Source: Caulobacteraceae bacterium (GTDB lineage Bacteria; Pseudomonadota; Alphaproteobacteria; Caulobacterales; Caulobacteraceae). From it: a stretch of 35,828 nucleotides of DNA. A model generated the notes under the pieces. The model was not told the DNA's origin and made no database searches. It saw only the letters and a list, made by a program, of their open reading frames with translations. Shown one piece after another: positions 1 to 35,828 of the stretch (position 1 is the stretch's first letter; each line of letters begins with the position of its first letter). The DNA is taken from NCBI GenBank assembly GCA_025352165.1, contig JANXTX010000018.1, positions 1 to 35,828 of the forward strand, given 5' to 3'. Both the position numbers and the translations under genes were made by a program.

Positions 1-99
1 CTGCCCTCGGAAGTCGCCGAGGCGTACATCTATCTGATGCGCGGCGGCTACACGACCGGCCAGGTCATGCGCCTGGACGGCGGCTGGTCGATGGTCTGA
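1..99 (+). CDS. Short-chain dehydrogenase/reductase, C-terminal fragment
   Basis: The window opens inside a gene; the last 32 codons are present and end in TGA at 97-99. The peptide reads SEVAEAYIYLM then TTGQVMRLDGGWSMV, the usual C-terminal end of classical NAD(P)-dependent SDR oxidoreductases, where a GxxxxVDGG-like strand closes the Rossmann subunit. The catalytic Ser-Tyr-Lys and cofactor-binding parts lie outside the window, so the substrate cannot be judged. A palindromic repeat pair follows within 10 bases. Confidence 0.8.
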   Translation: MPSEVAEAYIYLMRGGYTTGQVMRLDGGWSMV

Positions 100-108
100 C
101 CTTGCTCA

Positions 109-231
109 CGTGCCCCCTCCCCCCTTCGGGGTCCCTCTCCCCCGTAAAGAAACGGGGGAGGATTTATCGGGTTAGCAATCCTCCTCCGCGAAGCGGGGGA
201 GGGGGACCCCGAAGGGGTGGAGGGGGCACGC
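109..231. repeat. Two-armed palindromic repeat (family A, gene-less copy)
   Basis: Two arms in inverted orientation, about 109-165 and 177-231, surround a 12-base centre. Each arm starts at the centre with aatcc/ggatt, has one hairpin (gtaaagaaac loop on the left, cgcgaagcg on the right), then a second hairpin (cccc-gaa-gggg), and ends in gccccctcc / ggagggggc. The same architecture recurs at 4120-4254 and around the DUF559 gene at 7283-7801. It lies between an SDR stop codon and a convergent hydrolase stop, so the hairpins may also end transcription, but there is no U-tract. Confidence 0.85.
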
Positions 232-260
232 GCCGCGCGCAGTCCTTGGGGGACTAATGC

Positions 261-1106
261 TCAGCCCTTCAGAAACGCCCGGGCAGCCGCGAGGAATTCG
301 TCCGGCGCGTCGAGGGGTACCGGATGGCCGGCGCCCACGACCTCCGCGAACATCGCGTTCGGAATGGTCTCGATCATCCGCGCGGCAACCTCCGGTGACA
401 GCAGATCCGATAGCGCGCCACGGATCAGCAGGGTCGGGACGGTGATATTGGCGCAGGACTTCCAGCCGGTTGCCGCGTCGCGCGGCCGAAGCGTGCTGAC
501 AGAGCGCAATGCCCGATCAAAGCGATAGGTCCAGGTCCCGTCTTCAAGGCGCATAAGGCTGTAGTCGCTGCGATGGCGATGATGATCTACCGGCGGCAGG
601 GAATTGATCGCTCGGGCGGCGGCGAACGCGGCCTCCTTGCTGGGAAATATGTCGCTGGCCTGCGAACTTGCCGCGATCCGCTGTGAGCCGGTGCGGATCA
701 GTTCAGGACCGATGTCCACGATCACCGCCGCCGCCAGTTCCGGCGGTCGACGCCCGGAGTATTCGATCGTCACCATCCCGCCCATGGATAGTCCGAGCAG
801 GGTGAAGTCGTTCAATCCCAGCGCCTTGACGAACGCCGTCAGGTCGTCCGCCATGTCCTCGATGCCGTAGGCGTCCGCCGGCGCCCAGCCGCTCTCGCCA
901 TGACCGCGTTGATCCAACGCGATCACCCGATAACGGTCGGTCATCTCCTCGGCGAAAGCGTCCCAGGAACGCGCATGCCCGGTGTAGCCATGCAACAGGA
1001 CAAGGGTCGGCGCCCCTTCTCGCGTGGATGGCCAGTCGCGATAGTGGAAGCGCAGGCCGCGCATCTCGACAAGTTCATCGGCAACCTTGGCGTTCAAACT
1101 GGACAT
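261..1106 (-). CDS. Alpha/beta-hydrolase fold protein
   Basis: 281 residues with a complete alpha/beta-hydrolase signature. LLHGYTG (37-43) forms the oxyanion hole, GLSMGG (105-110) is the nucleophile elbow with Ser107, and Asp234 and His261 (GAGHPVPLD) complete the triad. The cap region, about 135-215, is the substrate-deciding part and is not diagnostic. The protein has no signal peptide, so it should be cytoplasmic. GGGAGG stands about 8 bases before the ATG. It is divergent from the TraB/GumN-like gene across 52 bases. It could be an esterase, a C-C hydrolase or an epoxide-hydrolase-like enzyme; the sequence does not decide. Confidence 0.88.
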   Translation of the reverse strand: MSSLNAKVADELVEMRGLRFHYRDWPSTREGAPTLVLLHGYTGHARSWDAFAEEMTDRYRVIALDQRGHGESGWAPADAYGIEDMADDLTAFVKALGLNDFTLLGLSMGGMVTIEYSGRRPPELAAAVIVDIGPELIRTGSQRIAASSQASDIFPSKEAAFAAARAINSLPPVDHHRHRSDYSLMRLEDGTWTYRFDRALRSVSTLRPRDAATGWKSCANITVPTLLIRGALSDLLSPEVAARMIETIPNAMFAEVVGAGHPVPLDAPDEFLAAARAFLKG

Positions 1107-1158
1107 CAGCGGTCCTCCCGGAGACTCTTTTGAGCTATGAACCTAGCGGCTGGCGGGC

Positions 1159-2121
1159 ATGGAGTCATGGAAGTTGAAACCGCATCGGAATCTCCGCCGA
1201 CGAACCACCGCCTTGGCATTGCTGACCGCCCTGGTGCTTGGCTCGGCGCCCACCGCGGCGGAGCCTTCCTGGACGGTCGGGGAACTGACTGTCACGCCAA
1301 GGCCCGGGCCGGTGCTCTGGAAGGTGTCCCGCGGCGCGTCCGTTGTCTGGATCATCGGCACGTTGCCGGTGATGCCCAAGGGGCAGGCCTGGAACAGCGC
1401 GCGGCTGGAACGGGTGATCGACGGCGCCAATGTCGTGCTGATCCGCCCTCGCGCGACGCTCGACTTCTTTACTGTCATCGGCATCCTCACTCACCTTAAC
1501 CTGCCGCATGACCGGACCCTCGATCAGGAACTGTCGGCGGAACTGGCGGCGCGTTTCGCCCGCGTCCGGGCGCTGGTTGGCCAGAATGCCGCCCGCTACG
1601 CCCATCTAAAGCCGGTCTGGGCGGGCCTGCGCCTCTATCTGGATTACAATGCCGCCGCGAAGATGACCCGCGACGAACCGGAGGCGACGGTTATCCGGCT
1701 CGCCCACCGTCACCATGTGGTTGTCCATCCGATCGCCACCTATCGCGGCAAACCGGTGGTCAAGAACCTCGCCAATCTCACCGACGCACAGTCGCGATCA
1801 TGCCTCGCCGACGTGGTGCGGGACGTCGAGTTCGCCAGCGCCAACGCCGCGCCCGCCGCCGAGGCCTGGGCTCACGGCGACCTGAAGACCGTCCGTGCTC
1901 ACTTCGCCGAACCGGCCTTCCTGCTCTGCCTCGAGCAATCGCCGTCGTTCGTCGCGCTGGCCAACCAGAACGTCGACGACACCGTCAAGGCGATCGACGC
2001 CGCCCTCGCCCATCCCGGCAAGAGCGTCGCCGTCTTCAGCCTCGACGATCTGTTGCGCGACGGGGGCGCGTTGGCGCGGCTGAGGACGGAAGGCGCGACA
2101 GTGACCGCGCCTGAAAGCTAG
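1159..2121 (+). CDS. TraB/GumN-like secreted protein, catalytic motifs lost
   Basis: 320 residues. An arginine-rich start, a hydrophobic stretch (18-30) and an AA-E cleavage-like site near 34 form a signal peptide, so it acts outside the cytoplasm. The segment LWKVSRGASVVWIIGTLPV (53-71) matches the family opening, normally LWxVxxxxxxxYLLGTxH. The family's two GxxH motifs and an early Glu are expected at the active site. Here the first reads GTLP (67-70), the region of the last reads VFSLDD (292-297), and the Glu region reads LIRPRA. It therefore keeps the fold but probably not metal-dependent hydrolysis. Its stop overlaps the convergent flavoenzyme gene by four bases (CTAG). The start is the first ATG in frame; the ribosome site is weak. 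Confidence 0.72.
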   Translation: MESWKLKPHRNLRRRTTALALLTALVLGSAPTAAEPSWTVGELTVTPRPGPVLWKVSRGASVVWIIGTLPVMPKGQAWNSARLERVIDGANVVLIRPRATLDFFTVIGILTHLNLPHDRTLDQELSAELAARFARVRALVGQNAARYAHLKPVWAGLRLYLDYNAAAKMTRDEPEATVIRLAHRHHVVVHPIATYRGKPVVKNLANLTDAQSRSCLADVVRDVEFASANAAPAAEAWAHGDLKTVRAHFAEPAFLLCLEQSPSFVALANQNVDDTVKAIDAALAHPGKSVAVFSLDDLLRDGGALARLRTEGATVTAPES

Positions 2122-4076
2122 AGCGTCCGACCCAGGTTCGCGCCGTCGTGGATGGCGGTCATGATGGAGTTGCGGCCGCGGGCGTCGCCGATCAGGTGGT
2201 GGGAGACGCCCGCTTCGGTCAGCTCCTCGGCGAGGTCGCGGTTGGGTTCGTTGAAGCCGACCAGCACCACGGTGTTGGCGCCGATGCGGCGCGAGCGGTC
2301 GGTGAAGAGGACGCCGATCTCGATGTCGTTGCCGGTGATCCCGCGTAGGTAGTGGCCGCCGATGAACTCGAAGTCGCCCGACATCAGCCGCTCGCGCGCC
2401 GCTTCGACCGTGGAGGGAGGGAAGGGGACGTTCTCGCCCAGCTGCTGCATGCGCGAGACCAGGGTAACGCTCAGTCCAGCTTTGAGTAGCATGTCGGCAG
2501 CCGAGATCGCCTCAAACGTGCCGGTGTCGTCGAAGATCGCCGCGGGGCCCTTGAAGTCCGGCTTCGCGCCGACGCCGAACAGCCGCCAGCTGTCGAGCAC
2601 ATGCGGCAGGTCGTGGCCCGGAATCGGGCGGGCCGGGGTGGAGACCTGGAAACCGTCCGTGCGCGGGGTGGTTCCAGTGGCAATGATCACCTCGTCAGCC
2701 GCGATCTGCGCGACCTTCTCGGCATCGACCATCGAGTTGAGATGCACCACGACACCCAGGCTCTCGATCTCCTCGGTGAGCCACGAAGTAATCGCGCCGA
2801 CGTCGGCGCGGTGGGGGGCCTGCGCCGCCAGTCTCACCTGGCCGCCCAGCCGCGAGGTCGCCTCGTGAAGTTCAACGGCGTGGCCGCGCAGGGCGGCCGT
2901 CCGCGCGGCTTCAAGTCCGGCTGGGCCGCCACCAACAATCAGCACCTTCTTGACGAAAGAGGCCTTGCCGTCCGGCTCGAAGCTGATCCTGTCCTCACGC
3001 GCCGCGGCGATGTTGACGACGCAGCCGAGTACGCCGCTGGACATCAGCTGACCGACGCAGCCCATGTTGGTGCCGATGCAGGGGCGGATGCGATGCTCCT
3101 GGCCGTCGCGCGCCTTGTTGACCAGGCCCGGGTCGGCGATCAGCGCCCGCACCATGGAGATCATGTCGCCCTCGCCGCTGGCGACGATGGCGCTGGCGTG
3201 GTCGAGGGTCATGATCCTGCCGACGACGATGGTCGGCTTGGAGACTGCCCGTGTGATCACCCGGTTGGCGTCCATCTCCGCACCCAACGGCGCGTCAGAC
3301 GGCGCGATCAGCGTGTGGAAACGCCAGTAGGCGCCCATGTGCAGCGAGACATAGTCGACCAGCGGCTCGACCGCCTGGGCGATCCGCGCATTCTCGGCAG
3401 CCGCCAGCCCGCCGGGCACATGGTCCTCGTTCGGCAGCCGCACGCCCACCGCGAACTCGGCGTCGCCGACCGCCGCGCGCACCGCGTTGATCACCTCGAC
3501 CAGGAAGCGCATGCGGTTTTCCGGCGAGCCGCCGTAGTCGTCGGTGCGATTATTAAGGGCGGGGGACAGGAATTCGTGGATCAGATAGCCGCTGGAGGCA
3601 TGGATATCGACGCCATCCAGTCCGGCGTCGCGGCAGCGCACGGCAGCCGTGGCAAAGCAATGCACGACGTCGTCGATCATCGCCTTGGTCATGGCAATCG
3701 GCACGATGCCGGTCATCACGTTGGGGATGGCGCTGCATGACCAGGTTTCAGGCTGTGGGCCGACGCCGGGGTGTGAGGCACCCGGGTGATAGAGCTGCTG
3801 GAACAGCTTCATGCCGTGCGCGTGCACGCGACTGCTGATCTCCTTATAGAAGGGTAGGCAGGCGTCGGAATAGAGCGGCAGGATGGAGGGAGCGCGCGGA
3901 TGCACGCTGGTCGCCTCCATCGTCGACATGCCGACACCGCCGCGCGCCCGCGCCTCGTGATAGGCGATCAGCGACTCGCCGGTCAGCAGCGTGCCGTGCG
4001 CCGAGCGCACGATGCGATTGGGGATGGTGACACGGCCGACCTTGATCGGCTCGAACAGATTTCCGTACCGAGCCAT
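2118..4076 (-). CDS. NADH:flavin oxidoreductase, OYE/2,4-dienoyl-CoA reductase type
   Basis: 652 residues with the three-part layout of FadH and trimethylamine dehydrogenase. An FMN-binding TIM barrel spans 1-320 (N-terminal LFEPIKVGRVTIPNRIV; barrel motif GYLIHEFLSPALNNRTDDYGG region at 163-183). A short Fe-S segment spans 330-355 and an FAD/NAD(P) domain starts at GGGPAG (382-387). The Fe-S segment has Cys333, Cys340 and Cys352 in FadH spacing, but the expected second ligand is Thr336, so a normal 4Fe-4S cluster is doubtful. AAGGGAG lies 7 bases before the ATG. It lies downstream of the Rieske oxygenase on the same strand, separated by a repeat pair. Oxidative demethylation or enoate reduction are both possible. 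Confidence 0.85.
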   Translation of the reverse strand: MARYGNLFEPIKVGRVTIPNRIVRSAHGTLLTGESLIAYHEARARGGVGMSTMEATSVHPRAPSILPLYSDACLPFYKEISSRVHAHGMKLFQQLYHPGASHPGVGPQPETWSCSAIPNVMTGIVPIAMTKAMIDDVVHCFATAAVRCRDAGLDGVDIHASSGYLIHEFLSPALNNRTDDYGGSPENRMRFLVEVINAVRAAVGDAEFAVGVRLPNEDHVPGGLAAAENARIAQAVEPLVDYVSLHMGAYWRFHTLIAPSDAPLGAEMDANRVITRAVSKPTIVVGRIMTLDHASAIVASGEGDMISMVRALIADPGLVNKARDGQEHRIRPCIGTNMGCVGQLMSSGVLGCVVNIAAAREDRISFEPDGKASFVKKVLIVGGGPAGLEAARTAALRGHAVELHEATSRLGGQVRLAAQAPHRADVGAITSWLTEEIESLGVVVHLNSMVDAEKVAQIAADEVIIATGTTPRTDGFQVSTPARPIPGHDLPHVLDSWRLFGVGAKPDFKGPAAIFDDTGTFEAISAADMLLKAGLSVTLVSRMQQLGENVPFPPSTVEAARERLMSGDFEFIGGHYLRGITGNDIEIGVLFTDRSRRIGANTVVLVGFNEPNRDLAEELTEAGVSHHLIGDARGRNSIMTAIHDGANLGRTL

Positions 4077-4119
4077 GCGATCACTCCCTTGGCGGGTGGT
4101 TTGTCGTGAGCATTGCGTC

Positions 4120-4254
4120 GCTCACGGGCCCCCTCCACCCCTTCGGGGCCCCCCTCCCCCGTAAAGAGAACGGGGGAGGATTTATCCGGTTAGCAATCCT
4201 CCTCCGCGAAGCGGGGGAGGGGGACCCCGACGCCGACGTGAAGGGGGCGTGAGC
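4120..4254. repeat. Two-armed palindromic repeat (family A, gene-less copy)
   Basis: Close relative of the 109-231 copy: same hairpin loops in the same order, the same 12-base centre with one change (tatccggttagc), and nearly identical right-arm beginning. The outer ends carry gctcacg (4120-4126) and cgtgagc (4248-4254) as an exact inverted pair. In the right arm the second hairpin has degenerated (ccccgacgccgacgtg). It sits between the Rieske and flavoenzyme genes, both read leftward, so a joint transcript would pass through it. Confidence 0.85.
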
Positions 4255-4284
4255 CGTGCGCCGTTCATCCCAGTCGGGTTTCAC

Positions 4285-5703
4285 CTATTCCGGCGCAACG
4301 CCTCCCGCTTCGCCGGCGGCGATGAAGCGGTCGATCATGTGATGCATGTGTCGGATGCGCATCTCGGTGTACTTTCCGAAATGCACCAGTCCGTTGCCGG
4401 AGGCCTTCAGACCGGTCTGTACATGCGGCAGATTGCTGAAGTCCTGATCGAAAACCGCCGCCAGCCCGGCCAGTTCCGGAGGAGCGGCATCACACATCAT
4501 GTCGTCGAAACCCATTTCGATCGGCGGTGCGGGCTTCGGCCGCGGCTGGCCCTTGGGGACTCGGGCATGCATCATGATGTCCATGATGCCGCTGTCGGGG
4601 TCGAGGCCGTTCGGCCGCCAGCGATAGGTCAGCTTCTGGCCCTCGCCCGCCCAGAGGCTGATGTTCGGGAACAGGTTGTAGAGCAGAGCGTCCATCATCT
4701 CGGCGTCGGAGGCGGCGCTGTAGTCGTACCCGTCAACTGAGCTCAGCCCCTGACGGGTGAGTTCCGCAGCATAGCTGCGGGCGGATTCGCCTTCGCCAAG
4801 CACGTGCTTCTGATCGGCATTCGCCACCGGACCTCGGCGCCGCCCGCTTGGCGACATCATGTAGTCGAGAATTTCCTGCTCGGTCATCGGCTGGACGAAC
4901 GGGCTCGGCACGCCGCCGGCGGAGAACTGCCGCGTAATCCAGTCGCTGGGCATGTCGTACTGGCTGTTGACGTCGGCCAGGTTCGGCAGGATCTGAGGAT
5001 GGGTTGTGATGCTGTGATGGCTTTCCATGAAAGCCTCGGTGAGCACCTTCCAGTTGGCCGGAATCTTCCGCTGGAACCAGTGAGAGCGATAGCGGTTCTC
5101 CCAGTCGAATTTCTCGAAGTCGTCGGCCAGCGGCTTCATGTAGTGCATCAACGGCTTGGCGGACGGGTCGAAGTTCACGAAAACGAAACCGCCCCAGGTA
5201 TCGACCCTGGCCTGCGGCAGGCTCATGTCCTGCCCTTCCCATTGCGGAAAATCCCAACCGATCGGGTTATCCTTGAAGCTGCCGTCGGGGTTCCAGGCAA
5301 TGCCATGATAGGGGCAGCGGAACTCAGCCTTGCAGCCGTTCAGGGTGACCAGTTTGCGCCCGCGGTGAAGGCAGGTGTTGTAGTGCGCCTTGATCTCGCC
5401 CGGCGCGGTACGCGTGACGATCAGGCTTTTCCCGACGTTCTCATAGATGTGATAGTCGCCGACATTGGGAATGTCCTCTTCCCGGCAAGCCAGTTGCCAC
5501 ACCTTGCTCCAGACGTGCTTGACCTCCTTGTCGAAGAAGTCCTGATCGGTGTAGCGCGACGCCGCTACCGGATCGGTCCCGACATCGGGCAGCCGGCCCT
5601 CGCGCAGATAGTCGGGAACCGGGCGGCTGTCCCGGTTGAGAATGTCCTCGTAGGTGTCGCCCGGATGCCGGTCCGGTCGGCCTGGAAAAGCGGATCCATC
5701 CAT
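4285..5703 (-). CDS. Rieske non-heme iron oxygenase, large (alpha) subunit
   Basis: Numbered from an upstream GTG at 5712 (475 residues), the Rieske 2Fe-2S site is Cys114-x-His116 and Cys133-x2-His136. The mononuclear iron site is His233 and His238 within ESHHSITTHPQ, plus Asp424 before FSNLPHVQ. Glu230 replaces the usual bridging Asp. Such enzymes take electrons from a separate reductase and hydroxylate or demethylate aromatic or N-methyl substrates. I prefer the ATG at 5703 because GGGAG lies 8 bases ahead of it, while it overlaps the GTG. No small subunit or ferredoxin reductase is nearby; the flavoenzyme downstream may process its product. A promoter-like sequence and palindrome lie upstream. 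Confidence 0.9.
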   Translation of the reverse strand: MDGSAFPGRPDRHPGDTYEDILNRDSRPVPDYLREGRLPDVGTDPVAASRYTDQDFFDKEVKHVWSKVWQLACREEDIPNVGDYHIYENVGKSLIVTRTAPGEIKAHYNTCLHRGRKLVTLNGCKAEFRCPYHGIAWNPDGSFKDNPIGWDFPQWEGQDMSLPQARVDTWGGFVFVNFDPSAKPLMHYMKPLADDFEKFDWENRYRSHWFQRKIPANWKVLTEAFMESHHSITTHPQILPNLADVNSQYDMPSDWITRQFSAGGVPSPFVQPMTEQEILDYMMSPSGRRRGPVANADQKHVLGEGESARSYAAELTRQGLSSVDGYDYSAASDAEMMDALLYNLFPNISLWAGEGQKLTYRWRPNGLDPDSGIMDIMMHARVPKGQPRPKPAPPIEMGFDDMMCDAAPPELAGLAAVFDQDFSNLPHVQTGLKASGNGLVHFGKYTEMRIRHMHHMIDRFIAAGEAGGVAPE

Positions 5704-5785
5704 CGCCATCACTCCCAGTGATCATCGGCCGGTCGTGCCTTGATTGCCGCCGGTCCTCGCCCGCCTCACCTCTGAGGCCTGATAA

Positions 5786-5836
5786 GCTAATGCCGCAGCG
5801 CCGCGCGGTGTCAACAAAACTTGTAACGCATGTTGA
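5786..5836 (-). promoter_or_regulatory. Candidate promoter and operator of the Rieske oxygenase gene
   Basis: Reading leftward, TTGACA (5809-5814) is followed after 17-18 bases by ATTAGC/TTAGCT (5785-5791), a plausible -35/-10 pair about 80 bases before the oxygenase start. TCAACA-N14-TGTTGA (5811-5836) is an exact inverted repeat overlapping the -35 box, placed as a repressor site would be. No regulator gene for it is obvious nearby. Confidence 0.45.
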
Positions 5837-5859
5837 TTTTGCGCGGGCCGACGGCGCTC

Positions 5860-6942
5860 TCATTCGAGATAAAGCACGCGCAGGCGGGCGATCTTTGCCT
5901 TGTCCACGCCGAGCACCTTGTCGAGGTAGTTCTCAACCGAGCCCCATTTCGTTTCGATCTCGTCCAGAGCATAGTCGAGAAAGGGACGGCCCTGACTGTC
6001 ATAGAGCGGCCGCGCCTTCATCGGAATCCCGGCGGCCCGCAGTTTCAGATAGAAGTCGGCGACCACATTGCCCGGATATTCCCCCGGCTTGAGCGGCGGG
6101 ATCTCGTTCTCCGGCCGCCTGGCCGCGGTCGACAGATGGTAGTCCCGCAGGATCACGTCGCGCGGGACCCCCAGCGCGATCAGCACCAGCGCCGTGGCCA
6201 CTCCGGTGCGGTCCTGGCCGGCCGAGCAATGATAGGCGACCGCGCCGTTGTGGCGCAGCAGTGCGCGAAAGATCTCGCGGTATTGTTCAGCCAGCGAGGT
6301 CGGCCATTCGCGATAGATATCCATGGTCGTGGTCCTCGCCGTAGCTGGCGAAGCCAGCCGCCCGAAGATGCTGCTGCCTGGATAGTCCACCGCGAAATAC
6401 CGCGCACTGGTGCGCTCGGCGACATGATCGGGCGCCAACTGGCGCTCCTCGACCGAACGCAGGTCGATGTCTTCCTTGAGATTGAGATGGTTCAGATGCC
6501 GGTAGTCGGCGTCGTCGAGCATCGGCATGGCCGCCGTCCGGTAGATCAGACCCCAGCGCACATGTCTGCCGTCGGCCGCCGGATAGCCGCCGACATCGCG
6601 GACGTTCGAGCCCCGGTCCAGCGTCAGCAGCCGCTCGGCGACCCGCACCACCTGTCCATCGGTCTCGTCACGGAGGATCAGATAGGGCCGCGCCGGATCG
6701 CTCCAGTTAACCTGAAAGGTTCCGTCCTTGTCGCCACGCACCGCCAGCCGCGCCTTGGCGATCGATGCGTCCGGCCGCGCGGCCAGGAACACATCCACTG
6801 GATCGGGGCTCGTCCAGTGAACGGAAATCTGCTCCGGCGCGGTACGCTCGACACCGGCGCCTTCGATCGCGGCGAGGCCGGGACCGGCCGTCAGGATGCC
6901 GGCGGCCAGCGCCAGGCGCGAGATCAGGCGAAACGTTTTCAT
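5860..6942 (-). CDS. Secreted tyrosine/serine phosphatase (Y_phosphatase3 type)
   Basis: 360 residues from the ATG at 6942; a GTG nine bases upstream lacks a ribosome site, whereas GAGTGGGG precedes this ATG. MKTFRLISRLALAAGILTAG starts a signal peptide, placing the enzyme in the periplasm or outside. A beta-rich N-terminal part (about 25-105) precedes the phosphatase domain, which begins at NVRDVGGYPAADG (114-126), as in the PF13350 family. The P-loop HCSAGQDRTG (238-247) carries nucleophile Cys239 and Arg245; the Asp within the loop fits the dual-specificity, lipid-like subgroup. Substrates could be phosphotyrosine proteins or phosphoinositides. It is followed by the Rieske gene's regulatory region and appears to be a single transcription unit. 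Confidence 0.88.
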   Translation of the reverse strand: MKTFRLISRLALAAGILTAGPGLAAIEGAGVERTAPEQISVHWTSPDPVDVFLAARPDASIAKARLAVRGDKDGTFQVNWSDPARPYLILRDETDGQVVRVAERLLTLDRGSNVRDVGGYPAADGRHVRWGLIYRTAAMPMLDDADYRHLNHLNLKEDIDLRSVEERQLAPDHVAERTSARYFAVDYPGSSIFGRLASPATARTTTMDIYREWPTSLAEQYREIFRALLRHNGAVAYHCSAGQDRTGVATALVLIALGVPRDVILRDYHLSTAARRPENEIPPLKPGEYPGNVVADFYLKLRAAGIPMKARPLYDSQGRPFLDYALDEIETKWGSVENYLDKVLGVDKAKIARLRVLYLE

Positions 6943-7028
6943 GGGCCCCACTCTAACCGGCCGACGGCGGCTTGCCTAACCAGTCGCCGCCCGAATAGGC
7001 TGCCAATTCCACAGGACGAGACAGTTCG

Positions 7029-7250
7029 ATGAATCGCCGCGCAACCCTGGTCGCCCTCGCAATGTTGGCCGCGACGAGCGCCTGTTCACCCGCGCCGCGG
7101 CCCGCTCCACCACCGCCGAAGCTGGTCGCCGCAACGCCCGCGCCGCCGCCTGCGAAGGCCGGAACCATGGTCTGCCGCAGCAGCGTCGACGGACGCCCCG
7201 CCAAATGCGGAACGCCCAACGCGGTGATGGTGGGAATTAAGTTCGATTAG
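7029..7250 (+). CDS. Small proline-rich lipoprotein
   Basis: 73 residues, family not recognised. The N-terminus is a typical lipoprotein signal with charged NRR, a hydrophobic run and Cys19 in LAATSAC as the likely lipidated residue. A Pro/Ala-rich linker (21-43) leads to a short tail with two cysteines (Cys49, Cys60) that could form a disulfide. GGACGAG lies 9 bases before the ATG. It probably sits as a small envelope lipoprotein. The DUF559 element begins 32 bases after its stop. Confidence 0.65.
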   Translation: MNRRATLVALAMLAATSACSPAPRPAPPPPKLVAATPAPPPAKAGTMVCRSSVDGRPAKCGTPNAVMVGIKFD

Positions 7251-7282
7251 CCGGGGAACAGAGTAGGATTTGGATATTAGAA

Positions 7283-7340
7283 AATCCTCCTCCATGCCCT
7301 TGCATGGGGGAGGGGGACCGCGAAGCGGTGGAGGGGGCAA
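7283..7340 (+). repeat. Left 58-bp inverted-repeat arm
   Basis: Begins aatcctcctccatgccc and ends ggtggagggggcaa. The GGAGGGGG near its right end lies three bases before the GTG start of the nuclease gene and would serve as its Shine-Dalgarno sequence. Confidence 0.9.
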
Positions 7341-7760
7341 GTGCGAGCAAAAACCATTACCTTCAAACGCGCTCGCGGTATGCGGCGTCGTATGACACTG
7401 CCCGAGGTCGTGCTTTGGCATCATTTGCGAGGAAGCACGCTTGGTACGCTTCGGTTTCGTCGACAACATCCCGTTGGGGCCTACATACTGGACTTTTATT
7501 GCACCGCCGCCCGTCTGGCGATCGAAGTGGACGGAGCCGGCCACGGCCATCCTATTCAGGTGAGCCACGACGATGCTCGCGGTGCCTGGTTGCTGGACAA
7601 CGGAATCCATACGTTGCGGTTTGCGGCCGCGGACGTTCTGGACGAGCTGTCACTTGCGGATATTCTGGTCGCGATAGAGGCGGAGGCCGGTGCGCGGCTC
7701 TTGCCCCCTCCACCGCTTCGCGGTCCCCCTCCCCCATGCAAGGGCATGGAGGAGGATTAA
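7341..7760 (+). CDS. DUF559-family nuclease (PD-(D/E)XK, Vsr-like)
   Basis: 139 residues. The helical opening KRARGMRRRMTLPEVVLW (9-26), then FRRQHPVGAYILDFYC (39-54) and LAIEVDGAGH (59-68), match the DUF559/Vsr-like endonuclease core. Putative metal and catalytic residues are Asp51, Glu62, Asp64 and His68, with a DDAR segment (77-80) as in the family. No methylase or restriction partner is adjacent. GTG at 7341 is chosen because GGAGGGGG in the left repeat lies just before it; an ATG at 7380 would cut the first helix. Residues 121-139 (LPPPPLRGPPPP and so on) are translated from the right repeat arm and are not part of the domain. Function in vivo is unknown; nicking at its own repeat is a hypothesis. 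Confidence 0.8.
   Translation: MRAKTITFKRARGMRRRMTLPEVVLWHHLRGSTLGTLRFRRQHPVGAYILDFYCTAARLAIEVDGAGHGHPIQVSHDDARGAWLLDNGIHTLRFAAADVLDELSLADILVAIEAEAGARLLPPPPLRGPPPPCKGMEED
7701..7758 (-). repeat. Right 58-bp inverted-repeat arm
   Basis: Exact reverse complement of 7283-7340. Read in the nuclease frame it encodes the proline-rich tail; its last base is the T of the TAA stop at 7758-7760. Confidence 0.9.
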
Positions 7761-7801
7761 TCGGTCCCCTTCCTCGACGCGCTGGAGGGGGCGCGTGAGC
7801 C
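7759..7801. repeat. Decayed extra arm of repeat family A
   Basis: Starts aatc, keeps ggtcccc, then cgacgcg and ctggagggggcgcgtgagc. It resembles the degenerated right arm of the 4120-4254 copy (ccgacgccgacg then aagggggcgtgagc) with the first hairpin missing. It abuts the right arm of the nuclease element directly, giving arm-gene-arm-arm. Confidence 0.55.
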
Positions 7802-7821
7802 ACAATTACTCAGATATCAGG

Positions 7822-8226
7822 CTATCCCGGGAATCGCTCGAAGCTCGGGATTCCGTCTGGAACCTGGTGCCAGCTTTGCTTGTCGCAGGTGAAGATGGCC
7901 ATGTTCGGGCCGCCATACAGGCTCGGATCGTCCAGGGTGCCGACCTTGACCACCACGGCCGGAAAACCTGGAGGCCTGGTCGCCAGATGCGTGCCGCATT
8001 CCGGACAGAACTCGCGGGTGACCGCGCGGGCCAGGTCGGTACGGGTGAAGCCCTTCGGCTCGCCCAGCGTATAGCGGAACCCGTCCGCGGGCATGGCGAC
8101 GAACACGTTCGGATCGCCGCCGGTGATGTACTGGCATTCACGGCAATGGCACTGCGCCTTCATTACAGGCTCGCCCTCGGCGACATAGCGCACCGCTTTG
8201 CAATAGCATCCGCCCTCAAGCTTCAT
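7822..8226 (-). CDS. GFA-family zinc-binding protein
   Basis: 134 residues with the cysteine pattern of the glutathione-dependent formaldehyde-activating (GFA) fold: GGCYCKAVRY (5-14), CHCRECQ (26-32) and FCPECGTHL (73-81). These Cys hold two zinc sites, structural and catalytic in the Gfa enzyme. Most GFA-family proteins outside the true Gfa have no assigned substrate, so formaldehyde should not be assumed. AGGGAGAA lies 6 bases before the ATG. It is the last gene of a leftward run (regulator, DinB, dehalogenase, this gene), 30 bases behind the dehalogenase. Confidence 0.88.
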   Translation of the reverse strand: MKLEGGCYCKAVRYVAEGEPVMKAQCHCRECQYITGGDPNVFVAMPADGFRYTLGEPKGFTRTDLARAVTREFCPECGTHLATRPPGFPAVVVKVGTLDDPSLYGGPNMAIFTCDKQSWHQVPDGIPSFERFPG

Positions 8227-8256
8227 CGTCGTTCTCCCTGTTTGGTTTGGCTAGTT

Positions 8257-9177
8257 CTAGCCCGCGGCCCGGATGTGTCCAAGCGCCCGGGCGACAATCT
8301 CCTCACCGGCGTCTTCCTGAACGAAATGGCCGCCATGCACGGTTTCGAAGGTCGCTCCCGGGATCATCGCGGCCCAGCGCTCACCCCATTGCGCGGTGAA
8401 GATAGGGTCCTGGTTGCCGAAGATGACATGAGCCGGTTTGTCCCATTTCTTGAGCACCTCGAACGCCGCCGCCTGGCGTTTCGCCGCGCCCGCCTCGGGT
8501 TCGGCCATTGGAATGCACCAGGGGAACCGGCGTGTTCCCGCCTTTGCCCGCGCGCCCTCGGGGAAGGGGGCCTCATAGGCCGCCTTGATTGCCTCCGGAT
8601 CGGCGGGAGTGACCGCCAGCGCGCGGCGCACGATCGCGCCGACGGGGATGTTGCCTTCCAGCCAGGCCAGCCACAGCGGATTGGTGATGCTGCCGCGCCA
8701 AAGCTGGATGGCCGGCGGGTATTCAAAGCCCTCGTGGTGCAGCCAGGTATTGAGAATCACCAGCCGGCCGAACCGTTCCGGCGTTTCGGCCGCATTGATC
8801 AGACCGATCGGTCCGCCCCAGTCCTGCACGAATACGGTGATGCCTTTCAAGTCCAGCCGCTCGATCAGCCCGGCCAGCCGGCCGACATGCCGGTCGATGA
8901 CATACCACTGGTCGTCGATCACCTTGTCCGAGCGTCCGAAGCCGATGTGATCGGGCGCGATGCAGCGGAAACCGACAGCGACCAGGGGCGGGATCATCCG
9001 GCGATAGAGATAGCTCCAGGTGGGTTCACCGTGGAGCAGCAGCGCCACCGGACCGTCTCGCGGGCCTTCGTCCAGGTAATGCGTCCGCAATCCATCCCAC
9101 TCCAGATAGTGTGGCTGGAAATGGAAGTCCGGCAGGCCTTCGAAGGCGCTGTCGGGGGTGCGTATGAATTCCGGCAT
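8257..9177 (-). CDS. Haloalkane dehalogenase (HLD-I type)
   Basis: 306 residues, an alpha/beta hydrolase in which the nucleophile is Asp rather than Ser. HGEPTWSYLYR (49-59) gives the oxyanion hole and first strand loop; VQDWGG (117-122) has nucleophile Asp119 and halide-stabilising Trp120; Asp257 (NQDPIF) and His284 (HGGHFVQED) complete the triad. Trp160 in the cap is placed like the second halide Trp of HLD-I enzymes such as DhlA. It would hydrolyse carbon-halogen bonds to alcohol and halide in the cytoplasm. There is no signal peptide. GGAG lies 8 bases before the ATG. The natural substrate cannot be read from sequence. Confidence 0.85.
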   Translation of the reverse strand: MPEFIRTPDSAFEGLPDFHFQPHYLEWDGLRTHYLDEGPRDGPVALLLHGEPTWSYLYRRMIPPLVAVGFRCIAPDHIGFGRSDKVIDDQWYVIDRHVGRLAGLIERLDLKGITVFVQDWGGPIGLINAAETPERFGRLVILNTWLHHEGFEYPPAIQLWRGSITNPLWLAWLEGNIPVGAIVRRALAVTPADPEAIKAAYEAPFPEGARAKAGTRRFPWCIPMAEPEAGAAKRQAAAFEVLKKWDKPAHVIFGNQDPIFTAQWGERWAAMIPGATFETVHGGHFVQEDAGEEIVARALGHIRAAG

Positions 9178-9213
9178 GTGAGATCTCCAGGTTAGCCGTC
9201 GCTGGGAAGGCGT

Positions 9214-9777
9214 CTAATCCGTCCAGATCGCCCCTTCCGTCCAGCCTAGCTCGGCGAATTCGGCCGCCCGCAAATGAGCTTCCCCCTCGCAGAAGAACTC
9301 GTCCAGTTGCGGCGGCTTGACAGAGGTCCCGCTCAGCATTGCGTGCGCCTGGCCGCGGTGGTGGATCTGGTGTTCGAAGAGATGCAGCAGCAGCCGGTCG
9401 GCGCGTTCGCGCTGGATGCTATCCTGGCGGTGAACGTTCACGACGCCATCCAGCCCGGCGTCCGTCAGGGCGTCGCACCAGGCGACCAGCCGGCGGTCCA
9501 CGGCCGATTGCGCGACGAACAAGGCCGCAACCGTGGGGCAGGGAACCTCGTTCGCCCACGCCCGCGGTCCCAGCTCGCCTCCCTCGAGCGCGTCGACGTA
9601 AAACCAATCAACGATCAGGATGTGGTTGAGCGTGGCCTGGATCGAACCAAAAAATCCGGTCTGGGGACCTTCAAACTCGACCTGGCTGAGCCTTGTACAT
9701 GTATCCAACAGGCGATGGTTGGCCCAGGCGTTGTTGTAGGCCATGGCGCGGAACGTTGCGGCGGGCGAGGTTGGCAT
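9214..9777 (-). CDS. DinB-family putative metal-dependent protein
   Basis: 187 residues. The four-helix DinB pattern is seen from YNNAWANHRLL (14-24) through LNHILIVDWFYVDAL (50-64) to FEHQIHHRGQAHAML (133-147). The three-His metal set would be drawn from His52 and the two histidines of the HQIHHRGQ helix. The family includes bacillithiol and mycothiol S-transferase-like enzymes and many proteins of unknown role. It starts 8 bases after the regulator's stop with no clear ribosome site, which suggests translational coupling. It likely works with the downstream dehalogenase and GFA protein in detoxification (inference). Confidence 0.82.
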   Translation of the reverse strand: MPTSPAATFRAMAYNNAWANHRLLDTCTRLSQVEFEGPQTGFFGSIQATLNHILIVDWFYVDALEGGELGPRAWANEVPCPTVAALFVAQSAVDRRLVAWCDALTDAGLDGVVNVHRQDSIQRERADRLLLHLFEHQIHHRGQAHAMLSGTSVKPPQLDEFFCEGEAHLRAAEFAELGWTEGAIWTD

Positions 9778-9785
9778 GCGCGGCG

Positions 9786-11876
9786 TCAGTTCCGTTGAAG
9801 GTGAAACAGTTCAATGTCCAGATCGACGTTCATGGCGGCGACATAGACCGGCGTTCCTGACCGCGGATCGATGGTGAATTGCCACTGTTCGATGCCTGGA
9901 ACATCGGCGAACCGGCGGGCCGCTCCTCCGGCGAGGGGCGCCGAAAGCAGGCGGGGTCCGTGCGACGGGCTTTCGTCGGCATAAACGATCCGGTCCTTGA
10001 ATATCCGCCACGCCCAGGGGATTCTGCCCGAGAAGCTCGTGATGATCTCCTTCGGCATGGGGTCGAGCCGCCAGATTCCCGGTTGGCCGGGTCTGGCGGC
10101 ATAGATGGTGTCGCCAACTGTCCTGACGACGGCCCAGCCATAACCGGTAATTGGATAGGGAGGTTTTGTGCGCGCAAGGTCAGTTCGCCAGATCCTCCAT
10201 CCACCACTGTCCCTGGCCGGAAACAGCAGAGCGTGGCCATCGCCGCTCCAGGCTGGCTCACCGACCTCCGTGCCAGGCGCCTTGATCTTCGCCACCTCAA
10301 GCCCTGAGCTGGTGACGACACGCACATCCATCTCGGGACCCAGCGTAACAAACGCCAGTTCTGCCCCGTCGGGTGACCATGACGCGAACACCGGAATCTC
10401 CGTCGCGTAGCTCAGCAGCATCCTTGCCCGCTCGCCCGGTCGCATCAACCAGATCGCGCCCTCGCCGGATCGCGTTGAACCCATTGCCAGGGCGCCATCC
10501 GGTGCAAAACCCGGCCAGGAAGTGGCGTTGTTCGCGGGATCGACGACGACAGGTCCGTTGTCACCGGGCCCGGGCGGTCTGACCGCGTTCCAACGACCGG
10601 TGAGGTACTCGGCCGCCAGGAGACCACCTCGCGCCGTCGCGATCTTTCGCAGATTCAGGGGCAGGCCTTTGCTGATCAGGGTGCCTCGGGCTCCTCCGTC
10701 GATGGGATAGGACCAGAGGCTTATCCCCTGCGCTGTCTCACCAACATAAAAGACGGATTTCGAGTCATCGGCCCAGGCTTTGCCAAGGTACTCCTGCGGC
10801 AGTTGGGCCAGAATCCGCTCTTCCCCTGTCGCTAGATTGTGAATGATCGTGCGGTCTGGAAGGGTGGAAACTCTGGAGTAAAGCAGCCACCGGCCGTCCG
10901 GCGAGATCTTCGGCTCAATGTCGTCGAAGCCACCGGGAGGATGGGTTATCGCCGACCGGCTGCCGTTCGCCAGGTCGACACGGGTAATCTGGCTCGCGCC
11001 GCCCGGGTTGGGCGAATCCGCGATGAACAGCGCGTCTCCGGTGGCAGACCAGGCGAGGCCGGTGAATTCCGCCGTCTGGCAGCGGCCGATTTCGCGCGCA
11101 AGGCCGGCCGGAACCTCCGTGATTTTGATCCTGCATGGTTCGCCCGCGCTCCATGAGACAAAGGCGACATGGGCACCATCCGGCGACCAGGTTGGTGACC
11201 CGTCAGCACCGCCGTTACTGAGTGGAATAGACTCCACGCTCGACAGACGTTTCAGATAGAGGTGTCCGCTCAAGAACGATGGACCAGCCGCATATGCGAG
11301 CATCGTACCATCGGGTGACAGAGCCGGTTGACCCTCAAGCAAAGGTGTGGAGACAAGGGTCTCGGACCTCTCGATCGACCAATGTGCCGGCCTGGTGTTC
11401 CACATCCACAATCCAGCGGTCGTCAGCGCGGCAATGGCCATGGCGCCGCCCGCGACAATCGGCCAAAATCGCCGAAATCCGGTGGCTGCGGCGTCCGGGA
11501 CTTTTGCTTCCGATGCGGTCGGATTGACCACTCCAAGCCGGTACCCGAGACGCGGAATGGTTTCGATGACGAAGGCCCCCCTCGCCTCTTCGGAAAGCCT
11601 CCGCAGCCTTTGAATGCAGCGGTTGAGAGCATCGTCGGTGACCGTGACCTGACCCCAGCAGACGTCACTCAGTGACTCGCGCGAGACCGCCTCGCCTCCC
11701 GCCCGCGCCAGGGCGATGAGAACCTGCATGACCCTCGGCTGCAGCCTGATCCGCTGGCCGCCAAGCACCACCTCGCATGCCGTGGGATGAACCTGCATGC
11801 CGCCAACCATGAAGTCGGCCTCGCGGGTCAGATCGATCCGGCGCCCAAGCGCAATGGCCGCGAGCGCGTCGTTCAT
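9786..11876 (-). CDS. Membrane-bound wHTH regulator with TolB-like beta-propeller
   Basis: 696 residues from the ATG at 11876. The OmpR/PhoB-type winged helix spans about 22-117 (LQPRVMQVLIALARAGG, then VTVTDDALNRCIQRLRR and TIPRLGYRL). A single membrane helix (137-158) follows, then PD40/WD40-like blades with repeated SPDG motifs (SPDGTMLAYA, WSPDGAHVAFV, SPDGRWLLYS). This CadC-like order means DNA binding in the cytoplasm and sensing by the propeller in the periplasm. A TTG at 11975 would lengthen the protein by 33 residues, but it would put the triple operator repeat inside the gene and adds an untypical N-terminus. It heads a run of four leftward genes. Confidence 0.85.
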   Translation of the reverse strand: MNDALAAIALGRRIDLTREADFMVGGMQVHPTACEVVLGGQRIRLQPRVMQVLIALARAGGEAVSRESLSDVCWGQVTVTDDALNRCIQRLRRLSEEARGAFVIETIPRLGYRLGVVNPTASEAKVPDAAATGFRRFWPIVAGGAMAIAALTTAGLWMWNTRPAHWSIERSETLVSTPLLEGQPALSPDGTMLAYAAGPSFLSGHLYLKRLSSVESIPLSNGGADGSPTWSPDGAHVAFVSWSAGEPCRIKITEVPAGLAREIGRCQTAEFTGLAWSATGDALFIADSPNPGGASQITRVDLANGSRSAITHPPGGFDDIEPKISPDGRWLLYSRVSTLPDRTIIHNLATGEERILAQLPQEYLGKAWADDSKSVFYVGETAQGISLWSYPIDGGARGTLISKGLPLNLRKIATARGGLLAAEYLTGRWNAVRPPGPGDNGPVVVDPANNATSWPGFAPDGALAMGSTRSGEGAIWLMRPGERARMLLSYATEIPVFASWSPDGAELAFVTLGPEMDVRVVTSSGLEVAKIKAPGTEVGEPAWSGDGHALLFPARDSGGWRIWRTDLARTKPPYPITGYGWAVVRTVGDTIYAARPGQPGIWRLDPMPKEIITSFSGRIPWAWRIFKDRIVYADESPSHGPRLLSAPLAGGAARRFADVPGIEQWQFTIDPRSGTPVYVAAMNVDLDIELFHLQRN

Positions 11877-11893
11877 CGCCGAGATGGCGCCTC

Positions 11894-11921
11894 TGATCGG
11901 AAATTGATCGTCAAATGATCG
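11894..11921. promoter_or_regulatory. Three 11-bp-spaced TGATCG operator repeats
   Basis: TGATCG occurs at 11894, 11905 and 11916, so exactly one copy per 11 bases, 18 bases before the regulator's ATG. Tandem direct repeats with an 11-base period are how PhoB/OmpR-type winged helices bind. A TTGACG box (11909-11914, minus strand) lies inside the array. Autoregulation is the simplest reading; control of the divergent secreted-protein gene is also possible. Confidence 0.6.
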
Positions 11922-12033
11922 GCTCCCCGCCCTTCCGGGCCGCCCACAATGCGACTCTTTCTCGTCTTCGGGCAAGGCTGAAGGTCGTCAGCGGGTGGCG
12001 ACTGCCGCGCCTGCATCTCAGGAGGATACAACT

Positions 12034-12573
12034 ATGAAACACACCATCGTGCTCGCCGCAGCGGCCCTCGCGGTCGCGGCAGGGGCGGTTTCCGCGAATG
12101 CCGGTTGCGCCGATTTCAGATCGGTGAAGCCAGGGATGGTTCACACCATTCCCACCTTCCTGCTTCCCAAGCCTCAGGCCGAGACGCGCGCGCAGCCGCC
12201 CAGCTACGCGTCACATAAGATCGTCGGGACATGGGTTGTGACCTACACGGTCGAAGGACAGCCGTTCGCGCAGGCCTTCATTCAGTGGCACGACGACGGC
12301 ACGGAATGGGAGAATGTCAATCTCCCCTTGAGCGGCGGCAATCTCTGCGTCGGTTCCTGGGTTTCCGTCGACCGCAAGGACGTATCCCGCAATCATATCG
12401 GCTGGCTGTACAACGCCGGCAATCTCGCGGGCTATTTCACGGAAACGGAGTCTGACCATCTCGATACGGCGGACTCTTACAGCGGCACCAACGACCAGAA
12501 AATCTACGACCTGAACGGCAACCTTCTCGTCGAAGTGACCGGTACGTCCAGCGCGGTCCGACTGGCCCCCTGA
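12034..12573 (+). CDS. Secreted lipocalin-like hypothetical protein
   Basis: 179 residues. AGGAGG at 12020-12025 fixes the ATG at 12034 rather than an upstream in-frame start. MKHTIVLAAAALAVAAGA begins a signal peptide with likely cleavage after SANA (about residue 23). The mature part reads IVGTWVVTYTVEGQPFAQAF, then alternating strands with many Gly, Asp and Trp, as in small beta-barrel or lipocalin-like proteins. The exact family is not recognised. Two cysteines (in GCADF and NLCVG) may form a disulfide. It is divergent from the membrane regulator and shares the intergenic region holding the 11-bp repeats, so it may be that regulator's target. Confidence 0.7.
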   Translation: MKHTIVLAAAALAVAAGAVSANAGCADFRSVKPGMVHTIPTFLLPKPQAETRAQPPSYASHKIVGTWVVTYTVEGQPFAQAFIQWHDDGTEWENVNLPLSGGNLCVGSWVSVDRKDVSRNHIGWLYNAGNLAGYFTETESDHLDTADSYSGTNDQKIYDLNGNLLVEVTGTSSAVRLAP

Positions 12574-12595
12574 GACGATTGGGCCACGCGGGCGT

Positions 12596-12642
12596 CCGGC
12601 AGGCTCTCCGGTTTCCGGGGAGCCTGCCGGTTCTTTTCTTTC
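12596..12642 (+). terminator. Rho-independent terminator
   Basis: An 11-base stem, ccggcaggctc (12596-12606) against gagcctgccgg (12620-12630), is followed by ttcttttctttc. It lies 23 bases after the secreted-protein stop codon. The U-tract is only on the plus strand, so it serves that gene rather than the convergent receptor gene. Confidence 0.88.
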
Positions 12643-12658
12643 AAAGCATAGATGCTCA

Positions 12659-15121
12659 CTAAAACCGGTACTGCACTTCCAGTCCGTAGAGTCGCGGTGG
12701 CAAGAGTCCGATCTGGGTGTCGTAGGGCAGGGATCCGGCCGCCGGCCGTATCAGCAATGCCGCCCCGACGTTGTCGTAGGCTTGCGCATTTGTCAGGTTC
12801 TTCACATAGGCGATGACTGTGTAGCGGTCTTTGGAGTCGTTCCACAGCAGACGCAGGTCCGTCTGTCCATAGGCCTGAGCCCGATACCAGGGCCGGTTGA
12901 AGATTGCGTACCAGGTGCGATCCTTCCACACATAGCTGGCCGAAAAGGTCAGGGCGCCGGCCGCGAAGTGCCGGGTGTAGGCGGCGTCGAGGGATAGCTT
13001 GTTGCGCGGCGCCTCCGGGATCGTGGCGCCGTCAACGATTTGGTTACCGAGTTGCGGCTGCACATCGTCGACAAACGCGCCGCCTTTGGCGACCGTGGCG
13101 TGCAGATAGGCGTAGTTAAAGATCAATCGCAGATCGCCGGTGACCTGCCACGTCGTCTCCAGTTCAGCGCCGTAGGAGATCGCCTTGCCGAGGTTGACGA
13201 TGTGTGATTGCGGCGGCCCGAACGGCGGTTGCACGGCAAGCGGGATCTGCATGCCGTGGTAGACGTAGTAAAAGAGCGCCGTATTGATCTGCAGCTTTCG
13301 CGTGACCACTGATTTGGCGCCGACTTCCCAGGCGTCGAGGAATTCCGGACCTGTTTCCGGCAGCGGCAGTATGGGGCCGGCGTTGAAGCCGCCGGACTTG
13401 TAGCCGCGGCTGTACTTCGCGTAGGCCATGATGTCGCCGGTCGGCATCCATTCGGCCCCCGCGGTCCCGGTCAGCGCGGACCATGAAGCGCTCAGGCGCC
13501 GCGACCAGACGCCTGTCGCCGGATCGAGCGTGGGCAGTCCGGCCACGCCCGGCGAGGGGTCTTTGGAGATGACGAACGCGGTGACATCCAGCGGCGGCGT
13601 ATTGACGCCATAGAGGTCGGCCGAGTATCCGCAATCAGGCAGGCCAAAGCAGAACTGCCGAATGCCCTCCACGCCGCTCTTCGTATCGCGGCTCCAGCGC
13701 ATCCCGCCCGTGAGCTTGAAGGTATCGGCCACCCTCCAGTCCGCCTCCCCGAATCCCGCATAGGAATCCTCGTGCATATTAACATCGGTCATGTAGATCG
13801 AGCGCCCGGGATTGGCGGGGCCGGGGATGGGCGCGGCCAGTTGTGGTTGTTCGGGAAACCGGAGATTCGACGGCTGGTCGAATTGCTCATGATACTGGTA
13901 CAGCCCGACGATCCACTGAAGACGGGCGTTAGTATCGGACGAAACGTCGATCTCGTTGCTAAAGTAACCCTTGTTCTCCCCGATGGAGAAAACGACGGTC
14001 GGATACATCGTCAGAGGCGGGCAGGGGCCGCCACAGATCCCGCCATCGACCGTCGGGAATTGATAGGACGTTATGCTGGTGTTGTCGGCGTCGCCTTCTC
14101 CAACAACGTGATAGGTGGTGTAGCCGCCTATGTATTTGACGGTGGCGCCCCAGGGCGTGCGCCAGGTGAGTTGGGCGGCCGTCAGATAGTCGGGGGGTAG
14201 TCGCTGGCGGGAGGGCGTGTTGGTGCTGAAATCACGAACATTCAACGCGCCGGGATTTGTGGTCTGCTGTCCCAGCTCGGTGTATCCTGGCAGAGTGAAA
14301 CCGTAGGCCGCGCCCGGCGTGGGAATCCCCGCGAAATAGGACGCATAGTCGTACGATCCCACGTCGTTGCCAGTGCGGGGAGAGCGGTCGAAGCCATAGC
14401 GACCGGCCTTTACCCAAAGATTGAGATTCGGGGCGATATCCAGCGCGGCCTGAGTTTCGAGGTAATAGACCTTCCCGCGCCCTCCCTCGCTCGGTCCGCC
14501 GGCGAGGTTGGTGAAATAGCCGTGCTCCTGGTCATCGTAGTAACCGGCCAGACGAATGCGAAATCGCTCGCTGATCGGCCCCGATATCGCGCCTTCGATA
14601 TTCGTCGTTCCATAGTTGGCCTCGGTCAGCCTCATTTCCGCGTAGGGGTGATCGGATGGTCGCCGCGAGATCGAATTGATCGTGCCCCCGATCGCGTTGC
14701 GACCATAGAGCGTGCCCTGTGGCCCGCGCAGGATCTCCACATGATCCACAAACAAGGAGTCGCCGGATGCGGCGACGATGCTGGAATCGTAGACGCCATC
14801 GCTATAGGTCGCGACACCAGGGTCGATGGCGACATCGTCGCTCTGCCGCCCGATCCCGCGAATGAACGCGCGGTCGAGTGATGCGGAATATTCGAATCCG
14901 GGCGTGTGGCTGGCGATGTCCTGGATCGACTCGATCCCCAGCGAGTCGCGCTCGTTGTGGCTGAACGCCGACACGGCAACAGGGGTGCGTTCAAGCCTCT
15001 CTGGTCGCTTTTCCGCGGTGACGATGACCTCACCCACTGTTGCGACCATGCTTGTCGGAGGCGCCTCAGCCAAAGCGCCGGTCGAAATCAGTGAGACTAT
15101 GGCCGCAGCCAGAATCCGCAT
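12659..15121 (-). CDS. TonB-dependent outer-membrane receptor
   Basis: 820 residues. A signal peptide (1-18, ending GALA) is followed by a TonB box-like GEVIVTAEKR (31-40) and the plug domain (PVAVSAF, DIASHTPGF, FIRGIGRQ, VEILRGPQGTLYGRNAIGG then IN). A 22-strand barrel ends in LEVQYRF with the terminal aromatic needed for BamA assembly. The closest style is the large sphingomonad/caulobacter receptor group with few iron-specific features, and the ligand is unknown. GGGAGGGG lies before the ATG. It is the last of four leftward genes starting with the ArsR-type regulator, 49 bases behind the four-helix membrane protein. Confidence 0.93.
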   Translation of the reverse strand: MRILAAAIVSLISTGALAEAPPTSMVATVGEVIVTAEKRPERLERTPVAVSAFSHNERDSLGIESIQDIASHTPGFEYSASLDRAFIRGIGRQSDDVAIDPGVATYSDGVYDSSIVAASGDSLFVDHVEILRGPQGTLYGRNAIGGTINSISRRPSDHPYAEMRLTEANYGTTNIEGAISGPISERFRIRLAGYYDDQEHGYFTNLAGGPSEGGRGKVYYLETQAALDIAPNLNLWVKAGRYGFDRSPRTGNDVGSYDYASYFAGIPTPGAAYGFTLPGYTELGQQTTNPGALNVRDFSTNTPSRQRLPPDYLTAAQLTWRTPWGATVKYIGGYTTYHVVGEGDADNTSITSYQFPTVDGGICGGPCPPLTMYPTVVFSIGENKGYFSNEIDVSSDTNARLQWIVGLYQYHEQFDQPSNLRFPEQPQLAAPIPGPANPGRSIYMTDVNMHEDSYAGFGEADWRVADTFKLTGGMRWSRDTKSGVEGIRQFCFGLPDCGYSADLYGVNTPPLDVTAFVISKDPSPGVAGLPTLDPATGVWSRRLSASWSALTGTAGAEWMPTGDIMAYAKYSRGYKSGGFNAGPILPLPETGPEFLDAWEVGAKSVVTRKLQINTALFYYVYHGMQIPLAVQPPFGPPQSHIVNLGKAISYGAELETTWQVTGDLRLIFNYAYLHATVAKGGAFVDDVQPQLGNQIVDGATIPEAPRNKLSLDAAYTRHFAAGALTFSASYVWKDRTWYAIFNRPWYRAQAYGQTDLRLLWNDSKDRYTVIAYVKNLTNAQAYDNVGAALLIRPAAGSLPYDTQIGLLPPRLYGLEVQYRF

Positions 15122-15148
15122 CGCCCCTCCCGGTCAAGCGCCGGCTTG

Positions 15149-15161
15149 TATATTCAATATA
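15149..15161. promoter_or_regulatory. AT-rich 13-bp palindrome before the TonB receptor
   Basis: TATATT-C-AATATA is a perfect palindrome 28 bases before the receptor's ATG, in an otherwise GC-rich region. It could supply a -10 element (TATATT or TATACA on the minus strand) or an operator. No well-placed -35 was found. Confidence 0.35.
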
Positions 15162-15170
15162 GCACACAAT

Positions 15171-15581
15171 TCATCGCCAGCGGTCTCCGGTCGCAAGCAT
15201 GAAGTTCCGCGCCACGTGATCCCAGGGGATGACGGCGGCGATCACCACCACCAGCAGGCACTCGTTCATCGTCTCCGCGGTGTCGGCATCCATGATATGC
15301 GCCGACAACAGCGGCAGGGCGACGACCAGCAGCCAGATCACCTTCCACGCCACCTCGAAGAACAGCAGCGGAAGCATCGCCAGTGGATAGCGCAACCCCA
15401 GCACCGCAAGCGCCCCCATCGCCGCCAGCATGCAGTGCGCCACGCCCCCCGCCAGCGTCCACGGCCGGTCGTGATGGATGATCCCTGGCCAGACGGTCAG
15501 TCCCAGCCCAACCACCAGCAGCAGATAACCGGACCGGAGCGCGTAGAGCCGCCACAGGGCAATGTCGGCATTCGTGGTCAT
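15171..15581 (-). CDS. Four-helix inner-membrane protein of unknown function
   Basis: 136 residues, family not recognised. Hydrophobic segments near 19-36, 44-64, 70-93 and 105-122 suggest four membrane helices, with charged ends (ALWRLYALR; DRWR). The overlapping frame at 15154-15555 encodes a Gly/Ala/Arg-rich peptide with no membrane pattern and is a shadow. It follows the coiled-coil protein by 4 bases, so the two are translated together. Confidence 0.72.
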   Translation of the reverse strand: MTTNADIALWRLYALRSGYLLLVVGLGLTVWPGIIHHDRPWTLAGGVAHCMLAAMGALAVLGLRYPLAMLPLLFFEVAWKVIWLLVVALPLLSAHIMDADTAETMNECLLVVVIAAVIPWDHVARNFMLATGDRWR

Positions 15582-15585
15582 GGTT

Positions 15586-15843
15586 CTAGCCGACTTCCTT
15601 GAGGATCTTTTCGACGGCCGACAGGCGGGCCTGGACTTCGGACATCGATGCCTGGATCGCCGTCAGCGCGCTCGCCGTTTCGGCCTGCGCACCGGCCGCC
15701 TTCTCCGCGATCCGGCGATATTCGTCATCGTTGGCCAGGCGCGCCTTGGCCTGCTGAATGGCCGCGTAGGAGCGCATTCCGAAGACGAGCAGGATCGTCG
15801 CCAATGGCAGTATCAGGGTCAACAGGTAGAAGATTGCGGTCAT
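15586..15843 (-). CDS. Small membrane-anchored coiled-coil protein
   Basis: 85 residues. AGGAGG 6 bases before the ATG at 15843 fixes this start; the longer open frame upstream runs antisense-like through the regulator's 3' end. One N-terminal membrane helix (AIFYLLTLILPLATILLVFG, 3-22) is followed by a heptad-rich stretch (IQQAKARLANDDEYRR, then SMSEVQARLSAVEKILKEV). It likely sits in the inner membrane with its coiled coil in the cytoplasm. It lies 10 bases behind the ArsR-type regulator. Function unknown. Confidence 0.75.
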   Translation of the reverse strand: MTAIFYLLTLILPLATILLVFGMRSYAAIQQAKARLANDDEYRRIAEKAAGAQAETASALTAIQASMSEVQARLSAVEKILKEVG

Positions 15844-15853
15844 TGGGATCCTC

Positions 15854-16183
15854 CTAGGTCTCGGGTTTTGGGGTGAGTGTCTTGGCCGCGTCGGCGACGG
15901 CCGCCGGCGTGAGGTGAAAGGCAAATTCGGCGACCTCGAAATAGTTGAGCGCCTTGCCGTCGGCGGAGAGTTCCAGCCGGCTGGTGACCAGTCCGGCATC
16001 CTCGAGCTTCTGCAGGTGCAGGTGCATCAGCGGCCGGCTGATGCCGATCTCCCGCGCCATTCGGCTGATGTAGTTGCGCCCGCCGCTGCTCAGCGCCGCG
16101 ACGATCCGCAAACGGTGCGGATTGGCCAGGGCCGCCAGCATCGCCAGCAGCTCGTCTCCGGGATAGGGTTGGTCGCCTTTCAT
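15854..16183 (-). CDS. ArsR-type winged-helix regulator
   Basis: 109 residues with a clear winged helix: LLAMLAALANPHRLRIVAAL (12-31) as the opening helices, YISRMAREIGISRPLMHLHL (38-57) as helix-turn-helix, and a wing (TSRLELSADGKALNYFEV). No cysteine metal site is present, so the signal is not an ArsR-type metalloid. The ATG at 16183 lacks a Shine-Dalgarno sequence, and a promoter is placed so that transcription would begin at the ATG, suggesting a leaderless message. It heads the run leading to two membrane proteins and the TonB receptor, which it probably controls. Confidence 0.85.
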   Translation of the reverse strand: MKGDQPYPGDELLAMLAALANPHRLRIVAALSSGGRNYISRMAREIGISRPLMHLHLQKLEDAGLVTSRLELSADGKALNYFEVAEFAFHLTPAAVADAAKTLTPKPET

Positions 16184-16218
16184 ATGTAATAAATAACTGA
16201 CGTATGTAAGGGAGTCAA
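16181..16218 (-). promoter_or_regulatory. Promoter and direct-repeat operator of the ArsR-type gene
   Basis: On the minus strand TTGACT (16213-16218), a 17-base spacer and TATTTA (16190-16195) end six bases before the ATG. Two copies of a (A/G)TATGTAA motif begin at 16182 and 16202, twenty bases apart, one overlapping the start codon and one the spacer. Binding there would block transcription, fitting autorepression. Confidence 0.5.
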
Positions 16219-16283
16219 GTGCTGCCGCGACTCGCCGGCTGTGCTAGTTTCCACGATCAGATTCGTCTTTGTCAGGGTCAGGC

Positions 16284-16487
16284 ATGCCATACGTCATCGG
16301 ATACCAACCACGCAGGGGCAGTCCGGTCAGCACCGAGGATTTCGACACGGCCTCCGAGGCGCTGCAGATTGCCATTGGAATTCAGCGCGGTGGCCAATCC
16401 ATTTCGTACATTCAAACGCCGGACGGCGAGAGGATCTCGATTGGCCAGCTGAAGGCGATCGTTGATGGGGCAAGCAAGCCTAGGTAG
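16284..16487 (+). CDS. Small hypothetical protein
   Basis: 67 residues from the ATG at 16284; an upstream TTG at 16269 in the same frame is less likely. It is a soluble, mixed-charge sequence (TASEALQIAIGIQRGG, QTPDGERISIGQLKAIV) resembling small alpha/beta proteins, with a predicted pattern of helix, strand, strand, helix. Family not recognised. It reads away from the ArsR-type gene. The 128 bases to the next gene hold nothing recognisable. Confidence 0.5.
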   Translation: MPYVIGYQPRRGSPVSTEDFDTASEALQIAIGIQRGGQSISYIQTPDGERISIGQLKAIVDGASKPR

Positions 16488-16615
16488 CGGTAAGGTTTCA
16501 TTTGACCACTGCATTCGGCGCCCGAGTGAAGCACCGATCCGCGAATTGATTCACGTTCGCCGTAGACCCGGAACTATTTCAACAGACGGATTGTGCTGTG
16601 CTCAACCTGGATCGC

Positions 16616-17008
16616 TTACACCAACCCCACCCGCGCATACCGCGACGCCGCGGTGGTGAGGCGCTGGTCGCAGGTAAGCAGCGAGGCATCGAGCGCTCCG
16701 GCCAGCGCCACATAGGCGCCGTCATAGATTGTGAAGTTCACGCGCTGGTCCCAGATGCGCGGCAGCAACACTTGGTGCCGGTATCGGCGAATTGACAGGT
16801 CCGCCAGATCGGTCAGCGCTCCACGTCCACGACCATCCGTGATCTCGCCCCGTCCCGCAAAATGGTGGATGGCCTGCGCAATCTCGATGTCGAGCAGGTA
16901 CGGTGCGTGCGGCGTCTCGCCTGGAGCGAATATCCGGGCTTCCATCGCCTGCGCCCTTTGCGTGCGGAGCAAAACGTCCAGCAACGCCGAGGCGTCGATG
17001 ACGATCAA
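16616..17008 (-). CDS. vapC: PIN-domain toxin, VapC family
   Basis: 130 residues with all four PIN acidic residues: Asp5 (VIDASALL), Glu42 (LLDIEIAQ), Asp96 (TIYDGAYVALA) and Asp114 (TCDQRL). VapC toxins cleave RNA, often tRNA or rRNA, and are held off by a VapB antitoxin. The start is a TTG at 17008 whose TG is shared with the TGA ending a short upstream frame (TTGA), the overlap typical of vapBC pairs. No full-length antitoxin precedes it. Another use, or a partner elsewhere, cannot be excluded. Confidence 0.85.
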   Translation of the reverse strand: MIVIDASALLDVLLRTQRAQAMEARIFAPGETPHAPYLLDIEIAQAIHHFAGRGEITDGRGRGALTDLADLSIRRYRHQVLLPRIWDQRVNFTIYDGAYVALAGALDASLLTCDQRLTTAASRYARVGLV

Positions 17009-17130
17009 CGGCTGTCGCGTTCTGCCCGGACAGCCTCGGCAACAGACTCCGAGAGCCTCACGGCGGAAAGTTTCTCCAACTCTGGCCGAATCCTATAGGT
17101 AATGAACGACCCACAACGGCAATTGGGCAC
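17005..17130 (-). pseudogene. Possible antitoxin remnant before vapC
   Basis: In the frame whose TGA overlaps the toxin start there are 41 codons from a GTG at 17130, ending RLSESVAEAVRAERDSR. The helical, charged end resembles the toxin-binding tail of short antitoxins. The N-terminal DNA-binding half is missing, the frame runs back into the stop of the YjbR-family gene, and no ribosome site precedes the GTG. It may be a truncated vapB or a short non-standard antitoxin. Confidence 0.35.
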
Positions 17131-17157
17131 GCCTGCGTATCCGCTGACCGCCTCGGC

Positions 17158-17496
17158 CTACTTCGGCTTTCGCGCCCTTTTTGGTGGGGACAGGCTGGCA
17201 CGGGCGTGGGCGGCCGCCAGCGCGCCGCGAAAGGTGTCGGGATCGACGGTGGCCAGGAGACAGCGCGTCGCGCCCATCCGCCCCCACCCGCCCGGCACGG
17301 GAGCGAAGGCGTCCGGGGCTTGCTCGCAGTAGAATTCCTGCAGATCGTGGTCGAACATGAAGTTGATGTCCGCCCCGTCGCCGGCGAGCGTGGCGAAGAC
17401 GCGTCGGGGAGTGCGAAACGACGCCCGGTCGAAATGCGGCGCCTCGCTCGCGTTGTCGAACGCAAGGGCGAGTTCACGGGCCTGTCGTGCTGTCAC
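17158..17496 (-). CDS. MmcQ/YjbR-family protein
   Basis: About 112 residues from the GTG at 17496, which aligns the start (VTARQARELALAFDNASE) with the family's usual opening helix. A GTG at 17544 would add 16 residues. The pattern APHFDRASFRTPRRVFATL, then the RMGATRCLLATVDPDTF part, matches the small YjbR/CyaY-like fold of the DUF419 group. These are probable DNA- or ligand-binding proteins without defined activity. The C-terminus is Lys/Arg-rich (SPPKRARKPK). Its stop lies in frame with the antitoxin-like segment that follows. Confidence 0.75.
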   Translation of the reverse strand: MTARQARELALAFDNASEAPHFDRASFRTPRRVFATLAGDGADINFMFDHDLQEFYCEQAPDAFAPVPGGWGRMGATRCLLATVDPDTFRGALAAAHARASLSPPKRARKPK

Positions 17497-17780
17497 TGCC
17501 AAACCGGGTTCCTTTCGCGACGTGGGCAAGATTGGCGTGAACACTCAGCGCCGACAAGGCGAAAGGTATTACTCACGCGTTTCCGGCGTCGTTGCGACGA
17601 CCGCTCGCCACCCCGGCGGCGATTGAGAATATCCGCAAGGTGGCGCGCGCCGTGAATGTCCGTACTATGGCCGAAACCCAATGGTGAACTTCGACCCTGA
17701 GCGGAATCTCGCAATGTCCGTTTCGGGGCACACGTCGGAGCTCACCTGTACGAGCTTAATTCCCACCCCCGCTCCCCCCG

Positions 17781-17929
17781 CCGAAAGGCGGGGCCCAGGT
17801 TTTTTGTTTGTGTTCTTCTTTGTGTTGCACCGTGCCTGGAAGCTGGAATTGATCGAGCGCTTCAACCCAATATGGCGGGATCTGATTGAGGATTTTAACG
17901 AACGAAAAAAGCCTGGGTCCCCGCTTTCC
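17781..17929. repeat. Inverted-repeat pair around a nuclease stub (family B)
   Basis: The left arm (17781-17806) reads gaaaggcggggcccagg then a T6 run; the right arm (17903-17929), reverse-complemented, reads gaaagcggggacccaggc then T6. The two match at roughly 23 of 27 positions. A strong hairpin, ccccgcc-gaaa-ggcgggg (17776-17793), overlaps the left arm. The sequence is unrelated to family A, but the plan of hairpin arms around a small nuclease is the same. Confidence 0.7.
17831..17902 (+). pseudogene. C-terminal remnant of a GIY-YIG nuclease
   Basis: The 24 codons from CGT at 17831 encode RAWKLELIERFNPIWR followed by DLIEDFNE, the conserved C-terminal end of small stand-alone GIY-YIG nucleases (pattern WKxxLIExxNPxWxDL). 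The GIY-YIG core and catalytic Arg/Glu part are missing. Upstream the frame is low-complexity Phe/Val from the T-rich repeat arm. The segment ends exactly where the right repeat arm starts, and the frame reads on as RKKPGSPLS from the repeat. It is best read as an internally deleted element. Confidence 0.65.
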
Positions 17930-18201
17930 ATGCCGTGTGAAAAGTCCTGGGTCTCAATTTTCTGCGCAACAATATTCCGCCTAGGTGATGTTCGGGCTCC
18001 ATATGTGCACATTCGTTCTGTCGAACCGATGTTTTAAGGAGCATTGTTGCGTGAGAAAATCGTTTGTTCGAGTTTTCACACGGCCTGTTTCGCGGGGAAA
18101 AGCGAAGGGGGGAGCAATGGCAATAATCCACCCACTGCCGAACTTGGGAACGTCCGCATTCTGGACGGTCAGGACCGAAATGATCCACTTGGCGGTGAGT
18201 T

Positions 18202-19110
18202 CTATGCCTCATCCGTCCGGGCGACCTTCTCGTAGAGCCAGCGCCCGGCCGTTCCCAGCACCCGATCCCGTCGATGCACCGCGACGATTGGCAGGCGCGG
18301 GAGGCGGCCTGAGCCGTCCCAGCTGGCGGGGACGAGGCGGACAAGGCGGCCGGCGGCGAGGTCGTCCGCGACGATGTGCAGCGGCATGCTGCCCCAGCCG
18401 AGGCCGGCCAAAAGCATGGCGTGCTTGGCGCCGAGGTCGCCCAGCCGCCAGGTCTGCGTGGCCATGACGCCGCGGTCGGGCCAGCGGCCGCGCGTGGTGC
18501 GATCGCTGAACACCAGTTGCAGATGGGGGCGCAGGTCCTCGGCGGTGAGCGCGCCGGCGTGGCCGGCCAGCGGGTGATCGGGCGAGGCGACGGCGACGAG
18601 TTCGATCTCGGCGGCCGGCGCCATGTGCAGCCGGTCCGCGTCGCCTTCGGTGTGGATGATCAGGCCGATGTCGGCGCGGGATTCCAGAACGGCGTCCCGC
18701 GCCGCGCCCAGCGACTCCACGTACAGGTGAGTCTGCACGGTGGGGAAGCGCCGCTGGAATTCCCGCAGGGCCGCGACCAGCCGCGACATCGGGAACATGG
18801 CCTCGACCACCAGCGACAGCTCTCCCTCGAGCCCGCTGCCGAGGCTCTCGGCCTGGGCTCGAAAGGCGCCGGCCGCTTCGAGGATGCTTCGCGCGCGGGG
18901 CAACAGGGCGCGGCCCGCCTCGGTCAGCGAAGGGCGATAGGCGGAGCGGTCGAACAACATCAGGCCGGTCTGGCTTTCCAGGCGCTGCACCGCGTAGGTC
19001 ATGGCCGACTGGGCGCGTTCGAGCGCGCGCGCCGCCGCCGAGAAGCTGCCATGCTCGACCACGGCGATGAAGACGCGCAGGTGTTCGATCGATAGCTCGT
19101 CGAGGATCAT
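18202..19110 (-). CDS. LysR-family transcriptional regulator
   Basis: 302 residues from the ATG at 19110; a TTG 21 bases upstream is less likely. The N-terminal helix-turn-helix (LSIEHLRVFIAVVEHGSFSA, then RAQSAMTYAVQRLESQTG) is standard LysR, with SLTEAGRALLPRAR leading into the linker helix. The effector domain from about 90 includes GELSLVVEAMFPMSRL and ends with PIVAVHRRDRVLG. It reads away from the LigB-type dioxygenase gene, sharing 116 bases that contain two similar palindromic sites. It is the likely regulator of the dioxygenase and yceI; the inducer is unknown. Confidence 0.92.
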   Translation of the reverse strand: MILDELSIEHLRVFIAVVEHGSFSAAARALERAQSAMTYAVQRLESQTGLMLFDRSAYRPSLTEAGRALLPRARSILEAAGAFRAQAESLGSGLEGELSLVVEAMFPMSRLVAALREFQRRFPTVQTHLYVESLGAARDAVLESRADIGLIIHTEGDADRLHMAPAAEIELVAVASPDHPLAGHAGALTAEDLRPHLQLVFSDRTTRGRWPDRGVMATQTWRLGDLGAKHAMLLAGLGWGSMPLHIVADDLAAGRLVRLVPASWDGSGRLPRLPIVAVHRRDRVLGTAGRWLYEKVARTDEA

Positions 19111-19114
19111 CGAA

Positions 19115-19160
19115 TTTTCCGATCGAAACAATCTGCACTATCGCGGTTTTTTCGATTGAA
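19115..19160. promoter_or_regulatory. Two TTCGATYGAA-like sites between lysR and dioxygenase genes
   Basis: TTTCCGATCGAAA (19116-19128) and TTTTTCGATTGAA (19148-19160) share a palindromic core, and their centres are 33 bases apart, about three helical turns. Paired sites on one DNA face in a divergent gap are typical of LysR-type control. The first overlaps the lysR leader, as for autoregulation. Confidence 0.5.
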
Positions 19161-19226
19161 TATTCCCCTATATGCAGACCTGTCAAAGCCCAAGCACGGG
19201 AGCCCGACCGTGGGAAGATGTTCGCC

Positions 19227-20033
<807 letters not shown>

Positions 20034-20072
20034 CTGCGCAATCCCCTTCAACCCAACCCAAGGACGCACACC

Positions 20073-20693
20073 ATGCAAATCAATCTGAAGGCCGGCGCCA
20101 CGGCCATTGTCGCCGCGGCGATCCTCGCCGGCCCGGGCGCCAACGCCCAGGGCATGGCCAATCCCGATCCGTCGGTGGTGCAGGGCGGTTCCTACAAGCT
20201 GGAGACACGCCACGCGCGCATCGTCTTCGCAACCTCGCACATGGGCTTCTCGACCTGGTACGGTGATTTCTCGGGTGCGACGGGCTCGCTGACCCTGGAT
20301 CCGAAGTCCCCCGCGGCCAGTTCGCTGCAGATCTCCATCCCGGTCGCCAGCGTCAGCACGACCAACAGCACACTCGATGATGAACTGAAGAGCGCGCAAT
20401 GGTTCGATGCGACGCAGTTCCCGACGATCACCTTCAAGTCGACCAAGGTGACGCAGACCGGCCCGGGTTCGGCGCAGGTCACCGGCGATCTCACCTTTCA
20501 TGGCGTTACGCGGCCGATGACCCTGGAGGCCAGATTCAAGGCGGCGGGCGCCAACCCGATGAACAAGGCCTACACCGTCGGCTTCGAGGTCAAGGCCTCG
20601 CTCAAACGCAGCGATTTCGGCGTGAAGACCTATGTCCCGGTGATTGGCGACGACGTCGACCTGATGATCAGCGCGCCGTTCGAAAAGCAGTAG
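20073..20693 (+). CDS. YceI-family periplasmic protein
   Basis: 206 residues. The signal peptide (about 1-25, GANAQ cleavage) is followed by a YceI/polyisoprenoid-binding barrel: YKLETRHARIVFATSHMGFS, then FSGATGSLTLDP, DDELKSAQWFDATQFPTITF, LTFHGVTRPMTLEARF and KASLKRSDFGVKTYVPVIGDD. The hydrophobic pocket of this fold binds isoprenoid-like lipids in TT1927b/YceI structures. AAGGACG precedes the ATG. Cotranscription with the dioxygenase is likely. Confidence 0.93.
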   Translation: MQINLKAGATAIVAAAILAGPGANAQGMANPDPSVVQGGSYKLETRHARIVFATSHMGFSTWYGDFSGATGSLTLDPKSPAASSLQISIPVASVSTTNSTLDDELKSAQWFDATQFPTITFKSTKVTQTGPGSAQVTGDLTFHGVTRPMTLEARFKAAGANPMNKAYTVGFEVKASLKRSDFGVKTYVPVIGDDVDLMISAPFEKQ

Positions 20694-20721
20694 AGCCAGG
20701 CAGCCTGAATAGAACGTGATT

Positions 20722-20873
20722 ATCCCTCTCTTCTCCCTCTGGGAGAAGTACGGCCGAAGGCCGGGATGAGGGTTTAGCCACTACAGCTGTGCCTTGTACG
20801 TGCTGGGCGCCTTTGTAGCGGCGATACCCTCCTCCGTCCCTTCGGGGCTCCTTCTCCCAGAGGGAGAAGAGAT
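20722..20873. repeat. Two-armed palindromic repeat (family C)
   Basis: Left arm 20722-20773 and right arm 20824-20873 are inverted copies: tctcttctccctctgggagaag opens both (right arm read in reverse complement) and gaggg closes both. Each arm again has two hairpins (ctccc-tct-gggag and ggcc-gaa-ggcc or cccc-gaa-gggg like). The roughly 50-base centre holds no gene. It lies between yceI and the FMN reductase gene. Confidence 0.8.
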
Positions 20874-20963
20874 AAATGCCGTGGATTTCATTAAAGTTTT
20901 GTCCCGGCTCGAACCGTGGGCGTCCCGCCCTGAGCTGGTCTAGCAGCAGCAATTCAAGAGGAA

Positions 20964-21524
20964 ATGATGTCCGATACCAAGCGCGTCGCCGTTATCATTG
21001 GGAGCCTTCGCAAGGCTTCCGTCAGCCGCAAGATGGCCCACGTCCTCGCCGAAGTGGCGCCGAAGGGGCTCGACCTCCAGATCGTCGAGATCGGTGAGCT
21101 CGCGCTTTACAACGAGGATATCGAGGCGGACGGACCGCCCGCGCCATGGCGGGAGTTCCGCGAGCGGATCGCGGCGGCGGACGCCGTGTTGTTCGTGACG
21201 CCGGAGTACAATCGTTCGGTGCCGGCGGCGCTGAAGAACGCACTCGATGTCGGATCACGGCCCTATGGTCAGAGCGTCTGGAACGCCAAGCCGGGCGCGA
21301 TCGTCAGTCTCTCGCCGGGGGCGGTAGGTGGCTTTGGCGCCAATCACCACCTGCGCCAGTCGCTGGTATTCCTCAACGTGCCGGCCATGCAACAGCCGGA
21401 AGCCTACATCGGCGGGGCCTGGGGCCTGTTCGATGAGACTGGCGCGATGACCAATGAAGGAACCAAGGCGTTCCTGCAAAAATTCATGGAAGCTTTTGCG
21501 GTGTGGATCGAGGGTAAGGACTGA
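20964..21524 (+). CDS. NAD(P)H-dependent FMN reductase (flavodoxin-like)
   Basis: 186 residues. IIGSLRKASVSRKM (11-24) is the FMN-phosphate loop and TPEYNRSVPAALKNALD (79-95) the flavin-contact loop, both typical of the NADPH-dependent FMN reductase / ChrR / YieF group. Such soluble enzymes reduce free flavin, quinones, chromate or azo dyes. AGAGGA precedes the tandem ATG ATG; the second fits the spacing slightly better, a difference of one residue. No neighbour indicates a specific electron acceptor. Confidence 0.9.
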   Translation: MMSDTKRVAVIIGSLRKASVSRKMAHVLAEVAPKGLDLQIVEIGELALYNEDIEADGPPAPWREFRERIAAADAVLFVTPEYNRSVPAALKNALDVGSRPYGQSVWNAKPGAIVSLSPGAVGGFGANHHLRQSLVFLNVPAMQQPEAYIGGAWGLFDETGAMTNEGTKAFLQKFMEAFAVWIEGKD

Positions 21525-21544
21525 CGGGGTGGTGTAGTGGGGAG

Positions 21545-21699
21545 AAAGAAAGTAAATTCACCACAAAGACACGAAGGACACGAAGGAGAAAGGGTAGGGT
21601 AAGCAGGTTTGAATGCGCTTCGCGCGAAGCGCCAGAACTATCCTTGCCTGATCTCTTCGTGTCCTTCGTGTCTTCGTGGTTAATTTTTCTTACTTTCTT
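21545..21699. repeat. Inverted repeat pair with tandem GACACGAAG units (family D)
   Basis: Positions 21561-21585 and the reverse complement of 21655-21679 match at 24 of 25 bases; the match extends less exactly into the A/T-rich outer ends. Each arm holds two tandem gacacgaag units. The centre contains a perfect 18-base palindrome, gcgcttcgcgcgaagcgc (21615-21632). There is no gene inside. It lies between the FMN reductase and transglutaminase genes, which converge on it. Confidence 0.85.
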
Positions 21700-21746
21700 C
21701 GCCCCGAACCAGAGGCACGTGGAGGTGATTTGATCGTTGACCGGGC

Positions 21747-22718
21747 TTACGCCTGCTGTTGCTGCTGCTGCTGGACCATCAGGGCGGCGCTGGTGGCGCG
21801 GCGGCGGGCGGCGGCGACGGCGGGGGCGCTCATGCGCAGGTACTCTGAGACGCCGCTGGTGGTTTGGGCTTCGCGGACCTGCACGCCGACTGATAGTTTG
21901 CTCTCGGCCTCGCCTTTGAAGACGCCGCGCGAGGGAGGGACGTCGGCATAGTCGCGACCCACGGCGACGGCGATATGACGCTCTCCCGCCATGGCGTTGT
22001 TGGTGGGGTCAAAGCCAACCCACTGCAGCGAAGGCAGGAAGGTTTCGATCCAGGCATGGGTGTGGTCGGGGTCGGAGCGATCGCCGCCGGCGCGATTGGT
22101 ATGCAGATAGCCGGAGACATAGCGGGCGGGGATGCCCCAGTCGCGGCAGATGGCGATCATGATGTGAGCGAAGTCCTGGCAGACGCCGCGGCCCTCGATC
22201 AGCGCGTGATCGATCGGGCTGTCGGCGCCGGTGACGCCCGTCTCATAGTCGAAGCTCTGGTAAAGAGTCTTGTTCAATGCACGCAGGGCGGTCAGCGGAT
22301 CGTGGCGGCGCAGCGCGGAGATTTCGCGCTTGGCGACAAAGGCGCCGAGCTCCGGCGTCTGCGTGGCGAAACCGTGCGGACGCAGGAAGTCGAAAAACTC
22401 GCCGCGCGTGGCGTCTGTGTCGAGCCGGTCCCACTCGGCGGCGGACAACGGGCCGGGTTCCAGCGGCGCCTGGGTCTCGACCACCGAATTGGCAATGATG
22501 ACGAGGCGCTTGTGCGGCTGCGGCACGTCGAAATGGTGCACCGTGTTGCCGAAGTTGTCGCCGTAGGAAAACGTCTGCGCCCGCGGATCAATCTCGAGTT
22601 CGAAATTGACGACACGCTGGGTGGCGGAAGGGCGCGGCCGCATCCACAGCTCCATGATGCTCTCGCGCACGGGCTCGTCGTATTCGTAGTCGGTGACGTG
22701 GCGAATTTCAAACAGCAT
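21747..22718 (-). CDS. Transglutaminase-like protein with poly-Gln tail
   Basis: 323 residues. The bacterial transglutaminase N-terminal domain (FEIRHVTDYEYDEPVRES, 3-20) is followed by the papain-like core with Cys180 (GRGVCQDFAH), His221 (HTHAWIE) and Asp237 (GFDPTNN). It may act as a protease or amide-forming enzyme. The C-terminus ends VQQQQQQQA, coded by a CAG-rich run. It is the third gene of a tight operon, 13 bases behind the alpha-E gene and together with the permuted ATP-grasp gene. This trio is widely conserved and thought to make or process a peptide or amide-linked product; no Anbu-type peptidase gene is adjacent here. Confidence 0.9.
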   Translation of the reverse strand: MLFEIRHVTDYEYDEPVRESIMELWMRPRPSATQRVVNFELEIDPRAQTFSYGDNFGNTVHHFDVPQPHKRLVIIANSVVETQAPLEPGPLSAAEWDRLDTDATRGEFFDFLRPHGFATQTPELGAFVAKREISALRRHDPLTALRALNKTLYQSFDYETGVTGADSPIDHALIEGRGVCQDFAHIMIAICRDWGIPARYVSGYLHTNRAGGDRSDPDHTHAWIETFLPSLQWVGFDPTNNAMAGERHIAVAVGRDYADVPPSRGVFKGEAESKLSVGVQVREAQTTSGVSEYLRMSAPAVAAARRRATSAALMVQQQQQQQA

Positions 22719-22731
22719 CAGGGATTCAGCA

Positions 22732-23670
22732 TCAGGCTGGAAGACTCATTTCGAGCGGATAGGCGACAAAGGTCTCGTGGATCGCCGAATGGATGGCGGC
22801 GCATTCCTCGCCGACCGCCGCCAGAAGCGCGCCGGCGCCATTCGCCGACACTTCCTCGACATCGGCGTACTGCAGCCTGGCGTTCAGGCGACCGGCCAGG
22901 CGCAGGGCCTCCGAACGACCCGCGCCCTGGCCGTGCGGCAGCCGTGAAAGGTGTTCTTCCAACTGTGCGGTGGAGAACCTGATCGAGCGCGGAAACTCCT
23001 GGTCGAACATCAGGAACTCCAGGATGTACCGCGCCGAGATGTCAGCCGTGTAGACGCGCAGATACGGTTCGAGCGCGCAGGCCATGCGCAATAGATTCAT
23101 CAGGGTGATGTGGTCGACGGCGGCCACGGCGCCTTCGCCGAAGCAGACCCGGAGCAGACGGGCGATCAGTTGCGCCCGCTCGCTGTGCACGCCGGCCCGC
23201 ATGAAGCGCCAGCCTTCGCCGTGGCTCATGGTGGCGTCGGCGGCGCCCATGAACATGTGCAGATCGGCGATGACGTCCTGCAGCGCGGACGGGGCATCGG
23301 CTTCGAAAGCGCGCTCGACGGCGCCTTCGTTGAAGCGCAGATAGAGGAGATTGAGACGCTCCCAGGTCTCGGTGGTGATCTGGTCGCGGACTTGACGGGC
23401 GTTTTCACGCGCGTGGGACACCGAGGCGATCACCGAGTCTCCGCGTTCGCGGTCGAACACCAGATTGTGAGCGGAGTCCACCGCCCGGCCGGGGCGTCCC
23501 ATGCCGGGGTCGCCGACGGCGGCCAACGCGATCCGCGTGGCCCTCGCCGCCGCATCGTTGCGGTCGAGAGCGGCGTTCAGCATCACGACGGCCAGGCGCG
23601 AGAGATGCTCCGCCCGCTCGATATAACGGCCGATCCAGTAGAGACTGTCGGCGACGCGCGCGAGCATCAT
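22732..23670 (-). CDS. Alpha-E domain protein
   Basis: 312 residues, nearly all helical, opening with MLARVADSLYWIGRYIERAE, the hallmark of the alpha-E (DUF403) family. Its catalytic role is unproven; it always travels with permuted ATP-grasp and transglutaminase genes. Its ATG overlaps the ATP-grasp stop (ATGA), so the two are translationally coupled. The protein is cytoplasmic with no signal or membrane segment. Confidence 0.92.
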   Translation of the reverse strand: MMLARVADSLYWIGRYIERAEHLSRLAVVMLNAALDRNDAAARATRIALAAVGDPGMGRPGRAVDSAHNLVFDRERGDSVIASVSHARENARQVRDQITTETWERLNLLYLRFNEGAVERAFEADAPSALQDVIADLHMFMGAADATMSHGEGWRFMRAGVHSERAQLIARLLRVCFGEGAVAAVDHITLMNLLRMACALEPYLRVYTADISARYILEFLMFDQEFPRSIRFSTAQLEEHLSRLPHGQGAGRSEALRLAGRLNARLQYADVEEVSANGAGALLAAVGEECAAIHSAIHETFVAYPLEMSLPA

Positions 23671-25193
23671 GCGGCGTCCTCCGGATAGGACCGGTCGGCG
23701 ACCGAACGCGCCGCCGCGTCGTCAGCCAGCACCCAGGTGTCCTTCGAGCCGCCGCCCTGGCTGGAATTGACCACCAGGGAGCCGCGCTTCAGCGCCACGC
23801 GGGTCAGGGCGCCAGGTGTGACCACCGTCGTGTCCCCGGACAGGATAAAGGGGCGAAGGTCGACGTGACGAGGCTCGATCTGACCATCAACGAGGCAGGG
23901 CGCGGTGGAAAGCTGGATGGTCGGCTGGGCGATGTAGTTGGTGGGGTCGGCCTTGAGCGCCTCGGCGAAGCTCGCCCGTTCCGCCTCGCTGGCGTGCGGA
24001 CCAACCAGCATGCCATAGCCGCCGGACGCGCCGACCGCCTTGACCACCACCTTGTCCAGATTGGCCAGCACGTGGGACAGCTGAGAGCGCTCGCGGCAAA
24101 GATAGGTCTCGACATTCGGCAGGATCGCCTCCTCGCCGAGGTAGTATTTGATGATCGCCGGGACGTAGGCATAGACCGCTTTGTCGTCGGCGACGCCGGT
24201 GCCGGGTGCGTTGCAGATGGCCACGTTTCCGGCCCGATAGGCGTTGAACAGCCCGGCGGCGCCGAGGGACGAGTCACGCCGAAAGGTGAGAGGGTCGATG
24301 AAGTCGTCGTCGACGCGCCGGTAGATTACATCGATTCGGCCAAGGCCAGTGGTGGTGCGCATATAGACTTGGTTGTCATGCACGACGAGGTCGCGTCCCT
24401 CGACCAGCGGCACGCCCATCAGCCGGGCGAGATAGGCGTGTTCGTAATAGGCCGAGTTGTAGACGCCCGGCGTGAGAACCACGACCTGCGGGTTGGCGCG
24501 CCGGTCGCCGGCCATGCTCTTGAGGGTCGACAGCAGCAGGTCGGGATAGCGCTCGACCGCGCGGACACCGGCCTCGCGGAAGGTGCTGGGGAAGGTCCGG
24601 CGCGAGGCGTCGCGGTTGGCGAGCATGTAGGAGACGCCCGAGGGCACTCGCAGATTGTCCTCAAGCACATAGAAGGTCCCTTCCACGCCGCGGATAAGGT
24701 CGCTGCCGCAGACGTTCACATAGGCGCCGTTGGGTACAAACAGGTGCTGCATTTCCCGGCGATACGAGGGTGCGCCCAGAACGAGGTCCCGCGGCAGAAC
24801 GCCGGCGGCCAGGATGCGCTGGGGGCCATAGATGTCGCCAAGAAACAGGTTGAGCGCGCGGAGGCGCTGGGTCAGGCCCGACTCGATCTTCGCCCACTCC
24901 GAGGCCGGGATGATGCGAGGGAACAGGTCGGTGGGAATGATCCGTTCCGTGGCGCTCTCCGCGCCATAGACGGTGAAGGTGATGCCCTGCAGCAGAAACG
25001 AACGCTCGAGCGTGCGCTGGCGGTCGCCGAGCGCTTCGACGCTGAGCGAGCGCATGCGGCGATGCAGGAGACGATAGTTTTCGCGTGTCAGTCCGTCACG
25101 ACTGAACATCTCATCATAGGCTTCGCCCAGCGGGTAAGCGGGGTCGGCCGAAAGCGACGGGTTTTCATTGTCGACGGGTCTTGCCTCGGCCAC
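23667..25193 (-). CDS. Circularly permuted type 2 ATP-grasp protein
   Basis: 508 residues. GEAYDEMFSRDGLTRENYR (23-41) begins the permuted ATP-grasp family; NVCGSDLIRGVEGTFYVLEDN and IYRRVDDDFIDPLTFR belong to the nucleotide and metal site, and VVKAVGASGGYGMLVG to the glycine-rich ATP-binding loop. ATP-grasp enzymes activate a carboxylate as an acyl-phosphate and join it to an amine or thiol. It is the first gene of the operon with alpha-E and transglutaminase. The 157 bases between it and atpF contain one short hairpin (25320-25334) and no gene. Confidence 0.92.
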   Translation of the reverse strand: MAEARPVDNENPSLSADPAYPLGEAYDEMFSRDGLTRENYRLLHRRMRSLSVEALGDRQRTLERSFLLQGITFTVYGAESATERIIPTDLFPRIIPASEWAKIESGLTQRLRALNLFLGDIYGPQRILAAGVLPRDLVLGAPSYRREMQHLFVPNGAYVNVCGSDLIRGVEGTFYVLEDNLRVPSGVSYMLANRDASRRTFPSTFREAGVRAVERYPDLLLSTLKSMAGDRRANPQVVVLTPGVYNSAYYEHAYLARLMGVPLVEGRDLVVHDNQVYMRTTTGLGRIDVIYRRVDDDFIDPLTFRRDSSLGAAGLFNAYRAGNVAICNAPGTGVADDKAVYAYVPAIIKYYLGEEAILPNVETYLCRERSQLSHVLANLDKVVVKAVGASGGYGMLVGPHASEAERASFAEALKADPTNYIAQPTIQLSTAPCLVDGQIEPRHVDLRPFILSGDTTVVTPGALTRVALKRGSLVVNSSQGGGSKDTWVLADDAAARSVADRSYPEDAA

Positions 25194-25350
25194 TCAGGTC
25201 CGCCCATGTCGTTCTTGTACTGGACGATAGATGTCCACGACCGGCGTCAGATCGCAAGCGTCCGAATCAATGAATCGAACGTCGAATCGACTGGATGCCT
25301 CATTAATAGGCGGCTACATGGCTCCGGCGGAGCCAGACCAGTTTTCGGGA

Positions 25351-25854
25351 CTAGCGGAATCCGGTGGAAAGATCGGCCAGGCCGCTGTCGATCAACGGGT
25401 CGGCCGTCGCCCCGGCGATGCGGGCGGCGAGAATGGTTTCCGCGGCGTGGCTCGCCAGGTCGGCGGCGGCGGCCTTTACCTCGGCGGTCGCCAGAGCTTC
25501 GGCGACGGCGATCTTGCGTGTCGCCAGTTCGCGCATACGGCGGATATCGTCCTCGAGATCCTTGGCCGCCTCGGCGCGGATGCGTTCAGCGTCCGCGGCC
25601 GCCGCTTCGAGCATCGCGGCGGCGGCGCGCTCGGTTTCGGCGCGCTGCTCCTTGATCTGCTCGAGCAGGGCCTTGGCCTCGTCGCTCAGCTGGGTTGCCT
25701 CATCGAGACGCGCCTGAACCTTGGCGCCGGCGTCGTCGAGCGCCTTGGCCGCCATGCTCGGAATCTTGGCGCGCCAGAGAATGACGACGAACACCGCCAG
25801 GGCGATCGCAATCCAGAAGTGGGCGTCCTGGAGGAGATTGGTCAGCGCGGACAC
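25351..25854 (-). CDS. atpF: ATP synthase F0 subunit b
   Basis: 167 residues from the GTG at 25854, with AAGGAG nine bases ahead; the longer frame to 25908 overlaps the upstream gene. One membrane helix (WIAIALAVFVVILW, about 14-27) is followed by a long Ala/Glu/Lys coiled coil that forms the peripheral stalk. Together with b' it makes the heterodimer typical of alphaproteobacteria and photosynthetic lineages. It is the last gene of the F0 operon, 13 bases after b'. Confidence 0.93.
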   Translation of the reverse strand: MSALTNLLQDAHFWIAIALAVFVVILWRAKIPSMAAKALDDAGAKVQARLDEATQLSDEAKALLEQIKEQRAETERAAAAMLEAAAADAERIRAEAAKDLEDDIRRMRELATRKIAVAEALATAEVKAAAADLASHAAETILAARIAGATADPLIDSGLADLSTGFR

Positions 25855-25867
25855 GAGTCGGGTCTCC

Positions 25868-26413
25868 TTAAGCTTGTCCGGCCGGAGCCGCGCGGCTGAG
25901 CGCCGCATCGATCTCGGCGGCCGACGCCGGGGCGCCGGTGAGCTTCGAGATCATGGCTCCCGCGGTTTCCACGGCGATCGAATGGACGTGCTGCATGGCG
26001 CTGTCGCGGGCCGCGGCGATACGCGCCTCGGCGTCGGCGAAGCCCTTGGCGAGCCGGCCGGCTTCCTCGGCTCGCTGCTTGGCGGCGTTCGACTTGGCCT
26101 CGGCCTTGGCGTCGGCGGCCAGCTTCTGCGCCCGGTCCCGGGCGGCGTGCATTTCCTCCGCCGCGGCCTTGGCCTGGGCTTCGGCTTCGTCCTTCAGGCG
26201 CCGGGCTTTGGCGATATCGCCGGCGATCCTGTCCTCGCGCTCAGAGATGGTCTCGCCGATGTTCGGCACGAAAACGCGTGAGAACATCAGGTAGAGGAAC
26301 AGGAAGGTCATCAGCAGCCATACAATCTGGCCTGGCCACTGGCTCAGGTCGAATTGCGGCAGGCCGCCGCCATGGCTGGCGGCGGCGTCGGCGACGGGCG
26401 TCGGATCAGCCAT
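25868..26413 (-). CDS. atpF': ATP synthase F0 subunit b'
   Basis: 181 residues. A Gly/His-rich N-terminal segment precedes the membrane helix (IVWLLMTFLFLYLMFSRVF, about 30-48), then VPNIGETISEREDRIAGDI and a long coiled coil (54-165). The N-terminal FDLSQWPGQIVWL pattern is that of b' (AtpG/AtpX) rather than b. It starts 11 bases after the subunit c stop. Confidence 0.93.
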   Translation of the reverse strand: MADPTPVADAAASHGGGLPQFDLSQWPGQIVWLLMTFLFLYLMFSRVFVPNIGETISEREDRIAGDIAKARRLKDEAEAQAKAAAEEMHAARDRAQKLAADAKAEAKSNAAKQRAEEAGRLAKGFADAEARIAAARDSAMQHVHSIAVETAGAMISKLTGAPASAAEIDAALSRAAPAGQA

Positions 26414-26424
26414 TTAAGTGGCCG

Positions 26425-26649
26425 CTACTTGAACAGGATGAGCAGGCCCATCACGAAGCCGAACAGGCCCATCGTTTCGGCCAGGGCCATGCCCAGGAAC
26501 AGATAGGTGCGTTCGCCGGCGGCGGCGGCCGGGTTGCGGATGGCGGCTTGCAGATAGTTGCCGAACAGGATGCCGAGGCCGGCGCCGGCCCCGATCAGAC
26601 CGGTCATCGCGAGACCCGCGCCGATAAGCTTGGCTGAATTGACGTCCAT
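26425..26649 (-). CDS. atpE: ATP synthase F0 subunit c
   Basis: 74 residues, two membrane helices joined by the polar RNP loop (38-40). The first helix has the GAGAGLG packing motif (20-26), and Glu58 (ALAETMG) is the proton carrier. No second polar residue for sodium coordination stands out near Glu58, so proton coupling is expected. Start chosen at the ATG before DVNSAKLIG, the usual alphaproteobacterial N-terminus. Confidence 0.97.
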   Translation of the reverse strand: MDVNSAKLIGAGLAMTGLIGAGAGLGILFGNYLQAAIRNPAAAAGERTYLFLGMALAETMGLFGFVMGLLILFK

Positions 26650-26682
26650 TGTAGGTGTTGTCCTTGTTACGATTAGGTTGGA

Positions 26683-27480
26683 TCAGTGACCGTGATCGAG
26701 GTTCAGAACCTCGTTTAGATAGACACATGTAAGGGCCGAAAACACGAAGGCCTGAATGAGGGCGATAATGAAATCCAGCGCTGTCAGCGCCAGCACCATC
26801 GCGAACGAAAGGCCCGAGCCGAGCAGGCCCAGGGTATTGAGGCCAAAGCCGCTCAGGCCGAACAGGCCCAGTCCGACGACGAAGCTGCCGAAGATGTAGA
26901 CGACCACGTGACCGCCCAGCATGTTGCCGAAAAGCCGTAGCGCCAGCGTGAACGGCCGGATCAGGAACGAGATCATCTCGATGACCATCAGGAACGCGCT
27001 CATCGCCGGGTGCATGCCAGACGGCCAGAACAGCTTGAAGAAGCCGAGGCCGTTCTTGGCGAAGCCGACGACCAGGACCAGCGCGAAGGTCATCACCGCA
27101 AGGGTCGCGGTGACCGCCAGCTGCGAGGTGACGGTGAAGCCGCCGGGCATCAGGCCCAGGATGTTCATCATCGCAATCATCATGAACAACGAGAATACGA
27201 ACGGCAGGTACGGCCGGCCGCGGTCGCCGATAATGCCGCCGGTAAGGGTGTTGTCGACCATGCCATAGATCATTTCGGCCATCGCCTGCATGCGGTCAGG
27301 CACCAGTTGGCGCTTGGCGCATGCGAGGAAGAAGGCCGTGATCAGACCGGCGGTAAGCAGCATGAAGAACACGGAATTGGTGATCGACATATCGACCACG
27401 CCCACTCCGGGAATCGTGAAGGAAGGGATGTTCACGATCTTCTGGATCATGAACTGTTCCATTGGCTCGATCGCGGCCAT
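26683..27480 (-). CDS. atpB: ATP synthase F0 subunit a
   Basis: 265 residues with five to six membrane helices. The proton-path helix reads LALRLFGNMLGGHVV (179-193) with the essential Arg182, preceded by VIEMISFLIRP (166-176). The N-terminus could begin at the first Met or at Met7 (MEQFMIQK); the first is kept. It lies 18 bases after atpI and 33 before atpE. Confidence 0.96.
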   Translation of the reverse strand: MAAIEPMEQFMIQKIVNIPSFTIPGVGVVDMSITNSVFFMLLTAGLITAFFLACAKRQLVPDRMQAMAEMIYGMVDNTLTGGIIGDRGRPYLPFVFSLFMMIAMMNILGLMPGGFTVTSQLAVTATLAVMTFALVLVVGFAKNGLGFFKLFWPSGMHPAMSAFLMVIEMISFLIRPFTLALRLFGNMLGGHVVVYIFGSFVVGLGLFGLSGFGLNTLGLLGSGLSFAMVLALTALDFIIALIQAFVFSALTCVYLNEVLNLDHGH

Positions 27481-27498
27481 CAGATGCTCTTCAACCCC

Positions 27499-27879
27499 TC
27501 AGTCATCGTCCTCATCATCCACTTCGGGAACCACAGCGGCGCTCCCGTTCAACTCACTCGCCGCCTTCGCGCTCTTGCGCGAGGCGGTCACCACAACGGC
27601 GTAGATCGAAAGACCCGTCCCGATCACCAGTCCGCCAACCACACCCCAGGGGCTGGTATGGACGAAGTGATCGACCAGCCAGCCAAATCCCACTCCGCCC
27701 AGCACGCCGCCGAGCATCTCGCCCAACACCCGGTAGCCATCCGAGGCCGACGAACCGCCGATTCCCAGAACCTGCGGTCCTGGAAACTTCGACTTGTCCG
27801 CGCCGGCGGCGTCAAAGGCCTCGAGCCGCCGATGTAAACGCTCGAGAGCGCTGTGGCTCGACTCCTCCGGTTCTGGCAT
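27499..27879 (-). CDS. atpI: AtpI-family ATP synthase assembly protein
   Basis: 126 residues from the ATG at 27879 (AGAGAAG ahead); the longer frame upstream lies in the promoter region. A charged N-terminal part (about 1-60) precedes two hydrophobic segments (GGVLGGVGFGWLVDHFV and GVVGGLVIGTGLSIYAVVV) and an acidic tail (EVDDEDDD). AtpI/AtpZ-type proteins help c-ring assembly or Mg and Ca supply. First gene of the F0 operon. Confidence 0.88.
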   Translation of the reverse strand: MPEPEESSHSALERLHRRLEAFDAAGADKSKFPGPQVLGIGGSSASDGYRVLGEMLGGVLGGVGFGWLVDHFVHTSPWGVVGGLVIGTGLSIYAVVVTASRKSAKAASELNGSAAVVPEVDDEDDD

Positions 27880-27950
27880 GGACTTCTCTAGAGGTCCTTT
27901 AGCCGATCTCGCACGCCCCCGCCGAGGGTCGGCTTGGTCGGCGCGGAACC

Positions 27951-27975
27951 TATAGACGCGGACCCCGGGCGTCAA
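27951..27975 (-). promoter_or_regulatory. Promoter of the F0 ATP synthase operon
   Basis: On the minus strand TTGACG (27970-27975), a 13-base spacer and TCTATA (27951-27956) fit the Caulobacter housekeeping pattern TTGACGS-N10-14-GCTANA. It lies about 70 bases before the atpI start. Confidence 0.6.
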
Positions 27976-28005
27976 GATTTCGTGAACACGAGTTAAGCTA
28001 TTGAA

Positions 28006-28038
28006 TATAAATGTCAAACTTACTAAACTCGAAGGAGG
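28006..28038 (+). promoter_or_regulatory. -10 element and ribosome site deciding the GST start
   Basis: TATAAA (28006-28011) is a good -10 that overlaps an ATG at 28011. Transcription starting about seven bases later would exclude that ATG. AAGGAGG (28032-28038) lies five bases before a TTG at 28044, which then becomes the start. The -35 region is weak. Confidence 0.5.
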
Positions 28039-28043
28039 CGACC

Positions 28044-28673
28044 TTGCTGAAACTGTTCTATGCGCCCGGCGCGTGTTCGCTGGCGCCCCATATTGTCCTC
28101 GAGGAGATCGGCGAGCCATTTGAACTGGAGCGCGTTAACCTTCGGGAAGGCGCGCAACGCCTGCCCGCCTATCTGGCGGTTAACCCCAAGGGACGCGTCC
28201 CGGCCCTGGCGAGCGACAGGGGCGTGTTGACCGAAAACCCCGCCATCCTGGCCTATCTCGCCCAGAGCTTTCCGCAGGCCGGCCTCGCGCCCCTGGATGA
28301 TCCGTTCGGGTTTGCCCGCATGCAGGCATTCAACGGGTTCCTGTCGTCGACCGTGCACGTCGCCTTCGCCCATGCCTTCCGGCCGGAACGATACGCGGAT
28401 GGCGACGTCGCCGCACAGGCGATGCGCGCCAAGGCTCCGCAGGCGCTCGCCGCCGCGTTCGCGCTGGTCGAGGAGACATTTGCCGACGGCCGACCGTATG
28501 TGCTTGGCGACCAATACAGCGTCGCCGATGCTTATTTGTCGGTGTTCTCGCGCTGGCTGGAGGGCCGCGGCCTTGGCCGGTTGGCGGACTTCCCAAAGAC
28601 GGCCGCGCACCTCGAACGGGTGTCTGGCCGCCCGGCCGTTCGGCGGGCGCTCGCAACAGAGGCGGCGGCCTAG
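28044..28673 (+). CDS. Glutathione S-transferase (beta-class-like)
   Basis: 209 residues from the TTG at 28044 (open frame back to 28011). LKLFYAPGACSLAPHIVLEE is the thioredoxin-fold start, with the Cys of GACSLAPH typical of beta-class and related bacterial GSTs. NPKGRVPALASDRGVLTENPAIL contains the cis-Pro and Glu-Asn-type glutathione-binding turn. The helical C-domain includes GDQYSVADAYLSVFSRW. It conjugates or reduces electrophiles in the cytoplasm. It reads away from the F0 operon and converges on smc. Confidence 0.9.
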   Translation: MLKLFYAPGACSLAPHIVLEEIGEPFELERVNLREGAQRLPAYLAVNPKGRVPALASDRGVLTENPAILAYLAQSFPQAGLAPLDDPFGFARMQAFNGFLSSTVHVAFAHAFRPERYADGDVAAQAMRAKAPQALAAAFALVEETFADGRPYVLGDQYSVADAYLSVFSRWLEGRGLGRLADFPKTAAHLERVSGRPAVRRALATEAAA

Positions 28674-28775
28674 CGAAGATTTTCCCCGGCCCAATAGAGA
28701 TGGGCGCGTCGTCTGGCATGACCGCCCGGCTTGGAAACCGGTCTTTGCCATTCACACTGCCGGAAGGCCTTCGAT

Positions 28776-28824
28776 CCCCCCTCCCCGCTCGACCCGCCGA
28801 ACGCCGGGTTGAGCGGGGAGGGGG
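28776..28824. repeat. Long GC-rich hairpin between gst and smc
   Basis: Positions 28776-28796 (ccccctccccgctcgacccg) pair with 28805-28824 with one mismatch around a roughly 8-base loop, a stem of 20 base pairs. Both flanking genes converge here, so it may stop transcription from both sides, though there is no U-tract. The composition resembles single arms of the repeat families elsewhere in the window. Confidence 0.75.
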
Positions 28825-28893
28825 CATGGCGAGCAATGCCCGATCCAAGCGAAGAAATCGATTAGCGCGAAGTTCCGCTCATGATCGACCAGG

Positions 28894-31800
28894 CTACCTC
28901 GCAGCCAGTTCCTCAGCCTGGCGCAGGTCGACGGACACCAGTTGCGAGACGCCGCGCTCACGCATGGTTACGCCGTAGAGCCGATCCATGCGCGACATCG
29001 TCAACGGGTGGTGGGTAATTGTGATGAAGCGCGTGGGAGCGCGCGTGCGCATTTCGGCGAGGAGGTTGCAGAAGCGTTCCACGTTGGCGTCGTCTAACGG
29101 CGCGTCGACCTCATCGAGCACGCAGATCGGGGCCGGATTGGCCAGGAACACCGCGAAGATCAGGGCGACCGCCGTCAGCGCCTGTTCGCCGCCGCTCATC
29201 AGGCTCATCACCGCCATGCGCTTGCCGGGTGGGCAGGCGAAAATCTCCAGGCCAGCCTCAAGCGGGTCGTCGGATTCGACCAGCCTGAGCTCCGCCTGGC
29301 CGCCCTGGAACAGGCTGGTGAACAGGGCGCGGAAATGACCGTCGATGATCTCGAACGCCGCGAGCAGCCGTTCGCGGCCTTCGGCGTTTAGCTCGGCGAT
29401 CGCGGCGCGCAGGCGTGACAGTGCGCCATCCAGGTCAGCCTTTTCGGTATTGAGCGTGTCCAGCCGCTCGGCGAGCTCAGCCGCCTCGTCTTCCGCCATC
29501 AGGTTCACGGGGCCGATCGCGTCGCGTTCGCGTTCCAGGGCGGCCAGCCGCGCCTCGACCCTTGCGGCTTCCATCAAGGCATCGCCCTCTTCGGCGGCTT
29601 CGGCCAGCTCCGCCGCCAGGTCCCGCGGTTCCAGCCCGGTCGCCTCGGTGAGATCGGCGGCCAGCTCGGCCAGTCGTTCCCGGGCAGCCTGCAGTCGAGC
29701 CTCAGCCCCGGCGCGAGCCTCCCTGGCGTCGGCCGCCTGAGCATCCGCGGCGCGAGCGGCGCGGTCAGCCTCGGCGCGATCGGACTCTGCCTTTGCAAGC
29801 GCGTCGTTGGCCGCCGACTGCCGGTTCCGGGCGATGGTGAGCTCGTCGAGCAGGCGTTCGCGGTTCGCCTGCGTCTCGGCGGGCGCGTCCCGGGCGGCGT
29901 CGAGCGCGGCGCGGGCCTTGAGCAATTCCGCCTCCAGCGCCTTGCCTCGGGTTTGGGCGGCTGTTCCCCGTCGCGACCAGTCGGTGCGATCACGCCTGAG
30001 TCCCTCGATCCGTCGTGTGCGGGCCTCGGCGACGCGAAGTTCAACGTCGAGCGCCGACTGGGCTCGCGCGGCTGCCTCGCGCGCCGCCGCAGCCGCCGTC
30101 CGTGCTTCTTCCAGACGGGCAGCCAGACCCTCGTCCCTCGCGGCGCCACGCGCCTGCTCCTCGGCCGCCGCATATTGTGCGTTGGCCGCGTCAAGATCGC
30201 CGCGCAGACGCTCAAGGGCTTCGTCGAGGGACTGCGTGCGGGCGTCGAGCCTGGCGGCTTCTCGCTCCAGCCGGTCGACGGCTTCCCTTGCCGTGGCCAC
30301 TTCGATTTCAGCCGTGCGGGGCGCCGAGCGGGCAACCCGCGCCGCCTCTTCGGCCGCCTGCTGTACGCGGGTGGCGTCCTGCTGTTTAGCCTTCGCCTCG
30401 GCGAGGCGAGGCGACAGTTCGGCGATCTGGCTCTCAAGTTCCGCCAGTCTGGTGATCTGCTCCAGCCTGACCTGCGCGGGTCGCGGCGCTTCGGCCGTCA
30501 CGGTGAAGCCATCCCAGCGCCACAGGTCGCCCTCTCGCGAGACCAGACGCATGCCGGGTTTGAGCATGGCCTGGAGCCGATGCCCGTCGGATCGCGCGAC
30601 CAGCGCGGTCAAGGCGAGGCGGGCCGCGAGCTCCGGCGGCGCCGAGATCAGCGGGCCGAGCGGGCTGGCGACTTCTGGCCATTCCGGCTCACCCGGATCC
30701 GCTCCGGCCCAGAACGCCGGCGCGCGAGAATCCAGCGAGGCCTGCAGGTCGTCGCCAAGCGCGGCAGCCAGCGCGGCCTCCAGTCCACGTTTGGGCGAGA
30801 CAGCCTCGAGCACCGGGGCGAAACCGGTCCTCGCCGTCGACGCGGCGATACGTGCAAGGCCACGGGCCTCCGCCTGCCGCCCGCCAAGTTCATCTTCCAG
30901 CGCCCGAGCGCTCTGCCGCGCCACGCTTTCGGCGCGAGCGGCGTCGGCGCGGGCGGCCTCGGCAGCCTCAAGCCTGTCGCGCGCCTTGACCAGTGCGTCC
31001 TGGGCGACGCCCAGCACTCCGCGCGCTCGCGCCAGGCCTTCGCTGTCGGCGGGCGCCAGGCCCTGTCGCTCGCGCTGCATCTGCTCCACGGCGGCGGCGG
31101 CTCGTGATCGGCGGGCGAGTGCATCGGCCAGCCGCGCCGCGCTCGCTCTCGCATCAGCCTCGGCGGCCGCGCTCCGCGAGGCCAGCGCCTCCACCTGCGC
31201 TTCGGCGCGCGCCCGGCCAGCCTCCGCTTCAAGGGCCTCGGCGCGAAGCTGCGGGGTTCTTTGCGGCGCCGCGGCGATCTCGGCCTCCACCTCGGCTATT
31301 TCCGGATCCAGGCGAGCGGTGGCGGCGACCGAATCCTCTGCGATCTGCTCCTCGCGAGACGCATCGGCCCGCAGGCGGTGAATGTCCTGCTCCAGACGTG
31401 AAACCTCGCGCTGGGCGTTTTCCACGGCGCGTTCCAGGCGATCGGCCTCGATGTCGAGACGATGCAGAATGGCCGCGGCCGCCGTTGCCTCATCGCGCAG
31501 GGGCGCAATCGCCATGGCCGCGTCGATCGCCGCCGTGGCCGCCGCCGCCGCCACGCGTGCCGACAGTTCGGCCTGATGGTGAGCCTGGGCGACCTCGCTG
31601 GCCAGCCGTTCGACGCCTGACCGCGCCTCTGACCAGCGCGCGAGCAGCAGTCGGCCGCGCAGGGTCCGGATCTCGGCTGCAAGAGTCTTGTAACGCGCGG
31701 CCTGTCTCGCCTCGCGTCGCAGCCTGGCCAGATTGGCGGCGAGCTCGGTCGACAGGTCGTCGAGCCGCTGGAGATTGGTCTGCGCCGCCCGCACCCGCAG

Positions 31801-32343
31801 TTCAGCTTCGTGGCGCCGACCATAGAGACCGGAGACCCCGGCCGCCTCTTCGAGCACCCTGCGACGGTTCTGCGGCCGCGCGGCGATCAGCTCCGAAATC
31901 TGTCCTTGCCGAACCAGGGCCGGCGAGTTCGCGCCCGTCGAGGCGTCGGCGAACAGCAACTGCACGTCACGCGCGCGGACTTCCGAGCCATTGACGCGAT
32001 AGGACGATCCGTCACCCCGGTCGATCCGGCGAACCACTTCGAGGATCGGCTGGTCATTGAACGCCGCCGGCGCCGTGCGATCCGCGTTATCGATCGTCAG
32101 CATCACCTCGGCATGATTGCGCGCCGGTCGCGCGCCGGTTCCGGCAAAGATGACATCATCCATGCCTTCGCCGCGCATGGCCTTGGCGGAACTGGCTCCC
32201 ATAACCCAGCGCAGGGCTTCGAGCAGGTTGGATTTGCCGCAGCCGTTCGGGCCGACGATCCCCGTGAGACCCGGTTCTATGCGGAACTCGGTGGGGTCGA
32301 CGAAGGACTTGAAGCCCGAAAGGCGCAGCCTGGAGAATTGCAC
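28894..32343 (-). CDS. smc: Chromosome segregation protein SMC
   Basis: 1149 residues. Walker A is GPNGCGKS (31-38), the ABC signature LMSGGEQ (1048-1054) and Walker [13 protein letters not shown] (1074-1085), with the two ATPase halves joined by long Ala/Glu/Arg coiled coils. The hinge lies in the middle around 500-620 ([20 protein letters not shown] opens it). SMC dimers with ScpA and ScpB form the condensin ring that loads at parS and aligns chromosome arms. The gene ends the dciA-dsbA-dsbA-smc run, 21 bases after the second dsbA-like gene. Length is normal for alphaproteobacteria. Confidence 0.97.
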
Positions 32344-32364
32344 AGCCGTGGTTTCGGCTCCCGG

Positions 32365-32976
32365 CTACCGGTGACGGGCTTGTGCGATCGCGGCGCTCAG
32401 CTGCGCGAGTGTCTGTTCGCCGTCCAGGGTCTTGTCGCCGACGATGAAGGTCGGCGTGCCGGTGATCTTGTCATCCGTTACACGCTTGTCCGCGCGCGCC
32501 TCGAGCGCCTGCAAGGCCACCTGACTTTGCAGGCAGGACTTGAACTGGGCCTCGGTCATGCCGGCGGCCTGCGCCACCTTGAGAAGCTCGTTGACACCGG
32601 CGTTCTCGATCTGCGCCTGATTGGCGAACACGCCTTCGACAACCTGGAAGTACTTCCTGGGGCCGGCGCAGCGCGCTGTCATGAAGCCGGCCGCCGCCAG
32701 CGTCGAGTCGCCGAACAGCATTTCGCGGAAGACAAAGCGAACCTTGCCGGTATCGATGTAGGTCTTCTTGAAATCCGGGAACACTTCCTTTGCCCAGGTC
32801 GCGCAGTGCGGGCACCCCAGCGATGCATATTCCACGACGGTAACGCGCGCGTGGGGGTTGCCGAGCGACATGTCGTCGGGCGCCGCCGCTGTAGTGGCGG
32901 CCTGGGTCAAGGGCGCCAGCAGGGTCATGGCGAGCGCCGCGGCCAGCAGTCCGCGCCGCGGAGTTGAATGCTTCAT
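32365..32976 (-). CDS. DsbA-family thiol-disulfide oxidoreductase
   Basis: 203 residues from the ATG at 32976, which shares its A with the TGA of the preceding gene (TGATG). A signal peptide (about 1-26, LTQAA cleavage) exports it. The redox motif is LGCPHCATW, with the helical insert after residue 90 and the cis-Pro in GTPTFIVG. CPHC is an oxidising DsbA-type motif. It and the following homologue are tandem duplicates that differ in their N-terminal sorting signal. Placement before smc is common in the alphaproteobacteria. Confidence 0.9.
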   Translation of the reverse strand: MKHSTPRRGLLAAALAMTLLAPLTQAATTAAAPDDMSLGNPHARVTVVEYASLGCPHCATWAKEVFPDFKKTYIDTGKVRFVFREMLFGDSTLAAAGFMTARCAGPRKYFQVVEGVFANQAQIENAGVNELLKVAQAAGMTEAQFKSCLQSQVALQALEARADKRVTDDKITGTPTFIVGDKTLDGEQTLAQLSAAIAQARHR

Positions 32977-33596
32977 CACGAGCTCGCCTTTCCGGTCGCC
33001 GACGCCTCCGCCACGGCCTTGTCCAGTTGCTCCATGGTCATCTCGCCATGGTCGTAAAACTTGCCATTGATGACAAAGGTCGGCGTGGCATTGATGTGAT
33101 CGTCACGCATGTACCGCTGCCAACGATCGTTCAGCGCGTTCTGGGCCGCTTCATCCTTGATGCAGGTCTCGAACTGTGCGTCGGTCATGCCAACCGACCG
33201 GGCGATGTTGAGCAGCACGTCGTGGGGCTGGCCGTTGAACATCTGCGCCTGTGAGCGATAGAGCGCCTCGGTCACCTGGAAGTACTTGTCCTTGCCCGCG
33301 CAACGGGCGGTGAGGAAGCCGGCCGCCGCGATGGCGGGGTCGCTGGTCAGCGCCTCGCGGGCGACATAGAGCACCTTGCCGGTATCGATGTATTTGGCCT
33401 TGAATGCCGGGAACACGCCGTTGTTCCAGTCCGCGCAGTGAGGGCACGATACCGACGCATATTCGATCATGGTCACCGCCGCCTTGGCGTTGCCCATCGT
33501 CATATCGTCCGCGGTGACGGCGGACGAGTTTTTCTGGCAGGCCGACAATGCAAGGACGACCGCAAGGCCGGCGACGAGGCTGATCAGTTTGCGCAT
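32976..33596 (-). CDS. DsbA-family thioredoxin-like lipoprotein
   Basis: 206 residues. MRKLISLVAGLAVVLALSAC gives a lipobox (LSAC) with Cys20, so this copy is membrane-anchored, unlike its exported neighbour. CPHC sits in VSCPHCADW, and the cis-Pro loop is ATPTFVING. About half of the residues match the neighbour, e.g. TGKVLYVAREALTSDPAIAA against TGKVRFVFREMLFGDSTLAA. Upstream is dciA, 71 bases away. Confidence 0.9.
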   Translation of the reverse strand: MRKLISLVAGLAVVLALSACQKNSSAVTADDMTMGNAKAAVTMIEYASVSCPHCADWNNGVFPAFKAKYIDTGKVLYVAREALTSDPAIAAAGFLTARCAGKDKYFQVTEALYRSQAQMFNGQPHDVLLNIARSVGMTDAQFETCIKDEAAQNALNDRWQRYMRDDHINATPTFVINGKFYDHGEMTMEQLDKAVAEASATGKASS

Positions 33597-33667
33597 GGAC
33601 TCCGGTCCGTTTGACGGGTCAGTTCGGGAATAGAAAACGATTCCACCCTCGCGTCCAAGACAACCGT

Positions 33668-34243
33668 CTAGGTATCGGACGCGGCGGGCAGCACGGCGTC
33701 GCGTAGCACCTCACGCCCCAGCCGCGCCAGAGCCGCCTTCAGCCGTCCTTCGGGAAAAGCCGATAGATCCTCCGCGAGACGCTGCTCCGCGGCGGCGTCA
33801 AGCGGGCCTTTGCGGCGGCGCCGAGCGGCGAGAGCCACGGCGGCCTCGCGGCCAGGCAGGCCCTGCAGGGGGCCCTGAACTATGCGCAGCCGGGTGACCG
33901 CCCCGGGCCCGAGGAACAGATTGACCCTGGCGAGGATGTCGGGCGCCTGGTGCTGGATGAGTGTCGCCGCCGCTCCGGCGACGCGAAGTTCGAGTGTCGC
34001 GCCACCGCCGCCGCGCGGCGTCACCAGTTTGCTCGGCTCGGTGCGCCTTGCGACAGTCTGGCCGACGATATCGCTCCACCGCGACTTCAGGCCATCGACG
34101 CCCTGGCCAAAGCGCGCATCCAGCGCCTTGATGGTTTTCATCAACGCCCGGCCGGCCGCCGGCGGCGGACGCGCAGCCGGTCGGGTTCGCTTGGTGGCGA
34201 GAATATACGCGACGTCCCGCGCGGAGGGGAGCGGACGAGCCAT
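33668..34243 (-). CDS. dciA: DciA-like (DUF721) replicative-helicase-associated protein
   Basis: 191 residues. The N-terminal part, with KTIKALDARFGQGVDGLKSR then WSDIVGQTVARRTEPSKL, is the DUF721 pattern. A strand segment (GATLELRVAGAAATLIQHQ) completes the KH-like domain; the tail is Ala/Arg-rich. DciA loads the replicative helicase DnaB where no DnaC exists. The ATG at 34243 abuts the mutY ATG (CATATG) and has no ribosome site; TATAAA lies six bases ahead, suggesting a leaderless message. The frame remains open far upstream only because it is antisense to mutY. Confidence 0.82.
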   Translation of the reverse strand: MARPLPSARDVAYILATKRTRPAARPPPAAGRALMKTIKALDARFGQGVDGLKSRWSDIVGQTVARRTEPSKLVTPRGGGGATLELRVAGAAATLIQHQAPDILARVNLFLGPGAVTRLRIVQGPLQGLPGREAAVALAARRRRKGPLDAAAEQRLAEDLSAFPEGRLKAALARLGREVLRDAVLPAASDT

Positions 34244-35329
34244 ATGCGCTTTATAGACGGTTCCATGCCGTCCGTCGCCTCCATCCGTTCGAGTCTGCTC
34301 GCCTGGTACGACAGACACGCCCGCACGCTCGCCTGGCGGGCCCTGCCGGGCGAGACCGCCGATCCCTATCGGGTGTGGCTCTCGGAGATCATGCTGCAGC
34401 AGACCACCGTGCCGCATGCGACACCCTATTTCCTGGCGTTCACCCGGCGGTGGCCGACCGTTATCGATCTGGCGCGGGCCGACGATGGCGAGGTGATGGC
34501 GGCCTGGGCGGGGCTTGGCTACTACGCCCGCGCCCGCAACCTGCTGGCCTGCGCGCGGGTCGTAGCCGACGGCATGGGCGGCGTTTTTCCCGATGACGAG
34601 GCGGCTCTGCTGAAGTTGCCCGGCGTTGGCGCCTACACCGCCGCGGCCATCACGGCGATCGCGTTCGGCAAGCCGGCCAATGTCGTCGATGGCAATGTCG
34701 AGCGGGTGATGGCGCGGCTGTTCGCGGTTGAAGCCCCGCTGCCCGGCGGCAAGCCGCGGCTGAAGGGCCTCGCTGAAAGCCTGGTCCGCGCCGAGCGACC
34801 CGGCGACTGGGCGCAGGCGCTGATGGACCTGGGCGCCACGGTATGCCGACCGTCGTCGCCGCTGTGCGAAACCTGCCCGCTCAGCCGGCAGTGCGCCGCG
34901 TTCGCCGCCGGTGATCCCGACGGCTATCCGCGACGGGACGCCAAGGCGCTGCGGCCGCACCGGCACGGCGTCGCTTATCTGACTGTCCGGGATGGGCGGG
35001 TGGCTCTCGTCCGGCGACCGGCGAAGGGGTTGCTCGGCGGTATGCTCGGGCTGCCGACAACCGAATGGCGCACGGCGCGATGGAGTATGAGTGAGGCGCT
35101 CGCCGCGGCGCCTTCGCCCGCCGCCTGGCGCCACGTCGGCGATGTGGCGCATGTCTTCACCCACTTTTCGCTGACCCTGTCGGTCTACGAGGCGAACGAA
35201 GCCGACGCGCCCGAGGACGCCGTCTGGTTGGCGCTGGAAGAGGCGCTCGCCGCCACGCCGACCGTTTTCCGCAAGGCGCTACAGCCTCTGCAGGCTTCTC
35301 TGCCTTTTATGGGGGGAGACAGACGCTGA
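34244..35329 (+). CDS. mutY: Adenine DNA glycosylase MutY
   Basis: 361 residues (an ATG at 34265 would remove seven). The HhH-GPD glycosylase domain includes SEIMLQQTTV with catalytic Glu48, LPGVGAYTAAAITAIAFG (125-142) as the helix-hairpin-helix, and VVDGNVERV with catalytic Asp149. The 4Fe-4S cluster is held by Cys201, Cys208, Cys211 and Cys217 (C-x6-C-x2-C-x5-C). A C-terminal NUDIX-like domain (about 235-355) recognises 8-oxoguanine. It removes adenine mispaired with 8-oxoG. The last few codons lie in a repeat arm that also runs into the convergent hypothetical gene. Confidence 0.96.
   Translation: MRFIDGSMPSVASIRSSLLAWYDRHARTLAWRALPGETADPYRVWLSEIMLQQTTVPHATPYFLAFTRRWPTVIDLARADDGEVMAAWAGLGYYARARNLLACARVVADGMGGVFPDDEAALLKLPGVGAYTAAAITAIAFGKPANVVDGNVERVMARLFAVEAPLPGGKPRLKGLAESLVRAERPGDWAQALMDLGATVCRPSSPLCETCPLSRQCAAFAAGDPDGYPRRDAKALRPHRHGVAYLTVRDGRVALVRRPAKGLLGGMLGLPTTEWRTARWSMSEALAAAPSPAAWRHVGDVAHVFTHFSLTLSVYEANEADAPEDAVWLALEEALAATPTVFRKALQPLQASLPFMGGDRR
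34250..34278 (-). promoter_or_regulatory. Candidate dciA promoter inside the 5' end of mutY
   Basis: On the minus strand GCGACG (34273-34278), 17 bases, then TATAAA (34250-34255), six bases before the dciA ATG. The -35 matches only the last four bases of TTGACG. Transcription would start at or next to the ATG. Confidence 0.4.
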
Positions 35330-35828
35330 AAGCGTCAGGGTGGCGTGCGTCTCGGCCACCAGGGTCGTTGGGGGGCGGCGGGGGATCGGCGCGGCTTGCC
35401 TGGGAGGCGTCTGACTCTGTCACCTGCCCCACCCTGGCGTTTTCAGCGTCTGTCCCTCCCCACGAGTGGGAGGAAGGAGGATTTCCGTGGCGGATCATCC
35501 AGGTTTCGTCGTCGTCCTGGATGCAGAACTCCGGATCGAGGCCAAAGGCCGCGCAAAGCTTGGCCACAGTCTCGCCGGGCGGGCGCTCGCGGTAGTCCTC
35601 GAACTCTTCAGGGTCGTCGAGGCGTTCGAACATGTCGAGCAGCAGGCGTTCAGACGCCGCGCGGTCGGTATCTAGGCGCTCACGCCGGATCGCCTTGGTC
35701 AGGGCGGAGTCGATGTTCTGGTAAACAAGGTCTTCGATGACCTTGATCTTCTCCGCGTGTTGCTTGTTGCGTGAGGCGACGACGCCGAGGCGGCGGGCCT
35801 TCATTTCTTCGGCAAGCCGCGCTTCCAT
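35307..35828 (-). CDS. Hypothetical protein, 5' end may lie beyond the window
   Basis: 173 residues visible from a Met coded by the last three bases of the window; the real start could be further upstream. The first 75 residues are charged and helical (KARRLGVVASRNKQHAEKIK, then IDSALTKAIRRERLD). Residues 76-120 (DPEEFEDYRERPPGETVAK then GLDPEFCIQDDDETWMIRHG) look like a folded acidic domain. The last 50 or so residues (from SSHSWGG) are translated from the inverted-repeat pair 35311-35461 and its centre, and look like random extension. Family not recognised. It converges on mutY and overlaps its last bases. Confidence 0.6.
   Translation of the reverse strand: MEARLAEEMKARRLGVVASRNKQHAEKIKVIEDLVYQNIDSALTKAIRRERLDTDRAASERLLLDMFERLDDPEEFEDYRERPPGETVAKLCAAFGLDPEFCIQDDDETWMIRHGNPPSSHSWGGTDAENARVGQVTESDASQASRADPPPPPNDPGGRDARHPDAFSVCLPP
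35311..35461. repeat. Inverted-repeat pair at the mutY 3' end (family F)
   Basis: Left arm 35311-35343 and right arm 35429-35461 match as inverted copies at 29 of 33 positions. Each has a small hairpin (gacgct-gaa-agcgtc on the left). The 85-base centre is G-rich. The left arm contains the last codons and stop of mutY; the whole element encodes the tail of the convergent hypothetical gene. Confidence 0.8.

Follow-up and report, generated by a model that had tools for sequence, protein, structure and literature searches.

The RAYT (TnpAREP) genes with their REP/REPIN repeats are, as presented in the available parts of two papers (PMC3116915, PMC3733652), small nuclease-type genes flanked by dispersed palindromes, which often form inverted doublets; the tie between gene and repeat family is not strict across species, and the system analysed here shares these properties. 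For the BoxC/PIT/TMECO repeats, 3610 copies were counted in 262 proteobacterial genomes (Holder et al. 2015, PMC4666352). Known since the 1990s, the BoxC/PIT repeats have been linked to genome instability; the accessible text of that survey describes no remnants of transposases or integrases around BoxC/PIT/TMECO repeats and names no nuclease for them. Proteins of the DUF559 family are known from a different context. VsrA of Caulobacter (CCNA_02930) belongs to this family; it is the cause of the DNA damage response seen in a methyltransferase mutant, and a role in mismatch repair was proposed for it; the string "palindrom" is absent from the text of this paper as available (PMC12907096).

The locus described here lies in a stretch of 35,828 nucleotides (hereafter, the window) of contig JANXTX010000018.1, from the draft assembly of a Caulobacteraceae bacterium (GCA_025352165.1; 4.75 Mb in 437 contigs). 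A gene for a DUF559 (PF04480) nuclease of the PD-(D/E)XK/Vsr-like type, identified by profile match and predicted fold, occupies positions 7341–7760 of the + strand, with a GTG start, 139 aa and a TAA stop. As the original prediction stated, this gene is placed between perfect 58-bp inverted arms: the left arm (7283–7340, + strand), which reads toward the gene, and the right arm (7701–7758, − strand), its inverted copy, are reverse complements of each other without a single mismatch in 58 nt. The match gains one base inward (7341/7700) and none outward, and a repeat search of the window returned an inverted pair of 62 nt at 98%. A perfect inverted repeat of 58 nt is far beyond what chance can plausibly yield. 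It was also correctly read that the right arm encodes the last 19 residues of the protein (19 codons at 7701–7757) and ends on the first base of the stop codon, the T of TAA at 7758.

When folded as DNA, the left arm forms two hairpins at −17 kcal/mol (z = −3.55 against 200 shuffles): hairpin 1 at approximately 7286–7313 and hairpin 2 at approximately 7317–7329, with a GAA loop and a C-G closing pair, followed by a G-rich tail. The tail carries GGAGGGGG (7330–7337, + strand), which is Shine–Dalgarno-like for the GTG and exactly mirrors GGGGGAGG of the hairpin-1 purine strand. Thus, the claim that the left arm ends in a Shine–Dalgarno sequence stands as to the sequence but not as to its place: GGAGGGGG is followed by CAA and then by the GTG at 7341, and the arm ends in GGAGGGGGCAA. 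The mirror relation of GGGGGAGG and GGAGGGGG corresponds to the layout of an intrastrand purine triplex, and GGAGGGGG is a possible third strand of such a structure, judging by the motif definition in the accessible part of PMC4666352. A decayed arm extends outward from the right arm at 7759–7800 (+ strand) and ends in the flank GGGGGCGCGTGAGC, which also adjoins two dispersed copies (L006, L011); its positions 7772–7797 match the inner part of the arm at 81%, and the decayed relative noted earlier beside the arms was therefore found. A known RNA family was rejected as an explanation, as Rfam gave no match at E ≤ 0.1 within 7200–7900. Among 16 genomes of the genus (its own included), a long homologue of the phosphatase-like neighbour was found in only one, at 59% identity, and none of five window neighbours was found at the locus of the nearest DUF559 relative (L069); the synteny comparison within the genus is based on few and distant genomes.

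The PF04480 match of the window protein has a score of 92.6 bits against a curated cut-off of 20.6 (E = 1.8e-26). Scans against Pfam and NCBIfam returned only this family, plus MTES_1575 below the cut-off, with no Vsr family and no HUH Y1 match. The residues D51, E62, D64 and H68 (D, E-x-D, H) are invariant in alignments of 18 and of 20 sequences. An AlphaFold2 model built with 20 sequences has a pLDDT of 86.8 and a pTM of 0.76, and the best solved folds found for it by Foldseek were 3hrl (E = 1.4e-5), 3r3p (E = 5e-4, TM by target 0.83) and 1vsr (E = 0.05). The 3hrl protein is NGO0050, which itself matches the DUF559 profile at 1e-24, and a sequence profile search gave 3r3p (I-Bth0305I) at 3e-5 and PvuRts1I at 4e-4. 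The predicted fold resembles that of the homing endonuclease I-Bth0305I. Two other identities were rejected: cargo of phages or plasmids, as the matches in 2 phage and 40 plasmid records are all below 60% identity, and a defence system, for which a weak partial match to DpdF (E = 1.6e-6 over 51 residues) was the sole one. The PHROG search gave two weak matches.

The DUF559 genes of related bacteria were analysed in a set of 60 genomes that spans the genus, family and order; PF04480 was detected in 37 of them. From 89 matches, 76 were scored, leaving out five weak ones, seven fragments or low scores and one with a short flank; two duplicate loci were excluded from the order-wide scoring. The 300 nt to the left were aligned with the reverse complement of the 300 nt to the right, and a score of at least 20 was taken as a pass. 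Inverted flanks were found at 55 of the 76 DUF559 genes and at 5 of 273 neighbour ORFs, and direct-repeat flanks at 24/76 and 5/273, respectively. The controls were greedily called ORFs (344, with enough flank at 273), and their flank segments begin 40 and 60 nt inside the ORF ends, those of the DUF559 genes at the domain ends. Most of the DUF559 genes scored in the order sit between inverted palindrome copies, and the earlier remark that this nuclease fold is not normally linked to such repeats proved wrong. A lack of flanking palindromes in most DUF559 genes, named there as an outcome that would speak against the link, was seen only in 21 of 76 genes, including one from the genome of the window (L004).

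Among 150 drawn Pseudomonadota genomes, inverted flanks were present at 9/17 loci of the same class, 6/9 of other classes and 1/1 of the family, these being 27 of the 28 returned loci rather than every PF04480 match; in the controls of this draw, the count was 0/28. Seventeen loci hand-picked from the 40 records of the plasmid collection included eight that pass. Passing scores were obtained for Deinococcus psychrotolerans (57), D. aetherius (32.5), Pseudanabaena (63), Sphingobium (32), Novosphingobium (48.5) and Sphingomonas (24.5, 26 and 32.5). The Azospirillum (four loci), Sinorhizobium, E. coli, Photobacterium and Synechocystis loci fail, with scores below 13, and that of Picosynechococcus has an inverted score of 17, which fails, and a direct score of 28. 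Some DUF559 genes of two other phyla (Deinococcus, Pseudanabaena) are therefore flanked likewise. Related genomes enter all these counts as non-independent data.

The distribution of repeats and DUF559 genes among genomes was compared in the 150 Pseudomonadota genomes. As DUF559-positive, we took the 31 of 46 matching genomes with E ≤ 1e-10, since the weaker PF04480 matches lie mostly in very long ORFs. The exact TMECO pattern was found in 15/31 positive and 9/119 negative genomes (p = 8e-7), and at least three copies of the TMECO or window-type pattern in 18/31 and 6/119 (p = 2e-10); counted by family, with at least two copies, the figures are 11/17 and 5/30 (p = 0.0014). The reversed-pattern controls over the same 150 genomes gave one match in the TMECO scan and four in the scan for the window-type core. 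Repeats and DUF559 thus co-occur across genomes. Numerous repeats, for example, the 273 TMECO motifs of G116, would suit the explanation that any small gene of a palindrome-rich, GC-rich genome comes to be flanked by chance, but the flank controls (5/273 and 0/28) and the reversed patterns leave it a negligible probability. At the level of sites, a DUF559 domain is found no more than 200 bp away from 10 of the 104 listed motifs, against 0.1 expected under uniform placement, an expectation that ignores the intergenic location of repeats; the list covers eight DUF559-positive genomes, with G082 represented by its listed rather than all window-type motifs, and 6 of the 25 DUF559 genes of these genomes account for the ten motifs. 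Exact TMECO motifs bracket two DUF559 genes of G121 and one of G148; in G093, a motif of this kind flanks a single side. Two repeat-rich genomes outside the PF04480-matching set, G112 and G197, contain 36 and 121 TMECO motifs; the partner may have been lost there, or a different agent may be at work.

Within the order, at least five window-type arms were found in 11 of the 13 genomes with a DUF559 gene of the window clade and in 12 of the 46 others (p = 2e-4). The effect is weak inside the family (11/13 against 10/22, p = 0.03), any DUF559 gene gave a non-significant difference in the order (17/36 against 6/23, p = 0.17), and the correlation of arm and protein similarity is weak (Mantel rho 0.09, 14/1000). 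These results bear on two explanations in which another agent is responsible for the repeats. In the first, this agent spreads the repeats, and DUF559 genes insert into the palindromes, or recombine between them, as into a safe haven. The 6 of 24 repeat-rich genomes without DUF559 and four genomes of the window's own genus that have the repeats but no DUF559 (G002, G009, G010, G014) agree with it, as does the pntAa–pntAb junction, which seems to host unrelated small ORFs elsewhere. It is nonetheless unlikely: such flanks are rare at neighbour genes (5/273), window-type arms follow one DUF559 clade, transposase and integrase remnants went unreported in the accessible text of Holder et al. (PMC4666352), and the presence of Y1 transposases is not associated with that of the repeats. 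The second explanation, that RAYT/Y1 transposases mobilise the repeats in trans, is very improbable, although the genome of the window has eight Y1_Tnp matches. Y1 transposases were found in 16/24 repeat-rich and 72/126 other genomes, which is no association (p = 0.50); inverted flanks were detected at 1 of 22 Y1 loci, two of which end at contig ends and give spurious direct scores; and no exact BoxC- or window-type motif was found at the scanned Y1 loci, which cover one of the eight own-genome loci.

The arms are also dispersed without the gene. In the genome of the window, there are at least 24 matches to the window arm, with both window arms counted and up to 15 candidates scored per genome, and 36 exact copies of the arm core, including the two of the window; several of the dispersed copies form gene-less pairs. 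Two such pairs are located in the window itself. In the first (114–225), a core at 195–225 (+ strand; pattern match, exact core at C270:201–225) without a DUF559 gene is paired with a decayed partner at 114–137 (− strand; pattern with up to two substitutions). In the second (4130–4246), a core at 4130–4160 (− strand, up to two substitutions) has a decayed partner at 4219–4246 (+ strand). The outer hairpins are adjacent in both. In the G121 and G082 genomes, seven gene-less pairs consist of two arms pointing toward each other across 18 to 30 nt, and the same genomes hold DUF559 genes between arms of the same type in this orientation, so that gene-less elements with ends equal to those of a gene-bearing element, as in MITEs, occur in both. 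Pair polarity varies among genomes, and the pairs found in the window's own genome are opposite to the gene-bearing unit; 18 of 30 dispersed arms of relatives are unpaired, with pairing defined by pattern and polarity mixed. Repeat copies are situated at or near the ends of three contigs of this genome (C218, C313 and C394, with L013, L010 and L012), which suggests that contigs break at the repeat and that the copy counts are lower bounds. A second palindrome type (CTTCTCCCTCTGGGAGAAG...) forms an inverted pair between genes at approximately 20723–20880 of the window; its plan resembles, by eye, that of the repeats beside another own-genome DUF559 gene (L003).

A profile search of the same genome found five PF04480 matches. 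Palindromic repeats can be seen by eye close to all five genes, and of the four that have sufficient flank, L004 fails the inverted-flank score and the other three pass. Two of these paralogues are 86% identical over 496 nt, or 82% over about 616 bp with permissive scoring; no difference is seen over 57 nt in the left arm and the bases next to it, their right arms differ, and no homology was found in the further flanks available. The pair may have arisen by duplication or by two acquisitions, and contamination of the draft (2.7%) may be another source. Its dN/dS is 0.03 at a dS of 0.73, and nine other DUF559 pairs with finite dS have dN/dS values of 0.055–0.19, the pair of the window and L069 genes being saturated. 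The DUF559 protein is under purifying selection.

Insertion sites of the element can be compared best at the pntAa–pntAb junction. In Sphingomonas parapaucimobilis, the element is located between pntAa and pntAb, and two further DUF559 genes are at the sufB–sufC and yqeY–dnaG junctions; the Deinococcus element separates paaD from paaZ. A DUF559 gene is present at or close to the pntAa–pntAb junction in 20 of 80 sphingomonad PntAa loci, and 25 of the 78 measurable junctions have a length of 8–59 bp. In a tree of 141 rows based on few columns (94), the DUF559 genes of this junction and L157 form one group of 21 rows plus one outsider (bootstrap 86, SH-aLRT 96). Recurrent insertion at this site, from which scattered clades would be expected, was not supported, since nearly one group was found; the insertion in sphingomonads is thus old and inherited rather than a run of recent jumps. 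The arms at this junction are still recognisable, though the nearest proteins there are just 62–80% identical. The recent copying that was read from the identical arms of the window fits those arms, but recognisable arms elsewhere belong to an old insertion. Homogenisation of the arms within a locus is unsupported at pntA, where the left and right hairpins 2 differ. Matching arms have been lost at two loci (L185, L190), and one has a different arm type (L206). No target-site duplication is apparent at 16 filled and 7 empty junctions, all of them old and diverged.

The right arm at pntA usually encodes the tail of the DUF559 protein (PLHH..GPPPR.GED) and the stop codon. In several of the 16 filled junctions, the pntAa stop extends into the start of the left arm; GGGGAGGA of the right arm stands directly 5' of the pntAb start in most of the 16. 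GPPPRAGED-like C-terminal tails, for example, those of L211 and L256, are translated repeat arms and may mislead annotation based on protein tails. At five loci of other sphingomonads (L189, L192, L199, L202, L259), the pntAa–pntAb junction seems to hold unrelated small ORFs, and it may be an insertion hotspot. Another DUF559 gene is ycjD of E. coli K-12, in the sapF–ycjD–fabI region (L268, 2380–3230), with a palindrome with a 17-nt stem on its 5' side and a BoxC-like repeat on its 3' side. A match to this gene with its surroundings covers 80% or more of the query in 3333 of 5426 genomes. In three examined genomes with partial coverage, efflux genes adjoin sapF; this arrangement is a replacement and provides no clean empty site.

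The arms share a plan that consists of a hairpin with C and G runs, often a small second hairpin and a G-rich mirror tail. In the window arm type, 54 distinct sequences of hairpin 2 were collected; 207 of 238 inner-stem positions pair (shuffled mean 32%, maximum 40%), 33/54 sequences are fully paired and 30/54 have a GNA loop, these being non-independent sequences pooled from dispersed and gene-flanking loci. In the small hairpin of the window type, the sequence varies but the pairing is retained. GNA loops are known for forming very stable DNA mini-hairpins. Among 3-nt loops, GNA read toward the gene was found in 58/164 cases at the order loci against 52/483 in controls, and in 56/77 at the pntA loci against 30/327; the figures are 8/40 against 8/63 for loci of the class and phylum and 6/34 against 8/85 for the plasmid collection. 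The length of hairpin 2 is a multiple of three in 20/22 coding right arms and in 15/26 left arms, in a set that is mostly one clade and has the window and L063 as its exceptions.

The last feature is relevant to the best rival explanation, according to which the arms serve the gene: the nuclease would be a Vsr-like repair enzyme of the host, similar to VsrA, and the hairpins would regulate its translation, mRNA stability or termination. The Shine–Dalgarno-like sequence in the left arm, the translated right arm with its hairpin 2 in multiples of three, the strong purifying selection, the old inheritance at pntA and the part of VsrA in the DNA damage response, as given in the accessible text of PMC12907096, all agree with this explanation. 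It predicts neither dispersed copies and gene-less pairs of equal geometry nor the co-occurrence of repeats and DUF559 among genomes, and the preference of GNA loops for the gene-ward strand in the alphaproteobacterial sets points, though not decisively, to single-stranded DNA. As the sole account, it is rather unlikely; however, cis-regulatory arms of a repair enzyme are compatible with a REPIN-like partnership, and both can be true.

With slightly better than even confidence, we regard the window locus as a representative of a widespread family that pairs a DUF559 nuclease gene with a structured palindrome, similar to RAYT and REP but with an unrelated nuclease. In such a family, the nuclease would recognise its cognate arm, likely folded on one strand exposed during replication, and might read the hairpins with GNA loops and the G-rich third strand. 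It would cut at or beside the arm, and repair of the break by copying from another arm-bearing locus would keep the arms intact, also copy or restore the gene and now and then seed new pairs. The arms would be built to be harmless within operons, because they provide a Shine–Dalgarno-like sequence for the nuclease, a stop codon and, at pntA, a Shine–Dalgarno-like sequence for the next gene. The old insertion at pntA, the repeats in genomes without DUF559, the 21 of 76 genes without inverted flanks and the lack of a clear target-site duplication at the junctions compared argue against simple mobility. A broader proposal is that DUF559 is the mobilising or maintaining partner of the BoxC/PIT/intrastrand-triplex superfamily across several phyla, that is, a second, independently evolved REPIN-like system whose hydrolytic PD-(D/E)XK enzyme would read a folded single strand and spread it by cutting and repair; we hold this to be possible, at somewhat less than even confidence.

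A link between DUF559 and repeats or palindromes was not found in the open-licence literature searched, including the accessible text of PMC4666352, PMC3733652 and PMC3116915. The link is common, wider than the original prediction supposed, and new relative to that literature. If the partnership is true, the question of what spreads or keeps BoxC/PIT repeats becomes a bench question through a conserved nuclease partner, a common protein family without an assigned role receives a function, and repeat–nuclease partnerships of the REPIN type have arisen with an unrelated enzyme, too. For annotators, caution with C-terminal tails of the GPPPRAGED type is advisable.

I-Bth0305I and Vsr are the closest solved folds to the window protein after the DUF559 protein NGO0050. 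I-Bth0305I differs in being intron-borne ("Mobile intron protein"), Vsr is a mismatch repair enzyme, and to our knowledge neither is tied to dispersed palindromes. Caulobacter VsrA is a DUF559 protein like that of the window, with palindromes unmentioned in the accessible text on it (PMC12907096). The Caulobacter CIR intergenic repeats are also dispersed alphaproteobacterial repeats with two hairpin arms; in the available description they are characterised by GANTC sites (PMC2229807), and they are likened to the window arms by description only. The BoxC/PIT/TMECO repeats share with the window arms a C-rich stem, a G-rich stem and a G-rich third strand, inverted pairs and a patchy copy number, as far as the accessible text of the survey goes. 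The window arms differ from them in having a second hairpin inside the second loop, and the TMECO pattern CCCTCNCCCN3-6GGGNGAGGGN3GGGNGAGGG gave no match in the window even with two substitutions and no exact match in the genome of the window (G000). As in a REPtron, the gene is flanked by palindromes dispersed in its own genome. The RAYT proteins carry an HUH Y1 domain, whereas the window enzyme is a PD-(D/E)XK/Vsr-like DUF559 protein; the GTAG/CGTC tag of REP palindromes is absent from the window arm sequence; and, unlike RAYT, DUF559 is commonly present in several copies per genome, with ten PF04480 matches, one of them weak, in G082. Membership among RAYTs or REPtrons therefore fails on the missing HUH/Y1 domain and the Vsr-like fold, and the parallel between this element and the REP palindromes with their RAYT transposases is apt as a working model.
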